A stretch of 64,000 nucleotides of DNA from Armatimonas rosea (GTDB lineage Bacteria; Armatimonadota; Armatimonadia; Armatimonadales; Armatimonadaceae), in assembly GCF_014202505.1 (NCBI RefSeq), contig NZ_JACHGW010000001.1, positions 868,001-932,000 of the forward strand, given 5' to 3'. The notes below the pieces were generated by a model that saw only the letters and a program-made list of their open reading frames with translations, was not told the origin of the DNA and ran no database searches. Shown one piece after another: positions 1 through 64,000 of this stretch. Positions within the stretch are counted from its first letter, which is position 1. Each line of letters begins with the position of its first letter. The position numbers and the translations under genes were made by a program.

Positions 1-75
1 TTCGGTATGGCCGGAGGCCTTTGTGTCCGAGGCACGAGGACAGCAAGACGCCCCCCTCCCACGGGGGCGATCTAA
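1..75. repeat. Right part of an intergenic palindromic element
   Basis: Only the right end is in the window. The hairpin at 47-70 (GACGCCCCCC, short loop, GGGGGCG) closely matches the right end of the element at 51091-51230. I assign it to the same family as the elements at 9126, 31399, 51091 and 55525. The left boundary is not visible. Confidence 0.5.
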
Positions 76-87
76 AACGCGGACGCT

Positions 88-681
88 CTACCCCAGCGCG
101 GCTTTGAGCTTATCCAGCGAGCTCGCTTGGACTTCCTCGTGGAGCGAGCCGCCGTGGGAGTCCATGGTGACGATGCAGGGGAAGTCTTTGACCTGGAGCA
201 CCCAGATCGCCTCGGGGGAGCCGAACTCCTCTTTGAAGTAGACATCCTCGACCCCTAAGATGCACTCCGCGTAGACCTGGGCCGCGCCACCGACCGCGTG
301 CAGGTAGACCGCGCCCTCGCTCTGGCAGGCACCGAGGGTCTTGAGGCCCATTCCGCCCTTGCCAATCACGCCGCGCAGGCCGTACTTGGCGATCAAGTCG
401 GCCTGGTAGGGCTCCTCACGGATCGACGTGGTCGGGCCCGCCGCCGTGATCCGATACGTCTTCTTGCCGCCTTCTTCGCCCTCGACCACGACCGGGCCGC
501 AGTGGTAGATAATCCCGCCGCTGAAGTCCACACCCTCGGGGAGGGCACCGCCGCTGGCCAAGTACTTGTGGACCGCATCACGACCCGTAAAAATCCGCCC
601 CGAGATTAAAACCTCGTCGCCTGCCTTGAGCTGCCGGATGCTCGCTTCGTCTACCGGCGTTGTTAGTCTCACCTGCGCCAT
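88..681 (-). CDS. Fumarate hydratase class I, beta (C-terminal) subunit
   Basis: 197 aa. It matches the C-terminal half of class I (Fe-S) fumarase / L(+)-tartrate dehydratase, which hydrates fumarate to malate in the TCA cycle together with an alpha subunit carrying the cluster. Seen: an opening like ITTP (LTTPVDEASIRQLKAGD), ISGRIFTGRDAVHKYL, the family hallmark YHCGPVV, the TTSIREEPY stretch and GKGGM near residue 100. The start is the ATG at 681, where family homology begins; a TATACT box lies 7 nt upstream, so the mRNA is probably leaderless. No alpha-subunit gene lies upstream, so it must be elsewhere or beyond the window edge. Fumarase versus tartrate dehydratase cannot be settled from this subunit. 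Confidence 0.88.
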   Translation of the reverse strand: MAQVRLTTPVDEASIRQLKAGDEVLISGRIFTGRDAVHKYLASGGALPEGVDFSGGIIYHCGPVVVEGEEGGKKTYRITAAGPTTSIREEPYQADLIAKYGLRGVIGKGGMGLKTLGACQSEGAVYLHAVGGAAQVYAECILGVEDVYFKEEFGSPEAIWVLQVKDFPCIVTMDSHGGSLHEEVQASSLDKLKAALG

Positions 682-688
682 AGACCAG

Positions 689-694
689 AGTATA
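689..694 (-). promoter_or_regulatory. -10 box of the fumarase beta gene
   Basis: TATACT on the minus strand, 7 nt from the ATG, which places the predicted transcription start at the start codon. No clear -35 box. Confidence 0.5.
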
Positions 695-853
695 CCCGCT
701 TCGCCTCCCCGAGGCAGTGGCGACACTTTGCCAACGTTTTGCCGGTAGAGTAGGAGGCGGTATATAGATTTTTAGTGTTTTGTGTGAGATTTACCACAGT
801 GGGAGCTACCTGCCGAACAAAAGCTTGGTCTAAACCGACAAAGGTTTGGGGAC

Positions 854-1069
854 ATGCAAAACGATAAGCCAGAAAAACCGTGCCACATTGCACTTCAGCT
901 CAACCCGCACGAGGCGGATGCGCTGCTGAACCTGCTCCTGTGTGCCCCTGAGACAGACGAGGTCTCCGAGGAGATGACCTCGAACCTGCTGCGCCGCATC
1001 GCGGAGGCACAGCGCGCCCTGATGCGCCCCCACGGGGTAAACTCAGGCAATGAAGACCCAAGCGCCTAA
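854..1069 (+). CDS. Small hypothetical protein
   Basis: 71 aa, no family recognised. It is acidic and Leu/Glu-rich and predicted helical ([21 protein letters not shown]...[14 protein letters not shown]). A GGGG stretch lies just before the ATG as a possible ribosome site. Its end overlaps the start of the DUF2256 gene by 20 nt, and that gene overlaps the M20 peptidase, so the three look co-transcribed. Reality is supported by this packing and by ordinary codon use, not by homology. Confidence 0.55.
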
Positions 1070-1220
1070 GGCCGCGTCTCCCTGCCGAAATCCCCACAAC
1101 CTCCCCACGAAGGTCTGCCCCACCTGCCAGCGTGCGTTCACCTGGCGCAAGAAGTGGGAGCGTGACTGGGAGAGCGTCCGCTACTGCTCCGATGCCTGCC
1201 GGAGGAAGAAAGATGCCTGA
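1050..1220 (+). CDS. DUF2256 family small zinc-binding-like protein
   Basis: 56 aa. The sequence carries the DUF2256 signature: [34 protein letters not shown], with the CPxC...F(T)WRKKW...VRYCS..CRR pattern. The four cysteines (CPTC and C...C) suggest a zinc ribbon. Family members are 50-60 aa and of unknown role, often found near photolyase/cryptochrome-like genes, none of which is present here. The ATG at 1050 lies inside the preceding gene and the TGA overlaps the next start in ATGCCTGA, so translation is probably coupled on both sides. Confidence 0.88.
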
Positions 1221-2580
1221 GACACTCTCCCAAGCGCTCGCTGCTGCCCTTCCGACGGTTCTAGACGAGCTGGCGGAGCTGGTCGCCATTCCCTCGGTCG
1301 CGGCCAAGCCCGACTCACCGATGACTCTCTGTGCGGAGAAGGTGGCCGAGCTCTACCGCAAGCGTGGCCTCACGGCGCAGCTCGTCCCCACCGACGGTGG
1401 CCCGACCGTGGTCTATGCCGAGGACCGGAGCGCGGGGGTGGAGGCCCCGACCGTGCTCTTCTACAACCACTACGATGTCCAGCCCGCCGAGCCCTTTGCG
1501 CTCTGGGAGAGCGATCCGTGGATCCTCCGGCGCGACGGCGACTTTCTCTACGGGCGGGGGAGCTCCGACGACAAGGGGCATATCGCCTGCCGCTTGCTGG
1601 CGCTGGATGCCCTGAAGACGCTCCATGGCGGCACGCTACCGGTCAATGTGAAGGTGCTGGTCGAGGGCGAGGAAGAGGTAGCCAGTGTGCACCTCGTGGA
1701 CTGGATCGAGCGGCATCGCGCGCTCCTCGCCGCTGATGTCACGCTCTGGGAGTTTGGGGGAGTAAATGCCGCGGGGCAGCCGGAGCTGATCTGTGGCCTG
1801 CGTGGGATCGCGACCTTTGAGCTCCGCGCCAAGACAATCGCCCACGATGCCCACAGCGGGGTGGGGGGGACCATTCTCCCCAACGCGGCCTGGCGGCTGG
1901 TGCACGCGCTGGCGAGCCTCAAGGGTCCCGATGAGCGCATCCAGATCCCCGGGCACTACGACTTAGCGCTGCCCGCCACCCCCGCCGACCTGGATCTCCT
2001 CGCGCAGCTCTCGCCCGAGCTGGAGGCCGACCTGAGGGCGGAGTTTGGGGTCGCGCACTTTCTCGGGGAGGCGACTGGCACGGAGCTGCACCGCCGCGCG
2101 ATCTTCGAGCCGAGCTGTACGATCAACGGCCTCTGGAGTGGCTACCAGGGCGCGGGCGTCAAGACCGTCCTCCCCGCCGAGGCCACCGCCAAGCTGGACT
2201 TCCGCCTCGTCCCGGACATGGACCCCGAGGTCGTGCACCAGAGCCTGTGTGCCTACCTCGCCGACCAAGGCTTCTCCGATATCGAGGTGGTCTATCTGGG
2301 CGGGCAGCGGCCAGGGCGTGTCTCGCCGGACCATCCTCTGATCCAGCTCGCCGCTCAGACCGCCGAGGCGGTCTATGGGACGCCTGCTAGCATTGTCCCG
2401 CTCTCGCCGGTCACCGGGCCGGTACATCCCTTTGCGGTGGGCCTTGGGCAGCCGATCGCCACGATTGGCTGTGGCTACCCCGGCGCACGGGTCCATGCCC
2501 CCAACGAGAACCTGCGGGTCTCGGACCTCCTGCGCGGCGCGGAGCACACGGCGCGGTTCCTCATGGCTCTGATAAAATAA
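1213..2580 (+). CDS. M20 family metallopeptidase (dipeptidase-like)
   Basis: 455 aa, the usual length for M20 dipeptidases. Seen: the metal-site block around residues 80-115 ([14 protein letters not shown], then [11 protein letters not shown]), the EGEEEV catalytic glutamate block near residue 150, and the C-terminal GPVHPF...[18 protein letters not shown] block with the last His ligand. A bacterial dimerisation domain lies between. It probably hydrolyses dipeptides or N-acyl amino acids in the cytoplasm; the substrate is not readable. The start is the ATG at 1213, preceded by GGAGGAAGAAAG, which is also the end of the DUF2256 gene. Longer in-frame starts upstream would lie wholly within that gene. 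Confidence 0.93.
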
Positions 2581-2593
2581 CCTAGCAAAAGTC

Positions 2594-2614
2594 GGGGTTT
2601 TTCGGGGAAACCCC
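2594..2614. terminator. Hairpin after the M20 peptidase
   Basis: GGGGTTT / AAACCCC stem with a short loop, 14 nt after the peptidase stop and upstream of the next + strand gene. There is no clear T-run, so it is a weak intrinsic terminator candidate. Confidence 0.45.
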
Positions 2615-2690
2615 GTAGCTTTGTCAGGATTTGGTGTAAAGGGAACATCGTTCTTGCGGTTTACTGTCCCATGGAGCGAGGAGTATGTGG

Positions 2691-3590
2691 ATGACGAGGT
2701 TTCTGAGATGGCTGGGTGCGCTGGCTTGCCTACTGGTAGCGGTGGGGGCGCAGGCGCAGGACAAGCTGATCTACTGCAATGAGCCCGAGCGGATTCGGGA
2801 TGCGGGAACCTACGCCGATGCACGCCTGCTCGCGGGGCAGAGCTACACGATCTTCTACCACTTTCGAAACTCCAGCAACGACACGGGCGACTTCGTGGTG
2901 CAGCTCAAGAGCCTGACCGACGAAGGCTTTAGCTTCACGTCGAAGCAGGGCCTCGCCGACCCGACCAGCGACCCGCCCACCGTGGGCCGACAAGCCATGG
3001 CGCGCTACCTGCGTGCCCCGGAGAAGGCGATTGTCGCCGATAAAGGGGTCGCCCGCTTCACCTACAAGCTCGCCCACCAGCAGGTGGCATCGGGGATGAT
3101 GACGATCAAGCCGGACAAGAACCTGCGCCTGCGAATCTACTACAAGCACGATAAGTGGGACGCGCCCCGGATGCGGACGATGGTCCTCGACTCCCCGCGC
3201 TGTGAGGTCGAGGTGCCGCTCAACGGCGACTCGCCGCGCCATAGCTACCGGATCGGGATGCCGGAGCGCGATACCAACAAGGCCCGCCTGCGTGATGGCT
3301 CCTACGGGATGATCTATGCCTTCAAGATCGCTGCCCCCGAGGGGCGCAAGGTGCGGATTGGCTTTATCCCGCGCGGCGGCAAGGCCGGGCTGGTGGGGAT
3401 GCTCGGCGGCGACCTGATCCAGTCCGAGATCTACGAGGCCTACTCCCGTGCGACCTTCTGCGAAGCGACGGTCGGCCCCAAGGGCGAGCTCCAGTTCACT
3501 ACCAGCCCCTTCGGAGGCGTCTTCTACCCCGTCGAGCTTACCTTCCAGCTTCTCCCCACGGTCGCCGCCGGCCCAGCGGCACAGCGATAA
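2691..3590 (+). CDS. Secreted hypothetical protein
   Basis: 299 aa with an N-terminal signal peptide (TRFLRWLGALACLLVAVGAQAQ, cleavage after AQA). The rest is predicted mostly beta, with two paired Cys regions (IYCNEPERI and RATFCEATVG); no family recognised. Two in-frame ATGs are present: GAGGAG is 1 nt from the first (2685) and 7 nt from the second (2691), so I chose 2691. It resembles periplasmic or surface proteins of cyanobacteria and Armatimonadota in general style only. The last 53 nt overlap the convergent fibro-slime gene. Confidence 0.75.
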   Translation: MTRFLRWLGALACLLVAVGAQAQDKLIYCNEPERIRDAGTYADARLLAGQSYTIFYHFRNSSNDTGDFVVQLKSLTDEGFSFTSKQGLADPTSDPPTVGRQAMARYLRAPEKAIVADKGVARFTYKLAHQQVASGMMTIKPDKNLRLRIYYKHDKWDAPRMRTMVLDSPRCEVEVPLNGDSPRHSYRIGMPERDTNKARLRDGSYGMIYAFKIAAPEGRKVRIGFIPRGGKAGLVGMLGGDLIQSEIYEAYSRATFCEATVGPKGELQFTTSPFGGVFYPVELTFQLLPTVAAGPAAQR

Positions 3591-4380
3591 GCCCTAGGCT
3601 GAGTAGTGCCAGTGTTCCTGGCTCTGGCGCACTGCTAAAGGCAGGGTTGGAGACGAGGCTGGCAATTGTGGTTGAAAAGCTGAAGTTCGACTGGGTAGTA
3701 TGGCGCTCTGCCTGGAAGATATCCAGGTTATAGGTTTGTCCATCACTGAGCCCGAGTGTTGCCGCCAGGGTATCGAGGTTCACTGTGGCGCTCTGGGCCG
3801 CATGAACCCCTCCGAGATCGATGACACGCTGGTTATTGATAAACAGCCAGACATCGTCATCGGCGTTGGAGAAAGCAAACGATTGCCCTGTGCGGTAGGT
3901 GAAGAGGGCATGAATCTCGGTGGTAAACCCGTAGTTGTGCACTCTGCCTTGGTTGCCTAGGAGCGTATTGTCGATAGGAAAGTAGTTCGCGTTGGTGTAC
4001 TGGAATACCCCCGTGCCCACCCCTGTCTCCGTTAGAGTAAGAGGAATGGTGGTGGTTTGGTTGTAGGTAGGGGTGTCGTTGTACCACATGTTGAACAAGG
4101 CTGCCCCATGTGTTGTTGCCGTGGTGGGAGCTCCAAGGTAGACAGGCTTACTATCGCCTCCGAGGGTGGTACTGACCATATTGCGGTCATCTCCGAGCAG
4201 GTTCTCAAAGTCTGAGTGTGCATTGTAACCACTGACCGCTGTTCCCTTACTATCAATAAAGTCGCGGACAGTGGCATTGATAGTAAGGGTGGTTTGAGCC
4301 GAGGCAGAGGTACTTGCTAGGGTAAGAGCAAGAAGGCTGTTGATAAGCAAGAAATGAGTACGTTTACGCAGAAGCGGCAT
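3538..4380 (-). CDS. Fibro-slime domain protein with PEP-CTERM anchor
   Basis: 280 aa. Signal peptide (THFLLINSLLALTLASTSASAQ), then a fibro-slime domain: TINATVRDF near the start, HNYGFTTEIHALFTYRTGQSFAFSNADDDVWLFINNQRVIDLGGVH (the PA14-like core with DDDVW), and LDIFQAERHTTQSNFSFST. It ends with PEP-CTERM features: SAPEPGTLALLSLGLIAVPLGRRRPWG, i.e. PEP, hydrophobic helix, Arg cluster. Such proteins are exported and processed by exosortase; no exosortase gene is in the window. The 3' end overlaps the convergent secreted-protein gene by 53 nt, in the segment encoding the Arg-rich tail. A possible role is extracellular matrix or carbohydrate adhesion. Confidence 0.85.
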   Translation of the reverse strand: MPLLRKRTHFLLINSLLALTLASTSASAQTTLTINATVRDFIDSKGTAVSGYNAHSDFENLLGDDRNMVSTTLGGDSKPVYLGAPTTATTHGAALFNMWYNDTPTYNQTTTIPLTLTETGVGTGVFQYTNANYFPIDNTLLGNQGRVHNYGFTTEIHALFTYRTGQSFAFSNADDDVWLFINNQRVIDLGGVHAAQSATVNLDTLAATLGLSDGQTYNLDIFQAERHTTQSNFSFSTTIASLVSNPAFSSAPEPGTLALLSLGLIAVPLGRRRPWGEAGR

Positions 4381-4390
4381 TGTGTGATGT

Positions 4391-4410
4391 TCCTTTGGAG
4401 TTTAGTCCAA
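4391..4410 (-). promoter_or_regulatory. Hairpin in the fibro-slime leader
   Basis: CTTTGGA and TCCAAAG are perfect 7-nt arms around a 6-nt loop, ending 10 nt before the ATG. On the minus strand the second arm runs into AAAGGAAC, the only ribosome-site candidate, so the hairpin could limit translation. Confidence 0.4.
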
Positions 4411-4490
4411 AGTCATATTTGGCTTCTGAAGGGGCTATTTAGAGGGTTTTTATTTTGGGCCGGAAGCGACTACCTCAGGCCTTTGTGTTC

Positions 4491-5258
4491 TTAGGCGGGG
4501 GATTGCTCGAAGGCAGAGAGTTCCTCGACGGTGTAGTAGGACAGATTCTTTTCGTGCATATATTTCCAAAAACGTGTGGATAGATCGAAAAATGTGAGCG
4601 GACGAAATGCTTCAATCTCCCGACGTTTTCGTTTGCTCTCCGAGCGAGGAAGCTGCCTGGCATAGGTATTAAGCCACTCCGATTCCAGAAGATAGAGCGC
4701 CTCCCGACGAACCCGTGGGTGCGTATCCTCTGCCATTTTCTCTAGAACCCCTGGACTGGGAACGCACGCAGCAACCGACCAGCGGCTGAGATAGCTGGGG
4801 CTTTCCAGTAGCTTCCATTGGAAATCCGAGTCTTTTACTGCCCGTGTCCAGCCTGCCTCACATAGCAGAGGGGGCATGAGGAGAGGATCGGTGTCGCGGA
4901 ATTGGAAAAACGCCTCCCGAAGTGCTTGCTTGTTTCCTTCTAAGCCGATCTTCATAGTGTAAACAAGCTCCCCTCGCATCCATGGTGGCCCATGAAGTAG
5001 TTGCTCGTGCATGGTAGTGGGGACTGCACTCACCTCCAGCGCTGCCCGGAAGTCGTCTCGTCCCTCCCACGGTTGCATGAAGGAGTCACGGAGGAAGCAA
5101 CAGGTACTAGAGAGTGTCTCCCACGAATCCGCGATGCGAAGGGATTTCGCTAGCACCTCGATTGTTGCTGGGATTCCAAACTCTTGAAGAACTTTAACCG
5201 TCTGGACCTGGAAGATTCCCTGATATGTTTGGATTTGGTGGACTAGACTCTCGTTCAT
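4491..5258 (-). CDS. Hypothetical protein, helical
   Basis: 255 aa, not recognised. Predicted largely alpha-helical with a stretch resembling a single HEAT-type repeat (GVLEKMAEDTHPRVRREALYLLESEW, around residues 170-195) and a basic segment (RSESKRKRREIEAF). No signal peptide or membrane helix. The start overlaps the stop of the upstream 150-aa gene by ATGA, so the two are translationally coupled and probably work together. Codon use is less G+C-biased than in neighbours, which may indicate a later arrival. Confidence 0.7.
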   Translation of the reverse strand: MNESLVHQIQTYQGIFQVQTVKVLQEFGIPATIEVLAKSLRIADSWETLSSTCCFLRDSFMQPWEGRDDFRAALEVSAVPTTMHEQLLHGPPWMRGELVYTMKIGLEGNKQALREAFFQFRDTDPLLMPPLLCEAGWTRAVKDSDFQWKLLESPSYLSRWSVAACVPSPGVLEKMAEDTHPRVRREALYLLESEWLNTYARQLPRSESKRKRREIEAFRPLTFFDLSTRFWKYMHEKNLSYYTVEELSAFEQSPA

Positions 5259-5707
5259 GATATCGTTGGTAGCCGTAGTGCTATGCTCTCGGCGAAAGTG
5301 CCGTTGCCGTCGTCGGAGTCGTCCGGTAGCACGGAGCGCCAGAGGGTGAGCCCCCAGCTGGGAAAGTGATACGTATAGCCGTACTCGGGGTCGTCTTCGT
5401 CTATCGGCGTGTAGGCGGCAATTGCCTCCGCCAGATCGTCCATGGGGGTTGCAAAGATATCTACGTTGTGAAGTAAGAAGGGATTTCCCACGACAGGGCT
5501 GGCCTCTAGAAAGGCAGCTTTACCGTTGGTGTCGAAGTCCACCCGAAGGCAGAGGGCTCCATAGAAATCCGAAGCGGGTTCGTCGTCGGAGCGCTGGTAG
5601 CTGAGCGGCGCACCGTACTCTGCAAGCGCGACTCGGCTCTCCTCACGTGACATGCCTAGGCGCACGGGACCGATTCCCTTCTGCGGGACAATGTCAAAAA
5701 CCGCCAT
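5255..5707 (-). CDS. Hypothetical protein with IGPVRLGMSREE motif
   Basis: 150 aa, cytosolic. It opens with FDIVPQKGIGPVRLGMSREESRVAL, a pattern seen in small uncharacterised proteins (G-x-x-x-LGM-x-x-E). The middle is acidic (DEDDPEYGYTYHFPSWGLTLWR). I chose the ATG at 5707 because a TACAAT box lies 5 nt upstream and in-frame sequence further upstream runs through the nrd terminator. The gene is the first of a two-gene unit with the downstream 255-aa gene (ATGA overlap). Function unknown. Confidence 0.72.
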   Translation of the reverse strand: MAVFDIVPQKGIGPVRLGMSREESRVALAEYGAPLSYQRSDDEPASDFYGALCLRVDFDTNGKAAFLEASPVVGNPFLLHNVDIFATPMDDLAEAIAAYTPIDEDDPEYGYTYHFPSWGLTLWRSVLPDDSDDGNGTFAESIALRLPTIS

Positions 5708-5712
5708 ACGGG

Positions 5713-5718
5713 ATTGTA
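5713..5718 (-). promoter_or_regulatory. -10 box of the 5255-5707 gene
   Basis: TACAAT, 5 nt from the ATG on the minus strand, implying a leaderless or near-leaderless transcript. Confidence 0.45.
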
Positions 5719-5731
5719 CCAGGCAGGGGAG

Positions 5732-5766
5732 CAAAACAAAAAGGCCAGGGGCAAGCGCCCCCGGCC
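5732..5766 (-). terminator. Intrinsic terminator of the nrdBA operon
   Basis: On the minus strand AGGCCGGGGGC, a short loop and GCCCCTGGCCT are followed by TTTTTGTTTT. The strong GC stem and T-run lie 88 nt after the nrdA stop. Confidence 0.8.
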
Positions 5767-5775
5767 TCCGTTTCT

Positions 5776-5849
5776 TATCCCCCTCCTTTCGCCCCAACGA
5801 AGTTGGGTTTCAGGCGAAGGGAGGGGGCAGGGGGAGGGATGCTCCCGGA
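5776..5849. repeat. Palindromic repeat, CCCTCC...GGGAGGG family
   Basis: Hairpin of CCCCCTCCTTTCG and CGAAGGGAGGGGG arms around an inner ACGAAGT/TTGGG region, followed by CAGGGGGAGGGATG. The same layout and ending occur at 57805-57866 inside recQ. Here it lies between nrdA and its terminator. Confidence 0.7.
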
Positions 5850-5853
5850 TGCC

Positions 5854-8800
5854 CTACTGGCACGCCTCGCACTCTTCGCCGTTGCGCATCGCCTCGATGG
5901 AGCAGGCGGCTTTCTCAGCGTCGGTGAAGACCTTCTTGACGGGCGCTTCGGTCGCGGCGGGCGTCTCGCGCATCTTGAGGGAGACAGTCGCCTTCTCGAT
6001 ATTGCTGGCCCCGAGCGTGCGGAGGTAGTAGGTGGTCTTGAGGCCCGCGTGCCAGGCGTAGCGGTACATGTGGCTGAGGGCCTTCATGTCCGGGGTGCCC
6101 AAGAAGAGGTTGAGCGACTGGCTCTGGTCGATCCACTTCTGCCGCCGAGCGCCCGCATCGATCAGGAACTCGTAGGGGATCTGGAAGGCCGTCAGGTACT
6201 TCTCCTTGATCGCCTGCGGAATCTCCGCGATATTGTGCAGGTCGCCGTCGAAGTACTTGATCTGATCGACAATCTCTGTGTTCCAGAGCCCTGCCGCCTT
6301 CAGGTCCTTCACGAGGAACGAGTTCAGCACCACAAAGTCGCCGGAGAGGTTGGACTTCACAAACAGGTTCTTGTACATCGGCTCGATACAGGGCGATGTC
6401 CCCATGATATTGGCGATCGTCGCGGTCGGGGCGATTGCCAGGACATTGGAGTTGCGCATTCCCTGCGTCTTGATCTTCTCGCGCAGGCTTGCCCAGTCCA
6501 GCTTGCCGCCACGGGCGACCTTGATCTCGACCCCGCGCTCTTTTTCTAGCAGCTCGACCGTATCGGCGGGAAGCAGGCCACGGTCCCACTTGCTGCCCGC
6601 AAAGGTCGAGTACGAGCCACGCTCGGCGGCTAGGTCGCTCGATGCCTCATAGGCGTAGTAGGCCACCGCCTCCATGAACTCGTCGTTGAACTCCACCGCC
6701 TCTTGCGATGCGAACGGGATGTCCTTCTTGTAGAGCGCGTACTGGAGCCCCATGACCCCCATCCCCACCGGGCGGTGGCGCTTGTTCGATGTCTCCGCGG
6801 GCTTGGTGGGGTAGTAGTTGATGTCGATCACATTGTCCAGCGCCCGCACCGCGATCTGGATCGTCTCGCGCAGCTTCACGTGGTCGATCTCGCCGCTCGG
6901 GGTCAGGTGGTTGTCCAGGATCACCGAGCCCAGGTTACAGACCGCGGTCTCCTCGGGGCCGGTGTTGAGAGTGATCTCGGTGCAGAGGTTGCTGCTGTGG
7001 ATCACGCCCACATGGTCCTGGGGCGAGCGGACATTACATGGGTCCTTGAAGGTAATCCAGGGGTGACCGGTCTCGAAGATCAGCTTGAGCATGGCCTTCC
7101 AGAGCTCGATCGCCTCGACCTTGCGCCCATTGATCTTGCCCTCGTCGGCCATTTTTTCGTACTCGGCGTAGCGCTTCTCAAACGCGGCACCGAAGAGATC
7201 GTGCAGGTCGGGGACATCGGAGCTGCGGAACAGGGTCCACATCTCGCGGGCCTCCATGCGCTTCATGAACAGGTCGGGAATCCAGTTGGCCGTGTTCATG
7301 TCGTGCGTGCGGCGGCGCTCATCGCCCGTGTTCTTGCGCAGCTCCAGGAAGTCGAAGATATCGTTGTGCCAGACCTCAAGATAGGCACAGCCCGAGCCCG
7401 CCCGCTTGCCGCCCTGGTTCACCGCGACCAGCTGGTCGTTGTGCATCTTCAGGAAGGGAATGACCCCCTGGGACTCGCCGTTGGTGCCCTTGATATGGCT
7501 GCCCGTGCCGCGCACCGCGGTCCACGAGCCCCCGAGACCACCGGCCCACTTGGAGAGAAACGCGTTCTCCGCGATCCCACGGATCATGATCGACTCGATA
7601 CTGTCATCTACCTTGTAGAGATAGCAGGAGCTCAGCTGGCTATGCAGCGTCCCCGAGTTGAAGAGTGTCGGGGTCGACGAGCAGAAGCGGCGGCTCTTGT
7701 ACATCGTGTAGAGCTCGAGCGCATGCTCCTCTTTGTTTTGTGCGTCGGCGTAGAACAGCCCCATGGCGACACGCATCCAGAAGAACTGCGGCGCCTCCAG
7801 GCGGCGAGGGCGCTTGCCGGTCTTGTCGGTGATGAGGTAGCGGTCGTAGAGGGTCTGGAGGCCGAGGTAGTCGAAGTCTAGGTCCGCAGTGGGGTCCAGC
7901 GCATTGGCGAGCCGGTCGATATCGTAGCTCAGGATATTGGGCGAGAGGCGCTCGATCTGCACGCCGTAGTCCAAGTACGCCTTGAACGCCTTCTTGTGGG
8001 CCTCTTTGAGCCCGGCGATCCCATCGCGGACAATATCCCAGGTCAGGGTCTCTTCGTAGATGTAGGTCAGCAGGATGCGGCCCGCAAAGAAGGAGAAGTC
8101 CGCATCGCGCTCCATCAGCATCTTGGCATTCAGGACAATGGTCTTGTTGAGGTCCTCGCGGCGGATATCGGCGCGGATGGAGCGGCGCAGCTCGGCCTCG
8201 ATCTCCCCGGCGCTCAGGCACAGGTCCAGCCCGATCGATGCGAACTGAATGCGCTTTCGCAGGTCCTCACCGTCCCAGAAGTTGCTCGTGCCATCGTCTT
8301 CGGTGACCGGGATGAGCGCGAACTGCGGGTCGGGAGCATTGCTCTGGCTCACTTCCGAGGCGCGGAGCATCATGCGCTTGGCGCGGTAGAGGATGTAGTC
8401 CTCGGCGACCTTCATGTAGCCGCCCAGCACGAGCTCCTCTTGCACCAGGTCCTGCACGGTCTCGATCGGAATGTAGGTCATCCCCAGGCCACGGGCGCGC
8501 TCGCTCACACGGGCCGTGATCTGCGGCGCGGCATCGGACTCCATCTTCATCGACAGAAACGCCTTGCGGACCGCGACCTCAATCTTGTCCTGGTTCCAGG
8601 GCACCACCTGGCCGTTGCGGCGGATCAGGCGCATCTGCTCGGCGGGGATCGTGTTCTGGGAGGTCGGCATGGTCGTGCGCTGCATCACCAGCGCCTTGGC
8701 GATCTCGTAGGCCCCCTTCTCGATCAGGGCCGCCTCGACCAGCACGGAGAGGTCGTAGTCGCTGAGGCGTGCGCCGCGCCCGTTCTCGCCCAGCCGGGAG

Positions 8801-9102
8801 AGCTTCTCCACCACGCGGACGGTAGTATCGCGCACAAACACCCGGTTCTCGTCGGTGTTGACCTCCTGCTGCCCACGGGCAAAGTGGAAGGTCACCAGCG
8901 CATCCCCGACAATCTGCGCCGCCATCTCTGGTGCAAAGGTCCGCTCCTGATCCTTGCCCACCAGCTGCACTTCCAGCTCTGGCAGACCCATCAGGTCGTG
9001 GACGGCCTCGCGTCCGTCAAAGTGAGGCTTCTCGTCCTCAGGCAGCAGCGCCGCGCGCTTGATCTCAAGATCGCGCAAGATTTCCGGCAGATTGATTGTC
9101 AT
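5854..9102 (-). CDS. nrdA: Ribonucleoside-diphosphate reductase, large (alpha) subunit
   Basis: 1082 aa. Reduces ribonucleoside diphosphates to deoxyribonucleotides with the NrdB beta subunit. The N-terminus holds a divergent ATP-cone-like segment (residues about 1-120) and a clearer ATP cone (RLIRRNGQVVPWNQDKIEVAVRKAF, about 155-240). The catalytic barrel follows: CSSTPTLFNSGT, LSSCYLYKVDDS, TAVCNLGSVILDN, and APTATIANIMGTSPCIEP. The C-terminus ends CEACQ, the redox-active cysteine pair. Multiple ATP cones and length near 1050 are typical of enzymes paired with Chlamydia-type class Ic NrdB, as here. It is downstream of nrdB with a palindromic element in the 161-nt gap, and ends at a strong terminator. 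Confidence 0.96.
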   Translation of the reverse strand: MTINLPEILRDLEIKRAALLPEDEKPHFDGREAVHDLMGLPELEVQLVGKDQERTFAPEMAAQIVGDALVTFHFARGQQEVNTDENRVFVRDTTVRVVEKLSRLGENGRGARLSDYDLSVLVEAALIEKGAYEIAKALVMQRTTMPTSQNTIPAEQMRLIRRNGQVVPWNQDKIEVAVRKAFLSMKMESDAAPQITARVSERARGLGMTYIPIETVQDLVQEELVLGGYMKVAEDYILYRAKRMMLRASEVSQSNAPDPQFALIPVTEDDGTSNFWDGEDLRKRIQFASIGLDLCLSAGEIEAELRRSIRADIRREDLNKTIVLNAKMLMERDADFSFFAGRILLTYIYEETLTWDIVRDGIAGLKEAHKKAFKAYLDYGVQIERLSPNILSYDIDRLANALDPTADLDFDYLGLQTLYDRYLITDKTGKRPRRLEAPQFFWMRVAMGLFYADAQNKEEHALELYTMYKSRRFCSSTPTLFNSGTLHSQLSSCYLYKVDDSIESIMIRGIAENAFLSKWAGGLGGSWTAVRGTGSHIKGTNGESQGVIPFLKMHNDQLVAVNQGGKRAGSGCAYLEVWHNDIFDFLELRKNTGDERRRTHDMNTANWIPDLFMKRMEAREMWTLFRSSDVPDLHDLFGAAFEKRYAEYEKMADEGKINGRKVEAIELWKAMLKLIFETGHPWITFKDPCNVRSPQDHVGVIHSSNLCTEITLNTGPEETAVCNLGSVILDNHLTPSGEIDHVKLRETIQIAVRALDNVIDINYYPTKPAETSNKRHRPVGMGVMGLQYALYKKDIPFASQEAVEFNDEFMEAVAYYAYEASSDLAAERGSYSTFAGSKWDRGLLPADTVELLEKERGVEIKVARGGKLDWASLREKIKTQGMRNSNVLAIAPTATIANIMGTSPCIEPMYKNLFVKSNLSGDFVVLNSFLVKDLKAAGLWNTEIVDQIKYFDGDLHNIAEIPQAIKEKYLTAFQIPYEFLIDAGARRQKWIDQSQSLNLFLGTPDMKALSHMYRYAWHAGLKTTYYLRTLGASNIEKATVSLKMRETPAATEAPVKKVFTDAEKAACSIEAMRNGEECEACQ

Positions 9103-9125
9103 GATTGCATGTTCCTAAATATATT

Positions 9126-9252
9126 GCCGCCGATTGAAATCGGCGTCTACAGTAGCCTACGGTTGCAAAGCCCGTTCCGGGCTCCTAAATCTCCCAGCCC
9201 GGAACGGGCTTTGCGGCGGAACGCCATTGCAGACGCCCCATTCCATGGGGCG
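9126..9252. repeat. Intergenic palindromic element inside the nrdBA operon
   Basis: Nested inverted repeats. The left hairpin CGCCGATTGAAATCGGCG is followed by a long inner stem (9165-9183 with 9196-9214, 19-nt arms, perfect complement) and a right hairpin GCCCCATTCCATGGGGC. The architecture is shared with 31399-31550 and 51091-51230. Confidence 0.75.
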
Positions 9253-9263
9253 GGCTTTGATGT

Positions 9264-10349
<1,086 letters not shown>

Positions 10350-10380
10350 GCCTCTGACTGACTCTTTCTGATACCCCTCC

Positions 10381-10575
10381 GTTTGCCTCGGCAGGGGTTG
10401 CGTCCGGGTGCGGTGGGGACGCTACATGTAGTGGACGAGGTAGATTATACGACCCACATATGGGGCTGTCAACGCTATTTCTCGGTAAACTTACGGGCAA
10501 ACATATAGTATTTTAAAGGCAAACAAAACGCCAAACGTTTGCCTATAAGAAGAGTTGACAAAACTCCTGTTTGCC
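10381..10575. promoter_or_regulatory. Cluster of GGCAAAC boxes (candidate operator)
   Basis: GGCAAAC or its complement GTTTGCC occurs at 10381-10387, 10496-10502, 10518-10524, 10537-10543 and 10569-10575. The fourth is part of a palindrome with core CAAACGTTTG (10532-10541). The boxes surround both divergent promoters, and the last lies in the spacer of the + strand promoter. I infer a shared regulator for nrdBA and the 10591 gene. Confidence 0.55.
10444..10472 (-). promoter_or_regulatory. Sigma-70-type promoter of nrdBA
   Basis: Minus strand: TTGACA (10472-10467), 17-nt spacer, TATAAT (10449-10444). This gives an approximately 90-nt leader before nrdB. Confidence 0.75.
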
Positions 10576-10584
10576 GCTTATAAT
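10555..10584 (+). promoter_or_regulatory. Consensus promoter, leaderless start for 10591 gene
   Basis: TTGACA (10555-10560), 18-nt spacer, TATAAT (10579-10584), then 6 nt to the ATG at 10591. The predicted +1 is the A of the start codon. Confidence 0.75.
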
Positions 10585-10590
10585 CGCCCT

Positions 10591-11211
10591 ATGTCTAGCC
10601 AGCTATTTGAGGAAGAAGCGCCCTCTGTTGCCGCTCCCAAGAACGGGCGTTCCGCCCGAACTGCCCCGGCTCCCAAGCCCGAAATCGCCCTCACCGATCC
10701 GTTCGCCGATGAGCCCGAGGTGGCGGTGGCCGAGGTACTGCAATCTCCAGAGCCCCCGCTCGAGGTCGAGGTTGAGGCCGTCGCAGCCGTGGTAGATGTC
10801 GAGCCTGCGCCCGCACCCGCGCCCGTGGTTGTCCCAGCACCCGCCCCGCCCGCTCCCGTTGTGGTTGCGCCTGCTCCCGTCGTGGTTGCGGCGACGGCTC
10901 CTGCCGGGCCGCGTGCCCTGCCTGAGGAGCGCCAGAGCCTGACCCTGACCCTCAAGGCAGGCGGCTGTGAGGGCCTGGTGATCGTGGGGCTCTACGACGA
11001 TGGCAAGCCGGGGGAGGTGCTCCTGCTGCTACGCAACGCGCCTGCGGGGGCTGCGGCTGCCTTGGAGGCCTTTGCGTCTACCCTCACCCTCGCCCTGCCC
11101 TACGGAGTTCCCGCGGGAGTCCTGGCGACCCAGCTACTGGCACTGGTCAGCGAGCCCAGCGCCCACGAGGCCGCCCGGACAATCGCCCACTCCCTGAGCA
11201 CACGATTCTGA
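10591..11211 (+). CDS. Hypothetical protein with Ala/Pro/Val-rich linker
   Basis: 206 aa, no family recognised. Residues about 50-115 are low-complexity (PAPAPAPVVVPAPAPPAP and similar), between an acidic N-terminus and a C-terminal domain of about 90 aa (LTLTLKAGGCEGLVIVGLYDDGKPGEVLLLLRNAPAGAAAALEAFASTLTLAL...). That domain resembles the TSCPD-like segment at the C-terminus of some ribonucleotide reductases (T-x-K-...C-G-x-(V/L)-x(V/I)...D-G...E), where a free-standing copy accompanies nrd genes. This is a tentative reading. The start at 10591 is fixed by the promoter: the -10 box is 6 nt upstream, so earlier in-frame codons cannot be used. It is divergent from nrdB and shares the GGCAAAC boxes. 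Confidence 0.72.
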   Translation: MSSQLFEEEAPSVAAPKNGRSARTAPAPKPEIALTDPFADEPEVAVAEVLQSPEPPLEVEVEAVAAVVDVEPAPAPAPVVVPAPAPPAPVVVAPAPVVVAATAPAGPRALPEERQSLTLTLKAGGCEGLVIVGLYDDGKPGEVLLLLRNAPAGAAAALEAFASTLTLALPYGVPAGVLATQLLALVSEPSAHEAARTIAHSLSTRF

Positions 11212-11221
11212 GCCCAGGGGG

Positions 11222-11878
11222 TTAGGCGGAGAAGACCCCGTGGAGAGCGGGCTCCTGGTCCTGCTGTACCAGCGTGAGGACGGTATCCCCCGTCTGGAGG
11301 ATGGCGTTGGGCGAGGGCAGGAGCCCCTTGTCGCCGCGCAGGATCGCGATAATGTGCGCCTCGCCGGGAAGCGAGATCTCGCCAATCGCGCGCCCGACCA
11401 CCGGGGACTGCTCCGAGAGCTCGATCGAGACAATCTCCAGATGACCACGGGCGAGGGCCGCCACGGGGATCAGGTGGTCCACCTCGATCTCCTGCTCGAT
11501 CAGGTTGAAGATCAGGCGGGTCGCGGAGACGGTCGTGTCGATTCCCAGCTGGGCAAAGAGGGCCTCGTTGGCCGGAGAGTTCACACGGGAGATCGTCCGC
11601 GTGATCCCAAAGCGCTGCTTGGCCATCTGGCAGACAATCAGGTTGTCTTCGTCCTCGCCGGTCGCCGCGACAATCACATCGGCACGGGCGAAGCCCATCT
11701 CCGCCATGATCCGGGCCTCACAGCCATCGCCCTGCTGCACGACCTCACCCAGATCCTCCGCGAGGCGCTGGGCACGCGCACGGTCTTTCTCCAGGAGCAA
11801 CACCTCGTGGCCCGCCGCAACCAAGTCCTTGGTCAGGTAGTAGCCGACATTGCCGCCACCAATCACAATCACGTACAT
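11222..11878 (-). CDS. TrkA-type K+ uptake regulatory protein (RCK_N + RCK_C)
   Basis: 218 aa. Residues 1-125: Rossmann RCK/TrkA-N domain (MYVIVIGGGNVGYYLTKDL, a GxGxxG motif; LLEKDRARAQRLAEDL; IVAATGEDEDNL). Residues about 135-215: TrkA-C domain (HLEIVSIELSEQSPVVGRAIGEISLPGEAHIIAILRG). It is a cytosolic NAD(H)/nucleotide-binding gate for a Trk/Ktr potassium channel. No membrane subunit is in the window. It follows a second trkA-like gene by 8 nt, and the pair may work together as in two-RCK arrangements. Confidence 0.9.
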   Translation of the reverse strand: MYVIVIGGGNVGYYLTKDLVAAGHEVLLLEKDRARAQRLAEDLGEVVQQGDGCEARIMAEMGFARADVIVAATGEDEDNLIVCQMAKQRFGITRTISRVNSPANEALFAQLGIDTTVSATRLIFNLIEQEIEVDHLIPVAALARGHLEIVSIELSEQSPVVGRAIGEISLPGEAHIIAILRGDKGLLPSPNAILQTGDTVLTLVQQDQEPALHGVFSA

Positions 11879-11886
11879 CGCAAAAA

Positions 11887-12342
11887 CTACACTTTCTGAG
11901 CGGCATCGAGATAGCTGGTGAGCTGGTCCATGAAGCTATCGGGGCGACGGCCCTCCACGAGGTCGCAGAAGAGCCCGGCGGCGGTGGCGGTGGTGCAGAG
12001 GGTCTGGATTCCCATCTCGGCGTAGACCGCGGCCCGCGAGGGGTCGTAGATACGGGTGAAGACCTGGGGCACGTTGAAGATGCGCTTGGCGATCTGGGCG
12101 GCCATGATGTTACGGTTGTCACCATCCGTCACACTGATAAAGGCGTCCGCCCCCTCGATCCCCGCACGCTTTAAGACATCCATGTCCGTTCCCGGTCCGA
12201 CAATCTTCTGGCCCTGGAACTTACTCCCGAGGCGCCGAAAGGACTCGGAGGTACGGTCCACGACACGGACATCGTGACGGTCTGCGAGAAGGCGTGCCAG
12301 GGTGGAGCCGACGCGACCACAGCCAACGATTACAACTTTCAT
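11887..12342 (-). CDS. TrkA-N domain protein (K+ uptake regulation)
   Basis: 151 aa; only the N-terminal RCK domain plus a short tail (MKVVIVGCGRVGSTLARLLADRH; VVDRTSESFRRLGSKFQG; DAFISVTDGDNRNIMAAQIAKRIFNVPQVFTRIYDPSRAAVY). There is no TrkA-C domain, so it differs from the downstream partner and may form a hetero-assembly with it. A TACAAT box lies 8 nt upstream of the ATG. Upstream is the 3' end of the kinase/phosphatase operon, 21 nt away. Confidence 0.87.
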   Translation of the reverse strand: MKVVIVGCGRVGSTLARLLADRHDVRVVDRTSESFRRLGSKFQGQKIVGPGTDMDVLKRAGIEGADAFISVTDGDNRNIMAAQIAKRIFNVPQVFTRIYDPSRAAVYAEMGIQTLCTTATAAGLFCDLVEGRRPDSFMDQLTSYLDAAQKV

Positions 12343-12363
12343 AACGCAAGATTGTACCCTATT

Positions 12364-13188
12364 TCACAAATCGCGTCTGCCAAAAACAACGGCACCCACC
12401 AGGAAAACCAGTATGACGTAGCCCGCGATATACCCAAAATCAACGGGCACCGGCTCTTGGCCCGGAAAAGGGCTACTCAAGGAGATGGTCTTGCCATCGA
12501 GCGTCGGGAACGGGCCGAGCTGCTTGGTGGTCCAGCGTGCCATCCGTCCGATCGGCATGGCGTAGCTCGCCGTGCTCGCAAAGACCCCCAGCGCCTGGAT
12601 CGCAAACGTGCGCTCCAAGAAGCGCAGGAGCCCCTCGGCCCACCCGATCCCCGCCGCCATCACCGAGAGCCCCGCCGCGAGCGGAAAGGCGCTGAAGGTC
12701 GAGAAGCAGAGCGCGAGGCTCGTAAAGACAATGGGATAGAGCGCCAGGCAGGGGAGCGCGGCAAAGAGATTGCGGTGCGAGTGGGCCGGGTCGCGGAGCG
12801 TGGCAACCACGAAGAGCACCAGCGCCCAGACCAGCAGGCTCCCGAGCACAAACCCAAGAATCCCCAGCCACTTGCCGGCGTAGACCGCGGTTCGCGTGAG
12901 CGGCTTGGGCAGGATCGTGCTGAGCACCCCCCGGTCCACCTCCGACGAGATCGCGCCGGAGGCCAGCGCGATCCCAAAGACCGCCCCGAAGAACTTGAGG
13001 ATATCGGTGCCCAGAAAGACATAGAGCCCCACGAAGATGCGGTCGGCCTGGTCGCGGGGGAGGAGCAAGAGGCGCCCGGTTAGCGGGACAAAGCCGCCCG
13101 CCGCGACGAGAACCGCCACGAGCAGGGCGAGCCACCCCGCACGACGGCGCAGGGCTTCTTTGAGGGTGAGGCGCGCAAGCGTGAGCAA
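12364..13188 (-). CDS. ABC-2 type transporter permease
   Basis: 274 aa with about six membrane helices (AGWLALLVAVLVAAGGFVPL; DILKFFGAVFGIALASGAISSEV; WLGILGFVLGSLLVWALVLFVVATL; YIAGYVILVFLVGAVVFGRRDL). Typical ABC-2 phrases are present: SSEVDRGVLSTILPKPLTRTAVYAGKWLG. It would form the membrane part of an exporter; no ATPase gene is adjacent. The start directly abuts the stop of the zinc-ribbon/TPR gene (13188/13189), so it belongs to the kinase/phosphatase operon. Confidence 0.85.
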   Translation of the reverse strand: MLTLARLTLKEALRRRAGWLALLVAVLVAAGGFVPLTGRLLLLPRDQADRIFVGLYVFLGTDILKFFGAVFGIALASGAISSEVDRGVLSTILPKPLTRTAVYAGKWLGILGFVLGSLLVWALVLFVVATLRDPAHSHRNLFAALPCLALYPIVFTSLALCFSTFSAFPLAAGLSVMAAGIGWAEGLLRFLERTFAIQALGVFASTASYAMPIGRMARWTTKQLGPFPTLDGKTISLSSPFPGQEPVPVDFGYIAGYVILVFLVGAVVFGRRDL

Positions 13189-14031
13189 CTAGCCCCCCTG
13201 GTCGAAGGGGTTGTGCTCCCGGGCGTACTGGGTGATGTAGCCCTGGGCCTCGGTGGCGGCGGCGGAGCCGGGGGACTTGCCGACCACCTGGCTCCAGAGC
13301 TTGAGGGCCAGGCTGGTGTTACCCGAGCGGTAGGCATCGTTGGCCTGGGTCAGCAGGCTCTGCGCCTCTTGAGAGCTGCGGGAGTTGGCGCTCTCAAAGT
13401 CCGAGGCTTTGATCTGGGGCGTCCCCGGCGCGGCCCGCTTGGGGAACTGGGTGATGCGGTCCGCGGGCGGGGCGACATTCGATGGGCCGGCGGGGGCGTC
13501 GCTGTCCAGGATACGGGCCACCGCATCGTACTCCGCCTTTGCCGGGGCATCATCGGGCTTCACATCCAGGGCTTTCTTGTACCAGCGGAGCGCGGCGGGC
13601 AGGTCGTTGCGGTTCTGCGCGAGGTGTCCGAGCTCGCGGTAGCTCCAGCACGCCCCCTCGGTGGATTTCTTGAGGACATCGTCGGTGTTGGCCTTGTTCT
13701 GGACGATCCGCTCAAAGGCGCTGGCGGCCCGCTCGTAGTCCTTGGCGGCGTAGAGCGCCGCCGCTTTGTTGTAGTCGTCGATCCCGGTGGCGTAGCCCAT
13801 CTGGGAGCTGGCGTTTTTAAAGGCTCGGTTCAGGGCCAGCCCGCCGCCGATCACGACTCCCCCGATCAGGACCACGGCCAAGACCCAGCCGACCGTCCGC
13901 GAGGTGCTCCGCGCCGACGCCTCCCACTGTGCTTGGAGCGCGGGCGGGAGCGCGAGGGCCGCGCCACAGTGGCGGCAGACACTCTCGCCTTTTTTTAGAA
14001 GATTGCCACACTGAGGGCAGGCCCACTGCAT
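13189..14031 (-). CDS. Zinc-ribbon, single-TM, TPR-containing protein
   Basis: 280 aa. The N-terminus is a zinc ribbon (WACPQCGNLLKKGESVCRHCGA), followed by one membrane helix (TVGWVLAVVLIGGVVIGGGLAL, about residues 45-66) and a C-terminal TPR-type region (KAAALYAAKDYERAASAFERIV; LPAALRWYKKALDVKPDDAPAKAEY; DAYRSGNTSLALKLWSQVVGKSPGSAAA). The ATG at 14031 starts exactly with the zinc ribbon; longer in-frame sequence runs into the kinase gene. The kinase stop lies 1 nt upstream. It may be a substrate or scaffold of the kinase. Confidence 0.82.
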   Translation of the reverse strand: MQWACPQCGNLLKKGESVCRHCGAALALPPALQAQWEASARSTSRTVGWVLAVVLIGGVVIGGGLALNRAFKNASSQMGYATGIDDYNKAAALYAAKDYERAASAFERIVQNKANTDDVLKKSTEGACWSYRELGHLAQNRNDLPAALRWYKKALDVKPDDAPAKAEYDAVARILDSDAPAGPSNVAPPADRITQFPKRAAPGTPQIKASDFESANSRSSQEAQSLLTQANDAYRSGNTSLALKLWSQVVGKSPGSAAATEAQGYITQYAREHNPFDQGG

Positions 14032-14032
14032 C

Positions 14033-15571
14033 TTATTCGCCTCTCTTGATCGCGCCGCCAAAGAGATCGCTCCGCCCACTGGCATCGTCGTAGAGGCGCT
14101 GTGCCTGCGCCCCGACATCGGTGCCGACGGCACGCTCCTTGGCGAAGTAGAACTGCTGCGCCGCCTCGTTGTAGCGGTTTTGGCTCAGGAGCTGCTGCCC
14201 GGTCTGGATCGCCTGGTTCGCCTCCCGAAGCTCCTGCTCCGACGCCTGCCGGGGCGGGGCGGGGGCGGCAGCGGTGCTGTTATTGCCCGAGGTGGGCACC
14301 ATCCCGCCGCCGCCCAGCTTCTTGCTGATCGCACCGTCGATAAACTGGTCCAGCGGGTCTTTGGTGGCGGTCTGGGTGCCGCCGCTGGCGGGGGCGGGAG
14401 CGGCCGTGAAGCCACCGCCCGAGGGGGCAGGTGGGGCGACCATGGTCTTGGCCAGGAGGAAGCCGATAATGACCAGCGCGGCTCCCCCGAGCGCTCCCCA
14501 GAGCCAGGCATAGCTCCCGCGGGTCTGGACCGGAATCGGGGCAAGGCCCTGCGCCATGGCACCGCCGACGGGAACCGCGACCGGAGCCAGCGGCGCGGCC
14601 CCGAGCTGCGTGGCGGCACCGTACTGGACAGTCGCATTGCTGAGGGGCGGGGTACTGGGGGCGGGGGCTCCAAAATCGGCGGCGGAGATTGGGGCGGGGA
14701 AAGCTCCCCCGCCCGGCGGGGGCTGGGGGGGCAGGCTCGTGCGGTTGGCCGCGGCAAAGACTCCGGTGCGGCTCTGCGCCACGGCCTCCAGCGCCTCGCG
14801 GAGCTCGTGGGCGCTGTAGAAGCGGGCGTTGGGGTCTTTCTGCGTGGCGCGCTGGATCACGGCCTCCAGCGCGGGAGTCGCACCGGGCACGGGGGGCGTC
14901 GGGTCGTTGCAGATATGGTAGGTGATGGTCACCACCGAGTCGCCGGTGAAGGGCTTGCGGCCCGCGGTCATCTCCCAGAGCAGGATGCCCAGCGCAAAGA
15001 TATCCGAGCGGGCATCGATCGGCAGGCCCTTAATCTGCTCGGGGGACATGTAGCTGGGGGTGCCAAAGATCTGCCCGGCAACTGTCAGTGCGGACTCGGA
15101 GAGAATCCGGGCGATCCCAAAGTCGGTGAGCTTGACGTGGTTATTGGGCAGGAGATGGACATTGTCGGGCTTGAGGTCTCGGTGGACAATCCCCGCGCGG
15201 TGGGCAAAGTCGAGGGCATCGGCGAGGGCGATTCCGATACGCACGACCTCGGTGAGGGGCAGGGGGCCGGCGGCGGTGAGGCGCTGGCGCAGGGTCTGGC
15301 CCTCCAGGTACTCCATCGCGATAAAGTACCGCCCGGCGTCTTCCCCGACTTCATGGATCGTGACGATATTGGGGTGCGAGAGCTGACCGGCGGCGCGCGC
15401 CTCGCGGTAGAAGCGCTCGATCCGGTCGACCCGTGCGGCACCCGCGGCATCGGGGGCGAGCGCGAGCTCTTTCACCGCGACCCGCCGCCCTACCTGGGGA
15501 TCCTGCGCCTCGTAGACAATATCATTGGAGCGCGCAATCTCTCGAACGATTTTGTAGCGTCCCAGCTGCAT
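14033..15571 (-). CDS. Ser/Thr protein kinase (PknB-like), membrane anchored
   Basis: 512 aa. The kinase domain covers residues 1-270: VAVKEL (ATP Lys), HRDLKPDNVHLL (catalytic loop), LTDFGIARI (DFG), GTPSYMSPEQIKG, DARSDIFALGILLWEM. The glycine-rich loop is unusual: IARSNDIVYEA has none of the usual glycines. A Pro/Ala-rich linker, one TM helix (about 345-370) and a C-terminal segment resembling half a TPR (QTGQQLLSQNRYNEAAQQFYFAKE) follow. It sits 3 nt after the PP2C phosphatase gene, the common kinase/phosphatase pairing. Confidence 0.94.
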   Translation of the reverse strand: MQLGRYKIVREIARSNDIVYEAQDPQVGRRVAVKELALAPDAAGAARVDRIERFYREARAAGQLSHPNIVTIHEVGEDAGRYFIAMEYLEGQTLRQRLTAAGPLPLTEVVRIGIALADALDFAHRAGIVHRDLKPDNVHLLPNNHVKLTDFGIARILSESALTVAGQIFGTPSYMSPEQIKGLPIDARSDIFALGILLWEMTAGRKPFTGDSVVTITYHICNDPTPPVPGATPALEAVIQRATQKDPNARFYSAHELREALEAVAQSRTGVFAAANRTSLPPQPPPGGGAFPAPISAADFGAPAPSTPPLSNATVQYGAATQLGAAPLAPVAVPVGGAMAQGLAPIPVQTRGSYAWLWGALGGAALVIIGFLLAKTMVAPPAPSGGGFTAAPAPASGGTQTATKDPLDQFIDGAISKKLGGGGMVPTSGNNSTAAAPAPPRQASEQELREANQAIQTGQQLLSQNRYNEAAQQFYFAKERAVGTDVGAQAQRLYDDASGRSDLFGGAIKRGE

Positions 15572-15574
15572 GAC

Positions 15575-16435
15575 CTAGCCCTCCGGTTCTAAAGGAGTGA
15601 TGGAAGAAACCCGAAGTAGCAAGACAGTACTGTTGTCCTTGCCTCCCGCATCGTTGGCGGCATCGATAATATCCAGAGCGGCCTTGGAGAGGCTCTTGGT
15701 CCCCACCAGCGCCGCGAGGGCGTCCTCGCCTAAGTACCCCGTGACTCCGTCCGTCGCTAGCAAGATCGTGTCGTCGGGGAAGAGGCGCTCGGTGTAGATA
15801 TCGGCGGTGAGGCCCGGCCCCATCCCAATCGAGCGGGTGATGATATTGCGGTAGGGCGATGCCTCGGCCTCGGCGCGGCTGAGTGCCCCCCGCCGCACCT
15901 GCTCCTCCACCCAGGAGTGGTCGATGGTGAGCTGACGAATCCGCTCGCCCTCGCGCAGCAGGTAGGCACGCGAGTCTCCGACATGGGCGATGGTGAGCAT
16001 ATCGTTTAAGACGACAGCGGCCACCATGGTAGTTCCCATGCCGTTCTTAGCGCCTAGCTTGATGGCGGCCTGGGAGATCAGAAAGTTGGCATCGGCCAGC
16101 GACTGCTGGAGCGCATCGGCGACACTGCCCTCGACCGGCTCGGCGAAGTAGGAGCGGATGAGGCACTTGAGGCCGGCCTCGGAGGCGATCTGCCCGGCGC
16201 TGTGCCCTCCCATGCCATCGGCGATCGCCCAGAGCCGTCCCCGGAGCGCCAGGGTCGGGGCATCGTCGGGGGTGAAGAAGTCGTACTTGTCCTCGTTGTT
16301 CTCACGGACCCGCCCGATATCGGTACGAGCCGCGAAGGCGAGCTCCGTCTGGTGGGTGGGCCGACGGTCCGCGAGCTGTGCCCAGCCCTGGGCAATTGTC
16401 TCGGTGTCGAACTCTGCAGTTGTCTCGTCGGCCAT
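15575..16435 (-). CDS. PP2C family Ser/Thr protein phosphatase
   Basis: 286 aa. Metal-dependent phosphatase that reverses PknB-type phosphorylation. Motifs: RENNEDKYDF, IADGMGGHSAGQIASE, HVGDSRAYLLREGE, IDHSWVEEQVRRGALS, ILLATDGVTGYL, GGKDNSTVLLLR. These supply the aspartates binding Mn2+/Mg2+. Cytosolic. It is downstream of the RDD gene by 17 nt and upstream of the kinase by 3 nt in the same operon. Confidence 0.94.
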   Translation of the reverse strand: MADETTAEFDTETIAQGWAQLADRRPTHQTELAFAARTDIGRVRENNEDKYDFFTPDDAPTLALRGRLWAIADGMGGHSAGQIASEAGLKCLIRSYFAEPVEGSVADALQQSLADANFLISQAAIKLGAKNGMGTTMVAAVVLNDMLTIAHVGDSRAYLLREGERIRQLTIDHSWVEEQVRRGALSRAEAEASPYRNIITRSIGMGPGLTADIYTERLFPDDTILLATDGVTGYLGEDALAALVGTKSLSKAALDIIDAANDAGGKDNSTVLLLRVSSITPLEPEG

Positions 16436-16452
16436 CTTAATCTCCTGAGTGC

Positions 16453-17196
16453 TTAGGTTGTATCCTGATAACGGAACGTCATCGTCCCAGACATTTTATC
16501 GTGCCACGTGTCGCCGTCGTCGCTGCGGAAGGCGTGGGCAAAACCCAGCCCCAGCGGCAGGAGCGAGATCACTTGGCCCAGAGCTCGGATCAGGGCCTGC
16601 CTGGTGGTGACGACCGTGCCGTCGGGGTTGAGGACAATGATCCCCGCGATGTACTTGCCGAAGGTCTGGCCGGTGATGCCGACCGTGAGGGTATGGTAGG
16701 TCAGGGTGGCAAGAAAGTAGACGGGCCAGTAGATCCAGAAGTGCATCCGGTGGGTATCACGCACGAACTGGTAGGTTGTCTTGTGCCCGACTCCCCCCGC
16801 AAACATCGCCAGGAGTGCCGCCAGACCGATGCCAAAGAGGGCTGCTACCAGGGTATCGACCAGGAACGAGAGCACCCGAGAGCTCATCGCGGGACGCCCG
16901 ACCTCGGCATCCTCGACATGCACCACAGGAATGGCTTCGTAGTCTTCGTCATGCTCACGGGAGATAGCCCCCTCGGGCGCGCAGCTCTCACAGAACTCCA
17001 GCTCTCCCAGTAAGTACGCACAGCGATCACACAGCCGCGAGCCACAGCTATTGCAGCTCGTGGTGGCCTCGCGGTTTGCATGGTTGACACACGGAATCTT
17101 GCCAATCATGCTGGGATCGATCAAGTCCCTCAAGCACTTGATACAGTTCACCTGCCCCGGTTGATTTGCTGTGCCACAATGACGACAGACAACCAT
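16453..17196 (-). CDS. RDD family membrane protein with two N-terminal zinc-binding modules
   Basis: 247 aa. Residues 1-25 form a zinc ribbon (CRHCGTANQPGQVNCIKC). Residues about 34-75 form a B-box-like module (PCVNHANREATTSCNSCG, then LCDRCAYLL, FCESC). The RDD domain follows with three to four helices (SSRVLSFLVDTLVAALFGIGLAALLAMF; FWIYWPVYFLATLTYHTLTVGITGQTFGKYIAGI; LIRALGQVISLLPLGLGFAHA). It is first in the kinase/phosphatase operon. RDD function is poorly known; some act in osmotic or sodium transport. Confidence 0.87.
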   Translation of the reverse strand: MVVCRHCGTANQPGQVNCIKCLRDLIDPSMIGKIPCVNHANREATTSCNSCGSRLCDRCAYLLGELEFCESCAPEGAISREHDEDYEAIPVVHVEDAEVGRPAMSSRVLSFLVDTLVAALFGIGLAALLAMFAGGVGHKTTYQFVRDTHRMHFWIYWPVYFLATLTYHTLTVGITGQTFGKYIAGIIVLNPDGTVVTTRQALIRALGQVISLLPLGLGFAHAFRSDDGDTWHDKMSGTMTFRYQDTT

Positions 17197-17253
17197 AAGT
17201 CTCAGCCCCCCTCGAATTTGTTTATTTTGCCTGACACAAGAGACAACCGCAAG

Positions 17254-17667
17254 CTATATTCTGTTATTGAGGTACGCATTGCTTGCCGCATTTCCGGATG
17301 CCCGATCCGCCCAGACTTCGAGAGGGCTCGCATCGTGCCCGTTCTTGGGGAAGACGATGTAGCCCCAGGCGTAGCCCAGGAGAGTCAGGGGCAGGTACAG
17401 CGGCCCAAGAAGGCGGCCTTGGAGCGCGTGTACCAGCTCGTGACGGTAGATATTGTCGGAGAGTTTCTGTGAGCAGATCACCACATCGCCGATACACATC
17501 CCGGAAAAGTACCGCCGCCCAAAGCTCGCCGCGACCCAGCCACCGTCGATGAGGAACACGCGGTTCTCTCTGTCCCACGAGAGCCGCCCTCCCAGCCCGA
17601 AGAAGAGCCCGATGACGGTGTTGGGCAGCGACCAGAGATGGCCCAGCAGGAGGAGAATCAGACGCAT
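17254..17667 (-). CDS. Hypothetical protein with HELVH zincin-like motif
   Basis: 137 aa. The N-terminus is hydrophobic (LILLLLGHLWSLPNTVIGLFFGLGG). YRHELVHALQGRLLGPLYL around residues 75-95 carries HExxH, and EVWADRASG lies about 25 residues further on, a possible third-ligand Glu or Asp. A second hydrophobic stretch (LYLPLTLLGYAWGYIVF) follows. The arrangement suggests a small membrane-associated metalloprotease-like fold, but no named family was recognised. It is divergent from the 2-hydroxyacid dehydrogenase with 17 nt between the start codons. Confidence 0.72.
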   Translation of the reverse strand: MRLILLLLGHLWSLPNTVIGLFFGLGGRLSWDRENRVFLIDGGWVAASFGRRYFSGMCIGDVVICSQKLSDNIYRHELVHALQGRLLGPLYLPLTLLGYAWGYIVFPKNGHDASPLEVWADRASGNAASNAYLNNRI

Positions 17668-17684
17668 GCCGGGAAAATCGTACC

Positions 17685-18617
17685 ATGAAAATAATCGTCA
17701 CCGCCGCCTACTCGGACTTGGAAGAGGAGTACGACCACATGGTGCGGCTCCTCCCTGAGCACGACGTGGCCCCGACCCTCGCTCCCGATGCCCCGGTGCT
17801 CTGTGTGACCAGCCGGGACCTGGTCACCCTCGAGCTGCTCGATAGCCTGCCCGGCGTGCGGCTGATCGCGACCCGCTCGACCGGCTTTGAGCACATCGAC
17901 CTGGCGGCGGCGCGCGCGCGCGGGATCACGGTCTGCAATGTTCCCCACTACGGCGACCACACCGTGGCCGAGTTTGCCTTCGGCCTCTTGCTGACACTCA
18001 AGCGCCACCTACACACGGTCCTCAAAGACGCCGACGCGGGGCGGTTTCCTTTCGGTGGCCTACGGGGGCTGGACCTCTTTGGGCTGACCCTGGGGGTGGT
18101 CGGAGCGGGGCGGATCGGGCGGTGCGCGGCCAAGATCGGGGTGGGGTTTGGGATGACGGTCCTCGCCCACGATATCGCGCCCCTCCCCGACGAAGCCGAG
18201 CGCATTGGCTTTACCTATGTCGGGCTGGACGAGCTCCTCACCCGCGCCGATGTGCTGACCCTGCACACGCCCTTGACACCCCAGACCTACCACCTGATCG
18301 GCGCTGCGGAGCTCGCGCGGCTCCCACGGGGCGCGGTCCTGATCAACACCGCCCGAGGCAGCGTGGTCGCGCTTGCGGCAGTCCTACAGGCCCTCGACTC
18401 CGGCCAGCTTGCGGGAGCGGCCCTGGATGTTCTGGAGGACGAAGAGCGTATCGCGGAGCTGGCACCGCCCCTGCTGGAGCGCTACCCCAACCTGCTCCTC
18501 ACCCCGCACGTGGCCTACCACACGGTTGGGAGTGTCGGGCGCATCCGCCAGACCACCGCCGACAATATCCGTGCCTTTCTCAACGGAGCCCCCCAGAACA
18601 CCGTGCCGCTACCGTAG
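17685..18617 (+). CDS. D-isomer-specific 2-hydroxyacid dehydrogenase
   Basis: 310 aa. NAD-dependent oxidoreductase of the D-lactate dehydrogenase group. Seen: ATRSTGFEHIDLAAARARG (substrate domain), TVAEFAFGLLL, the Rossmann GVVGAGRIGRCAAKIG, the catalytic Arg in LINTARGSVV, Glu in LDVLEDEER and His in LTPHVAYHT. The substrate is probably D-lactate or a related 2-oxoacid, which would fit its place beside sugar-acid genes (fuconate catabolism ends in pyruvate/lactate). The 3' end overlaps the convergent dehydratase by 9 nt. Confidence 0.92.
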   Translation: MKIIVTAAYSDLEEEYDHMVRLLPEHDVAPTLAPDAPVLCVTSRDLVTLELLDSLPGVRLIATRSTGFEHIDLAAARARGITVCNVPHYGDHTVAEFAFGLLLTLKRHLHTVLKDADAGRFPFGGLRGLDLFGLTLGVVGAGRIGRCAAKIGVGFGMTVLAHDIAPLPDEAERIGFTYVGLDELLTRADVLTLHTPLTPQTYHLIGAAELARLPRGAVLINTARGSVVALAAVLQALDSGQLAGAALDVLEDEERIAELAPPLLERYPNLLLTPHVAYHTVGSVGRIRQTTADNIRAFLNGAPQNTVPLP

Positions 18618-19820
18618 GTCGCAGCTCGCGCCGGGCTCTTGTGGCGTCTTGTAGACCCCGTTCTCCACCTGCGCGGGGTGGACAAAGTGGGGCTTTAGGT
18701 GCGGGATGTGCTCCAAAAAGACAGGCTCCTGGCCCAGCACGATCGCATTGAAGAGCACGAGGTGCTGGTGGAGCTGGCCCATGTCCCCGACATGCGGGAC
18801 GATCGGCTTGCCGAACTTCTTGGCAAGCAAGCTGACGGCCAGGAACTCACTCACCCCGGCTAGGCGCACGGCATCGGCCTGGACATAGGCGAGCGCACCG
18901 GCCTGGAGGTAGTTCTTAAAGACAATGCGGTTGGGGAAGTGCTCCCCCGCGGCGATCCGACCGGGGACAACCTCGGTATTGAGCCGCTGGTGCGCCAGGA
19001 GATCGTCGGGGTGGGTGGGCTCCTCGATCCAGAGCGGCTTGAGGGGAGCCAGCGCTCGGCACGCCGCCTCGGCCTCGGGGAGGCTCCACTTTTGGTTGGC
19101 GTCGCACATCAGGCTCCCCGCATCCCCGATTGCCTCCCGCACGAGAGTGGCGCGGCGCAGGTCGCGGGTAAAGTCATCGGAGCCCACTTTTAGCTTGAGC
19201 GCGGTGAAGCCCGCCCCCAGGCTCTTCTTGATGTTCTCGGCGAGCTTGGTGTCGTCGTAGCCCAGCCAGCCCGCCGACGTATCGTAGCCGGGGTAGCCGT
19301 CGGTGAGGAAGTGGGTCTGGGAGCGCGGCTGGCGTAGCAGCTCCAGAGCCTGCGCAGGCGTGAGGGCATCATCGACATAGCTGAGGTCGAGTGTCGCCAG
19401 GAGCGCCTCGGGCGAGAGGTCGAGGAGGAGCTTCCAGAGCGGGACACCGTGCGCCTTGGCCCAGAGGTCCCAGCAGGCGTTGTTGAGCGCGGCGAGCGCG
19501 AGCTGCACCACCCCCTTGTGTGGCCCGAGCCAGCGTAGCTGCGGGTGGTCCGCGAGCCGGCGCTGGAGTGTCCCCAGCTGCGCCATCAGCTCCTCGGTCT
19601 CTAGCCCGACCAGCGGCTCTGCGAGGAGCTGGATTGCCTGGCAGACCAGCTCATTGCCGCCGCCCAGCGTGAAGGCCAGGCCCGTACCCGTGGCTCCGGT
19701 GTCGGTCTGAAGCAGCGCGGTGGCGTAGCTATAGACGGGGTTGGTGTGGAGCGAGTCGGTCCCCGCGCCGCCGGAGAGCGGGAAGCGGGCATCCCGCACC
19801 GAGACTTGGGTGATTGTCAC
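18609..19820 (-). CDS. Enolase-superfamily sugar-acid dehydratase, L-fuconate dehydratase-like
   Basis: 403 aa. The N-terminus (VRDARFPLSGGAGTDSLHTNPVYSYA) matches the fuconate dehydratase/ENOSF1 opening (VRFPTS...SDAMHTDPDYSAAY). Barrel residues are visible: KLKVG (KxK bases), CDANQKW, WIEEPTHPDD and AGEHFPNR (Mg2+ ligands D, E, E), and the general-acid His in PIVPHVGDMGQLHQHL. It dehydrates L-fuconate or a close aldonic acid to a 2-keto-3-deoxy acid. The start is GTG at 19820, overlapping the upstream TIM-barrel stop as GTGA; in-frame codons further upstream lie inside that gene. L-rhamnonate is an alternative substrate. Confidence 0.88.
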   Translation of the reverse strand: MTITQVSVRDARFPLSGGAGTDSLHTNPVYSYATALLQTDTGATGTGLAFTLGGGNELVCQAIQLLAEPLVGLETEELMAQLGTLQRRLADHPQLRWLGPHKGVVQLALAALNNACWDLWAKAHGVPLWKLLLDLSPEALLATLDLSYVDDALTPAQALELLRQPRSQTHFLTDGYPGYDTSAGWLGYDDTKLAENIKKSLGAGFTALKLKVGSDDFTRDLRRATLVREAIGDAGSLMCDANQKWSLPEAEAACRALAPLKPLWIEEPTHPDDLLAHQRLNTEVVPGRIAAGEHFPNRIVFKNYLQAGALAYVQADAVRLAGVSEFLAVSLLAKKFGKPIVPHVGDMGQLHQHLVLFNAIVLGQEPVFLEHIPHLKPHFVHPAQVENGVYKTPQEPGASCDLR

Positions 19821-20596
19821 GTGCGCAGTGCCTCCAGAAACTCCCGGTTGCGCCGCGCACTTGCGGTTGTCTCCTCCCACGTTCCCGTGCGGCAGCACTC
19901 CACCATCACGGGGCCGGAAAAGCCGCCCTCGTTGAGCGCCGCAAAGACCGCAGGGAAGTCCACGGCTCCCTCGCCAAACTCTAGCATGACCTCGCCTCGT
20001 AGGGTCGCGCAGTCCTTGGCGCAGAGGCCCGTGGTGCGCGCCGCGACACGCCGCGCCTCCACGACAGGGGCTTTTCCGGTGTAGTGGATAATATTGCCCG
20101 CATCGTACCAGAGCCCGACATTGGGGTGGGCGATCTGGTCAAAGCAGCGCTCGATCTCCTCGGCTGCGGCGGTGCACCCGCCGTGGGGCTTGAAGACCAC
20201 CTGGATTCCGTGCGGCTCGGCCTGCTGCGCGGCAGAGCGGGTGGCGGCGTACCAGCGGGCGAACTGCGGCTCGTGGTCGGCGCCAAAGGTCATTAAATAG
20301 CGCACGCCCAGTGCCTGCGCGCTCTCTACCTGACGCGAGATACTTGCAAAGGCTTCGGCTTCACTGCCGCTGTGGTCCACGTGCAGGCACGCCAGGTTCG
20401 CGGTCAGCCCGTGCGCCGCCAGTCGTGCAAGTATCGCCGCCGTGTCCATGCCATCGAGGGCCAGCGAGATATCCGCCACCCCACCCAGCAGCCCGACTAC
20501 CGAGTAGCCCGCAGCGGCGACTCCTGCCAGCGCCTCGTCGAACGAAAACTTTCCCCAAGGGCGCACAAACGCCCCGATCTGCCACGTTGCTTCCAT
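19817..20596 (-). CDS. Sugar phosphate isomerase/epimerase (xylose isomerase-like TIM barrel)
   Basis: 259 aa. Cytosolic TIM barrel of the AP endonuclease 2 family. Seen: the opening FVRPWGKFSFDEALAGVAAAGYSVVGL, ANLACLHVDHSG, GVRYLMTFGA, VVFKPHGGC, VGLWYDAGNIIHY (metal Asp) and VDFPAVFAALNEGGFSGPVMVECC (C-terminal metal Glu). It probably isomerises a sugar or sugar acid in the same pathway as the downstream dehydratase, to which it is coupled by a GTGA overlap. The ATG at 20596 is set by a TATAAT box 6 nt upstream. Confidence 0.85.
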   Translation of the reverse strand: MEATWQIGAFVRPWGKFSFDEALAGVAAAGYSVVGLLGGVADISLALDGMDTAAILARLAAHGLTANLACLHVDHSGSEAEAFASISRQVESAQALGVRYLMTFGADHEPQFARWYAATRSAAQQAEPHGIQVVFKPHGGCTAAAEEIERCFDQIAHPNVGLWYDAGNIIHYTGKAPVVEARRVAARTTGLCAKDCATLRGEVMLEFGEGAVDFPAVFAALNEGGFSGPVMVECCRTGTWEETTASARRNREFLEALRT

Positions 20597-20602
20597 GCGG
20601 GA

Positions 20603-20618
20603 ATTATATCGGTACAAT
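20603..20618. promoter_or_regulatory. Divergent overlapping leaderless promoters
   Basis: Only 27 nt separate the two start codons. Minus strand TATAAT (20608-20603) is 6 nt from the isomerase ATG; plus strand TACAAT (20613-20618) is 5 nt from the MFS ATG. Both -35 regions would lie inside the opposite gene, so the promoters should compete. Confidence 0.65.
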
Positions 20619-20623
20619 GGCCC

Positions 20624-21808
20624 ATGCGGCGCTTCTTTTATGGTTGGATTGTCTTGTGGGTGGCGGCTCTGGCGATGGTGGGGACCCTGCCAGGGCGGAC
20701 TCAGGGGCTGGGGCTGATCACCGAGCCTCTGCTCAAGGACTTTGGACTGGAGCGCGTCGCCTACGCCAACCTCAACCTCTGGGCGACTCTAATCGGCTCG
20801 CTGTTTTGTCTCGGGATCGGGACACTGCTCGACAAGCTCGGGAGCCGCGCGGTGCTCACGGCGCTTGCGCTGCTCTTAGGGGCGACCGTGATCGCGATGG
20901 GCCAGTCCACGCAAGTGGCGCTGCTCTTTGTCTTTCTGGTTTTGATTCGTGGGCTTGGGCAGAGCGCACTCTCGGTGGTGAGCCTGGCGATGGTGGGGCA
21001 GTGGTTCACGACGGGCCTAGAGAAGGCGATGGCGACCTATACGGTGGTGATGACAATTGGGTTCATGGCCGCCTTTCCCGGAGTTGGGGCGGTGATCGAG
21101 AAGAGTGGCTGGCGGGTGGCTTGGTCGGGGATTGGGTGGGCGCTAGTGCTCGTGCTGGCCCCATTGGCACTGCTGCTTGTCCGCCGCGCCCCGGTCGAGC
21201 ACGATGCCCAGGAGAGCCCCCTCCCGGTCGGCGGTGCGACTCTTGCGGAGGCCCTGCGCACCCCCGCGTTCTGGGTGATGGGGCTCTCCAGTGCGCTCTA
21301 TGGGCTGATCGCGTCGGGGATTGGGCTCTTTAATGAGTCGGTCCTAAAAGAGCTAGGGTTTGCCGCCAATGTCTACCACACGACCCTGGCGATCACGGCG
21401 CTGACGGGGCTGGTGGGCAACTTTCTCGGTGGGTTTCTCGCGACCAAGCTGCCCCTCAACCGCCTGATGGCAATCGCCATGCTCCTGCTGACCGTCGGGC
21501 TGGCCGCGCTCCCGCTGGCACGCTCGATGGGGTTGGTGCTAGGAATCTCGGTCTTGCTCGGTGTGGCGGGGGGCTTTGTGATGGTGCTGTTCTTCTCGTT
21601 CTGGGCGCACGCCTTCGGGCGCGCACACCTCGGAAAAATCCAGGGGGCCGCGCAGCTCCTGACGGTTCTCGCCTCCGCCCTTGGTCCCGTGCTCCTCGCC
21701 GAGGTCTACCAGCGCACGGGCTCGTACGGGAGCATCTTCTACTTGCTTGCGGGCGTTGTTGGGGTACTGGGTGGCCTCTGCTGGACAACCAAGACCGCCG
21801 GTTTCTAG
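20624..21808 (+). CDS. Major facilitator superfamily transporter
   Basis: 394 aa with about 12 hydrophobic helices. Typical MFS phrases: FYGWIVLWVAALAMVGTLPGRTQ at the N-terminus, GTLLDKLGSRAVL in the loop between helices 2 and 3, and NFLGGFLATKLPLNRLM in the second half. The profile resembles oxalate/formate antiporter or monocarboxylate-type members. It is divergent from the isomerase/dehydratase pair, so the likely cargo is a sugar acid or organic acid; this is inference. Start at ATG 20624 with a TACAAT box 5 nt before. Confidence 0.9.
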   Translation: MRRFFYGWIVLWVAALAMVGTLPGRTQGLGLITEPLLKDFGLERVAYANLNLWATLIGSLFCLGIGTLLDKLGSRAVLTALALLLGATVIAMGQSTQVALLFVFLVLIRGLGQSALSVVSLAMVGQWFTTGLEKAMATYTVVMTIGFMAAFPGVGAVIEKSGWRVAWSGIGWALVLVLAPLALLLVRRAPVEHDAQESPLPVGGATLAEALRTPAFWVMGLSSALYGLIASGIGLFNESVLKELGFAANVYHTTLAITALTGLVGNFLGGFLATKLPLNRLMAIAMLLLTVGLAALPLARSMGLVLGISVLLGVAGGFVMVLFFSFWAHAFGRAHLGKIQGAAQLLTVLASALGPVLLAEVYQRTGSYGSIFYLLAGVVGVLGGLCWTTKTAGF

Positions 21809-21818
21809 CCGCGGCAGG

Positions 21819-21824
21819 TATAAT
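21819..21824 (+). promoter_or_regulatory. -10 box of the rhamnosidase gene
   Basis: TATAAT with 6 nt (all C) before the ATG at 21831, implying a leaderless mRNA. No clear -35. Confidence 0.6.
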
Positions 21825-21830
21825 CCCCCC

Positions 21831-24800
21831 ATGACCCGTCACACCCTCTTCGCCGCTGCCACGCTGGCAGCGCTGGTTGCTCCCGCCCAGGCCGCGCTCA
21901 CGGTCGGCCGCCTGCGCTGTGAGTACAAGACCAACCCGCTCGCCATCGATCTTGCCAAGCCCCGCCTCTCGTGGATCGTCGAGAGTAAGGAAAAAGGCCA
22001 GAAGCAGACCGCCTACCAGATCATGGTGGGCACCGCGCCGGGCAAGGCCGATCTCTGGGACACGGGGAAAGTGGCCTCCGACGAGACCATCCAGATTCCC
22101 TACGGTGGGCAGGCGCTGGAGAGCGGGCAGCAGGCGTTCTGGCAGGTGAAGGTCTGGGATGCCAAGGGCAAGACCAGTGTCAGCACGACCGCACACTGGA
22201 CCAAGGGGCTGGGCACAAATGACTGGAAGGCGCAGTGGATTCAAGCCGCCCTCCCCAAGCCAGCAAATGCCCTGCCGCCGCTCACGCTCGACGGTGCCAG
22301 CTGGATCTGGCTGGCGAGCGACCCGGAGACCCCGCCCGTGGGCAAGCGCAGCTTCCGTGTCCAGTTCGATGCCCCCGCCGGAGCGAGCGCACGGATCGCA
22401 CTGACGGCGGACAATAGCTACACGGTCGCGGTGAACGGCAAGAACCTCGCTACGGCCAAGGGCAGCGACTGGAAGTTCTACAACACCTACGATCTCAAAG
22501 ATTTATTGGTGGCGGGCGCGAACACGGTGGTGGTGACGGTCACCAACGAGGGGGATGCCCCCAACCCCGCGGGGCTGATCGCCAAGCTCGTGGTCAATGG
22601 AAAAGAGTACCCAACCGGCAAGAGCTGGGAGGGCAGTGTCGCGCGGCGTGCCTGGGAGCCGGTGAAGATTCTTGGGCCGGCGGGGATGGCACCCTGGGGC
22701 AAGGCCGAGGCGGGAGGGAGCGGCAACAACGCCATGACCCCGCCGCCGCACTTCCGCAACACGTTCCGTGTGGAGAAGCCGGTCAAGCGCGCGCTGCTCT
22801 ACGCCACCGCCCTCGGGGTCTATGAGCTGGGGCTCAATGGCAAGCCGGTCAGCGACGATGTCTTCTCGCCGGGGTGGACGGAGTACAAGAAGCGGGTACA
22901 CTATCTGGCCTACGATGTGACCAAGCAGCTGACGGTGGGGCCCAACCAGCTCCAGGCACAGCTTGGGGATGGCTGGTACGCGAGCTACCTGGCCTTCACA
23001 GGGCGGCGGCGCTACTACGACGGCGACCCGCGCCTCAAGCTCCAGCTCAATATCGAGTATGTCGATGGCACCAAGGCGACGATCGGCACGGGCCAGGACT
23101 GGCAGTGGGCCTACGGGCAGATCCTGACATCGGACATGCTCATGGGCGAGGAGGTGGACACCCGCAAGACCGCCACAGACTGGAAGCCGGTGCAGACCCT
23201 TGCCAACCTGCCCATCGTGGTCGAGGCGCACCCTGGCGAGCCGATCCGCCCCGCCGCCGCGATCGCCGCGACCACGCGCACGGAGCCTAAGAAGGGGACC
23301 TTTATCTACAACCTGGGGCAGAACCTCACCGGCTGGGCACGGATCACGGTCACGGGCAAGCCGGGCCAGACCGTCACCGTGCGCCACGCCGAGCGCCTCA
23401 ACCCCGATGGCACGGCCTACTTCACCAACCTACGCGCCGCCAAGGCCACGGACACGTATATCCTCAAGGGCGGCACCCAGACTCTGGAGCCCAAGTTCAC
23501 CTTCCATGGCTTCCAGTATGTCGAGATCACGGGCCTGGACACCGCGCCCGCGCCCAAGAACGTGGTGGGGATCGCCGTGCACTCGCAGATGGCCGACACG
23601 CTGACGTTCGACTCGGACAACAAGCTCCTGAACAAGCTCACCGACAATATCGACTGGGGCTTTATCGGCAACGCGCTCGATGTGCCCACGGACTGTCCCC
23701 AGCGCGACGAGCGGGCGGGCTGGACTGGCGATGCCCAGGTCTTCGCCAAGACCGCGATGCTCAACCGCGACACGGCGGCGTTCTTCACCAAGTGGCTGGT
23801 CGATCTGATCGAGGACGGCCAAGGCGCCGATGGCGCTTTGCCCGATGTCGCGCCCTATCTCTCGATGGTGGGCCGGGGCAACGCGGCGTGGGAGGACTCC
23901 GGGGTGGTGGTGACCTACCGGATGTACGAGATGTTCGGCGACACACAGGCGATCCGTGACCACTGGGCCGGGCTGACCCGCTACATGGAGCACCTGAACA
24001 AGGTCGCCCCCGAGGGCATCCGTCAGGTTGGGGCCTACGGCGACTGGCTGCTCCTCGATGCACCGCAGCAGTCCGCGGTGCACGGGACGGCCTACTACTT
24101 CTACTGCGCCAAGCTCATGGCGACCATGGCCGATGCCATCAGCAAGCCCGACGAGGCCAAGGCCTACCGCGCCCTCGCCGAGAAAGTGAGGGCCGCCTTC
24201 AACGAGAAGTTTGTCGGCGCAGATGGCAGTGTCACCGACAAGGGCAAGGCATCGCAGACCTTCTACGCGCTGGCGCTGGGCTGGGACCTGCTCCCCAAGG
24301 AGAAGCGGGCCGGGGCGCAGAAGCAGCTCGAAGGCTTGCTGGCCGCCAAGAAGAACCACCTCGCCACCGGCTTTATCGGGACTCCCGTCCTGCTCTTCGC
24401 CCTGGATGGGGTCGGCCGCACCGATCTGGCTAACCAGCTTGTCCTCAACGACGACTACCCCTCCTGGCTGTACCAAGTCAAGCTCGGCTCGACCACGATG
24501 TGGGAGCGCTGGGATGGCTGGACTCCCGAGAAAGGCTTCCAGAACCCGGGGATGAACAGCTTCAACCACTACTGGCTCGGCTGTGTCAGCGAGTGGCTCA
24601 CCACGGGCCTGGTGGGGATCGACACCGACGGCCCCGGCTGGAAGAAGCTGGTGATCAAGCCGCGCTTTAACACCGTCCTCAACCACGCCAGCGCCAGCTA
24701 CGACTCGATCCGCGGACGTGTCTCCGCCAGCTGGAAAAAGAGCGGCAACAGCGCCACGGTCAACGTGACCATCCCCGCCAACACCACGGCTCGCCTAGAG

Positions 24801-24863
24801 CTCCCCGGAAAGACCGAGAGCCTCACCAGCGGCACCTACACGTTCACGGTGAAGCTACCCTAG
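21831..24863 (+). CDS. Alpha-L-rhamnosidase, GH78 family
   Basis: 1010 aa with a signal peptide (RHTLFAAATLAALVAPAQA), so exported. The N-terminal Bac_rhamnosid region opens LRCEYKTNPLAIDLAKPRLSW, followed by beta-sandwich domains (residues about 140-420) and an (alpha/alpha)6 catalytic barrel. The general acid motif is DVPTDCPQRDERAGWTGDAQVF near residue 620; the second carboxylate is in TTMWERWDGWTP near residue 890. The C-terminal beta domain follows (GPGWKKLVIKP). It releases L-rhamnose from glycans or glycosides. Its TAG shares CTAG with the extended xisI reading frame on the other strand. Confidence 0.94.
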   Translation: MTRHTLFAAATLAALVAPAQAALTVGRLRCEYKTNPLAIDLAKPRLSWIVESKEKGQKQTAYQIMVGTAPGKADLWDTGKVASDETIQIPYGGQALESGQQAFWQVKVWDAKGKTSVSTTAHWTKGLGTNDWKAQWIQAALPKPANALPPLTLDGASWIWLASDPETPPVGKRSFRVQFDAPAGASARIALTADNSYTVAVNGKNLATAKGSDWKFYNTYDLKDLLVAGANTVVVTVTNEGDAPNPAGLIAKLVVNGKEYPTGKSWEGSVARRAWEPVKILGPAGMAPWGKAEAGGSGNNAMTPPPHFRNTFRVEKPVKRALLYATALGVYELGLNGKPVSDDVFSPGWTEYKKRVHYLAYDVTKQLTVGPNQLQAQLGDGWYASYLAFTGRRRYYDGDPRLKLQLNIEYVDGTKATIGTGQDWQWAYGQILTSDMLMGEEVDTRKTATDWKPVQTLANLPIVVEAHPGEPIRPAAAIAATTRTEPKKGTFIYNLGQNLTGWARITVTGKPGQTVTVRHAERLNPDGTAYFTNLRAAKATDTYILKGGTQTLEPKFTFHGFQYVEITGLDTAPAPKNVVGIAVHSQMADTLTFDSDNKLLNKLTDNIDWGFIGNALDVPTDCPQRDERAGWTGDAQVFAKTAMLNRDTAAFFTKWLVDLIEDGQGADGALPDVAPYLSMVGRGNAAWEDSGVVVTYRMYEMFGDTQAIRDHWAGLTRYMEHLNKVAPEGIRQVGAYGDWLLLDAPQQSAVHGTAYYFYCAKLMATMADAISKPDEAKAYRALAEKVRAAFNEKFVGADGSVTDKGKASQTFYALALGWDLLPKEKRAGAQKQLEGLLAAKKNHLATGFIGTPVLLFALDGVGRTDLANQLVLNDDYPSWLYQVKLGSTTMWERWDGWTPEKGFQNPGMNSFNHYWLGCVSEWLTTGLVGIDTDGPGWKKLVIKPRFNTVLNHASASYDSIRGRVSASWKKSGNSATVNVTIPANTTARLELPGKTESLTSGTYTFTVKLP

Positions 24864-25195
24864 CCGACAGCGAACTCGGTGAACTGGCGCTTGAACGGGG
24901 ATTAAAATCCCAGCACGATGTCACTCTTAGGAACGCCTGCAGCTACCAAGCGGTGGGCGATTCCTTCTTCAGTACCATCGTGCTGAATCCATATCTTTCC
25001 CCCACGAATGTCTAAATGCAGAACGGTGCCGTGAATGCGCTGCTCACCACGCCAGCCTACCGTCATGAGCTGGTAGTGGTCATTTTGCGTATCGAGGATT
25101 GTCTCTACTTCCACATCGGCCTGCGGGACACTCTCTTGGGAATACGCAAGAAGCGCTTCCTTGATTTTCTCTCGATAGAGATTTAGCGTATCCAT
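24860..25195 (-). pseudogene. xisI: xisI, fdxN-element excision controlling factor family, internal stop
   Basis: The open part (24902-25195) encodes 97 aa: DTLNLYREKIKEALLAYS, TILDTQNDHYQLMTVGW, RIHGTVLHLDIRGGKIWIQHDGTEEGIAHRLVAAGVPKSDIVLGF. This is the XisI family, usually about 111 aa. After GF comes TAA (24904-24902), then in the same frame SPFKRQFTEFAVG and TAG at 24860, which is the family's normal tail (GF-H-xPFKRQFTEFA). One codon, normally His, has become a stop. The frame without that stop is 111 codons, so this is a recent nonsense change. The truncated protein may still fold. Named after cyanobacterial heterocyst excision, but most XisI proteins lie outside that system; no XisH is visible. 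Confidence 0.82.
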
Positions 25196-25249
25196 TGAGT
25201 TATTACCTCCTGTTGTGCATCATAGACAAGTATTGAGAGGCAGTCGTCT

Positions 25250-25642
25250 CTACAGCTTTGCCAAAAGTAGCGTGCAGATGTCGCTGTCTCGGAACATGCC
25301 GTCGGTCTGTAGGGCGTAGGCGCAGTGCATCTCAAGCACGCCCCCCTCGAAGGTCATCTGCATCTGCGCTTTGTCTTTGACATTCTTGAGCTTAATGAGG
25401 GTCAGCCCCTCGCGCACGGCTTCTTTACCCAGCTCGTCAAGGCAGATCGTCCGGAGTGCCATGTTCAGCCGGTGACACGAGAGGTTGTCCAGGAAGTTGA
25501 GCCCCTCTAGGTCATCGGCCAAGCTCTCCCAATCGACATCATAAGGAACCGCCTTGCCGCAGATCTCCTCAATTTCTTGGACGCGCTCTGGCAGTGTTGT
25601 CTCCCGAAGCTCCTTGATCTTTCGCCGCTCCATCAGTCCCAT
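25250..25642 (-). CDS. Hypothetical protein
   Basis: 130 aa, not recognised. The N-terminal half is charged and helical (MERRKIKELRETTLPERVQEIEEICG); the middle is acidic (DVDWESLADDLEGLNFLDNLSCHRLNMALRTICLDELGKEAVREGLTLIKLKNV); the C-terminus is more beta-like. It does not resemble XisH. Of two close ATGs, 25642 is 9 nt from GAGGAG, whereas 25648 is only 3 nt away. A TATAAT box lies at 25674-25669. It is 54 nt upstream of xisI on the same strand, so co-transcription is possible. Confidence 0.68.
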   Translation of the reverse strand: MGLMERRKIKELRETTLPERVQEIEEICGKAVPYDVDWESLADDLEGLNFLDNLSCHRLNMALRTICLDELGKEAVREGLTLIKLKNVKDKAQMQMTFEGGVLEMHCAYALQTDGMFRDSDICTLLLAKL

Positions 25643-25668
25643 AATCATAAACTCCTCTGTTAGGAGCA

Positions 25669-25690
25669 ATTATACAAGACATCGTATAAT
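25669..25690. promoter_or_regulatory. Divergent -10 boxes for 25250-25642 and the sugar ABC gene
   Basis: Minus strand TATAAT at 25674-25669 and plus strand TATAAT at 25685-25690, 10 nt apart. The plus-strand +1 would fall at or just before GTG 25699 / ATG 25702. Confidence 0.5.
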
Positions 25691-25701
25691 GGGGCGTAGT
25701 G

Positions 25702-27198
25702 ATGAGCGAGATAGTCATTCGTAGTGTGGGCGTGAGCAAGGCCTTTGGCGGTGTCACCGTGCTGGAGGGGGCGTCGGTGGCCTTGTACGCCGGCGAGATG
25801 CATGCGCTGGTGGGGGAGAACGGGGCGGGCAAGTCCACCCTGGCCAAGGTCTTTGCCGGGGTGCATGCTCCGACCGTGGGGCACCTAGAGCTAGGCGGCA
25901 AGCAGGTGCACTTCGCCGGGACACGCGAGGCGGCGGCGCACGGGGTCGCGCTGATCCCGCAGGAGCCGCAGACCTTTCCCGATCTGACGGTCGCGGAGAA
26001 TATCTTTATCGGGCGCCAGCCGGGCAGCAAGGGCCTGGTGAGCTGGAAGAGCATGAACGACGAAGCCAAGCGCCTCCTGGACACGCTGGGAGTCGCGCTC
26101 GACCCTAAGGCACCCGTGCGCGGTCTCTCGGTGGCGGACCGGCAGATGATCGAGCTGGCGGCGGCGCTCTCGCTCAATGCAAAGGTGCTGATCTTCGACG
26201 AGACCACAGCCTCGCTGACACCCGGCGAGGTGGCACGCCTGGCGGAGATTATCGCGCGGCTTAAGGCAGAGGGCTGCGCACTCGCCTTTATCGGCCACCG
26301 CACCGAGGAGGTCTTCTCGCTCTGTGAGCGTATCACGGTGCTCCGCGATGGGAAGGTGGTCGATGCGGACCGCCCCATCGGCCAGACCACGGTGCAGGAG
26401 ACCCTCCAGAGAATGGTCGGGCGCGAGCTCAGCGAGTCGGGGGCGCGGACCGTGCACCTACAAGGCCCGCTACTTCTGGAGGCACGGAACCTGACACGGC
26501 GCAAGAAGTTTAAGAATATCTCGCTGGCGGTCTACTCTGGGGAGATTGTCGGGCTGGCAGGGCTGGTGGGCGCGGGCCGCACCGAGGTGGCACGGGCGCT
26601 CTTTGGCCTGCTCCCGCTCGACTCCGGGGAGATTCGCCTCGAAGGGAAGCCGGTTCGGATTACCTGCCCCGAGGATGCCATGAAGCAGGGAATCGCACTG
26701 GTGCCCGAGGACCGGCAGCAACAAGGTGCGCTCTTGCCCTGGAGTATCTGGCAGAACAATAGCCTCGCTAGCCTGAAGGGCCCCTGGCTCACGCCCAGCA
26801 AGGAGCGCGAGCTGGCCCAGACCTGGCGCGAGAGCTTCGCCGTGCGCTGCCAGAGTGTCGAGCAGAGCCTCGCGGAGCTGTCTGGGGGGAACCAGCAGAA
26901 GGTGGTCCTGTCCAAGTGGCTCGCCACCAACCCAAAAGTTCTGATCCTGGATGAGCCCACCCGCGGCGTGGATGTGGGGGCCAAGGCGCTGATCCATGAG
27001 GAGATTCAGAAGCTCACCCGTGAGGGAATCGGGGTCCTGCTGATCTCGTCGGACCTCCCCGAGATCCTCGCCCTCGCCGACCGGGTGATGGTGATGCGCG
27101 AGGGAAACCTGGTCTGTGAGCTCAGCCGCCAAGACGCCACGCCGGAGAGCGTGATCGCCGCCGCGACCGGGGCGGAGCTCGCCCGGCTGGCGCGCTAG
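25702..27198 (+). CDS. Sugar ABC transporter ATP-binding protein (CUT2/RbsA type)
   Basis: 498 aa, two fused ABC domains as in RbsA/AraG/MglA. Domain 1: GENGAGKST (Walker A), LSVADRQMIELAAAL (degenerate signature), VLIFDETTASL (Walker B). Domain 2: GLVGAGRTEVARALFG (degenerate Walker A), LSGGNQQKVVLSKWL (signature), VLILDEPTRGVDVG (Walker B). It powers import of a pentose or deoxyhexose. No permease or binding-protein gene is adjacent, although the gene lies next to a rhamnosidase. ATG 25702 is used here; GTG 25699 immediately upstream would fit a leaderless start. Confidence 0.93.
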   Translation: MSEIVIRSVGVSKAFGGVTVLEGASVALYAGEMHALVGENGAGKSTLAKVFAGVHAPTVGHLELGGKQVHFAGTREAAAHGVALIPQEPQTFPDLTVAENIFIGRQPGSKGLVSWKSMNDEAKRLLDTLGVALDPKAPVRGLSVADRQMIELAAALSLNAKVLIFDETTASLTPGEVARLAEIIARLKAEGCALAFIGHRTEEVFSLCERITVLRDGKVVDADRPIGQTTVQETLQRMVGRELSESGARTVHLQGPLLLEARNLTRRKKFKNISLAVYSGEIVGLAGLVGAGRTEVARALFGLLPLDSGEIRLEGKPVRITCPEDAMKQGIALVPEDRQQQGALLPWSIWQNNSLASLKGPWLTPSKERELAQTWRESFAVRCQSVEQSLAELSGGNQQKVVLSKWLATNPKVLILDEPTRGVDVGAKALIHEEIQKLTREGIGVLLISSDLPEILALADRVMVMREGNLVCELSRQDATPESVIAAATGAELARLAR

Positions 27199-27259
27199 GC
27201 GGAAAAATCGGCGCTTTGCCTTCATGCGCCCTTCATAAATTCCTTGTTTCATAGTCGTC

Positions 27260-29005
27260 ATGAGACGAATCAACCCACTATTGCTCTTGCTGGTTTGTTG
27301 CGTGCTGGGCAGGGGCGCTCAGGCCCACCCCGGCGGCCACGACCTCAGCCCGGCCACGCAGCGGAGCTGGCACAACCAGGCGACGGGACGGAGTGTCACC
27401 GGTGCGTTCTCCCACGTGCGCCAGGGCAGTGTCTATGTGCAGAGCGCCACGGGGCTGCAGGCGATCCCGCTGGCCCAGCTCGCCCCCGATGAGAAGCGCT
27501 ATGCGGAGGGGATCGCGGCGCGGATTCAGCAGCTCAATGCCAGCCTCTTTGCCGAGGTGGGGGAGCCGCGGCCGCAGAGTACGAGTGCGAAGCCTGTGGC
27601 AGCAGCGGCCTTTGATGCCTTTGCCCCCAAGGTCAAGACCCGCTGGGACGAGCGCTATCTCTACGTGGAGTCCGATGGGATTCCCAGCCACCCGATGATG
27701 GTGGGGATCACGAGCTGGCAGCAACAAGTCCCGATGCCCCAGAGCTACACGGGCAACAACGCCTGGCGTGTCCCGCTGAGGCCCGTCCCTGCCGCCAACC
27801 CGCTCTCGGCAAAGACCCACTTCTTCCGGGGGGCGATCGCGCTGGCGGCCAATGGGATTCCGATCTTCAATGCCCTCAACAACCGGGGAGCGGACTCGTT
27901 TCTGATCGGGGAGCTCGATGAGTTCGGGGGGCACTGTGGCCGCGCCGACGACTACCACTACCATATCGCGCCGGTGAGCCTGCAGAAGACAGTCGGGCCG
28001 GACAAGCCCATCGGCTACGCGCTGGACGGCTACCCGCTCTACGGTCTGCTGGAGCCGGGGGGCAAGCCCGTGGGCAAGCTCGACTCCTTCAATGGCCACG
28101 AGACTTCCGGCTTGGGCTACCACTACCACGCCACCAAGACCTATCCCTACCTCAACGGCGGCTTCCACGGCGAGGTGACGGAAATTGACGGTCAGGTCGA
28201 TCCCCAGCCGCGCGCCCAGAGTGTCCGCCCCGATACCCCACCGCTCCCCGGTGCCAAGATCACGGCGTTCTCCCAGCCCAAGCCCGGCAGCTACGCGCTG
28301 ACCTACGTGATTCAGGGCCTCACCTGCAAGATCAACTACCGCTTGGAGACCGATGGGAGCTACACGTTTGACTACATCAACCCCGAGGGCAAGGTGGTGA
28401 CGATCAACTACCCGACGCGCCCGCGTGGCGGTCAAGGTGGCAGTGGTGGGCGCGGTCAAGGCGGTGGCCAGCGTGGTGGCGGCGGCGGGCGCCGCGACTC
28501 GGCGGCCCCGACCATTGTTCCGGCAAAGCCGGGCGACTTTCAGCTGACGAGCCCTGTGGTGGTGAACGGCGGGAGCCTGCCTGTGGACTACACCTGCGAC
28601 GGGGCGAGCGCCTCGCCGCCGGTGGCCTGGAAGAACGCGCCCGCCGGAACCAAGGCATTCGCTGTCGTGATGCACCACTATCCCCCCGGCGAGACCGAGG
28701 AGCCGCATGTCTACTGGGTGGTCTACAACATCCCGGTCGCCACCAAGGCCATCCCACAGAACGACACGGTGATCGGGGCGCGTGGGGTCAATACGGTCAA
28801 CCGCCGTGCGCAGTACACCCCGCCGTGCTCCCAGGGGCCGGGGAAGAAGTGGTACATTCTCACGCTCTACGCCCTCTCCGAAGAAGTCAAGCCCGAGGCG
28901 ACCCGTGGTGTCACCCGCGAGGCGCTGCTGACCGCGATGAAGGGCAAGATCCTCGCCACGTCCGTGCTCAATGTCTCCTACGAAAGGCAGTCGCAGAACC
29001 CATGA
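27260..29005 (+). CDS. YHYH domain protein fused to a PEBP (YbhB/YbcL-like) domain
   Basis: 581 aa with a signal peptide (NPLLLLLVCCVLGRGAQA). Residues about 100-300 are the YHYH domain (FNALNNRGADSF, GGHCGRADDYHYHIAP, YALDGYPLYGLLE, LGYHYHATKTYPYLNGGFHG). A Gly/Arg/Gln-rich linker follows (residues about 390-415). The C-terminal domain (about 425-580) is PEBP: FQLTSPVVVNGGSLPVDYTCDGASASPPVAWKNAP and HVYWVVYNIP. The role is unknown; YHYH proteins are secreted and their histidines suggest metal binding. The stop overlaps the next start (ATGA). Confidence 0.85.
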   Translation: MRRINPLLLLLVCCVLGRGAQAHPGGHDLSPATQRSWHNQATGRSVTGAFSHVRQGSVYVQSATGLQAIPLAQLAPDEKRYAEGIAARIQQLNASLFAEVGEPRPQSTSAKPVAAAAFDAFAPKVKTRWDERYLYVESDGIPSHPMMVGITSWQQQVPMPQSYTGNNAWRVPLRPVPAANPLSAKTHFFRGAIALAANGIPIFNALNNRGADSFLIGELDEFGGHCGRADDYHYHIAPVSLQKTVGPDKPIGYALDGYPLYGLLEPGGKPVGKLDSFNGHETSGLGYHYHATKTYPYLNGGFHGEVTEIDGQVDPQPRAQSVRPDTPPLPGAKITAFSQPKPGSYALTYVIQGLTCKINYRLETDGSYTFDYINPEGKVVTINYPTRPRGGQGGSGGRGQGGGQRGGGGGRRDSAAPTIVPAKPGDFQLTSPVVVNGGSLPVDYTCDGASASPPVAWKNAPAGTKAFAVVMHHYPPGETEEPHVYWVVYNIPVATKAIPQNDTVIGARGVNTVNRRAQYTPPCSQGPGKKWYILTLYALSEEVKPEATRGVTREALLTAMKGKILATSVLNVSYERQSQNP

Positions 29006-29670
29006 AAAAGTTTGCTCCCTATCTGATTGGTGCCCTGATCGGTGCCGCCGCTCTTGCCGTGGCCCAGCCGCCGCGCCGTGGCGGCCAGCCCGGCATCGTC
29101 AAGCCCGAGATGTCCGATATCATCCAGGCCAATATCTACGCCGACAACTGGTTTGCGATGTACATCAATGGCAAGCTCGTGGCGGTCGATCCCATCGACT
29201 TTCTGCCGCACAACGTGGTCAATGTCAATATCCTGCCGGAGTACCCCATGACGATCGCGATTATTGCCAAGGACAACGCCGATCCGAAGACGGGCTTTGA
29301 GTACGGCGACCATGTCGGCGATGGGGGCTTCGTGCTAAAGTTCAGCGACGGCACGGTGACCGATGCGAAGTGGAAGGTGAAGACCATCTTCTCCGGCCCG
29401 CCCGTGAAGAACGAGCCGATTCCCGCCGGCTGGTTTCTGCCGAGCTTCGATGACAGTAAGTGGGAGAGTGCCACAGAGTTCACCAACGAGCGGGTCAATC
29501 CCAAGAAGCCCTACTACGACTACAACTTCGAGGGGGCAAAGTTTATCTGGAGCCGCGATCTGGACCTAGACAATACGATCCTGCTCCGCACCAAGATCGA
29601 GAAGCCCGGCTGGAAGGCCCGCTGGACCACCAAGCCCGATCTGGATATCAGTGGTGCGCCGCTCCGCTAG
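29002..29670 (+). CDS. Secreted hypothetical protein linked to YHYH gene
   Basis: 222 aa with a signal peptide (KKFAPYLIGALIGAAALAVAQP). The mature part contains NIYADNWFAMYINGKLVAVDPIDFLPHNVVNVNILPEYPMTIAIIAKDNADP, which looks like a beta-sandwich of the kind found in galactose-binding-like domains, and WFLPSFDDSKWESATEF, also typical of such folds. No named family is assigned. It is translationally coupled to the YHYH-PEBP gene through ATGA. Its stop shares CTAG with the convergent sialidase gene. Confidence 0.8.
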   Translation: MKKFAPYLIGALIGAAALAVAQPPRRGGQPGIVKPEMSDIIQANIYADNWFAMYINGKLVAVDPIDFLPHNVVNVNILPEYPMTIAIIAKDNADPKTGFEYGDHVGDGGFVLKFSDGTVTDAKWKVKTIFSGPPVKNEPIPAGWFLPSFDDSKWESATEFTNERVNPKKPYYDYNFEGAKFIWSRDLDLDNTILLRTKIEKPGWKARWTTKPDLDISGAPLR

Positions 29671-30635
29671 ACGAGCTTGCCGTGCCAGAAGTGGATCTGC
29701 TTGCGCTTCCAGGTGTAGGTGACCGCGAGCTCGTTCTTGCCGACGGGGATGATCGCGGGGTAGGAGAACTCCATTTTCGGCTCGGTCTCGATATCGACAA
29801 AGCTGGGCCAGGTGACACCGTTGTCAAACGAGAGCGCGATCCGTAGCGGGGTGCGTGCGGCCCAGTTTCCGACCACGGGGTTGTGCGCCAGCGCCAGCGT
29901 GCCATCGGGGAGGCGCGCGAGGTCGATCCCGCTGTTGTTGTTGGGGAGCTTGGAGTCGTAGACCGGCTTCCAGGTGCGCCCGTTGTCGTCGGAGTCCGTG
30001 CGGGGGCAGTAGCCGCACGACGAGCGCAAGAGCGCGTGGAGCTTGCCGGGCGCGGACTCCCACATCGTCGCCTGAATAATCCCGTGTTTCTCGCCCAGCG
30101 CCGTCCGATCCAGGTTGGGTGTGCGCTGCCAGGTCTTGCCGTTGTCCGACGACCGATCGAAGAAGGCCTCCCAGGTGCCTTGCTCGCTTGATGCCCCCGC
30201 CAGTAGGGTCCCATCGGCCAGTAGGATCGGCTTGTTCTTCACCGGCCCCCGCCCCCCGGTATCGTCGCCGGGGACCAGCTCACGCGCCGCGCTCCAGGTC
30301 TTGCCGGAGTCGCGCGACGTCATGGTGAAGGTCTTCCAGTGGGGGATGGTGGCTCCGGTCTTGAACCAGAGGTGAAGTGTCTTGTCGGGGCCGTAGAACA
30401 GCACCGGGTTCCAGTGCGCGGTCTCATCAATCTTGGCGACTCGCACCGGCGCGCTCCACTTGCTGCCCTCACGGCGCGAGAGCCAGATCCCGACATCGGG
30501 GTGCTTCTCGTGCGTCCCGCCAAACCAGGCCGCCACCAGGGTCTTGCCGCACAGCGCCACCGTCGATGCATGGCACTCGGGGAAGGTCGCCTCGGTGTAG
30601 ATCGGCTCCTGGGTGATTGTCTCTAGACGTTTCAT
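29667..30635 (-). CDS. Sialidase-like (BNR/Asp-box) exo-glycosidase
   Basis: 322 aa, six-bladed beta-propeller. Asp-boxes are visible: SRDSGKTW, SSDNGKTW, SDDNGRTW and SFDNGVTW. Other family features: FPECHASTVALCGKTLVAAWFGGTHEKHPDVGIW near the N-terminus and LARLPDGTLALAHNPV. There is no signal peptide, so it is cytosolic or exported another way. Members labelled sialidase in environmental bacteria often act on other sugars, so the substrate is open. TATAAT lies 6 nt upstream of the ATG, implying a leaderless mRNA. Convergent with the 29002 gene, sharing CTAG. Confidence 0.85.
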   Translation of the reverse strand: MKRLETITQEPIYTEATFPECHASTVALCGKTLVAAWFGGTHEKHPDVGIWLSRREGSKWSAPVRVAKIDETAHWNPVLFYGPDKTLHLWFKTGATIPHWKTFTMTSRDSGKTWSAARELVPGDDTGGRGPVKNKPILLADGTLLAGASSEQGTWEAFFDRSSDNGKTWQRTPNLDRTALGEKHGIIQATMWESAPGKLHALLRSSCGYCPRTDSDDNGRTWKPVYDSKLPNNNSGIDLARLPDGTLALAHNPVVGNWAARTPLRIALSFDNGVTWPSFVDIETEPKMEFSYPAIIPVGKNELAVTYTWKRKQIHFWHGKLV

Positions 30636-30641
30636 GGGGCC

Positions 30642-30647
30642 ATTATA
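30642..30647 (-). promoter_or_regulatory. -10 box of the sialidase-like gene
   Basis: TATAAT on the minus strand, 6 nt from the ATG. It overlaps the last codons and stop of the upstream DCC-family gene (stop at 30643). Confidence 0.55.
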
Positions 30648-31314
30648 GACGAAAAACCCATGCGCGGCGGTGCAAGTCTAGTAGGGTGATGGCGAGCGCC
30701 AGCGGCCACCAAGCCAGCGGCAAGACTGCCAGTAGGAGCGCAAAGACCAGGCAGTTGGTGGCAAACGAGCCCAGCGCGTCCCAGCCGCGCCGCGCCGCAA
30801 AGATCCCGCCCACTAGCTGAAGTGCCGCCACAACGAGAACCGGAGCCAGCGCGTGCGCCGCGACTCCTGCCAGCCAGCCCAGCAGCGCGATTCCGAGCCA
30901 GGCGCTCCGCCAGCCCAGGTGCCGCTCGGGTCGGCAGTCGAAGGGAGTGACGGGCGGCTGGCACCCGGCGATCTGGCGGCGGTTGTAGGAGAGCAGACGG
31001 TACAAGGGCCAGATCGCCGCCTTGAGCCCGCGCTGGCGCAGGGCGGGCCGGAGCCATGTCGCTTGGTGCCCGATCAGCAGAAAGAGCGCATCGAGCCCGT
31101 AGGCAATCTCGCCGGTCGTGCGGTCGATCAGGGGAATCGCCACCCGGCCCCGCGCGACGTCCAGCGTCTCAAAGACCTCGGGGCACTGCACGGGAGCCTG
31201 TCCAAACGCCACCCGCCCCGCCCGGGGAAGCACCCCCAGGCGCACAAAGCCCTCGGTGTAGAGCTGGCACAGCGGGCAGCTATCGTCGTAGAGGATCACT
31301 TTCTCGGCAAGCAT
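30643..31314 (-). CDS. DCC family thiol-disulfide oxidoreductase-like membrane protein (DUF393)
   Basis: 223 aa. The N-terminal domain (residues 1-120) is the DCC/DUF393 fold: EKVILYDDSCPLCQLYTEGFVRLG with a CPLC redox-type motif, and the later GRVAIPLIDRTTGEIAYGLDALFLLIG. The C-terminal part carries two to three hydrophobic helices (AWLGIALLGWLAGVAAHALAPVLVVAALQLVGG; CLVFALLLAVLPLAWWPLALAITLL). Start: GGAG is 6 nt from the ATG at 31314 but only 3 nt from the preceding GTG, so ATG is preferred. Substrate unknown. Confidence 0.85.
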   Translation of the reverse strand: MLAEKVILYDDSCPLCQLYTEGFVRLGVLPRAGRVAFGQAPVQCPEVFETLDVARGRVAIPLIDRTTGEIAYGLDALFLLIGHQATWLRPALRQRGLKAAIWPLYRLLSYNRRQIAGCQPPVTPFDCRPERHLGWRSAWLGIALLGWLAGVAAHALAPVLVVAALQLVGGIFAARRGWDALGSFATNCLVFALLLAVLPLAWWPLALAITLLDLHRRAWVFRL

Positions 31315-31398
31315 CACAAACTCCCTGATTCCTAAAATTGAACGTGTTCACATTTAGAATATCGGCGATTCTGTCGCTTGTCAAGAGGCGCTTTTTGC

Positions 31399-31550
31399 CG
31401 CCGATTGGAAATCGGCGTCTGCAGTGGCCTTCGGCCGCGAAGCCCGTGCCGGGCTGGGGGATAGGTTCGGTAGCCCGCACCCAGAGGGTACCCGGGCTTT
31501 GCGGCTGAGGAACGAAGCCACTGCAGACGCCGGTTTTCAACCGGTGGGGC
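31399..31550. repeat. Palindromic element overlapping the 3' end of the CBM9-like gene
   Basis: The left hairpin CGCCGATTGGAAATCGGCG is followed by TCTGCAGTGGC (31418-31428), whose complement is at 31517-31527, an inner imperfect stem (GAAGCCCG ... CGGGCTTTGC) and a right hairpin around CCGGTTTTCAACCGG (31530-31544). The right hairpin encodes the last residues and stop of the CBM9-like protein. Same architecture as 9126-9252. Confidence 0.75.
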
Positions 31551-32463
31551 GAATCCGGGAGTCGTGGGTGACGATGAGGTTGCCGCGCGTGGCGCTCCAG
31601 CCTTCGGGGCGTTTTTCGGCGCGGTAGAGCTCCATGAGGTGGCAGCGGTCGTCCCAGTCCGGGTCGGGGCGGAAGGGGGCCTCAGGGGATGCCTCGAACT
31701 GGACATAGCCCCAGAACTCGGGGCGGTGCATGTCGATGGCCCACTGCGGGCTCCAGACCCAGTTGTGCTCGGGGGTGCTGGGGATCTTCTGGTAGGGTGC
31801 GGGGATCTTCCCGGAGTTATCCACAGGCGGGAGGGAGTTATCCACAGGGTAGTCGAAGTTATCCACAGGCTCGATATCCCACTCAACCCGCGAGAAGTTC
31901 ACCCGCCACTGCTGCCCGAGCGTGGGGCAGCCTCCGCCTTGCAGGGTCTTGAGCCCGCTCCAGGGAAGCGCCAGCTCCAAGGTCCAGCCGTGGTCGCGGT
32001 CGCGGGCATCGTTGAGGGTGCCGATGACCTTGACTGCGGTCTTGATGCCCTCGATCTCCCACTCATTGAGCGCGGGCCCCCCATCCCGGTACGGCTTGGG
32101 CAGGCGCAGGTCCCAAGTGGTGTTGAGGGCGTTCATCTCGAACTCGCCGTAGTCGTGGTTGTCGCCGTCGGGGTCGAGGAAGACCTCGAAGTCGTTGTCG
32201 TAGAAGATCACGGAGTCGTGCTCGGTGAGCGTCGCCCAGATATCGGGCTCCTCCAGCTCGGCGGCGATATAGAAATAATTCTCGTCCCAGAGCATCTTGA
32301 CGCGGGTACGGAAGCGGGGGGCGGGCTTGCTCTCGCCCTCGATGTCGAGAAAATCATCGCTCCAGGGCGCGGCCTGCCAGACCGGCTTGGTCAGGTCGCC
32401 GTCGATCACGATCGGCTGGCTGGCGCGGGCGCAGACATAGCCTTTGGGGTGGGGGTAGCTCAT
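31537..32463 (-). CDS. Carbohydrate-binding family 9-like protein
   Basis: 308 aa, cytosolic by lack of signal. CBM9-like fold: PIVIDGDLTKPVWQAAPWSDDFLDIEG, TRVKMLWDENYFYIAAELEEPDIWATL, DNDFEVFLDPDGDNHDYGEFEMNALNTTWDL, WTLELALPWSGL, and the C-terminal HNWVWSPQWAIDMHRPEFWGYVQF. Residues about 195-225 hold an extra segment with PVDN repeated three times at 7-residue spacing; its DNA is three perfect DnaA boxes. The stop lies within the palindromic element. Start overlaps the GH43-like stop (ATGA), so the two are coupled. Confidence 0.85.
   Translation of the reverse strand: MSYPHPKGYVCARASQPIVIDGDLTKPVWQAAPWSDDFLDIEGESKPAPRFRTRVKMLWDENYFYIAAELEEPDIWATLTEHDSVIFYDNDFEVFLDPDGDNHDYGEFEMNALNTTWDLRLPKPYRDGGPALNEWEIEGIKTAVKVIGTLNDARDRDHGWTLELALPWSGLKTLQGGGCPTLGQQWRVNFSRVEWDIEPVDNFDYPVDNSLPPVDNSGKIPAPYQKIPSTPEHNWVWSPQWAIDMHRPEFWGYVQFEASPEAPFRPDPDWDDRCHLMELYRAEKRPEGWSATRGNLIVTHDSRIRPTG
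31817..31867. promoter_or_regulatory. Three perfect DnaA boxes at 21-bp spacing
   Basis: TTATCCACA occurs at 31817-31825, 31838-31846 and 31859-31867, all in the same orientation. The 21-bp spacing equals two helical turns and seven codons. It lies within the CBM9-like coding region. Possible DnaA titration or regulatory site; no dnaA or dnaN nearby. Confidence 0.65.
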
Positions 32464-33368
32464 AGGAGTGCCTTTCGGAGTGTGTTCACAAGGGAGCGCG
32501 TTGTCTTGACCACCATGCCGTGACGGGCACCAGGAACCATCTGGAGCCTCTCACTCGCCTCGTGCCAGTGCACGGCGTCGTCGGACTCCGCCGCGCCCCA
32601 GGTGTCCTCTTGGTAGCGGTCGAAGTAGAGACGCCAGGTGTTCTCGATTTTCAGGGCAGTGGGGCCTTCTGCCCAGTAGTCGCCTGTGATGCGGGGGGCG
32701 ATTCTCTCAAAGGGCCCCGTGGCGCTGGTGCCGCGTGCGACGAAGAGCCACTTGTGTGCCTGTGGGACCCGGGTCTCGTCCTTGCCGATCAGCAGCCAGC
32801 TCGTGCCATCCGGCACAATCGTGGCATCGATACAGTTAAATCCCGGGTCCCAGAGCAGCTTTGTCTCCGACCAGGTCGCGCCGTTGTCGTGGCTCTCACA
32901 GAAGTAGAAGCGGTGGTTGAGCGGCTTGCCGGAGGCACTGGCATCGGGGCCAGCCTGGGGATCGGTCTCGGGGAAGCGTCCCGGGATAGTCGTGGACCAG
33001 TAGAGCACCCAGCGCTGGCCCTGCGGCTCGTAGACCAGCTCGGGGGCCCAGGCATTGAGGGCATCGGGCTCGTGTGCCATCACGGGAAGCGTGCGCTGTG
33101 CGCTCCAGTGGAGCAGGTCGGGCGACGTGGCGTAGCCGACATGGCGGTCCCACCAGCCCGTGGTCCAGACCAGGTGCCAGAGGCCGTCGGGGCCTTGCGC
33201 CAGGCAGGGATCGCGCATGAGCTTGTCCGGGCCGACGGTGGGGACGATCACGGGGACATTGGGCTCGACCAGCGGCGAGAAGCCCCAGCCGTCGTCACTG
33301 ACCGCCAGATACGCCCCGGTCTCGCCGTTGCCGAGAAAGTAGCTTAGAAGACAGACACTCTCCGCCAT
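32460..33368 (-). CDS. GH43-like five-bladed beta-propeller glycosidase
   Basis: 302 aa, no signal peptide. Propeller features: LMRDPCLAQGPDGLWHLVWTTGWWDRHVGYATSPDLLHWS (the RDPxxxx...WHL pattern), NAWAPELVYEPQGQRWVLYWSTT (APEL, probable catalytic Glu region), CIDATIVPDGTSWLLIGKDE and AEGPTALKIENTWRLYFDRY (second Glu). The pattern suits arabinanase/xylosidase-like GH43 or a neighbouring family; the exact substrate is open. TATACT is 6 nt before the ATG. The stop overlaps the CBM9-like start. Confidence 0.83.
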   Translation of the reverse strand: MAESVCLLSYFLGNGETGAYLAVSDDGWGFSPLVEPNVPVIVPTVGPDKLMRDPCLAQGPDGLWHLVWTTGWWDRHVGYATSPDLLHWSAQRTLPVMAHEPDALNAWAPELVYEPQGQRWVLYWSTTIPGRFPETDPQAGPDASASGKPLNHRFYFCESHDNGATWSETKLLWDPGFNCIDATIVPDGTSWLLIGKDETRVPQAHKWLFVARGTSATGPFERIAPRITGDYWAEGPTALKIENTWRLYFDRYQEDTWGAAESDDAVHWHEASERLQMVPGARHGMVVKTTRSLVNTLRKALL

Positions 33369-33374
33369 GGCGGG

Positions 33375-33380
33375 AGTATA
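33375..33380 (-). promoter_or_regulatory. -10 box of the GH43-like gene
   Basis: TATACT on the minus strand, 6 nt before the ATG at 33368. The hairpin at 33386-33412 lies immediately upstream, in the -35 region. Confidence 0.55.
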
Positions 33381-33385
33381 CCCGA

Positions 33386-33412
33386 GTGCCGGGGATTAGA
33401 AATCCCCGGCAC
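33386..33412. repeat. Perfect solo hairpin between the S41 and GH43-like genes
   Basis: GTGCCGGGGAT and ATCCCCGGCAC arms, 11 bp, with a 5-nt loop. The GATTAGAAATC tip resembles the left hairpins of the elements at 9126 and 31399. It has no T-run; it may be a solo member of that family or a terminator for the S41 gene. Confidence 0.6.
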
Positions 33413-33450
33413 AAGGAAGAGAGCGTCCCGTGGACGCGCAAGAGGTGGTT

Positions 33451-34680
33451 TTATTTTGTTAGTGCCTTGAGAGCGGCTAGCACACAGGGGTCGCTGGCCT
33501 CTTCTTTGGCGGGGAGGGCGTTGGCGACCTCGACATCGGGCTTGATCGGGTTCTTCTCCAGGCGCACGCCCTTGGGGGTGATGTAGTCCGAGAGGGGGAG
33601 CTGGACCTCAAAGCCGGTGGGCAGCGGCGCGAAGATCGACGTCAGCACCGCGCCCGCCGACGGCTGCCCGATCACGAGGGACTTGCGCTCCTCACGCAGC
33701 ACCGACGAGACAATCTCGCTGGCGCTAGCCGAGCCACGGTTGATGAGCACGACCACCTTGCCTTGGTAGGGCGGGAGCTTGCGCAGGGTGGTCTTGCGGT
33801 CCGGACCCTTCCACTTTGCCACCTCAATGGGGTCGCTACTCTCCTTGCCGGTCTTCTCCTTGTACTCCGCCACCATCTGGCGCGTGACACTACAGCCGGT
33901 CGGGGTTCCGGGGGGTAGGAGGAGCGAGAGCAGGTGCGCGGAGTTGTTGACCAGCCCCCCGCCGTTGTTGCGCAGATCGACAATCAGCGCCTTTGCCTTC
34001 GCCTTGGCGACTTCGGCAAAGAGCGCGTCCACCTCGGGCTGGCTGTAGCCATTGGTGAAGCTGGGGAGGGTGAAGCGGGCCACACCGGGTGCGGGCCAGG
34101 TGAGGGTGGGCTTGCGAATGGTGGAGTAGGGCTTGCGCAGGAGCATGACATGCTTCTGTGCGCCATCGGCCTTGCGCTTGACCGTAATCAGGCTCGTCTC
34201 GCGGCCGTCTTGGTCGACACTGGTGGGGTTGTTGCCCGCGGGCTTTCCCTCCACCTCCGTGATCACATCACCGATCGCAAGCCCGACACCGGCTGCGTGG
34301 CTCCCCGGCGCGAGGGTGGAGACCGCCAGACCATCGGGGGCGGGTGCCATGCCGAGCCCAAAGCCGATCGCCTGTCCGGTGCGCCGCTGCTGGGCCGCCG
34401 CCGGGGTGAAGAGGCGGATATGGCTGATCCCAAAGTCGCGGAGCACCTGGTTGACCGTGTTGGAGAACGCGCGCATGTCCTCGGCCTTGTCGAGCTCGGC
34501 GCGGCGTTTTTCCAGGGCATCGGGGAGCTTGCTGAAGTCGACTCCGGGCACAAAGGCGCGCCGGGCGATCGCCTGCTGGAGGGTCTCCAGGGTGCGGGTC
34601 TTGGCCTCGGGGCTGAGAGGCTGGGCAAAGGCAGTGGCGCCGAGCAGGCTCAGCGCGAGAGTGACAACAAGTTTTTTCAT
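33451..34680 (-). CDS. S41 family peptidase-like protein
   Basis: 409 aa with a signal peptide (KKLVVTLALSLLGATAFAQP). A PDZ-like domain lies at about 85-170 (IGFGLGMAPAPDGLAVSTLAPGSHAAGVGLAIGDVITEVEGKPA), then the S41 core: KALIVDLRNNGGGLVNNSAHLLSL and VVVLINRGSASASEIVSSVLREERKSLVIGQPSAGAV. The catalytic serine is in GSASASEI. The lysine expected 25 residues later in CtpA/CtpB (in FGKG) is Ala here (QPSAGA), so the protein may be inactive or use another base. Start overlaps the aldo/keto reductase stop-side region by ATGA; ATG 34680 is set by the signal peptide. Confidence 0.85.
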   Translation of the reverse strand: MKKLVVTLALSLLGATAFAQPLSPEAKTRTLETLQQAIARRAFVPGVDFSKLPDALEKRRAELDKAEDMRAFSNTVNQVLRDFGISHIRLFTPAAAQQRRTGQAIGFGLGMAPAPDGLAVSTLAPGSHAAGVGLAIGDVITEVEGKPAGNNPTSVDQDGRETSLITVKRKADGAQKHVMLLRKPYSTIRKPTLTWPAPGVARFTLPSFTNGYSQPEVDALFAEVAKAKAKALIVDLRNNGGGLVNNSAHLLSLLLPPGTPTGCSVTRQMVAEYKEKTGKESSDPIEVAKWKGPDRKTTLRKLPPYQGKVVVLINRGSASASEIVSSVLREERKSLVIGQPSAGAVLTSIFAPLPTGFEVQLPLSDYITPKGVRLEKNPIKPDVEVANALPAKEEASDPCVLAALKALTK

Positions 34681-35615
34681 AGCGTGACGTTTCCACTGGG
34701 CCAGGTAAGGCGGTGAACGGGAGCGAGGATTTCCTGTATGGCTTTTATCGCTTCGGGGTCGGGGGAAGTTCCCACGGTGGCGACATTCTGGCGGACCTGT
34801 GCCTCGGAGCTCATCCCGACAAGCACGGTGGCGACCGGCGCGTTTTGCAGGGTCCAGGCCACGGCTTGCTCGGCGAGCGAGACTCCATGGGCCTTGCACC
34901 AGGCGAGCGCCTCCAGACAGGCGAGCCGGAGCGCCTCAGGGGCGGGGTGCCAGGGCTGCGGCCCCGTGTCGGAGAGCAGGCCCATCGCCAGCGGGGACGC
35001 CCCGATCACCCCGACCGATTTCTCCTCAAGATACGGGATTAAGTCCCAAAGGCTATCGTCGTTAAGGGAGGTATGGCAGTAGCTAAGAATAACATCCAGC
35101 GGTGTCTGGTCCAGCACCCTGGGGTAGATCGCCAGCGGCAGGCCACTGACCCCCACAAAGCGCACCTTCCCCGCCGCGACACACTCCCGCAGCGCCGGAA
35201 GGGTCTCGTCGATCACTTGCTGGAAGTTATCCGCGAACTCAATATCGTGGCAGAGCGCGATATCGAGCTGGTCGGTCTTGAGGCGGCGCAGGCTGTTGTC
35301 GATGCTCTGATGAACGCGGGCGGCGGAGAAGTCGAACTCGCCGCTGGGTCTCTCTGCGCTGGGGTAGCGCCCTAGCTTGGTGCAGAGGACATAGCTCTCC
35401 CGCGCCACTCCCACCAGCGCCTCGCCCAAGACATCCTCCGATGCCTGGTACCACGGGCTCGTGTCGAAGAAGTTCACGCCTAAGTCGAGCGCTAGCCGCA
35501 CCGTGCGTGTCGCATCGGCTTGCGTGATCGGCCCATACGGCCCCCCGAGCGGTGCGGCTCCAAAGCCCAGCGCCGAGACCGAGAGCCCGGTCTTGCCTAA
35601 GATACGGTAGTCCAT
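34677..35615 (-). CDS. Aldo/keto reductase
   Basis: 312 aa NADPH-dependent reductase. Opening MDYRILGKTGLSVSALGFGAAPLGG; the catalytic tetrad can be traced in NFFDTSPWYQASEDVLGEAL (Asp, Tyr), YVLCTKLGRY (Lys) and IALCHDIEF (His). The C-terminus has LVGMSSEAQVRQNVATV (cofactor). The subgroup resembles L-galactose / L-fucose dehydrogenase-type enzymes (aldose 1-dehydrogenases), which would suit the sugar theme of the region, but this is inference. The ATG at 35615 begins the conserved MDYRxLGKTGL; an upstream TTG in frame is less likely. Confidence 0.9.
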   Translation of the reverse strand: MDYRILGKTGLSVSALGFGAAPLGGPYGPITQADATRTVRLALDLGVNFFDTSPWYQASEDVLGEALVGVARESYVLCTKLGRYPSAERPSGEFDFSAARVHQSIDNSLRRLKTDQLDIALCHDIEFADNFQQVIDETLPALRECVAAGKVRFVGVSGLPLAIYPRVLDQTPLDVILSYCHTSLNDDSLWDLIPYLEEKSVGVIGASPLAMGLLSDTGPQPWHPAPEALRLACLEALAWCKAHGVSLAEQAVAWTLQNAPVATVLVGMSSEAQVRQNVATVGTSPDPEAIKAIQEILAPVHRLTWPSGNVTL

Positions 35616-35651
35616 GAGAGCTCTTTTCAAGGCAGAAGGGCAAAAAACCTG

Positions 35652-35689
35652 CTAACTCTAACGCTGGGCTAATGCCTCCCCGCTAAAGT
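35652..35689 (+). promoter_or_regulatory. CTAAC-repeat promoter element, copy 1 (candidate SARP site)
   Basis: CTAAC units begin at 35652, 35658 and 35669 (the last is CTAAT), so spacings are 6 and 11 bp. The intervening GCTGGG is shared with copy 3. Exactly 10 nt after the last unit is TAAAGT (35684-35689), fitting a TANNNT -10 box. The ATG of the large lipoprotein is 23 nt further. Confidence 0.7.
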
Positions 35690-35712
35690 TTGAGCCAGGA
35701 GGAGTTTTTCCG

Positions 35713-38352
35713 ATGCAACGACGACGATTTCTACAACTGGCACTTGCCGCCCCGGTAACCGCACTCGCAAGCGGCTGTGGTGGGGGCTGGAACCTCGGCT
35801 TTGGCCCCATCCGTGGCGGCGGTGGCGGGACGACAGGCTCTCTCACCCTGGGGCGCATGGCTGCGACTGTGGACCATGGGAGCCTCATCGGAACACTGCC
35901 CACCTACACGGCGCTCCAGGTTGCGACCGCGTTTGGGAGCGAGAGCCCAGCGGCCAGTGGGGCGGCCAGTGTTCAGGTCATTCAGGCAGAGACGACCCTC
36001 GGATTCGTGACCGAGGCAAGCGGCGCGATCCTCTACTACGGCTGGCTCTCCGGCACGCAGACGGCGCTCTCCGCGGCGAGCACGGCGGAGGTGCTTCTCT
36101 ACTATGCACTGGCGGGCTACCTCCTGCCTGCCGAGATTCAGGAGAGAGTCCGCGCGATTATCGCCGCCAGCGACTCGGTGCGGCTGCGCATTGGACCGGC
36201 GGTCGCGAGCTTCCTGGCTGCAAACCCCAAGCGCCTGAGCGGGGACACGACCAGCCTACTGGGCTTGGTTGCCACCGAGGCGGAGAGCCTCCTGCCTGCG
36301 GTGAGTGCGGCCACACGTGGCGTGATCATCCAGACACCGGGCCTCCGCAGTGGTGTTGAAGTCGCTCAGTCCAAGGAGCCTAATGCCGTTTTTGCACAGA
36401 ATAAGTACCTGCGCCGCGCGATGCTGGTGGTCAACCAGATCGGCTACACGGATAGCAAAAATGTTCCCATTGATCAGCTGGTAGCGCCGCGTGTCCCCCT
36501 ACAGCTCAGCCTCTCCGAGATTCCTGTCCCCAAGTCCTACGATAGCTTTGCCAACACGATCTCGGGCTGGATCGAGGCCTACTACAGTAATAAGACCTTC
36601 GATGATGGCTCGATCGATGCGGGCTTCTTTAGCTCGGCATCGGATGTGGTAGGGCTGAAGGTCAACCCCGACGGAGCGCTTAGGACAAAGTACCGTGCCT
36701 ATGTCCTGATGCCAGGGAGTGTCCCCGGCAACGAAGAGCACCTGGCGGAGCTCTTGCCTGCACAGCGTGAGTATGTCGAGGGAGTCAACCTGAAGAACCT
36801 CTACCTCCGTCTGTTCTTTGAAGACCTCCTCGCCCCCTTTGTGCTAAGCTTCGTGGCCGGGAAGCTGGCAGGCGATAAGGAGCTGATCAAGGGACTGACG
36901 GAGGAGCTCCTCAAGGCGGTCCGTGAGGTGCTCCCCGGACAGCTGGAGCTAGTGGCTGGCGGGAGAAGGAAGCCTCTGGATGTCTTTATCGTGCTGGTGA
37001 AGTCTATGACGATCGACCCGGCAACCGGGGCGACCTCGGGGAGCTTCCAGAAGATTGTCGGGACCACGATGCAGTTTCTGTTCAAGCAGCTTACAGGCAA
37101 TGGTCCCGAGCTCTTTGCGAAGAATGTCACCGAGGGGATCAATATCAATGGCACCATTGTTCCTGGAGTCGGGCGGCTTGTGGCGATGCTGGAGGCGACC
37201 GACAAGCTCCTGGACTCTGTCAACCGAAGTCGCCTGTTTGTGGACTCGACCATCAGCAAGAAGCTCGAGTTCTGGGACATAGAGGTTGATAACTTCAAAG
37301 TCGAGCTCACACCTGCGGAGTCGGTCGTGGTGCAAGGCGATGGGGTTGTGGAGCTTAAAGTAAACCTGCGTGATGCCAAGGCAGGGGAGGGGCAGTTCTT
37401 TTCCTACACCTGGAGCTGCAGCTCTGGACGCCTCACCGACGGGCTCCAAGGCAATGGAAAGCGGATCGAAGCCAGCACGGCAGCGAGCGTCAGCTACCAC
37501 GCCGAGGGAGCTGTCGGGGAGACGGATACCGTCACGGTTCAGGTAACTCTCCGAGGGCCGGGCAGTAAGGACAGCCTGGTGCTGGGAACCGCCGAGGCAA
37601 AGGTCAATGTGGTGGGGCTCACGGTGACTCCCGCGACCACAACCCTGAAGAACCAGGAGACGGTTGCCTTGACGGGCAACCTCGCGGGGTTGCGTCCTCT
37701 GAAGGCAGGGGAGACACTGGAGTACCGCTGGCTGACGACCAGAAACGCAGGCGAGCTCCTCGGGTCCCCGGACGGTGGCCTCTCGGTTCCTGTGGAAGGG
37801 ACTACCCGTGTGACCTACCGCGCCGATGTGGCCAAAGAGGGGACAGACACTGTCACGTTTGAGGTTGCCCTCGCCGGAACGAGCATACGCCTCAAGAGGA
37901 CGGCCTCCGTTGCGGTGGGTAAGCCGCAAGATAAGGTGCTGCCTGTCATTCAGGGAGTCTTCTTTGACGCGACGGGAAGCACGGCGACCGCAGGACTCGT
38001 GGTCAAGTGTGCGACCTTCAAGATCGATCCGGCGGCCCAGTCCTATAGCGTGAGCATCGCCAGTGGTGCGACAACCACATGGCGCATCCAGGCAAAAGAT
38101 GTCGCGGCCACTGCTTCGGGTGTCGACACAACGACCTTTGGTATCGACAAGACCTGGGAGTCTGGCTTTACCTTTCCAGGAATGACAAAGAATTACCAGA
38201 TCTTCTATCGGCTCGAGGATACCATTGTCGCCATGGGGCCAACCCAGCACTGGGGGCCGAACTTGTTCTTCAAAACACGTCAGCAGGCTGTGGATAGCTT
38301 GAACGCGAGTAATGCTTCCTTTGAAATCAGCAAGGCAGTGGCTCACTACTAA
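35713..38352 (+). CDS. Large Tat-type lipoprotein with C-terminal Ig-like domains, paralogue A
   Basis: 879 aa, no named family. The N-terminus QRRRFLQLALAAPVTALASGC has a twin-arginine motif and a lipobox (ASGC), so it should be Tat-exported and lipid-anchored. A Gly-rich linker follows (GGGWNLGFGPIRGGGGG). Residues about 45-530 are a conserved helical region shared with paralogue B (42769). Residues about 530-640 and 640-735 look like two Ig-like/cadherin-type beta domains (AGEGQFFSYTWSCSSGRLTDG...ETDTVTVQVTLRG; LTVTPATTTLKNQETVALTGNL). The last 130 aa are unlike paralogue B. First gene of a unit with the SARP-like regulator 33 nt downstream. Function unknown. Confidence 0.85.
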   Translation: MQRRRFLQLALAAPVTALASGCGGGWNLGFGPIRGGGGGTTGSLTLGRMAATVDHGSLIGTLPTYTALQVATAFGSESPAASGAASVQVIQAETTLGFVTEASGAILYYGWLSGTQTALSAASTAEVLLYYALAGYLLPAEIQERVRAIIAASDSVRLRIGPAVASFLAANPKRLSGDTTSLLGLVATEAESLLPAVSAATRGVIIQTPGLRSGVEVAQSKEPNAVFAQNKYLRRAMLVVNQIGYTDSKNVPIDQLVAPRVPLQLSLSEIPVPKSYDSFANTISGWIEAYYSNKTFDDGSIDAGFFSSASDVVGLKVNPDGALRTKYRAYVLMPGSVPGNEEHLAELLPAQREYVEGVNLKNLYLRLFFEDLLAPFVLSFVAGKLAGDKELIKGLTEELLKAVREVLPGQLELVAGGRRKPLDVFIVLVKSMTIDPATGATSGSFQKIVGTTMQFLFKQLTGNGPELFAKNVTEGININGTIVPGVGRLVAMLEATDKLLDSVNRSRLFVDSTISKKLEFWDIEVDNFKVELTPAESVVVQGDGVVELKVNLRDAKAGEGQFFSYTWSCSSGRLTDGLQGNGKRIEASTAASVSYHAEGAVGETDTVTVQVTLRGPGSKDSLVLGTAEAKVNVVGLTVTPATTTLKNQETVALTGNLAGLRPLKAGETLEYRWLTTRNAGELLGSPDGGLSVPVEGTTRVTYRADVAKEGTDTVTFEVALAGTSIRLKRTASVAVGKPQDKVLPVIQGVFFDATGSTATAGLVVKCATFKIDPAAQSYSVSIASGATTTWRIQAKDVAATASGVDTTTFGIDKTWESGFTFPGMTKNYQIFYRLEDTIVAMGPTQHWGPNLFFKTRQQAVDSLNASNASFEISKAVAHY
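35782..36350 (+). repeat. Near-identical duplicated tract, copy A
   Basis: 569 bp matching 42838-43406 with only four differences that I counted by eye, although the genes differ clearly on both sides of the tract. It encodes the Gly-rich linker and start of the shared region. Probably a recent gene conversion. Confidence 0.75.
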
Positions 38353-38385
38353 GCGTCGTCGTTTGCAGGAAGGCACAGCTCTTGC

Positions 38386-41001
38386 GTGGAATCAAGAGCT
38401 GTGGAACCTGTCTGGCGGATCGCACTCTTTGATGGCCCCCGGCTCTTGACCCCCGAGGGTAGCGAGGTGCGGCGCTTTCGCTCTCAGCGGGTGGCGGCGC
38501 TCCTGGCCTACCTGTGCCTGCACCTAGGACGAGACTGCCCGCGCGAGGAGCTCGCCGAGGCGCTCTGGCCTGACGAAGACCCGCAGGTCACGGCGAATCG
38601 CCTCCGTGTCTCGCTGACCTCGCTGCGCCACCAGCTCGAGCTTCCCGGCATGGCGCCCGGCTCGGTTCTCGATGCGACCCGCGCGGGCTACGTGCGGCTG
38701 CGCAGCGAGAGTGTCTGGTGCGATGTCGCGGCCTTTGAGAAAGCGCTCAAGCAGGGCAATCCCGCCGAGGCCGCGCAGCTGGCCTGTGGCGCGCTCCTCC
38801 CGGGCTTCTACGACGAGTGGATTCTCATGGAGCGGGAGCGGCTGGAGGCACTACGGACGAGCCTTCCGCAGGTCGTACCAGCTCCTCTCGCCACTCCCGA
38901 GGTGACGACTCCCGTGGAGCGCCGCTTGCCGGTCGCCCTGACACGCTTCTTTGGGCGCGCCACGGAGCAGGAGCGGCTCACACACGCCCTCACCGAGGAG
39001 CGCTTGGTCACTCTTGTAGGATTGGGCGGCATGGGCAAGAGCCGCCTCGCGGTCGAGACCGCGCGCCGCCTCGCGCTCCCTAGTGTCTTTGTCCCGCTGG
39101 CAGACCTCACCGAGGAAGCCCGGCTGGGGGAGTTTGTTCTGCGTGCGCTAGGAGCCAGCACACAAGGGGAGGGAGACCCCCTCGCGGCGCTGGGGACACT
39201 GCTGACCCACCGTGGGGAGCTCCTCCTGATCCTGGACAATGCGGAGCACCTCGCCAGTGAGGTGGCAGCGCTCACCGTGACCCTGCTGGAAAAGGCCCCT
39301 GAGCTACGCATCCTAGCCACTAGTCGTCAGCCCCTCGGGATTCTCGGGGAGCGGGTGCTGACACTAGAGCCACTGGAGCTGCCCAGCGCCCACGCAACCC
39401 CGGAGCGCCTCCTGGAGTTTCCCTCGGTTGCGCTCTTCTGTGACCGTGCGCGTCAGGTCCGTCCTGACTTTGTCCTTACCCCACGCCACACCCCCGCGCT
39501 GATTGCGATCTGCCAGAAGCTTGAGGGGATGCCGCTCGCGCTGGAGCTCGCCGCCGCCCGCACCCGCACCCAGACCCCCACCCAGCTTGCCGCCGCCCTC
39601 GACGAGAGCCTCCTGACACTGGCGACCACCCAGCGCGGCCTCCCCGAGCGCCACCGCTCCCTCCGCGCTGTGGTCGAGAGTAGTGTCGCGGCGCTCGACC
39701 CTGCACTTCAGGCGTTCTTTGCCGCTCTCTCGGTCTTCCAAGGCGGCTGGACCAGTGAGGCCGCGGAGGCGATCACCGGCTGCCCCCAGACCGAGCTCTT
39801 TCTGGAGGAGCTGACCCACCACTCCCTGATCACCCTGCGTGAGGACGAGCTCTCGGGGACGATGCGCTTTGGTTTCTTGGAGACCCTGCGCCTCTTCGCC
39901 GCGGAGCGCTGCACCGAAAAAGAGCGCCTCGCCGAGCGCCACGCGAGCTACTTTTTCGCCCTCGCCGCACAAGTGAACGAAGACGATGTGCGCTTCTTCG
40001 ATCCGCTGGAGCCTGAGCTGGAGAACCTTGCCCTGGCACTCGACTATGGCTGGGAGCACTTGCAGGACAGACACGCGTTCTGGGACGGCCTGACGGGGTT
40101 TCTGGCCTTCGCCTTTGTTCGGGGGCACCACCGCCGTGCTATCGGGTACGCCGAGCGCATTGCGGCAAGCTGGCAGTGCATCCCCGAGCCCGAGCAACGC
40201 TTCGAGGCACTCAACCGCACTCTGATGCTCTACAACGACTTGGGGCGCAACGACGAAGTCGCACGCCTCGCGACGGAGATGCTGACGCAGGCACAGGCAC
40301 GGGGGCTGCGGCGCTGGGAGAGTGAGGCACGCATGAACCTAGGCTATGTCGCCAACCAAGCGGGGCGCTATGAAAAAGCACGCCAGATTCAGCGGGAGGC
40401 GCTCGAGCTGGCACGTACTCTGGACAACCCCCTGGTCTTGGTGCGCGCCTTGTTCTTGGTAAACCGTGCCACCAACCCCTGCGGCATTATGCTTCTCCAG
40501 AGCGATCCCCAGAGAGCTGCTGCGCTCTTGGCCGAGGCGGAGGCCGTCAACCAAGAGGCCCTGCGACTGATCGGGCCGCACTCGCGCTTCCACTCCATTC
40601 TCCACATGGGGCTCGCTCTCTCCCTCTTCAACCAAGGACGCACGGCGGAGAGCTACCAGCACCTCAAGGCGTGTCAGCACTGGGCGCTGAAGCACGGAAC
40701 CCTGGCACTCCTGATGTACGCGTTCTGGTACGAGAGTAGCACCGAGCTGGTGTCGGGCTCTCCAGAGCGCGCGGCTCTGCTCTATGGCGCGTTCTGCCAC
40801 CTGCGGGAGCGCATGGGCTACTCGGCCAACCTAGGGGTCGATGAGCACGCGCTACGAGAGCACTATCTCACTCTCTTGGACGAGGAGACCTACGAGTGCC
40901 AGCTACGGCTCGCGCACTCCCTGTCTCTGGAGACGCTTGTCGCACCGCGCACCTGGGACGAGCTGGTGGCGGGAAAAATCTCCCCCAAGATCGCGCATTA
41001 G
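38386..41001 (+). CDS. AfsR/SARP-like transcriptional regulator (BTAD + P-loop ATPase + TPR-like)
   Basis: 871 aa. Residues about 8-100: winged-helix DNA-binding domain of the SARP type (WRIALFDGPRLLTPEGSEVRRFRSQRVAALLAYLCLHLGRDCPREELAEALWPDEDPQVTANRLRVSLTSLR). Residues 100-155: bacterial transcriptional activator domain (FEKALKQGNPAEAAQLACGALLPGFYDEWILMERERLEAL). Residues about 185-480: NB-ARC-type ATPase with Walker A VGLGGMGKSRLA, Walker B LLLILDNAEHLA and RILATSRQPLG. The C-terminal 390 residues are helical TPR-like repeats. The start is GTG at 38386 with AGGAAGG upstream. It is a transcription activator gated by nucleotide and likely by a sensed partner. It lies between the genes carrying the CTAAC promoter element. 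Confidence 0.9.
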   Translation: MESRAVEPVWRIALFDGPRLLTPEGSEVRRFRSQRVAALLAYLCLHLGRDCPREELAEALWPDEDPQVTANRLRVSLTSLRHQLELPGMAPGSVLDATRAGYVRLRSESVWCDVAAFEKALKQGNPAEAAQLACGALLPGFYDEWILMERERLEALRTSLPQVVPAPLATPEVTTPVERRLPVALTRFFGRATEQERLTHALTEERLVTLVGLGGMGKSRLAVETARRLALPSVFVPLADLTEEARLGEFVLRALGASTQGEGDPLAALGTLLTHRGELLLILDNAEHLASEVAALTVTLLEKAPELRILATSRQPLGILGERVLTLEPLELPSAHATPERLLEFPSVALFCDRARQVRPDFVLTPRHTPALIAICQKLEGMPLALELAAARTRTQTPTQLAAALDESLLTLATTQRGLPERHRSLRAVVESSVAALDPALQAFFAALSVFQGGWTSEAAEAITGCPQTELFLEELTHHSLITLREDELSGTMRFGFLETLRLFAAERCTEKERLAERHASYFFALAAQVNEDDVRFFDPLEPELENLALALDYGWEHLQDRHAFWDGLTGFLAFAFVRGHHRRAIGYAERIAASWQCIPEPEQRFEALNRTLMLYNDLGRNDEVARLATEMLTQAQARGLRRWESEARMNLGYVANQAGRYEKARQIQREALELARTLDNPLVLVRALFLVNRATNPCGIMLLQSDPQRAAALLAEAEAVNQEALRLIGPHSRFHSILHMGLALSLFNQGRTAESYQHLKACQHWALKHGTLALLMYAFWYESSTELVSGSPERAALLYGAFCHLRERMGYSANLGVDEHALREHYLTLLDEETYECQLRLAHSLSLETLVAPRTWDELVAGKISPKIAH

Positions 41002-41014
41002 AGTTGCAGAGTCG

Positions 41015-41052
41015 CTAACTCTAACGCGGGGCTAACGCGAGCGGTCTATCCT
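41015..41052 (+). promoter_or_regulatory. CTAAC-repeat promoter element, copy 2
   Basis: CTAAC units at 41015, 41021 and 41032 (spacings 6 and 11), then exactly 10 nt to TATCCT (41047-41052). It lies 46 nt before the PEP-CTERM gene. Confidence 0.7.
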
Positions 41053-41098
41053 GCCTCCATCCGCACACAGAGGCGGTGCAGAAAAGGACCGATAAACC

Positions 41099-41992
41099 AT
41101 GCGACTGCAGAGACCTATTCTTACCCTTGCGATGATTCTTACCTTCGGGGCCATCGCTCAGGCACAGACCGTTGATCCCTACGTCCCCCTCTTTCGGCAC
41201 TTGTTAGGCTTTGCCCGCGACACCACGCCCAACGGTGTCTTTGACGGGCCTTTTGAAGATATCGACGGGGACGATCTTCCGATACCGGGCAGCTACCACA
41301 TGGGAACAACCCTGGTGCGCGATGGGGCGACCATTACCTACACGGCAAACTCGAACTACGCGGGCTTCTTCGCCGCCAAGAACGACACGTCGCTGAGCAT
41401 CTCCAATATCCAGCACCAGGGCTACTACACCATCGCAGGGCAGGGCTCGCACACCCAAGTTCAGTTCTTCGCGCCCGTCACGCCCGCTGAGGCGACTTTT
41501 AACTGGAAGGTGACCGGCACCGCGAGTGCGCCCTACGGCACGGCCACCAGCCGCCTGGACTTTCTCGCGGGCAGCTACCCCGGCTCGGGGATCAACGATC
41601 TCTACAACGCTCCGGGGCACCTGCTCGCCTACGGCCCCGGGAACTATAGCTACGTCCTCCCGACCACCCTCAACACCCCCATCGATCTGTTCTACTGGTC
41701 CAGCGCCTATATCGAGGTGCAGGACACCGACACTGCGGGCCGTGTGGGGCAGTCGTTTAGTGCCTTTGCCAACTTCTCCAGCACCTACACCCTAGAGAGC
41801 ATCGACCTGCGGGACAGCAACGGCGATCTCATTCCGTCGTGGACCATGGAAGACACCAGTGCGCCGGGTGTTGCTCTCTTTAACCAGAATGGACGCACGG
41901 CCGCCGCAGGAAGCTCCGCACCCGAGCCGACTACGCTTCTCTTTCTTACGCTTGGGGGCACCTTGGTCCTGGCGCGCCGCCGACGGAGCTAA
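41099..41992 (+). CDS. PEP-CTERM sorting domain protein
   Basis: 297 aa. Signal peptide (LQRPILTLAMILTFGAIAQAQ); the C-terminus SAPEPTTLLFLTLGGTLVLARRRRS has the PEP motif, membrane helix and Arg cluster that direct exosortase processing. The middle is beta-rich (ITYTANSNYAGFFAAKNDTSLSISNIQHQGYYTIAGQGSHTQVQFFAPVTPAEATFNWKVTGTASAPYGTATSRLDFLAG). No ligand-binding family recognised. It is preceded by CTAAC element copy 2 and followed, 3 nt later, by the 228-aa gene, so the pair is one transcript. An extracellular or cell-surface role is inferred. Confidence 0.83.
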   Translation: MRLQRPILTLAMILTFGAIAQAQTVDPYVPLFRHLLGFARDTTPNGVFDGPFEDIDGDDLPIPGSYHMGTTLVRDGATITYTANSNYAGFFAAKNDTSLSISNIQHQGYYTIAGQGSHTQVQFFAPVTPAEATFNWKVTGTASAPYGTATSRLDFLAGSYPGSGINDLYNAPGHLLAYGPGNYSYVLPTTLNTPIDLFYWSSAYIEVQDTDTAGRVGQSFSAFANFSSTYTLESIDLRDSNGDLIPSWTMEDTSAPGVALFNQNGRTAAAGSSAPEPTTLLFLTLGGTLVLARRRRS

Positions 41993-41995
41993 GTA

Positions 41996-42682
41996 ATGAA
42001 GAACTACCAAGCGCCCGCTCCCAAGCTCACCACGCAGAAATTCCCCGATGGGAGCGGCCAGATCGGGGTTGCGCCGGGTTGGAAGCTCGACGACGGCGGG
42101 GCGGGGGCGGCGCTTCTCTCCGGGCCAGGCGGTGCGGCCATGCAGCTGGGGCAGTACCGCTTTGTCTTTGCCCATAACTACGACCAGCGGACCCTGACAC
42201 CCGGTGTCAACCCCGAGGTGCCGCGGGTCCACCTCGACGATCCCGTGCTCGCGATGATCGAGGCGACAGCGCTCCTTCAAAAGGCGGGGCTGCTCAGCAA
42301 GCTCAAGCTCAAGGGGGTCGAGCCCGCGCCTTGGTTTCCGCTCGGACGCTCCGCACTGATGCGCTACAGCTTTGTCTACCAAGGCAAGCCCCTGGAGGCG
42401 TTTGGGCTCTTCACGGTTGTCGCCACCGACGCGCTATCGGGCTCGTACTTCTACTCCGTGGTCATGGCCCCGCCCGAGAGCTACGTCAAGCGCCTGCCGG
42501 AGATGAAGGCCATGTGGGGCTCGTGGAGTATCAGCCAGACGCTGCTGCAAGGCCGGCTCGACAACGCCGCCAAGATCATTGGGGAGATCGACGTGCCGTC
42601 GCACCTGGATGATTTTCAGCAGAAACAGCGCCTCGAAGCCCTCAAGGCCGCACGGAAATTCCAGGCGCTGATCCGCAACTAG
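41996..42682 (+). CDS. Hypothetical protein of the CTAAC regulon
   Basis: 228 aa, no signal peptide or membrane helix, no family recognised. The text reads like a small alpha/beta protein (KFPDGSGQIGVAPGWKLDDGGAGAALLSGPGGAAMQLGQYRFVFAH; PAPWFPLGRSALMRYSFVYQGKPLEAFGLFTVVATD; SYFYSVVMAPPESYVKRLPEMKAMWGSWSIS). This pattern (polar start, SGPGG, then WSIS near the end) resembles domains in eukaryote-like lipid or PsbP-type proteins, but the likeness is too weak to name. The ATG is 3 nt after the PEP-CTERM stop, so it is co-transcribed. Confidence 0.72.
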   Translation: MKNYQAPAPKLTTQKFPDGSGQIGVAPGWKLDDGGAGAALLSGPGGAAMQLGQYRFVFAHNYDQRTLTPGVNPEVPRVHLDDPVLAMIEATALLQKAGLLSKLKLKGVEPAPWFPLGRSALMRYSFVYQGKPLEAFGLFTVVATDALSGSYFYSVVMAPPESYVKRLPEMKAMWGSWSISQTLLQGRLDNAAKIIGEIDVPSHLDDFQQKQRLEALKAARKFQALIRN

Positions 42683-42696
42683 ACGAAGGGAGCAGT

Positions 42697-42734
42697 CTAA
42701 CTCTAACGCTGGGCTAACACGGCGAGGCTACTCT
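42697..42734 (+). promoter_or_regulatory. CTAAC-repeat promoter element, copy 3
   Basis: CTAAC units at 42697, 42703 and 42714 (spacings 6 and 11), then exactly 10 nt to TACTCT (42729-42734). The ATG of paralogue B is 34 nt further. Confidence 0.7.
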
Positions 42735-42768
42735 GCTTGCATTCACATCTTGAAAGGCTCATGAAAAC

Positions 42769-45360
42769 ATGCAACGACGAAACTTTCTCCGGCTTACTGC
42801 GGCGCTTCCGCTGACCACGCTCTTGCAGGGCTGCGGAGGGGGCTGGAACCTCGGCTTTGGCCCCATCCGTGGCGGCGGTGGCGGGACGACAGGCTCTCTC
42901 ACCCTGGGGCGCATGGCCGCGACCGTGGACCATGGGAGCCTCATCGGAACACTGCCCACCTACACGGCGCTCCAGGTTGCGACCGCGTTTGGGAGCGAGA
43001 GCCCAGCGGCCAGTGGGGCGGCCAGTGTTCAGGTCATTCAGGCAGAGACGACCCTCGGATTCGTGACCGAGGCAAGCGGCGCGATCCTCTACTACGGCTG
43101 GCTCTCCGGCACGCAGACGGCGCTCTCCGCGGCGAGCACGGCGGAGGTGCTTCTCTACTATGCACTGGCGGGCTACCTCCTGCCTGCCGAGATTCAGGAG
43201 AGAGTCCGCGCGATTATCGCCGCCAGCGACTCGGTGCGGCTGCGCCTTGGACCGGCGGTCGCGAGCTTCCTGGCTGCAAACCCCAAGCGCCTGAGCGGGG
43301 ACACGACCAGCCTACTGGGCTTGGTTGCCACCGAGGCCGAGAGCCTCCTGCCTGCGGTGAGTGCGGCCACACGTGGCGTGATCATCCAGACACCGGGCCT
43401 CCGCAGCGGGGTAGAGGTCGCCCAGTCCAAGGAACCCAACTCGGTCTTTGCAACCAATAAGTACCTGCGCCGCGCGGTGCTCGTGGTCAACCAGATCGGC
43501 TACACGGACAGTAAAAACAACCCCGTCGATCAGCTGGCTGCGCCCCTTCTCCCTCTGCAGCTCACCACGGCGGAGATTCCTGTCCCCAAGTCCTACGACA
43601 GCTTTTCCAACACGATCTCCGGCTGGATCGAGGCCTACTACAGCAACAAGACCTTCGATGATGGCTCGATCGATGCGGGCTTCTTTAGCTCGGCATCGGA
43701 CGTGGTGCCGCTGAAGGTCAACCCAAGTGGCGCGCTCAAGACCAAGTACCGTGCCTATGTTCTCATGCCGGGGAGTGTCCCCGGCAACGAAGAGCACCTG
43801 GCGGAGCTCCTGCCGGCACAGCGCGAGTATATCGAGGGAGTCAACCTAAAGAACCTCTACCTCCGCCTGTTCTTTGAGGATATTCTTGCTCCCTTTGTCC
43901 TGAGCTTTGTGGCCGGGAAGCTGGCAGGCAATAAGGACCTCATCAAAGGGCTGACCGAGGACCTCCTGAAGGCCGTTCGCGAGGTGCTCCCTGGGCAGAT
44001 AGAGCTGGTGGCTGCAGGACGAAGGAAGCCCATGGAGGTCTTCACGCTCCTGGTGAAGTCCATGACCATCGATCCGGCAACCGGGGCGACCTCGGGGAGC
44101 TTCCAGAAGGTTGTCGGGGCGACGATGCAGTTTTTGGTCAAGCAGCTCAGCGGCAATGGCCCGGAGCTCTTCGTGAAGAATGTCACCGAGGGGATCAATA
44201 TCAATGGCACCGTGGTTCCTGGAGTCGGGCGGCTCCTGGCAATCCTGGAGGAGACAGACAAGCTCCTGGACTCTGCCAACCGTGGCCGTGTGATCCTCGA
44301 CTCCACCATTAGTAAGAAGCTTGAGTTCTGGGACATGGAGGTCAATAACTTCACGGTTGGGCTAACCCCCACCGAGGCGATCGTCCCCCACGGCGACCTA
44401 ATCGCCTCCCTCAAGGCGAACCTAAAAGACGCCAAGCCGGGCGAGGGACAGTCGTTTATGTACAAGTGGAGCTGCAACTCGGGACGGCTGGTCGATGGGG
44501 TTCAGGGCAACGGAAAGCTTATCGCCGCCACGACTGCCGATAGCGTGAGCTACCACGCCGAGGGGCCGGCGGGTGAGACAGACACAGTGACCGTCGAGGT
44601 GACCCTCAAGGGGCCGGGCAGCAAGGACAGCCAGGTCCTGGGCACCGCGGAGGCAAAGGTCTATGTCACCGAGCTGAGCGTGACGCCCAGCACCGCCACG
44701 CTCAAGAACAGCGAGACAGTCGCCCTGAGCGCGCAGCTGAAGGGAATGCGGCCGCTCAGCTCCGGCGAGACCCTGACCTACAAGTGGCTGACCACACGCA
44801 ACGCCGGTGAGCTCCTGGGCTCCCCCGACGGGGGCACGGGGATTGCGGTGGAGGGGCAGAGCGCAACCTACCGCGCCCACGCCTCCGCAGAAGGTGCCGA
44901 CACAGTCACGGTCGAGGCGCTCTTGGGAACCCGCTCCCTGGGGAAGGCTACCAGCAAGGTCACGGTCGGCAGTAATGTCGTGGTCGTGCCAGGGCGCTAC
45001 AAGATCCTGAGCTGGGCCCGCAACGATCCTGCGTCCTTCCCCGGCCTCTACCAAGTGAATGCCTATGTGGTCGTCCCCCGCATGGCCAATGCGAAGTCCT
45101 ACCGCATCCATGCCTACACGGCGAGCGAGAACAGAGACCTCTCGCTGGGAGCGGAGCCTTTGGATAATCTGCCGGAGTGGGACCTCTCGTATGGCTGGGG
45201 GGGGACACTAGGCAACATCTATCTGACAATGCCCGAGGTCTCCCGAGTCGGAAACGAGGTCTATATCATGATCTCAGGCTCCGGGGGAGACTCCACAACA
45301 GCCCAAGCCTTTGAAAACCGGTTCCAAGGAATGACGGTTGAGGTGACTATTCATCTCTAG
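42769..45360 (+). CDS. Large Tat-type lipoprotein with C-terminal Ig-like domains, paralogue B
   Basis: 863 aa. N-terminus QRRNFLRLTAALPLTTLLQGC: twin-arginine motif and lipobox (LQGC). Residues about 40-720 align with paralogue A throughout, including WIEAYYSNKTFDDGSIDAGFFSSASDV and KKLEFWDMEVNNFTV, followed by two beta domains (AKPGEGQSFMYKWSCNSGRL; LSVTPSTATLKNSETVALSAQL). The last 110 residues differ from A (RYKILSWARNDPASFPGLYQVNAYVVVPRMANAKSYRIHAY), so the two probably present different C-terminal ligand-binding domains on a common stem. Driven by CTAAC element copy 3. Function unknown. Confidence 0.85.
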   Translation: MQRRNFLRLTAALPLTTLLQGCGGGWNLGFGPIRGGGGGTTGSLTLGRMAATVDHGSLIGTLPTYTALQVATAFGSESPAASGAASVQVIQAETTLGFVTEASGAILYYGWLSGTQTALSAASTAEVLLYYALAGYLLPAEIQERVRAIIAASDSVRLRLGPAVASFLAANPKRLSGDTTSLLGLVATEAESLLPAVSAATRGVIIQTPGLRSGVEVAQSKEPNSVFATNKYLRRAVLVVNQIGYTDSKNNPVDQLAAPLLPLQLTTAEIPVPKSYDSFSNTISGWIEAYYSNKTFDDGSIDAGFFSSASDVVPLKVNPSGALKTKYRAYVLMPGSVPGNEEHLAELLPAQREYIEGVNLKNLYLRLFFEDILAPFVLSFVAGKLAGNKDLIKGLTEDLLKAVREVLPGQIELVAAGRRKPMEVFTLLVKSMTIDPATGATSGSFQKVVGATMQFLVKQLSGNGPELFVKNVTEGININGTVVPGVGRLLAILEETDKLLDSANRGRVILDSTISKKLEFWDMEVNNFTVGLTPTEAIVPHGDLIASLKANLKDAKPGEGQSFMYKWSCNSGRLVDGVQGNGKLIAATTADSVSYHAEGPAGETDTVTVEVTLKGPGSKDSQVLGTAEAKVYVTELSVTPSTATLKNSETVALSAQLKGMRPLSSGETLTYKWLTTRNAGELLGSPDGGTGIAVEGQSATYRAHASAEGADTVTVEALLGTRSLGKATSKVTVGSNVVVVPGRYKILSWARNDPASFPGLYQVNAYVVVPRMANAKSYRIHAYTASENRDLSLGAEPLDNLPEWDLSYGWGGTLGNIYLTMPEVSRVGNEVYIMISGSGGDSTTAQAFENRFQGMTVEVTIHL
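42838..43406 (+). repeat. Near-identical duplicated tract, copy B
   Basis: Matches 35782-36350 (offset 7056) with four differences by eye. See that entry. Confidence 0.75.
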
Positions 45361-45471
45361 ACTGCTCGCTCCCTCTCGGTACTTTTAACAGGCTTTGCCG
45401 CGCCTGCGCTCCACGGTATGTTTCTTGTGAATACCTTCCCTGAATATAGGAATACTTAAGGTAACAACACA

Positions 45472-46416
45472 GTGAAGCGCAGGCAATTTACTAAATATCT
45501 TTTTCTTGCCGCCCTTGGGACGGCATTTTTTTCGGGCTGTGGGAGTGGTATCCAGCCCGGGATCGGGGGGCTCTGGAATGGCTCCGATGGCACCGGATCG
45601 AGCAGCACGCTCACGGGCCAGGTGGTCTTTGTCAATAGCCTCAGTGGACGCTACCAGCTCTACCTGGCCAGCGCCGATGGTAAGACCGTCACGCGCCTGA
45701 CCAATGGCAACTGGCACGACTACCGGCCGTCGTTCTCGGCGGATGGGAAGAAGATTGTCTTTGCCAGCACCCGCGATGGTGCCGATGGGCAGCTCTATGT
45801 CATGAACAGCGATGGCACGGGCGCGACCCGGCTGACCAGTGGGCGCTGGGCGGACTCGGGGCCGGCATTCTCGGCGGATGGGAAGAAGATCGTCTTTGAG
45901 AGCAACCGCGATACTGAGGGCGCACCCCAGCTCTATGTGATGAACGCCGACGGTAGCGGGGTGACACGGCTCACCAAGGACGGCACGCAGCGGGACTTCA
46001 ACCCGACGTTCGCGCCCGACGGCAAGAGCGTGGTCTTTGCCCGCGGCGAGGGGGAGAGCGCGCAGCTCTTCGCGATTCGCACCGATGGCACGGGGCTGAC
46101 CGCACTGACCGCCAGCGCGGGCGCGAACAAGAACCCGTCGTTCTCACCCGATGGCAAGAAGATTGTCTTTGAGAGTAGCCGCACGGGAAGCTACCAGCTC
46201 TACCAGATGAACACCGACGGTAGCGGGGCCAAGCGCCTGACCAACAACACCTTCCAGGACTACAACCCGTCGTTCTCGCCTGATGGCAGGTATATTGTCT
46301 ACATGAGTGCCCGCACCGACGGCTACCAGCTCTTTCGGATGGACCCCGACGGTGCCAATGTCACCCTGCTGGTCGCCGCTGCCGGAAACAGCAGCGACCC
46401 ACGCTGGGCGAACTAG
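45472..46416 (+). CDS. TolB-like PD40 beta-propeller lipoprotein
   Basis: 314 aa. N-terminus KRRQFTKYLFLAALGTAFFSGC: twin-arginine-type motif with lipobox (FSGC). The rest is six PD40/TolB-type blades with repeated phrases: YRPSFSADGKKIVFAST, SGPAFSADGKKIVFESN, FNPTFAPDGKSVVFARG, KNPSFSPDGKKIVFESS, YNPSFSPDGRYIVYMSA, plus GTGATRLT-like turns. It is probably surface-anchored, binding a protein or sugar. The GTG start at 45472 has only a weak ribosome site. It lies 111 nt after paralogue B; an own promoter is not obvious. Confidence 0.86.
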   Translation: MKRRQFTKYLFLAALGTAFFSGCGSGIQPGIGGLWNGSDGTGSSSTLTGQVVFVNSLSGRYQLYLASADGKTVTRLTNGNWHDYRPSFSADGKKIVFASTRDGADGQLYVMNSDGTGATRLTSGRWADSGPAFSADGKKIVFESNRDTEGAPQLYVMNADGSGVTRLTKDGTQRDFNPTFAPDGKSVVFARGEGESAQLFAIRTDGTGLTALTASAGANKNPSFSPDGKKIVFESSRTGSYQLYQMNTDGSGAKRLTNNTFQDYNPSFSPDGRYIVYMSARTDGYQLFRMDPDGANVTLLVAAAGNSSDPRWAN

Positions 46417-46431
46417 GCTTTTAGACCGAGG

Positions 46432-46470
46432 CCCGGACACTCGTTGTCCGGGGCTTCTCGTTGTCCGGGC
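46432..46470 (+). terminator. Alternative hairpins after the TolB-like gene
   Basis: CCCGGAC (46432-46438) can pair with either GTCCGGG at 46446-46452 or GTCCGGG at 46463-46469; TCGTTGTCCGGG is directly repeated. There is no T-run, so termination or attenuation is possible but unproven. Confidence 0.4.
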
Positions 46471-46499
46471 AAAAATCGTTGTGTGAGCGAAAGAGAATT

Positions 46500-47492
46500 A
46501 TGGACGTTCACGGAGAGAGCTTTGTGCTGACACGCACGGAGCCGGGGAAGTTTTGTTTTGGGCGCATCACGAAGGGGAGTGTCGTGGTGCGCAGTACGTT
46601 TCTGGCCGAGAAGCCCGGCTCGGTGGGGTATATCGAGGGGCAGGACTATCTCGTGGACTATGCCCAAGGGACCCTGGCGCGCACGCCGGGCTCGCGCATC
46701 CCGGACTTTGCCACCAACCCGCTCTTTGGGCAAAAAGACTTCGATCATACCAAGTTTCCGGGGTTCACGAACCATCCCTGGTTTGTCTGGGTGGACTACA
46801 AGACCCCGGAGCGAACCCCGTGGGCGCGGCGCAACGACCAGAGCCGCGCGCTCCGTGCGGTGACGACAAAGCTCCAGGCAGGCGGGCCGTTTAATATCGT
46901 CAGCTACGGCGATAGCATCACGGCGGGGGGGGAGGCATCGGAGCAGGCGCTGCGCTTCCAGTGGCGCTGGGCGGCGTCTCTTGGTAAGAAGTTTCCCAAG
47001 GCTGCAGTCACGGTCGAGGATCTCTCGCTCTCCGGGTACTCGTCGCGGCAGGGGATCGACTGGTTCGACAAGAAGCCCGAGTCGCTACGGCCCGTGACCA
47101 CGCTGGGGACCTGCGAGAAGCCGGACTTGGTGCTGGTGGGCTTTGGGATGAACGACCACAACCGGGGCAGCGCGGAGCCCGAGGTCTTTCAGAAGAACCT
47201 GGTGACCTTGAGCAAGCTCATTCAGGAGCGAAAGGGGGCCAATGTCGCGCTCTTCTCCGCGTTTCCCCCCAACGACGACTGGCACTACGGGACCCACCGC
47301 ATGGCCCTGTTTGCCGCGGCGACCAAGCAGGCGGCGAGCGAGGCGGGCGTGGCCTATGTCGATGTGTTCTCCACCTGGGAGCAGGTGCTAAAGCGCAAGG
47401 ACCAGCCATCGCTCTTGGGCAACAATATCAACCACCCCAACGACTTTGGCCACTGGCTCTACGCCCAAGCCTTCGAGGCCCTGGTGTTTTAA
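46500..47492 (+). CDS. SGNH/GDSL hydrolase family protein
   Basis: 330 aa. The first 120 residues form an N-terminal beta-type domain (SFVLTRTEPGKFCFGRITKGSVVVRSTFLAEKPGSVGYIEGQDYLVDYAQGTLART). The SGNH hydrolase follows: block I SYGDSITAG (nucleophile Ser), VGFGMNDHN (block III, Asn) and the C-terminal NHPNDFGHWLYAQ (block V, His). It probably deacetylates carbohydrates or cleaves esters. No signal peptide. The ATG at 46500 follows GAAAGAGA; an earlier in-frame ATG at 46461 would start inside the hairpin region. Confidence 0.86.
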   Translation: MDVHGESFVLTRTEPGKFCFGRITKGSVVVRSTFLAEKPGSVGYIEGQDYLVDYAQGTLARTPGSRIPDFATNPLFGQKDFDHTKFPGFTNHPWFVWVDYKTPERTPWARRNDQSRALRAVTTKLQAGGPFNIVSYGDSITAGGEASEQALRFQWRWAASLGKKFPKAAVTVEDLSLSGYSSRQGIDWFDKKPESLRPVTTLGTCEKPDLVLVGFGMNDHNRGSAEPEVFQKNLVTLSKLIQERKGANVALFSAFPPNDDWHYGTHRMALFAAATKQAASEAGVAYVDVFSTWEQVLKRKDQPSLLGNNINHPNDFGHWLYAQAFEALVF

Positions 47493-47497
47493 CGCGA

Positions 47498-47503
47498 TAC
47501 AAT
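47498..47503 (+). promoter_or_regulatory. -10 box of the RNase H gene
   Basis: TACAAT, 7 nt before ATG 47511. It overlaps the alternative ATG at 47502, which would be upstream of the predicted transcript and so cannot be used. Confidence 0.55.
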
Positions 47504-47510
47504 GCCCCGC

Positions 47511-47924
47511 ATGAAGATGATCTTACATACCGACGGGGCGAGCAAGGGCAACCCCGGAACCGCCGGGATTGGTGTCGCGTTCTGGCGCGACGGTGAGGCG
47601 GAGCCGTTTCACACCCTCGCGGAGCGCCTCCCCGACACGACCAACAACGCCGCGGAGTACACCGCGCTACTGCGGGGGCTGCACGAAGCGCTGCTCAAAG
47701 GGGCGAGTGAGGTCGAGGTGCGCACCGACTCGGAGCTGATGGCCAAGCAGATCGCGGGGCTCTATGGGGTGAAGTCCCCCGACTTACAGCCGCTCTTTGC
47801 CGAGGCCAAGCGCCTGCTGGCCAAGTTCGACAAGGCGAAGGTGGTGCACGTCCGGCGCGAACAAAACGCCCTGGCCGACAAGCTTGCCAACCAGGGCGTG
47901 AAGCTACCGCTCCCGGCCCCCTAA
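47511..47924 (+). CDS. Ribonuclease HI family protein
   Basis: 137 aa. RNase H fold with the catalytic carboxylates visible: HTDGASKGNPGTAGIGV (Asp), NNAAEYTALLRGL (Glu), EVRTDSELM (Asp) and REQNALADKLAN (Asp). It cuts the RNA strand of RNA/DNA hybrids in the cytoplasm. It lacks the basic handle of E. coli RnhA and resembles the shorter archaeal/Bacillus-type proteins. The start is ATG 47511, set by the -10 box at 47498-47503. Confidence 0.9.
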   Translation: MKMILHTDGASKGNPGTAGIGVAFWRDGEAEPFHTLAERLPDTTNNAAEYTALLRGLHEALLKGASEVEVRTDSELMAKQIAGLYGVKSPDLQPLFAEAKRLLAKFDKAKVVHVRREQNALADKLANQGVKLPLPAP

Positions 47925-47949
47925 CCATCCGTGCTGAGCGGGGGATATC

Positions 47950-49023
47950 CTAGCTCTTGGGCTTGGTAAACTCCGCGTATGCCTCGCCGGTGTAGGGCGG
48001 GTGGAGCTTGCCGTCGATGATCTGCTTCTTGAGGTCCTCGATCTTGGCGAGCACCTCCGCAGGGATCTTGTCCTTGGTGTGCTTCATCTCCGAGAGACCG
48101 ACACCGTCCTCTTTGAGGCCCAGCACGACCTCGCCGCTCTCGAACTTGCCCTCGGAGACTTTCTTGCAGACCTCAAAGACCGCCACATCGACCCGCTTGA
48201 CCATGGAGGTCAGCACACGGCCTGGGGCTTCGTCGTCCTGGTCCTTGTCCACCCCGATGGCGTAGAAGCCCTCGCCCTTGGTCTGCGCGGCCTTGATCAC
48301 CCCGATCCCTGCCTTGCCCGCGGCGTGGTAGACAATATCGGCCTGCATGCCCATCTGGGAGGTCGCGAGCTCCATGCCTTTTTGAGAGTCGTTGAAGTCG
48401 CCGACATAGGCGACCCGGGTCTGGATCTCGGGGTTGATGGTGTAGGCACCCGCCTGGTAGCCGTACTCGAACTTCTTGATCAGGGGCATCTCCATCCCCC
48501 CGATAAAGCCCAGCACCTTGCTCTTGCTCACCGATGCCGCCAGGGCACCCGCGAGAAACGAGCCCTCCTCCTCGCGGAACTTGTAGGCCACACAGTTGGG
48601 GAGCGCGGGGGCGTCGCCGTCGATAATGGCGAACTTGGTCTCGGGGAACTTCCCAGCGACCTCGCGCAGGGCATCTTGCATCAGAAAGCCGACCGCGAAG
48701 ACCACATCGTACTTGGCCTGGGCGAACTTGGTGAGGTTGGCGACATAGTCCGCGTTCTGCTTCGACTCGACATACTTGACATCGGCCCCCAGCTCTTTCT
48801 GGGCCTTCTGGAGCCCGGTCCACGCCTGGGCATTGAAGGACTTATCGCCGACCCCGCCCGTGTCGGTGACCAAGCCGGCCTTGATCTTCTTGCCTGCGCC
48901 CGCGGGAGCGTCGGCAGGCTTCGACCCCGTCTCCGAGGGTGTGTCGGCCTTTTTGTTATCGCAGCTCGTGAGGAGTGCGCCGGTGAGCGAGAGCCCCAGC
49001 GCGAGGAAATAACGACGGTTCAT
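47950..49023 (-). CDS. BMP family substrate-binding lipoprotein
   Basis: 357 aa. N-terminus NRRYFLALGLSLTGALLTSC: RR motif with lipobox (LTSC). BMP/Med (PnrA-type) fold: IKAGLVTDTGGVGDKSFNAQAWTGLQKA, YVESKQNADYVANLTKFAQ, VFAVGFLMQDAL, VAYKFREEEGSFLAGALAA, VLGFIGGMEMPLIKKFEYGYQAG, GADIVYHAAG-like and YAIGVDKDQDDEAPGRVLTSMVKRVD. Such proteins bind purine nucleosides for ABC import. No permease gene is adjacent. TATAAT is 6 nt before the ATG. Confidence 0.93.
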   Translation of the reverse strand: MNRRYFLALGLSLTGALLTSCDNKKADTPSETGSKPADAPAGAGKKIKAGLVTDTGGVGDKSFNAQAWTGLQKAQKELGADVKYVESKQNADYVANLTKFAQAKYDVVFAVGFLMQDALREVAGKFPETKFAIIDGDAPALPNCVAYKFREEEGSFLAGALAASVSKSKVLGFIGGMEMPLIKKFEYGYQAGAYTINPEIQTRVAYVGDFNDSQKGMELATSQMGMQADIVYHAAGKAGIGVIKAAQTKGEGFYAIGVDKDQDDEAPGRVLTSMVKRVDVAVFEVCKKVSEGKFESGEVVLGLKEDGVGLSEMKHTKDKIPAEVLAKIEDLKKQIIDGKLHPPYTGEAYAEFTKPKS

Positions 49024-49029
49024 GCGGGC

Positions 49030-49035
49030 ATTATA
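49030..49035 (-). promoter_or_regulatory. -10 box of the BMP lipoprotein gene
   Basis: TATAAT on the minus strand, 6 nt from the ATG at 49023. No clear -35. Confidence 0.55.
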
Positions 49036-49042
49036 CCCGTCT

Positions 49043-49501
49043 CTAGGGAGTGCTCGGCTGGCCTTTTCCTAGGCGGCGCAGGAGCGCATCCAGGGTTGCT
49101 TGCTCGTCGGGGGTCAGGAGCGCCAGCTCCTGTGCGACCGCGGCGGCGTGGCGGGGGAAGAGCTCCGCGATCCGTGCTTCTCCGGCCTCGGTCAGGTGGA
49201 CATAGACAATCCGGCGATCGCTCTCGCAGCGCTGACGGCGCACCAGCTCAAGCTTCTCTAGGTTGTCCACGATGACGGTGAGGTTGTTGGGGCTTCTTAG
49301 GTGCTTGCGGGCGAGCTCGGAGAGCTTCAGCGGCCCGAGGTGGTGGAGTGCCTCCAGGACCCCGAACTGTCCCTCGGTCAGGCCGGAGTCGTGAACCACC
49401 ACCAGGGCGCGCCGCGCGACTGACTCGGCGGCGCGCATGAGCTTGATGTAGGTATTTAGTGCCCGTCTTTGGTCGTCCGGACCCTCAAAGTGGGTTGGCA
49501 T
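49043..49501 (-). CDS. MarR family transcriptional regulator
   Basis: 152 aa winged-helix repressor type. Seen: YIKLMRAAESVARRALVVVHDSGLTEGQFGVLEALHHLGPLKLSELARKHLRSPNNLTVIVDNLEKLELVRRQRCESDRRIVYVHLTEAGEARIAELF, with the recognition helix around SPNNLTVIVDNLE and the wing DRRIVYVHLT. The target is unknown; pirin-encoding gene upstream on the same strand is a candidate (MarR-pirin pairs are common). TATAAT lies 5 nt before the ATG. Confidence 0.92.
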   Translation of the reverse strand: MPTHFEGPDDQRRALNTYIKLMRAAESVARRALVVVHDSGLTEGQFGVLEALHHLGPLKLSELARKHLRSPNNLTVIVDNLEKLELVRRQRCESDRRIVYVHLTEAGEARIAELFPRHAAAVAQELALLTPDEQATLDALLRRLGKGQPSTP

Positions 49502-49506
49502 AGGGC

Positions 49507-49512
49507 ATTATA
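49507..49512 (-). promoter_or_regulatory. -10 box of the marR gene
   Basis: TATAAT on the minus strand, 5 nt before ATG 49501. It lies just after the pirin stop codon region. Confidence 0.55.
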
Positions 49513-49518
49513 CCGAAG

Positions 49519-50217
49519 TTACGGCAGGTCGAAGAGCAGCACCTCGCTGGCGGCGCTGGCGACCAGCGCGAGCTGGGTCTCGTCCTCGATCCGCGCGGCA
49601 TCCCCGGCCTTGAGCACCTCCCCGTTGACACTTACCTCACCCGTCACAATATGCACATAGGCGCGGCGTCCGTCGGCGAGCGTGTGGCTGCGCTCCTCAC
49701 CAGGCTCTAGCAGCGTGGTCAGCAGCTCGGCGTCTTGGTGGATGTGCATCGCGCCGTCGCGCCCCGTCCCCGAGACCACGACCGCCCACTTGCCGCGCTT
49801 TGCGCTCTCCGGGAGATGGCTCTCGCCGTAGCGGGGTGCCGCGCCACGCACGTTGGGCTCGATCCAGATCTGGAAGAGATGCAGCCACTCGGTGGGGGAG
49901 GCATTGTACTCACTGTGGTAGACCCCGGTTCCGGCGCTCATGCGCTGGATATCGCCGGGCTTGAGGACACCCTTGCCGCCGGTGTTGTCCTCGTGGGCCA
50001 GGGAGCCAGAGAGGACATAGGTCACGATCTCCATGTCCTCGTGGGGGTGCATTCCAAAGCCGCGGCCGGGACCGAACTTGTCCTCGTTGATGACCCGCAG
50101 GGGGCCGAAGCCCATGTTGGTGGGGTCGTAGTAGGTATTGAACGAGAAGGAGTGGTAGGCATCCAGCCAGCCCCGGTTGGCATGGCCGCGCTCGTGGGAT
50201 CGTCGAATCGTTAGCAT
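49519..50217 (-). CDS. Pirin family protein (YhhW-like)
   Basis: 232 aa bicupin. The start is LTIRRSHERGHANRGWLDAYHSFSFNTYYDPTNMGFGPLRVINEDKFGPGRGFGMHPHEDMEIVTYVLSGSLAHED, with the metal ligands His, His, His and Glu in GMHPHEDME and GTGVYHSEYN. Members oxidise quercetin in vitro, but in vivo roles are varied. The ATG at 50217 begins the conserved domain and follows GAGG; codons further upstream overlap the mqnD gene's end region. Confidence 0.92.
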   Translation of the reverse strand: MLTIRRSHERGHANRGWLDAYHSFSFNTYYDPTNMGFGPLRVINEDKFGPGRGFGMHPHEDMEIVTYVLSGSLAHEDNTGGKGVLKPGDIQRMSAGTGVYHSEYNASPTEWLHLFQIWIEPNVRGAAPRYGESHLPESAKRGKWAVVVSGTGRDGAMHIHQDAELLTTLLEPGEERSHTLADGRRAYVHIVTGEVSVNGEVLKAGDAARIEDETQLALVASAASEVLLFDLP

Positions 50218-50260
50218 GGTTTGTTGTTCCTCTGAAGAAAATAACAAGCGGCGCTTAAAA

Positions 50261-51073
50261 TTAGTTCCAATTGGAAGTAAAATAATCGACCGCCGCGTTG
50301 CCCTCGCTCCCCAGGTCGTAGGAGTACGCATTGACATAGAGCCCGATATGCGCCTCGATCACGCCGTCGGTGAGGTCTTGTGCGTGCTCACGGCAGAGGG
50401 CAAGGGCCTGCTCACGGTGGGAGTCTGCCCAGGTGAGGCTCTCGCGGATCAGCGCCGCCACCGGATCGGCAAGCCCGAGGGCACGACGGCACAGGATCGC
50501 CCCGAGCGGGATGGCATAGCCGGTCTGTGCCTCCCAGAACTCCCCGAGGTCCTGGATCAGGGTCAGCCCATCGGCCTCGTAGGTGAAGCGCTTCTCATGA
50601 ATCACCACGCCTTGCGCACCGGGAACCGTTCGGAGCTCCTCGTAAAGGGTGTCAAAGGGGAGGTATTGCCTCCCCCCGGCGCCGAGACGCCGACCCCCTC
50701 CGGCTTCGCGAAGGGGGGGATTGTTGAGCCAGAAGTCTAGCAGGAAGTTAGCGGTCGTCTGTGCACCGGGAGCGAGGACGGTCTGCGTGGGATCGAAGGG
50801 AGCATCGCCGTTCTTGAGCAGGAGCGGCCCGCAGCCCCGCCCGAGTGCGCCGCCGCAGGGGAGGAGCTCGTAGGCCGTCTTTAGCGCGGGGTAGGCGGCG
50901 TAGCTGACCTTGATAATGTCGAACTGCTCGGTTGCGGCGGCCTCGTTGGCGGCCTGGACATCGAGGTAGGTCGTCTCAAAGGTCAGCTCGGGGTGCGCGA
51001 CATGCCCCAGCAGAATCCCGGCGAAGATATACACATCGTTGGGGCAGGGGGAGATGCAGAGTTGTAGAGTCAT
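50261..51073 (-). CDS. mqnD: 1,4-dihydroxy-6-naphthoate synthase (futalosine menaquinone pathway)
   Basis: 270 aa. MqnD converts cyclic dehypoxanthine futalosine to 1,4-dihydroxy-6-naphthoate. Seen: LCISPCPNDVYIFAGILLGHV, FDIIKVSYAAYPAL, LPCGGALGRGCGPLL, GAQTTANFLLDFWL, YLPFDTLYEELRTVPGAQGVVIHEKRFTYEADGLTLIQDLGEFWEAQTGYAIPLGAI. Between LLDFWL and YLPFD the protein has an extra NNPPLREAGGGRRLGAGGRQ segment, encoded by a palindromic repeat (50663-50729) in frame. The downstream enzymes UbiX/UbiD-like are encoded nearby at 51787 and 54939, although not in the same operon. Confidence 0.9.
   Translation of the reverse strand: MTLQLCISPCPNDVYIFAGILLGHVAHPELTFETTYLDVQAANEAAATEQFDIIKVSYAAYPALKTAYELLPCGGALGRGCGPLLLKNGDAPFDPTQTVLAPGAQTTANFLLDFWLNNPPLREAGGGRRLGAGGRQYLPFDTLYEELRTVPGAQGVVIHEKRFTYEADGLTLIQDLGEFWEAQTGYAIPLGAILCRRALGLADPVAALIRESLTWADSHREQALALCREHAQDLTDGVIEAHIGLYVNAYSYDLGSEGNAAVDYFTSNWN
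50663..50729. repeat. Palindromic repeat inserted in frame in mqnD
   Basis: Contains CCTCCCCCCGGC...GCCGACCCCCTC, which is also present in the recQ insertion, and a terminal hairpin (CCCCCTCCGGCTTCGCGAAGGGGG). It encodes about 20 Gly/Arg-rich residues absent from typical MqnD. Confidence 0.65.
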
Positions 51074-51090
51074 GGTTTTGTTTTCTTCTC

Positions 51091-51230
51091 GCCCCGGTTA
51101 GAGCGGGGCGTCAACGGGCGTCGCAAGCTCCGCCGCAAAGGCCTTCGGCCATCAGAGAGCCCTATGGCCGAAGGCCTTCCCAGCCGTAGGCTCGTTGACG
51201 CCCCCCTCCAACGGGGGCGATTCCCACGGG
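51091..51230. repeat. Intergenic palindromic element between mqnD and sprT-like gene
   Basis: Nested inverted repeats: left hairpin GCCCCGGTTAGAGCGGGGC, inner perfect 15-bp stem (51138-51152 with 51164-51178, AAGGCCTTCGGCCAT), TCAACG paired with CGTTGA, and right hairpin of CCCCC/GGGGG. Layout as at 9126 and 31399. Confidence 0.75.
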
Positions 51231-51235
51231 CGGGA

Positions 51236-51700
51236 TCAGCTGATCTGTTTGAGCAAGAACTGCGGATTGAACTTCCGGTCGCAGCGGGCGCAGGAACTCC
51301 GGGTGAGGCGCTTGCGGCGGTAGATGCGGGTGCTACAGGCGGGGCACTCGTAGATGTAGCGCCACCAGCCGGCGCTGCGGTCCTTGGGGGGCAGGGCTTT
51401 CTTGCGGTCCGGGGGGCAGCCCAGCTTCTCCGCCAGCGCCCAGAACGCCGCCGAGTGGTTGGGATGGATCAGGTGCGCCACCTCATGGCGAAAGGTGATC
51501 AGGGTCTCGTCGAAGCCGTGGTCCAGAAACGCCTGCCAGGAGACCACGATCCGCCGCTTGTGGGGCTGGCAGTAGCCGCCGTACTTCTTGCGTGTCGAGA
51601 CCACAAGCTCACTTAGCTGCAGGGCTCCTGCAAAGTGTGCCTCATTGAGCCGGTGGAACTCCTCCCACAGTGCCGCTTCAACCTCGTGACGCTCAGTCAT
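51236..51700 (-). CDS. SprT-like zinc metalloprotease domain protein
   Basis: 154 aa. SprT fold: ALWEEFHRLNEAHFAGALQLSELVVSTRKKYGGYCQPHKRRIVVSWQAFLDHGFDETLITFRHEVAHLIHPNHSAAFWALAEKLG, with the HEVAH zincin motif and third ligand region (HPNHSAAFW). The C-terminus is a zinc ribbon (YECPACSTRIYRRKRLTRSSCARC). Members include Spartan-type DNA-protein crosslink proteases; bacterial roles are unclear. Start at ATG 51700 with AAGGA upstream. The stop is 5 nt after the end of the palindromic element. Confidence 0.9.
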   Translation of the reverse strand: MTERHEVEAALWEEFHRLNEAHFAGALQLSELVVSTRKKYGGYCQPHKRRIVVSWQAFLDHGFDETLITFRHEVAHLIHPNHSAAFWALAEKLGCPPDRKKALPPKDRSAGWWRYIYECPACSTRIYRRKRLTRSSCARCDRKFNPQFLLKQIS

Positions 51701-51786
51701 CCTTCAAACAACTATTTTACCGTCCCCGGAACCTATTGGGTACACTTGGGTTATACTTTGTGAAAAATAGTACGGAGTGAAGACAG

Positions 51787-53238
51787 ATGGCCTACGCAGG
51801 GTTTCGGGAGTTTCTGGAAAAACTAGAAAAAGAGGGCGAGCTTAAGCGGATCAAGACACCCGTGGATCCGGTGCTGGAGATCACGGAGATCGCGGATCGG
51901 GTGGTGCGCTCGGGCGGGCCGGCACTGCTCTTTGAGAACCCCAAGGGCAGCAGTGTCCCCCTCGCGATCGGGGTCTTCGCGACCCGCAAGCGCATGAGTA
52001 TGGCGCTGGGAGTGGGGGATATCGAGGAGATCGCCAAGGAGATCGAGGACTGGACCAAGCTCCCGACCACCATGCCCAATGGCCTGCTGGCCAAGGCTGC
52101 GCTTCTGCCCCAGATCGGGGAGCTGGCCAAGAACACCGCGCCGCGGATTGTGAGCCATGGGCAGTGCCAGGAAGTGGTCAAGACCGGTGAGCAGGTCAAG
52201 CTCTCGGAGCTGCCGATCCTGAAGTGCTGGCCGCTCGATGGGGGCCGCTTTATCACCCTCCCGCTGGTCTTCACCAAGAGTGTCGATGGTAAGCGCAATG
52301 TGGGGATGTACCGGGTGCAGGTCTACGACGAGACGACCTGCGGGATGCACTGGCAGCGCCATAAAGTCGGCAACCGCCACCACGGGGAGTACGAGGCCCA
52401 GGGACGCAATATCCCAGTCGCGGTGGCCCTGGGCGGCGATCCCGCACTGACCTACGCCGCCACGGCCCCGCTGCCGGACATGATCGATGAGATGGTCTTC
52501 GCGGGCTTTCTGCGCAAGAAGCCCGTGGACTTGGTGCGGTGCAAGACCCAGGATCTCGAGGTCCCCGCCGATGCGGAGATCGTCCTGGAGGGCTATGTCC
52601 CGGCAAATGAGCGGCGCACGGAGGGGCCCTTTGGCGACCACACGGGCTTCTACACCCTCGAAGACGAGTACCCGGTCTTCCACGTGACGGCGATCACGCA
52701 CCGGAAAAATCCTGTCTACCCCGCCACCATCGTGGGCCGGCCGCCCATCGAGGACGAGTGGCTGGGGAAGGCGACCGAGCGGCTGTTTCTGCCCCTGGTG
52801 CGGCTCTTTGTGCCCGAGATCATCGACTACAACCTCCCGCCCGAGGCGTGCTTCCATAACCTCTGCATCGTCAAGATCAAGAAGCGCTACCCCGGCCATG
52901 CGCAGAAAGTGATGAACGCGATCTGGGGCCTGGGGCAGATGATGTTCACGAAGGTGATTATCGTGGTCGATGAGTGGGTGGACGTGCAGAACCTCAAAGA
53001 GGTGCTCTGGGTGACCACCAACAATATCGACCCCGAGCGCGACACGCTCTTTACCCGCGGCCCGATCGATGTGCTGGACCACGCCAGCCGCGCGATGGGC
53101 TTTGGCTCGAAGATGGGGATCGACGCCACCCAAAAGTGGCCCGAAGAAGGTTTCACCCGCCCCTGGCCACCGGTCATCGAGATGGATGAGGCGGTCAAGA
53201 AGCGGGTGGATCAGCTCTGGGGGCAGCTTGGGCTCTAG
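51787..53238 (+). CDS. UbiD family decarboxylase
   Basis: 483 aa, prenyl-FMN-dependent aromatic acid decarboxylase. Seen: GFREFLEKLEKEGELKRI at the N-terminus, PKGSSVPLAIGVFATRKRMSMALG, LPILKCWPLDGGRFITLPLVFTK, GMYRVQVYDETTCGMHWQRHK, EGPFGDHTGFYTLEDEYPVFHVTAITHRKNPVYPATIVGRPPIEDEWLGKATERL (E-x-x-F-G region and catalytic Glu). It probably acts in menaquinone (futalosine, MqnP/UbiD-like step) or ubiquinone-like synthesis with UbiX at 54939. ATG has GGAGTG upstream; TATACT lies further up. It shares CTAG with the convergent 53235 gene. Confidence 0.9.
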   Translation: MAYAGFREFLEKLEKEGELKRIKTPVDPVLEITEIADRVVRSGGPALLFENPKGSSVPLAIGVFATRKRMSMALGVGDIEEIAKEIEDWTKLPTTMPNGLLAKAALLPQIGELAKNTAPRIVSHGQCQEVVKTGEQVKLSELPILKCWPLDGGRFITLPLVFTKSVDGKRNVGMYRVQVYDETTCGMHWQRHKVGNRHHGEYEAQGRNIPVAVALGGDPALTYAATAPLPDMIDEMVFAGFLRKKPVDLVRCKTQDLEVPADAEIVLEGYVPANERRTEGPFGDHTGFYTLEDEYPVFHVTAITHRKNPVYPATIVGRPPIEDEWLGKATERLFLPLVRLFVPEIIDYNLPPEACFHNLCIVKIKKRYPGHAQKVMNAIWGLGQMMFTKVIIVVDEWVDVQNLKEVLWVTTNNIDPERDTLFTRGPIDVLDHASRAMGFGSKMGIDATQKWPEEGFTRPWPPVIEMDEAVKKRVDQLWGQLGL

Positions 53239-54263
53239 AAGTTGGCGGTCAGTGTCCCGTTGAGGGTCGCCCCACCCGAGTTGGGCGTGTCGGTGGGATA
53301 GGCTCCGCTTGCCACCACAACGACATTCTCCAGAGAGACCGTGATCGAGGTACTCGTGATCGCCGTGATTCGGAGGGTCCCGCTGGCAGGCTTAAAGTAG
53401 AGGGCGCTGTTGAGCCCGAGCTGCCGGCTGATATTAAGCCGGACGGGATAGTTGGTTGCCGTCGTCCCTAAGTTATTGAAGATGTCTCCGGCACGGAAGG
53501 GAACGCTGGGGGTGCTGGAGTCGATCAAGTTAAACTCGATAAGAGTATTGGGGTAGGTGCTGTAGGAGCCCTGTCCCATGGTGAAGTTGATGTAGGTATC
53601 TCCGCCCCGCTGGCCCCCCAGTTTCCCAAGGGCGAGTGGCCCTGCGGGAAAGTTGCCGGTTCGGTTGGTGACCGTCAGTGTCCCGTTGGTCGGCGGTGGG
53701 GTGGGGCTTGGTGTGGGGGTGGGAGTGGGACTCGGAGTCGGGGCGGGTGTCGGCGTGGTTCCGGGGGAGGGAAGTACCACCGGCGAGTCCGAGCGTCGCA
53801 CCGGGACGTTGAAGATCCGTCCATCCGAGAGAGCCACTGTCAGTGTGCCGTAGCTATTGTCGGCAGGTAAGTTGCCGGTGACATGGACATCGAAGGGGCC
53901 ACCCGTTCCGGTGTAGACTCCACTGAGGTTCACTTCGCCTGTGTCGGGGTCAAAGGTCCCCGAGAGGGTCACACCTGACAGGGGGATCGTGATGGGCCAC
54001 TCCACGCGGGAGGCGCGCGTGGCCTTTCGGGTGCTGACAAAGCCGCCCGTCGCGTTTCTGTAGGCGTTGGTACCTAGGTTCAGAGTCATCCGGGAGCCAT
54101 CGGCAAGGACGATCTCCTCGGAGATAAAGCTACGGCTAGCAAAGACACTGGCAGGGGTGACGGTGCCTGCGCTACAGCCGGGGGCGACCATCAGCCCCGC
54201 GGTGAGAACGAGCAGACCGCCCGTGGTGATCAGGCGCTGCATTTGAAGGCGAGTGATTTTCAT
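53235..54263 (-). CDS. Secreted hypothetical protein with Pro/Thr linker
   Basis: 342 aa. N-terminus KITRLQMQRLITTGGLLVLTAGLMVAPGC: signal peptide with possible lipobox (APGC). N-terminal domain about 30-155 (ISEEIVLADGSRMTLNLGTNAYRNATGGFVSTRKATRASRVEWPITIPLSGVTLSGTFDPDTGEVNLSGVYTG), then a low-complexity linker of PTP/PSP repeats (about 165-190) and a C-terminal beta domain (GQRGGDTYINFTMGQGSYSTYPNTLIEFNLIDSSTPSVPFRAGDIFNNLG). No family recognised. The ATG at 54263 is set by the signal peptide, with AAGG upstream. A signal for a promoter is not clear. Convergent with ubiD (CTAG). Confidence 0.78.
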   Translation of the reverse strand: MKITRLQMQRLITTGGLLVLTAGLMVAPGCSAGTVTPASVFASRSFISEEIVLADGSRMTLNLGTNAYRNATGGFVSTRKATRASRVEWPITIPLSGVTLSGTFDPDTGEVNLSGVYTGTGGPFDVHVTGNLPADNSYGTLTVALSDGRIFNVPVRRSDSPVVLPSPGTTPTPAPTPSPTPTPTPSPTPPPTNGTLTVTNRTGNFPAGPLALGKLGGQRGGDTYINFTMGQGSYSTYPNTLIEFNLIDSSTPSVPFRAGDIFNNLGTTATNYPVRLNISRQLGLNSALYFKPASGTLRITAITSTSITVSLENVVVVASGAYPTDTPNSGGATLNGTLTANF

Positions 54264-54354
54264 AGTGGAGAAACCTTTCTTGGCACCAGCGTAGCCCCTG
54301 GGTGTTACAGCCCGCGTTACAACTTTCTTAATCTGCGGGTAAACTGAGAGGATC

Positions 54355-54942
54355 ATGGCAAGAAAACGAAACACGGGTCTACCGCCCGGAGCCTGGCGCG
54401 TGGAAGAGGCGATCTGGGGCGAGCACCAGCGCGTCCGGCTCATCACCGGCTTGCCGAGCATCGTGGACGACCAGGAGCGGGTGCGCTCGATCCATGCGGT
54501 GGCGCTCTTGCCCGATGGAAAGCTGGTCCTGGCGGAGAACAAAGACGGCACCTTTACCTTCCCCGGTGGACGACTAGAGGGTGGCGAGACCCAGGACCAG
54601 GCGCTCCAGCGCGAGCTCTGGGAGGAGGTGCGCACCCGCCTCGCCCCGGGCTACAAGCCCATTGCGGCCACCCGGATCGAGTTTCTCAACCGTGTCCCCG
54701 GCCGGGTCTACCGGGTCCATCCCACCTACCTGCTCTGGGTCTCCGGCCAGGTCGCGGAGCTCTCCGATGAGCCGCACCACGATCCCGCCGATAGCGTGGT
54801 CGGGCGCCGGCTTGCGTCCCCGGAAGAGGCCCTCACCCTCCTCCCCGAGCTTGAGCGCCGTGTGCTCGAAACCTGCCTAGGCCGCCTCCCCGAGCCCACG
54901 GGGGTGATCCGTGAGCTGGTCGATGGAGAAGAGAGCGAGTGA
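54355..54942 (+). CDS. NUDIX hydrolase
   Basis: 195 aa. NUDIX box GRLEGGETQDQALQRELWEEVRTRL (G-x5-E-x7-REL-x-EE-x-x). It hydrolyses a nucleoside-diphosphate linked compound; substrate unknown. The N-terminus is basic (ARKRNTGLPPGAWRVEEAIW). The ATG at 54355 follows GAGAGG. The stop overlaps the ubiX start as GTGA, so the two are one transcript. Confidence 0.9.
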   Translation: MARKRNTGLPPGAWRVEEAIWGEHQRVRLITGLPSIVDDQERVRSIHAVALLPDGKLVLAENKDGTFTFPGGRLEGGETQDQALQRELWEEVRTRLAPGYKPIAATRIEFLNRVPGRVYRVHPTYLLWVSGQVAELSDEPHHDPADSVVGRRLASPEEALTLLPELERRVLETCLGRLPEPTGVIRELVDGEESE

Positions 54943-55502
54943 GCAAGCGCCTCGTGGTCGCCATCACCGGAGCCAGCGGTGCGCTCTACGCTCAGCGCTT
55001 CCTGATGCAGGCGGTGCGCCACTACGACGAGCTCTACTTAATGCTCTCGTCGAACGCCGCCGCCGTGCTCAAGACCGAGCTGAATCGCGAGCTGGATGCC
55101 TACCTCTGCGACCCGAAGATCACGCTCTGCGAGAAGCGCAACTTCTTCACCCCGCCCGCCTCGGGGAGCTTCCGCCACGACGGCATGGTGATTGTGCCGT
55201 GCTCGATGGGCACCGCCGGGCGTATCGCAAACGGCATCAGCGACGATCTCACCACCCGCGCCGCCGATGTCTGCCTCAAAGAAGGCCGCAAGCTGATCTT
55301 GGTCCCTCGCGAGATGCCCTGGAACCTGATCCATCTGCGAAACATGACCCAGCTCGCTGAGGCCGGCGCGACCATCCTCCCCGCCAGCCCCGCCTTCTAC
55401 CACGAACCCAAGACCATCGAAGACCTGGTAGACACCGTGGTCGCGCGCATCCTACAAAACCTCGGCATCGAACAAACCCTTGTCGGCGAGTGGCAAAAAT
55501 AA
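54939..55502 (+). CDS. ubiX: Flavin prenyltransferase UbiX
   Basis: 187 aa. Makes prenylated FMN, the cofactor of UbiD, from FMN and dimethylallyl phosphate. Seen: KRLVVAITGASGALYAQRFL (N-terminal FMN site), VIVPCSMGTAGRIANGISDDLTTRAADVCLKEGRKLILVPREMPWNLIHLRNM and PASPAFYHEPKTIEDLVDTVVARILQNLGIE. The start is GTG at 54939 inside the NUDIX stop (GTGA). Its substrate partner UbiD is encoded at 51787-53238. Confidence 0.95.
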   Translation: MSKRLVVAITGASGALYAQRFLMQAVRHYDELYLMLSSNAAAVLKTELNRELDAYLCDPKITLCEKRNFFTPPASGSFRHDGMVIVPCSMGTAGRIANGISDDLTTRAADVCLKEGRKLILVPREMPWNLIHLRNMTQLAEAGATILPASPAFYHEPKTIEDLVDTVVARILQNLGIEQTLVGEWQK

Positions 55503-55524
55503 AATATTGCTGGGGCGTTTTGTT

Positions 55525-55650
55525 CCCGGACGGTAAACGTCCGGCTATGGGGCCTTCGGCCGCCTCCTCGTTCCTCGTCGGTACAAGATTTATCCGCCGA
55601 AGGCGCGGCGGAGGCACGACGCCCCATAGCCGGATGATTTCCATCCCGGG
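55525..55650. repeat. Palindromic element on the left of the RAYT remnant
   Basis: Left hairpin GGACGGTAAACGTCC (55528-55542), CTATGGGGC pairing with GCCCCATAG (55621-55629), an inner region with CCTTCGGCCGCC and GGCGGAGGC, and right hairpin GGATGATTTCCATCC. The right end (GCCGAAGGCGCGGCG ... GCCCCATAGCCGG) is repeated downstream of the transposase gene. Confidence 0.75.
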
Positions 55651-55731
55651 CATGAATGGCATGCAAAAATAAAATTTCCGCATTTTGTAAGAACGCGGGT
55701 AGTGTGACCGTTATAGGGGCGGAGGAAACTC

Positions 55732-56073
55732 ATGTCCAGCTGTGAGCGGCATATCTTTTTACATTTTGTCTGGGCGACGCGGGATCGTCTGCCCTTTGTG
55801 ACCCCGGAGATCGAGCGACGTTTGTACCGAATGATGGAAGCCAAGGTGCGCGAGCTTGGGTGTCGGGTCGCGGCGATCAATGGGATGCCCGACCATGTGC
55901 ATCTTCATGGCTATGGTGTTTTTAGCGTCGGGCAAGACGGAGTGGGGCCGGTCGTCAGCTACATCACCAACCAAAAACAGCACCACGCCGATAACGACGT
56001 GTGGGATAATTGGGAATACATCCCTATCACCACCGATTATCTCGCCGAAGGCGCGGCGCGAAGCGCCCCATAG
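55732..56073 (+). pseudogene. REP-associated tyrosine transposase (RAYT, IS200-like), internally deleted
   Basis: 113 aa, in frame. It matches the Y1_Tnp family: CERHIFLHFVWATRDRLPFVTPEIERRLYRMMEAKVRELGCRVAAINGMPDHVHL (HUH motif DHVHL), then directly HGYGVFSVGQDGVGPVVSYITNQKQHH (catalytic Tyr region). The normal segment of about 38 residues between HVHL and the (W)Q-x-GYGVFSV block is missing. The C-terminus LAEGAARSAP is encoded by the right-hand repeat. It is probably inactive, though catalytic HUH and Tyr remain. Start at ATG 55732 with GGAGGAAAC upstream. Confidence 0.8.
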
Positions 56074-56091
56074 CCGGACGTTCACCGTCCT
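56043..56091. repeat. Palindromic element on the right of the RAYT remnant
   Basis: GCCGAAGGCGCGGCG, GCCCCATAGCCGG and the terminal hairpin GGACGTTCACCGTCC (56076-56090), which is the near reverse complement of the left hairpin at 55528-55542. It overlaps the last codons of the RAYT remnant. Confidence 0.75.
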
Positions 56092-56114
56092 GGAAATAAC
56101 GCCACACAACATAC

Positions 56115-58439
56115 ATGGACGATCTACAGACAGCATTAAAAGAGTTTTTCGGGCACGAGGATTTCCGCGAGGGGCAGCGGGAGATCGTGGAGGCGGCGGT
56201 GGCGGGGGTGGACACGCTGGCGGTCTTGCCCACGGGCGGGGGGAAGTCGGTGACCTACCAGCTACCGGGGCTGCTCTTGCCGGGCGCGACTCTCATTCTC
56301 TCGCCGCTGATTGCGCTGATGAAGGACCAGGTCGAGAGCCTCCCGGAGGCGCTCCAAGGCCGGGTCGCGCTGATCAACTCCTCGCTGGACTCGTCGGAGC
56401 TGGGCAAGCGGCTGGCGCAGCTCAAGTCCGGGCAGCTGAAACTGATCTACGCGGCGCCCGAGCGGCTCCGGCAGCCGCCGTTTCTACACGCGCTCCGCGA
56501 GGCGGGTGTCTCGCTGGTGGTGATCGACGAGGCGCACTGTATCAGCCAGTGGGGGCATGATTTTCGGCCCGATTACCGTGCGGTGGGGCGGGCGGTGCAG
56601 GAGCTCAACCCGCGCTCCGTGCTCGCGGTCACGGCCACGGCGCCGCCCGATGTCCAGCGCGATATCGAGCAACAGCTGGGGCGCAAGCTCAAGGTTATTT
56701 TGAAGCCGACCTGGCGGGAGAATTTGTTTTTGGAGGCGCGGCGCGTGAAGAGCAACGACGAGAAGCTTTTTGCCACCGTGGAGATCTGCCAGCAGTTCGA
56801 GGGAGTCGGGCTGGTCTATGCGTCGTCGCGGGATAGATGTGAGGATATCTCGCGCATGCTCAAGCGGCAGGGAGTGGCGGCGGGGTTTTACCATGCGGGC
56901 CTGGAGCCCGTGGAGCGGGCGGCGGCGCAGGATCGTTTTATGAGCGGCGAGGTGCGGGTCATGGCCGCGACTGTCGCCTTTGGGATGGGGGTCGATAAGT
57001 CCGACATTCGGTTTCTGCTGCACTTTAACCCGTCGCGGACCCTGGAGAACTACTACCAGGAGGCGGGGCGTGCCGGGCGTGACGGGAAACCGTCGCGCTG
57101 CGTCATGCTCTACACCAGCTCGGACATGGCGGCGGCGACCCGGCGGCTCAACGAGGACGCGCTCACGGCGGAGCGGGTGCAGAGTGTCTACCGGGCCGTG
57201 CGCAGTGTTCTCGGGCGGCGGCGATGTGCGCCCGTGCGCTTCGAGGCGCTGGTCAGCGAGGTGGGCGGCGACGACGGCTTGGTGCGTAGCGCCTTGCCCG
57301 TCCTGGAGGAGCTGGGGCTGCTCGCCCGCCACGCCGACTTGCCCCGCGCGATGCACCTCTATAGTGAGCTCCTCAGCGACGAGGCCGACCCCTTGGCCGA
57401 CTTGCTCCTCTCCGCGGGGAGCGATCCGGTCGCCCAGGCCGAGGCGGCAGGCCTCCACCTCGCCGACCTGGAGCACGAGGTCCTGCGCCTGCAGGAGGCG
57501 GGCTACCTCACCTACCGCGCCGCCCCCCGCGATCTCTGCCTGGAGCTGCTCCCACCGCCTGAGGACACCAAGGCCCGGCTCGACGAGCGCCTCAAAGAGC
57601 GCGCCGAGGCCGCCGCCTACCGGGCCGCTGCGATGAAGGCCTACGGCGATGAGCCCAAGTGCCGCCACGCCCAGATCGCCCGCTACTTCGGCGATCGCTG
57701 GCCCCGCCGCACCTGCGGCATGTGCGATGTGTGTGCACTCCCCCCGGCTTCGCCGACCCCCTCTCGCTCTGAATCCGCGTTCCGCGGGACGAGAGAGGGT
57801 AAGCTCCCCTCCCTTCGTCCCGACGAAGTCGGAAATAGAGCGAAGGGAGGGGCAGGGGGAGGGATGTCTGGAGGGATGCCCATCGACGCCCTGCGCCTGC
57901 TCCACGACCTGGCGAGCGGCTACTACCCGTTTCAACTCGGTAAGGCGGGGCTGATGAAGGCGCTGCGGGGGACGCCCGATGCGCCGGTGAAGCCAAACCG
58001 GACGGGCGCATTTGGCGCACTGGAGGGCTGGAAGAAAGCCGATGTCGAGCGCCTGATCGAGGCACTGATCGAGCAGAGCTACCTGCGCCGCGATGAAGAA
58101 GACGAGTACCGGCGGCTCTACCTCACGGAGAGCGGGCTAGAGGCGCTTCAGTCGGGGGAGCTGGATATCGAGTGGCGGGCACCGTCGGTGGTACAAGCCC
58201 AAGCCTCCAGCGAGAGCGCGGATCCGGGGCTTCTTGCGGCGCTCAAGGCCTGGCGCAAAGAGCTTGCCAGCGAGCAGGCGGTCCCGCCGTATGTCATCTT
58301 CGCGGATAAGGTGCTGGAGGGGATCGCCGCGCGCAAGCCCGCCAATGAGTTTGAGCTCCTAGAGATCGCGGGAATCGGGCCGGGGAAGGCTGCCAAGTTT
58401 GGCGAGACCGTGCTGGAGCTGGTGCGTAGGCAGGGGTGA
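56115..58439 (+). CDS. recQ: ATP-dependent DNA helicase RecQ
   Basis: 774 aa. Superfamily 2 3'-5' helicase that unwinds recombination and repair intermediates. Seen: FREGQREIVEAAVAG, LPTGGGKSVTYQLPGLLL (Walker A), VIDEAHCISQWGHDFRPDY (DEAH and aromatic-rich loop), AVTATA, GVGLVYASSRDRCEDIS, GMGVDKSDIRFLLHFNPSRTLENYYQEAGRAGRDG. The zinc domain is C-x18-C-x2-C-x2-C near 514-545 (KCRHAQIARYFGDRWPRRTCGMCDVC). Residues about 545-583 are a repeat-encoded insertion, followed by a winged-helix region (MPIDALRLLHDLASGYYPFQLGKAGL) and C-terminal HRDC (LKAWRKELASEQAVPPYVIFADKVLEGIAARKP). Confidence 0.93.
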   Translation: MDDLQTALKEFFGHEDFREGQREIVEAAVAGVDTLAVLPTGGGKSVTYQLPGLLLPGATLILSPLIALMKDQVESLPEALQGRVALINSSLDSSELGKRLAQLKSGQLKLIYAAPERLRQPPFLHALREAGVSLVVIDEAHCISQWGHDFRPDYRAVGRAVQELNPRSVLAVTATAPPDVQRDIEQQLGRKLKVILKPTWRENLFLEARRVKSNDEKLFATVEICQQFEGVGLVYASSRDRCEDISRMLKRQGVAAGFYHAGLEPVERAAAQDRFMSGEVRVMAATVAFGMGVDKSDIRFLLHFNPSRTLENYYQEAGRAGRDGKPSRCVMLYTSSDMAAATRRLNEDALTAERVQSVYRAVRSVLGRRRCAPVRFEALVSEVGGDDGLVRSALPVLEELGLLARHADLPRAMHLYSELLSDEADPLADLLLSAGSDPVAQAEAAGLHLADLEHEVLRLQEAGYLTYRAAPRDLCLELLPPPEDTKARLDERLKERAEAAAYRAAAMKAYGDEPKCRHAQIARYFGDRWPRRTCGMCDVCALPPASPTPSRSESAFRGTREGKLPSLRPDEVGNRAKGGAGGGMSGGMPIDALRLLHDLASGYYPFQLGKAGLMKALRGTPDAPVKPNRTGAFGALEGWKKADVERLIEALIEQSYLRRDEEDEYRRLYLTESGLEALQSGELDIEWRAPSVVQAQASSESADPGLLAALKAWRKELASEQAVPPYVIFADKVLEGIAARKPANEFELLEIAGIGPGKAAKFGETVLELVRRQG
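57745..57866. repeat. Palindromic repeat inserted in frame in recQ
   Basis: Two hairpins in tandem: 57757-57799 (CCCCTCTCG / CGAGAGAGGG, inner TCCGCG) and 57805-57853 (CCCCTCCCTTCG / CGAAGGGAGGGG), ending CAGGGGGAGGGATG. The second matches the intergenic element at 5776-5849. Translated in frame as about 40 residues (ALPPASPTPSRSESAFRGTR ...). Confidence 0.7.
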
Positions 58440-58513
58440 ATTATGAATTTAAAATCGTGAAAAATAAAGCACGTAAATGGGAACTCCTTTTTCTCTCCTA
58501 GTGTTTCTTAGTT

Positions 58514-58536
58514 GGGCGAGGCTGTGAGCCTTGCCA
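58514..58536 (+). promoter_or_regulatory. Hairpin in the leader of the first prepilin gene
   Basis: GGCGAGGCT and AGCCTTGCC with a 3-nt loop, one wobble pair, ending 17 nt before the ATG at 58553. Possibly a translation control or mRNA stability element. Confidence 0.4.
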
Positions 58537-58552
58537 GAAAGAAGGAACTAAA

Positions 58553-59389
58553 ATGGTGTCCCGTCGGTGCCGACAGCGGCTTTTCACGCTTATTGAGCTT
58601 CTTGTGGTGATCGCTATTATTGCCATCCTCGCCGCGATTCTCTTCCCCGTCTTTGCCCAGGCACGGGAGCGTGCACGCTCGACCGCTTGCCTCTCGAATA
58701 TGAAGCAGCTCCTCACGGCCGAGATCATGTATGCACAGGACTACGATGAGATGCTCCCACGGCTGGTGAATGTCTGTGTGCCGGGTATCCCCAACACGAC
58801 CAAAGACTTCTACAACATCACCGACATGTTGCTGCCCTACGTGAAGAATGGCGAGATCTACAAGTGCCCCAGCGACCCCATTGAGCGCTGGAATGGGGGG
58901 ATGCCCACCGGCGGGGCTGTGAGCTACGCTTGGACCCACTACCAGCCGGGCTTTGAGACAGACAGTACCTACGGGCTGCACGCGCGCTATCCTGAGGTCT
59001 GTGGGAGCACAAACTTTGCCGACTCGCTCACCCTCTCTGCAATCGGGGCACCCGCGGATACTGCCTCCATGTATGAGTTCTGGACAACACGTAGCCATGT
59101 CAACGGTGGGCCTTGGTGGCGCTGGAACAACACGGATGTCGTTACCTGGGATTCTTTTGCACGCTATCCAAGGATTTTAACGTCTGGTACCTATAAAACA
59201 CGTGCGGTTCAGCTCGCTATGGGGACACACTTCGGGCTTGCAAACTATGGCTTTATCGATGGACATGTCAAGTCTTTTCGTGCGGGGGCTATTTCTGTGA
59301 CACCATGGACTGCCGCCGCGATCAATGCACGCCGAACCGCTGGTCAGTTGAACCGGAATCTATTGCACTTTGATGCTCAGTATAAATAA
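58553..59389 (+). CDS. DUF1559 domain prepilin-like protein, copy 1
   Basis: 278 aa. Type IV pilin-like N-terminus: [35 protein letters not shown], with the prepilin peptidase site before F(TLIELL). The DUF1559 C-terminus has the H-x9-DG pattern ([17 protein letters not shown]). It is anchored in the inner membrane or assembled in a pseudopilus and exposes a beta domain. Charged start (VSRRCRQ). GAAGGAAC precedes the ATG. Unlike copies 2 and 3, no small lipoprotein gene follows it. Confidence 0.93.
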
Positions 59390-59512
59390 TTTTAGATTTG
59401 TGTTCTTACGTTGAGATGAAAGGTGCTTAATACGGTTTTTAAATCTTTAACTTTGGTACGGTCTTTTTCATAAGCTATCTCCTTTAGAGGTAGCCTATAC
59501 CCGGTGCAGCTC

Positions 59513-59544
59513 AGCCTCGTATTTTTTGTGGAAAATACGAGGCT
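59513..59544 (+). terminator. Terminator hairpin after prepilin gene 1
   Basis: AGCCTCGTATTTT and AAAATACGAGGCT, 13-bp perfect stem with a 6-nt loop, 124 nt after the stop. There is no T-run on the + strand but the A/T half of the stem fits either orientation. Nothing else is seen in 59390-59512. Confidence 0.55.
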
Positions 59545-59556
59545 AGATGTGCTTGT

Positions 59557-59584
59557 TTGAAAACCAATTCAGAAAGGGTATACT
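59557..59584 (+). promoter_or_regulatory. Promoter of prepilin gene 2
   Basis: TTGAAA (59557-59562), 16-nt spacer, TATACT (59579-59584). The leader to the ATG at 59658 is about 67 nt and ends with GGAGG. Confidence 0.6.
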
Positions 59585-59657
59585 GGTGCATCGTCTAGCA
59601 TTCAGTGTTGGTTAGCGTTTGGGTATGTCTTTATTCCGTTTTCTGGAGGTTTTTCAA

Positions 59658-60488
59658 ATGAATAATCGTTCGAACAGATCCGCATTCACCCTCATCGAGC
59701 TCCTCGTGGTGATCGCGATCATTGCGATTCTTGCTGCAATTCTTTTCCCTGTCTTTGCTCAGGCACGTGGTAAGGCACGTGCGATCGCCTGTCTGTCCAA
59801 CATGAAGCAGATGGGGACGGCGGCGATGATGTACGCGCAGGACTACGACGAGGTCATGCCGACTTGGTCGCTCTACTGGTTTGCTTACTACAACCCTGCA
59901 CCAACGGGAGCAAAGTTCCCCGACTCCGTGAACCTGTACTGGGATGCACTGCTTCTGCCCTATGTCAAGAGCGGCGATCCGGGCAATCTCTCTGCCCCGA
60001 ATCGTGGGGGGGTCTGGCACTGTCCTGATGCAGAGAACCCCAGCATTGGTGTTCGCAGCTACGGGTATAGCATGGGGCTAACCTACGACACCGATCCGAC
60101 CAGTCCTTTCTTGTACCGCTGCCCGTCCTTGTCGGAGATCGAGGCACCAGCTTCCACGGTCTTTGTCGGTGACTCCGGCTCTTCGGGACGTCTAGGACGC
60201 ACCTACGACTTCCAGGGCTACTACGAGAAGTATGTGGCGAAGATCCAGCCTACCCGAGACTCCCCATGGCGTCACCAGGAAGGGGCCAACTATGTCTACT
60301 GCGACGGCCACGCGAAGTATGGCAAGGGCGACATGATGTACCCACATCCTACTCCCCCAAGCACGGCCTACGCCACGGCACGCCCCCAGGCCAACTGTGC
60401 CCACGCGAAGTACTTCGCGGCTAAGGCGGGAGAGCGAACCTACTGGGCAGCTCAGGCGACCGCGGCGGGCTTCCCCTGTAGCCCATAG
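59658..60488 (+). CDS. DUF1559 domain prepilin-like protein, copy 2
   Basis: 276 aa. N-terminus [41 protein letters not shown]: prepilin cleavage before F. C-terminal H-x9-DG pattern ([17 protein letters not shown]). GGAGG lies before the ATG at 59658, which I prefer to the in-frame ATG at 59619 that has no ribosome site and would put 13 extra residues ahead of the pilin leader. Followed by a small lipoprotein gene 8 nt later. Confidence 0.92.
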
Positions 60489-60496
60489 GAGCTTTT

Positions 60497-60694
60497 ATGA
60501 AGACACTCATACTTCTGGCGATTGGCCTTCTGGCGCTGGCGGGCTGCTCGCCAAAACCCGAAGCTACGACCGATAAGGCGCCCCCGACAGGTGCCGGTGC
60601 CGCTGCGCCCGTACAGGCGGCACCCGGTGCTCCTCCGGGAGCGAATCAGCCCTTGACCGATGGTCGGATGGATAAGTCAGACAACGGCAAGTAG
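60497..60694 (+). CDS. Small lipoprotein paired with prepilin 2
   Basis: 65 aa. KTLILLAIGLLALAGC signal with lipobox (LAGC), then a Pro/Ala-rich low-complexity tail (TGAGAAAPVQAAPGAPPGANQPLTDGRMDKSDNGK). AGGAGC precedes the ATG. It is close to the 61722 lipoprotein in design; each lies immediately downstream of a prepilin. It may be a pilotin-like or anchor accessory for the pilin. No named family. Confidence 0.82.
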   Translation: MKTLILLAIGLLALAGCSPKPEATTDKAPPTGAGAAAPVQAAPGAPPGANQPLTDGRMDKSDNGK

Positions 60695-60701
60695 TTAGAT
60701 G

Positions 60702-60741
60702 AAAAATCGCCCGAAGCGCCATGGCGCTTCGGGCGATTTTT
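60702..60741 (+). terminator. Terminator after the first lipoprotein gene
   Basis: Perfect palindrome AAAATCGCCCGAAGCGC / GCGCTTCGGGCGATTTT with a CATG loop, followed by TTTTTT (to 60743). A strong bidirectional intrinsic terminator. Confidence 0.88.
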
Positions 60742-60770
60742 TTGCTCTGGGACAAATATTGGGGGGAAGG

Positions 60771-60776
60771 TATAAT
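60771..60776 (+). promoter_or_regulatory. -10 box of prepilin gene 3
   Basis: TATAAT, about 57 nt before ATG 60834. A -35 resembling GACAAA at 60751-60756 gives a 14-nt spacer, so the -35 assignment is uncertain. Confidence 0.5.
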
Positions 60777-60833
60777 ATCCCTATTCCCTTTGGGGTAGGT
60801 TATCCTTCGTTTAATTATTTGGAGGTTTTTTTC

Positions 60834-61703
60834 ATGGTTTCTACGACACGTCGGTCTGCGTTTACGCTGATCGAGCTCCTCGTGGTGATTGCGATCATCG
60901 CGATCCTTGCTGCAATCCTTTTCCCTGTTTTTGCCCAGGCACGTGAGAAAGCACGTGCGATCAGCTGCCTATCCAACCAGAAGCAGATGGGCGTTGCCCT
61001 CATGATGTACTCGCAGGACTACGACGGTGGCTTCCCGACTTGGTCCGAGTACTGGTACAGTGTCGCCTATGCCATCACCCCGCTCGGGTCCGATACGGCG
61101 GATCGCTACTGGGACGCCAAGCTCCTGCCCTATGTCAAGAGTGGCAACCCTGGCGGTACCCCGACCACATCCCCCGACCGTGGAGGCGTCTGGCACTGCC
61201 CGTCGTCGCCCTACACCAACAGCCAGCGTAGCTACAGTGTCAGCTCCGGCTTCATCTACGACACCGACTCCACCAGCCCCTACAGCTACCGCTACCTGAA
61301 TGAGTCGGAGATGCCCAAGCCCTCGGACACGGTCTTTGTCACCGACGGTGGCCCCGACGGCCGTACCCGGTTCAACTACACGTACTACTCCCTGCCCGCC
61401 TCGGGAGTTGGCAATGGCTACTACTACCGCTTTATCGCGGGGGGGAGCGCCACCAAGGGCGATACCGACGCCGCCTACCGTCACAACGAGGGCTCCAACT
61501 ATGTCTTCTGCGACGGCCACGCTAAGTGGTTCAAGGCCGAGATCATGTTCCCCCACCCGACTCCCCCCAGCACCTCCTACACGGGTGTTGTCGCCGGGTC
61601 GCAGCGCTGTGCGTGGGCGAAGTACTTCGCCGCCAAGCAGAACGAGCGTGACAACAAGGGCAACTCGGCCATCTCTCTCGGCTACGCTTGTTCGGGCTGG
61701 TAA
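60834..61703 (+). CDS. DUF1559 domain prepilin-like protein, copy 3
   Basis: 289 aa. N-terminus [42 protein letters not shown]-x9-DG near the C-terminus ([17 protein letters not shown]). Close in sequence to copy 2 along most of its length (SNxKQMGxAxMMYxQDYD; PTPPSTxY; [14 protein letters not shown]), so a recent duplicate. The ATG at 60834 follows GGAGG. Its small lipoprotein partner follows after 18 nt. Confidence 0.93.
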
Positions 61704-61721
61704 TCTGCAAAAGGAGCTACG

Positions 61722-61916
61722 ATGAAAGTAATTGCGCTGATCTGTCTAGTCGTTCTTGGTGTCTTGAGTGCTGGGTGCCAGAAAGAGGAGCCCAAGCCGG
61801 TGGCGTCCACGGCTCCCGTGGCTAATCCGGCGGCAGGTGCCAATCCCGGAATGGGGCAGGCGGCCCCGGCAAACCTCTCGACCGCAGAGAAAGATAAGAT
61901 CGAAGGTAAGGGGTAG
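61722..61916 (+). CDS. Small lipoprotein paired with prepilin 3
   Basis: 64 aa. KVIALICLVVLGVLSAGC signal with lipobox (SAGC), then a low-complexity tail (KPVASTAPVANPAAGANPGMGQAAPANLSTAEKDKIEGKG). AAGGAGC precedes the ATG. The prepilin 3 stop is 18 nt upstream, so they are co-transcribed. Same arrangement as 59658/60497. Confidence 0.82.
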   Translation: MKVIALICLVVLGVLSAGCQKEEPKPVASTAPVANPAAGANPGMGQAAPANLSTAEKDKIEGKG

Positions 61917-61926
61917 AGACCCCCAA

Positions 61927-61960
61927 GACGCCGGGGTAGCACGCGCTACCCCGGCGTTTT
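61927..61960 (+). terminator. Terminator after the second lipoprotein gene
   Basis: ACGCCGGGGTAGC / GCTACCCCGGCGT stem with an ACGC loop, followed by TTTTATTTT. It also serves the end of the convergent amine oxidase gene, whose stop is at 61959. Confidence 0.85.
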
Positions 61961-62960
61961 ATTTTGTGGCGGAGTCGGCGGCGAGGCGCCCCATGAGGAT
62001 GGAGAACTTAAAGCCATGCCCCGAGCACGCCGAGACGCGCGTGGTCTTGGGCCGAGGATGGTCAAAGACAAAGCTCTCATCGGGGGTGTTGGTGTACAGA
62101 CACGATGCATGGTGCGTCACCTCCGGGCCGAGGCTCGGGAAGCGTGTGGCCGCATAGGCGCGCGCCGCGTCATCGTCGCTGGTGAGGGTGGGGCGATCGG
62201 GCTGGTCGGGAGCGAAGGGGACCTGCGGGATATGGCGGGCAAGCTTCACGCCCGCGATGCGCCCATCGCTGGGGAAGCCGTACCAGTAGCTCTCGGCGTC
62301 GATCCAGACGGGATAGCCAGTGAGCTCTCCCGACAGATAGGTCACCTGCTGGCGTGTCACGGTCAGCGGGAGCGGCGACTCAGGGAAGAGCGTGTTGGTC
62401 CAGGCCCCCGCACAGACAATCACGTGGTCGAAGCTCTCTAGCTCCTCTAGGCTCTCGATAACGATGTTCTCGCGCAGCTCCGCTCCGGCGGCCCGTGCCA
62501 GTCGTGCCTGCGCCCGCACGACCGCGCCCGCGCGCAGGAAGCCCGCATCGCTCTGCCAGATCGCCTGCTCGCCCTCGGCAAGCACCAGCGCCGGGTAGCG
62601 CTCGGCGACCTCAGCGGCGCTGAGGAGCTGGTGCGCCACCCCATTGACCGCGAGTGCCTGCTGCATGCTAGTGAGCTCGGGGTGGTTTTTGGGCGCGAAG
62701 AAGAGCCCCCCACAGCGCACAAAGAGCTCCTCGCCCGCCGCTTGCTCCAGCGCGTCCCAGAGCGGGTAGGCCTGTCCCATGAGCTGGGTGTAGTGCGCCT
62801 CGGGGTAGGCGTAGCGGATGATCCGAGACTCCCCGTGCGACGAGCCCATGCCATGCCCTATCGTAAAGCGCTCGAACCCGACCACGGTGTGGCCCGCCTC
62901 CGCAAGAAACCGGCACGCGGCGCTCCCCACGGCCCCGATACCAACGACAGCGACTTTCAT
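61959..62960 (-). CDS. FAD-dependent amine oxidase of the monomeric sarcosine oxidase / SolA family
   Basis: 333 aa. Cytosolic DAO-fold. N-terminal KVAVVGIGAVGSAACRFLAEAGHTVVGFER (GxGxxG and acidic ribose-binding residue), GMGSSHGESRIIRYAYPE, FDHVIVCAGAWTNTLFP. The MSOX covalent-flavin cysteine region is visible (ASCLYTNTPDESFVF), as is CSGHGFKFS. It oxidises a secondary amine such as sarcosine, N-methyltryptophan or a related compound. The ATG at 62960 overlaps the upstream stop by ATGA; in-frame codons upstream lie in that gene. Confidence 0.9.
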   Translation of the reverse strand: MKVAVVGIGAVGSAACRFLAEAGHTVVGFERFTIGHGMGSSHGESRIIRYAYPEAHYTQLMGQAYPLWDALEQAAGEELFVRCGGLFFAPKNHPELTSMQQALAVNGVAHQLLSAAEVAERYPALVLAEGEQAIWQSDAGFLRAGAVVRAQARLARAAGAELRENIVIESLEELESFDHVIVCAGAWTNTLFPESPLPLTVTRQQVTYLSGELTGYPVWIDAESYWYGFPSDGRIAGVKLARHIPQVPFAPDQPDRPTLTSDDDAARAYAATRFPSLGPEVTHHASCLYTNTPDESFVFDHPRPKTTRVSACSGHGFKFSILMGRLAADSATK

Positions 62961-63979
62961 TGCGCGAGCCGGAACCCATCGGAGTCGCCGCCCTTGCCGG
63001 GGTAGCTCCAGGCGCGTCCCGCGACACGGTGCGATGTGCTTGTGGTGTAGCTGTACCACGATGCGCCTCGGAGGATGCGGTCTTTGCCGGTAGCGGGGCC
63101 TTGCGGGTTCTCCTCGGGCGAGCTGGCGTAGTAGTCCGCGCCGTACCAGTCCGCGCACCACTGGAAGACATTGCCTGCCATGTCCGCGAGCCCGTAGGCA
63201 TTGACAAAGACATGCTCGGTGCGGCTGACGGGGGCAGTCTTATCGCGCTGCTCCCTCATGCTCGACCAGGCCAGGGAGTCGTCGTAGGTATCGCCCCAGG
63301 GAAAGATCGGGCTGGCCTGTCCGCCCTGCGCGGCGTACTCCCACTCGGCCTCGGTGGGGAGGCGCAGCTTCGCCCAGTCCGCCAGCGCCTTGGCCTCGTC
63401 CCAGCTCACGTTCACCATCGGGTGGTCGGGGATCCAGCCCCAGGCGGGAGGCTCGGGCATCTTGCGGTTGGTGGCGGTGCAGAACTCCTGAAACATCCCG
63501 ACGGTCACCGGTGTGCGCCCCAGCTTAAAGGCTGAGAGGGTCACCTTGTGCACAGGCTTGCGGTCGGGTGCGGTATCGGCGCTCCCCATCAGAAAGCTCC
63601 CGGCAGGAATACTGACCATCTGCGCCTTGTAGGCAGCTAAGGTGAGGGGAGCCGGCGGCGGTGCGGGCTTTGCTACTGCCCGCTTGGGCTCCGCGGGGAG
63701 CTTGCCCAGGAGCTCTTGAATCGTCTTTGCCAGTGCGGGGGTGGGCTGGAGCGTGCTGGCCTTGGTCAGGCTCGCCCGCGCTTCGTCGGTCTTGCCCTGC
63801 TTGAGTGCGAGACGCCCCAGCCAGTAGTGGCCCTCGGGCGCGCTGGGCTGGAGTGAAATCGCTTTTCTCGCCTCGCTCGCGGCGGCATCGAGCTTGCCTG
63901 CCACGGCAAGCTGCTCAATGCGCTTGAGAAGGGCGAGATAGCTCTCTGCGGGCTGAACGATGGCGATTAAGAACGGCAT
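62957..63979 (-). CDS. TPR plus formylglycine-generating-enzyme-like (SUMF1) protein
   Basis: 340 aa. Residues about 15-95: TPR-like repeats (ESYLALLKRIEQLAVAGKLDAAASEARKAISLQPSAPEGHYWLGRLALKQGKTDEARASLTKA). Residues about 115-340: FGE-sulfatase/SUMF1 domain (MVSIPAGSFLMGSADTAPDRKPVHKVTLSAFKLGRTPVTVGMFQEFC; HPMVNVSWDEAKALADWAKLRLPTEAEWEYAA; GLADMAGNVFQWCADWYG; ILRGASWYS; GFRLAQ). FGE enzymes form formylglycine in sulfatases, but this subgroup often has other or lost activity. No sulfatase gene is nearby. TAAAAT lies 7 nt before the ATG. Coupled to the oxidase by ATGA. Confidence 0.9.
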   Translation of the reverse strand: MPFLIAIVQPAESYLALLKRIEQLAVAGKLDAAASEARKAISLQPSAPEGHYWLGRLALKQGKTDEARASLTKASTLQPTPALAKTIQELLGKLPAEPKRAVAKPAPPPAPLTLAAYKAQMVSIPAGSFLMGSADTAPDRKPVHKVTLSAFKLGRTPVTVGMFQEFCTATNRKMPEPPAWGWIPDHPMVNVSWDEAKALADWAKLRLPTEAEWEYAAQGGQASPIFPWGDTYDDSLAWSSMREQRDKTAPVSRTEHVFVNAYGLADMAGNVFQWCADWYGADYYASSPEENPQGPATGKDRILRGASWYSYTTSTSHRVAGRAWSYPGKGGDSDGFRLAQ

Positions 63980-63986
63980 GAACGTA

Positions 63987-63992
63987 ATTTTA
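63987..63992 (-). promoter_or_regulatory. -10 box of the SUMF1-like gene
   Basis: TAAAAT on the minus strand, 7 nt from ATG 63979. The -35 region lies beyond the window. Confidence 0.4.
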
Positions 63993-64000
63993 TCGCCCCC

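Follow-up and report, generated by a model that had tools for sequence, protein, structure and literature searches.

The locus described here belongs to a window of 64,000 nt of Armatimonas rosea DNA, by which we mean the whole stretch analysed, and consists of a regulatory gene accompanied by genes for two large lipoproteins, a PEP-CTERM protein and a 228-aa protein, in the order and reading frames given by the first-pass annotation (Table 1). The lipoprotein genes share 84% identity over 2.1 kb and are recent duplicates; homologues of the lipoproteins occur in just 2 of 60 other genomes searched. The neighbourhood does not qualify as a biosynthetic gene cluster, and its other members encode a TolB-like protein and an aldo-keto reductase. 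The regulatory gene starts 33 nt past the stop codon of the lipoprotein 1 gene with no terminator-like site between them, so that promoter 1 probably drives the regulator too and the two genes are probably co-transcribed.

Table 1. Genes, predicted operators and promoter elements of the A. rosea locus (window coordinates)
Feature	Position	Strand	Remarks
Operator 1 (predicted)	35652..35673	+	CTAACTCTAACGCTGGGCTAAT; promoter-proximal unit pair 11 bp apart
-10 box TAAAGT, promoter 1	35684..35689	+	10 nt past the last unit; same register in most other SARP-linked promoters
Large lipoprotein 1, 879 aa	35713..38352	+	Predicted target of promoter 1; paralogue of 42769-45360
AfsR-like STAND regulator, 871 aa	38386..41001	+	Winged helix, truncated BTAD, NB-ARC/AAA ATPase, TPR region
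Codons of recognition-helix residues R69 V70 S L T S74	38605..38622	+	Correspond to AfsR R87 T88 ... S91 R92 by alignment
Operator 2 (predicted)	41015..41036	+	CTAACTCTAACGCGGGGCTAAC
-10 box TATCCT, promoter 2	41047..41052	+	
PEP-CTERM protein, 297 aa	41099..41992	+	TIGR02595 above cut-off; predicted target of promoter 2
228-aa protein	41996..42682	+	Begins 3 nt past the PEP-CTERM gene
Operator 3 (predicted)	42697..42718	+	CTAACTCTAACGCTGGGCTAAC
-10 box TACTCT, promoter 3	42729..42734	+	
Large lipoprotein 2, 863 aa	42769..45360	+	Predicted target of promoter 3
Predicted operator DNA bearing the CTAACG repeat			CTAACGCTGGGCTAAC

The regulator carries an OmpR-type winged helix at its N-terminus, as SARPs do, and the NOD/NB-ARC and TPR C-terminal parts of the large, AfsR-type members. 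In Pfam, the N-terminus matches Trans_reg_C (1.5e-7) and the central part AAA_22 (5.9e-8), with a TPR_16 match (9.7e-5) that falls below Pfam's cut-off; the receiver domain expected of an OmpR/PhoB response regulator is not detected by the same scan. Searched against the PDB as a single sequence, the regulator has no match, while a profile built from 28 paralogous winged helices retrieves AfsR (7e-14) and EmbR (1.6e-11) as best solved structures, and these two are also the best fold matches of the winged-helix domain, predicted with a pLDDT of 96. The recognition helix is predicted at residues 61-79, with residue numbers matched to AfsR by alignment. The first-pass name of 'BTAD-type regulator' holds for the winged helix and not for the rest: Pfam BTAD has no match in this protein, in which about 45 BTAD-like residues align with AfsR after the winged helix before the ATPase begins, and the same model matches 12 other SARP genes of this genome at 41-86 bits. 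With such a truncated BTAD the protein would work like a SARP, even though it fails strict membership as judged by that domain.

The three promoters, which had been proposed to share CTAAC units in a fixed arrangement, do so with a single slip. The units stand at +0, +6 and +17 from 35652, 41015 and 42697, and exactly 10 nt separate the last unit from the -10 box in all three copies; the slip is in copy 1, whose last unit reads CTAAT instead of CTAAC. A search of the region for sigma-70 promoters yields none that has a -35 box. Within the window, a search allowing up to three mismatches yields four matches against 0.35 expected, a count reached in none of 100 shuffles. The earlier statement that the motif precedes no other gene examined extends to the whole genome (6.33 Mb, 19 contigs, both strands), where CTAACTCTAACGCNGGGCTAAY with up to three mismatches is found at the three window sites alone. 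With the looser pattern CTAACN6CTAACN10TANNNT and at most one mismatch, one more site appears, C12:39730, which has another SARP gene about 0.4 kb away; the motif is not one that is common in unrelated promoters. The 22-bp motifs are identical to one another at 20-21 of 22 positions, while the 60 bp upstream of them match at 15-18 of 60, which is chance level. Given these unrelated flanks, gene duplication alone does not account for the shared motif, despite the 84% identity of the lipoprotein genes.

The published rule for SARPs (PMC10936776) asks for direct repeats at 11-bp spacing, of which the 3' one stands 8 bp from the -10 element, and this geometry is present at the window promoters. 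AfsR of Streptomyces coelicolor with its afs box (a large SARP; PDB 8hvr, 8jke, 8k60; PMC10936776) resembles the A. rosea system in its winged helix, by profile and by fold, in the order of winged helix, BTAD-related segment, nucleotide-binding domain and TPR, and in the two 11-bp direct repeats that lie just upstream of the -10 box and overlap a poor -35. It differs in that the window regulator has a BTAD of only about 45 residues, an operator word of the NTAACG class, lipoproteins and a PEP-CTERM protein as targets instead of antibiotic regulation, and membership in a large family of paralogues in a different phylum. SARP-LAL regulators such as PimR (PMC5930380) likewise use direct repeats of heptamers spaced by 4 nt (11-bp pitch), in some cases three, but the PimR operator does not overlap the -35 region, its consensus is CGGCAAG and its C-terminal half is LAL/guanylate-cyclase-like. 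EmbR of Mycobacterium tuberculosis (PDB 2fez, 2ff4) has the same winged helix and BTAD fold and ends in a forkhead-associated domain, where the window regulator ends in the ATPase and TPR part.

Unlike the triple repeats of PimR, the third unit of the window is not placed at 11 bp: the first CTAAC lies 17 bp upstream of the last unit, half a turn from the 11-bp pair, and is kept in all three promoters. Such a unit was sought in 37 other SARP-linked sites and found in none of them, third units at other SARP-linked sites standing at 23 bp. The extra upstream CTAAC unit is thus specific to the window locus.

The genome contains about 44 proteins that share the ATPase part of the regulator in a protein search, about 32 of them with an AfsR/SARP-type winged helix and about 11 with a cyclase-like N-terminus in its place. 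The ATPase-based count of some 44 SARPs was dropped for this reason; nine of the proteins (L054, L057, L060, L064, L070, L071, L072, L074 and L081) combine the same ATPase/TPR body with a class III cyclase-like N-terminus (FLFTDIEGSTRLWE). Stretches of up to 19.5 kb around the 44 or so proteins, together with 20 control stretches, were used to scan upstream DNA with no preset word. Of the 274 upstream regions lying no more than five genes from these proteins, 21 have direct repeats at a pitch of 11 with TANNNT at a fixed distance, compared with 0-5 regions for each other pitch from 8 to 23. When the register is exact, with 10 nt between the NNNAC unit and TA, and SARP genes alone are counted, 20 sites have pitch 11 and 15 have pitch 12, other pitches giving 0-5. 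In DNA far from these genes and in control DNA, pitch 11 is only weakly in excess, with 14 sites in 175 kb, in part distal sites with SARP words.

The repeated words vary by locus, as with CTTAC (L041), CACACG (L043), TTTAC (L047), TATACG at a 12-bp pitch (L052) and GTCCAC, also at a 12-bp pitch, in both promoters flanking one regulator (L053). Some recur far from their own locus: the word of L045 is found again, exact, at C8:48915, and the GTAACG word near L063 also at C2:47304 and C1:795121. Two sites 4 kb apart near the L068 SARP, C2:187912 and C2:191974 (G000; L275, L276), share TTAACGGGGCTTTAA; the promoter of that SARP has its own word, GTCTACG, and TTAACGGGGCTTTAA is possibly a second local word. 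An acidic residue 92 accompanies the 12-bp pitch at L052, L053, L055 and L061 in this genome and is inconsistent elsewhere; the association (Fisher p = 0.015) is not claimed here, as L265, with D92, has pitch 11. Among the controls, the tandem repeat CTGTGGATAAC upstream of a gene at L127:12562 (G000:C2 ~52561) was set aside owing to its resemblance to DnaA boxes, and it perhaps lies near the replication origin.

The pattern extends beyond this genome. By profile, SARP-type winged helices are present in 20 of 21 near-set genomes and 61 of 121 genomes of the phylum, the source genome counted. A scan of named genomes with the regulator sequence alone found no relative; with a smaller alignment as query, matches come mostly from Armatimonadetes, Armatimonadaceae, Chthonomonas, Abditibacteriaceae and Fimbriimonas, which supports the first-pass assignment to this phylum. 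Close SARP relatives are also seen in records labelled Acidobacteria, Methanoregulaceae, Actinomycetota and Planctomycetota (L306, L313, L314, L331). In 79 stretches from relatives, the exact register gives 35 sites at pitch 11 versus 3-9 at other pitches, and 26 held-out loci from named genomes peak again at pitch 11, whereas the signal is weaker and noisier in the other set, of new-family loci. Matching helices in different genomes keep their words, as in the pairs L047/L188 (TTTTAC), L186/L240 (TTTAACG), L170/L230 (TCTCAC) and L181/L234 (TGAGAGA), and the CACACG word of the L043 target promoter is found again, in another species of the genus, ahead of the homologous gene. Both here and in the relatives, most SARP words lie less than 1 kb from the gene of their own SARP. 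The scan gave any site at all for only 54 of 109 SARPs in the discovery set and 18 of 43 in the held-out set, some of these sites being chance. About half of the SARP-type regulators of this genome and of Armatimonadota have a nearby predicted operator of the same geometry, whose word appears to follow the recognition helix.

In the AfsR structure (PMC10936776), R92 contacts the base at -38/-27, and T88 the one at -36/-25. With the TA of the -10 box placed at -12, the variable triplet of the words falls at -27 to -25. Helix-word pairs were made automatically, with residues numbered as in AfsR. In the discovery set, helices with R or K at position 87 go with an AC core in 21 cases and an AG core in 4, versus 0 and 13 for helices with S or N (p = 4e-7); in held-out loci the corresponding ratios are 5:1 and 0:4 (p = 0.048). 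V88 goes with A at position 3 of the triplet, before the core, in 9 of 10 cases versus 5 of 27 (p = 1.4e-4). The pairing of residue 88 with base 3 was a prior hypothesis drawn from the AfsR structure, while the broad residue-base search covered 91 pairs, among which the associations of residue 87 were the strongest. Within-genome permutations give p = 0.00014 for residue 87 and 0.0013 for V88. Relatedness as a source of the covariation is not fully removed, since p rises to 0.03-0.10 when a single pair is kept per helix cluster (13 pairs). Nor does the residue-87 rule hold everywhere, since AfsR has R87 and yet an AG-type half-site (-35 element TTCAGC, PMC10936776); its T88 paired with C does fit.

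The helix of the window regulator, with R87 and V88, pairs with the word CTAACG. Other R87/V88 helices stand beside TTAACG (L186, L240), TTAATG (L201), TTAACG/GTAACG (L286), GTAACG (L314) and CTAACG/ATAACG (L320); one further R87/V88 SARP (L221) has a different and distant site that is probably due to chance. The conservation in relatives on which the first-pass proposal had been made to depend is therefore found, since regulators from other parts of the phylum that share the recognition helix have nearly the same word alongside. Of the evidence for reading of the three sites by the local regulator, this agreement among R87/V88 words is the strongest. The L043 regulator has H88 where that of the window has V88, and CACACG where the window has CTAACG, which is consistent with such a helix-word code.

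Very probably, then, the three CTAAC sites are the operators of the regulator encoded at 38386-41001, which would activate the three promoters as AfsR does, its own gene being reached via promoter 1. Two adjacent protomers would occupy the CTAACG half-sites nearest the promoter, at 11-bp spacing, and so cover the poor -35 region, 8 bp before the -10 box when counted from the heptamer CTAACGC; there they would hold sigma region 4 and RNA polymerase at promoters that have no good -35, as AfsR holds them. Activation of promoter 1 would yield lipoprotein 1 and the regulator itself, creating positive feedback, that of promoter 2 the PEP-CTERM and 228-aa proteins, and that of promoter 3 lipoprotein 2, while the ATPase/TPR parts may gate activation in response to a signal. 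The truncation of the BTAD counts against this reading, as that domain contacts the polymerase in AfsR. The SARP interpretation first given to the locus is thus supported by geometry, rarity and the match of helix and word, and needs correction on three points: the BTAD is not complete, the extra upstream unit belongs to this locus alone, and the regulon is not isolated but a single case of a pattern seen across the genome and the phylum.

The sites might be operated chiefly by another SARP, above all the paralogue L040 (C1:306757-309360), or by both regulators. L040 is 62% identical to the window regulator with a nearly identical DNA-binding domain, the helices differing at few positions (RFSLSSLRH versus RVSLTSLRH), and has no CTAAC site of its own nearby. 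All three CTAAC sites, however, surround 38386-41001, and the habit of SARP words in this genome and its relatives is to lie within 1 kb of their own gene, which makes control chiefly by L040 unlikely, although the two regulators may share the sites. Reading by an unrelated factor is considerably less likely still. OmpR-type winged helices have the same fold, and PhoB-type sites have an 11-bp repeat, so that a response regulator of the OmpR/PhoB type might use such direct repeats; the repeats are nevertheless enriched near SARP genes, and their words are locus-specific and co-vary with the helix of the adjacent SARP.

That the motif is a by-product of duplication with no regulatory role is hardly credible. 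The lipoprotein genes are recent duplicates, but the second copy of the motif precedes an unrelated gene, the flanks are at chance level next to motifs that are nearly identical, the register to the -10 box is exact and the genome has no further copies.

To our knowledge, SARPs are known almost solely as activators of antibiotic production in actinomycetes, and we know of little structural understanding of their operator choice apart from that gained mainly via AfsR. A full-text search of the open-access literature, with subscription papers outside its scope, found no paper on SARPs in Armatimonadota. The locus predicts an undescribed layer of control over secreted and surface proteins, in a phylum that has received little study. 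Of wider interest is the collection of recognition helices and matching words across the phylum: dozens of paralogues, often with a word adjacent in a fixed register, provide natural protein-DNA pairs for deriving a recognition code, so that target choice by such switches can be inferred from genome sequences and is open to testing. Our judgement is evenly divided on the general proposition that Armatimonadota have expanded AfsR-like STAND activators into largely insulated switches with private words and a rigid shared promoter layout, in which specificity would come mainly from helix positions 87 and 88 and operator words would be predictable from the protein.

The predicted targets give a view of what such switches may control. 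The L043 SARP module holds a relative of the 228-aa protein (31% identical) and also a relative of the window lipoprotein, so that regulator, 203/228-aa protein and lipoprotein evidently form a recurring module. Elsewhere, the predicted SARP targets include pilin-like DUF1559 proteins, a papain-like protease, a transporter and a cupin. The predicted target beside L041 (L041:10769-12505; G000:C5 ~49269-51005) matches the Pfam thiol-activated cytolysin family at 5.2e-22, which is unexpected for an Armatimonadota genome.
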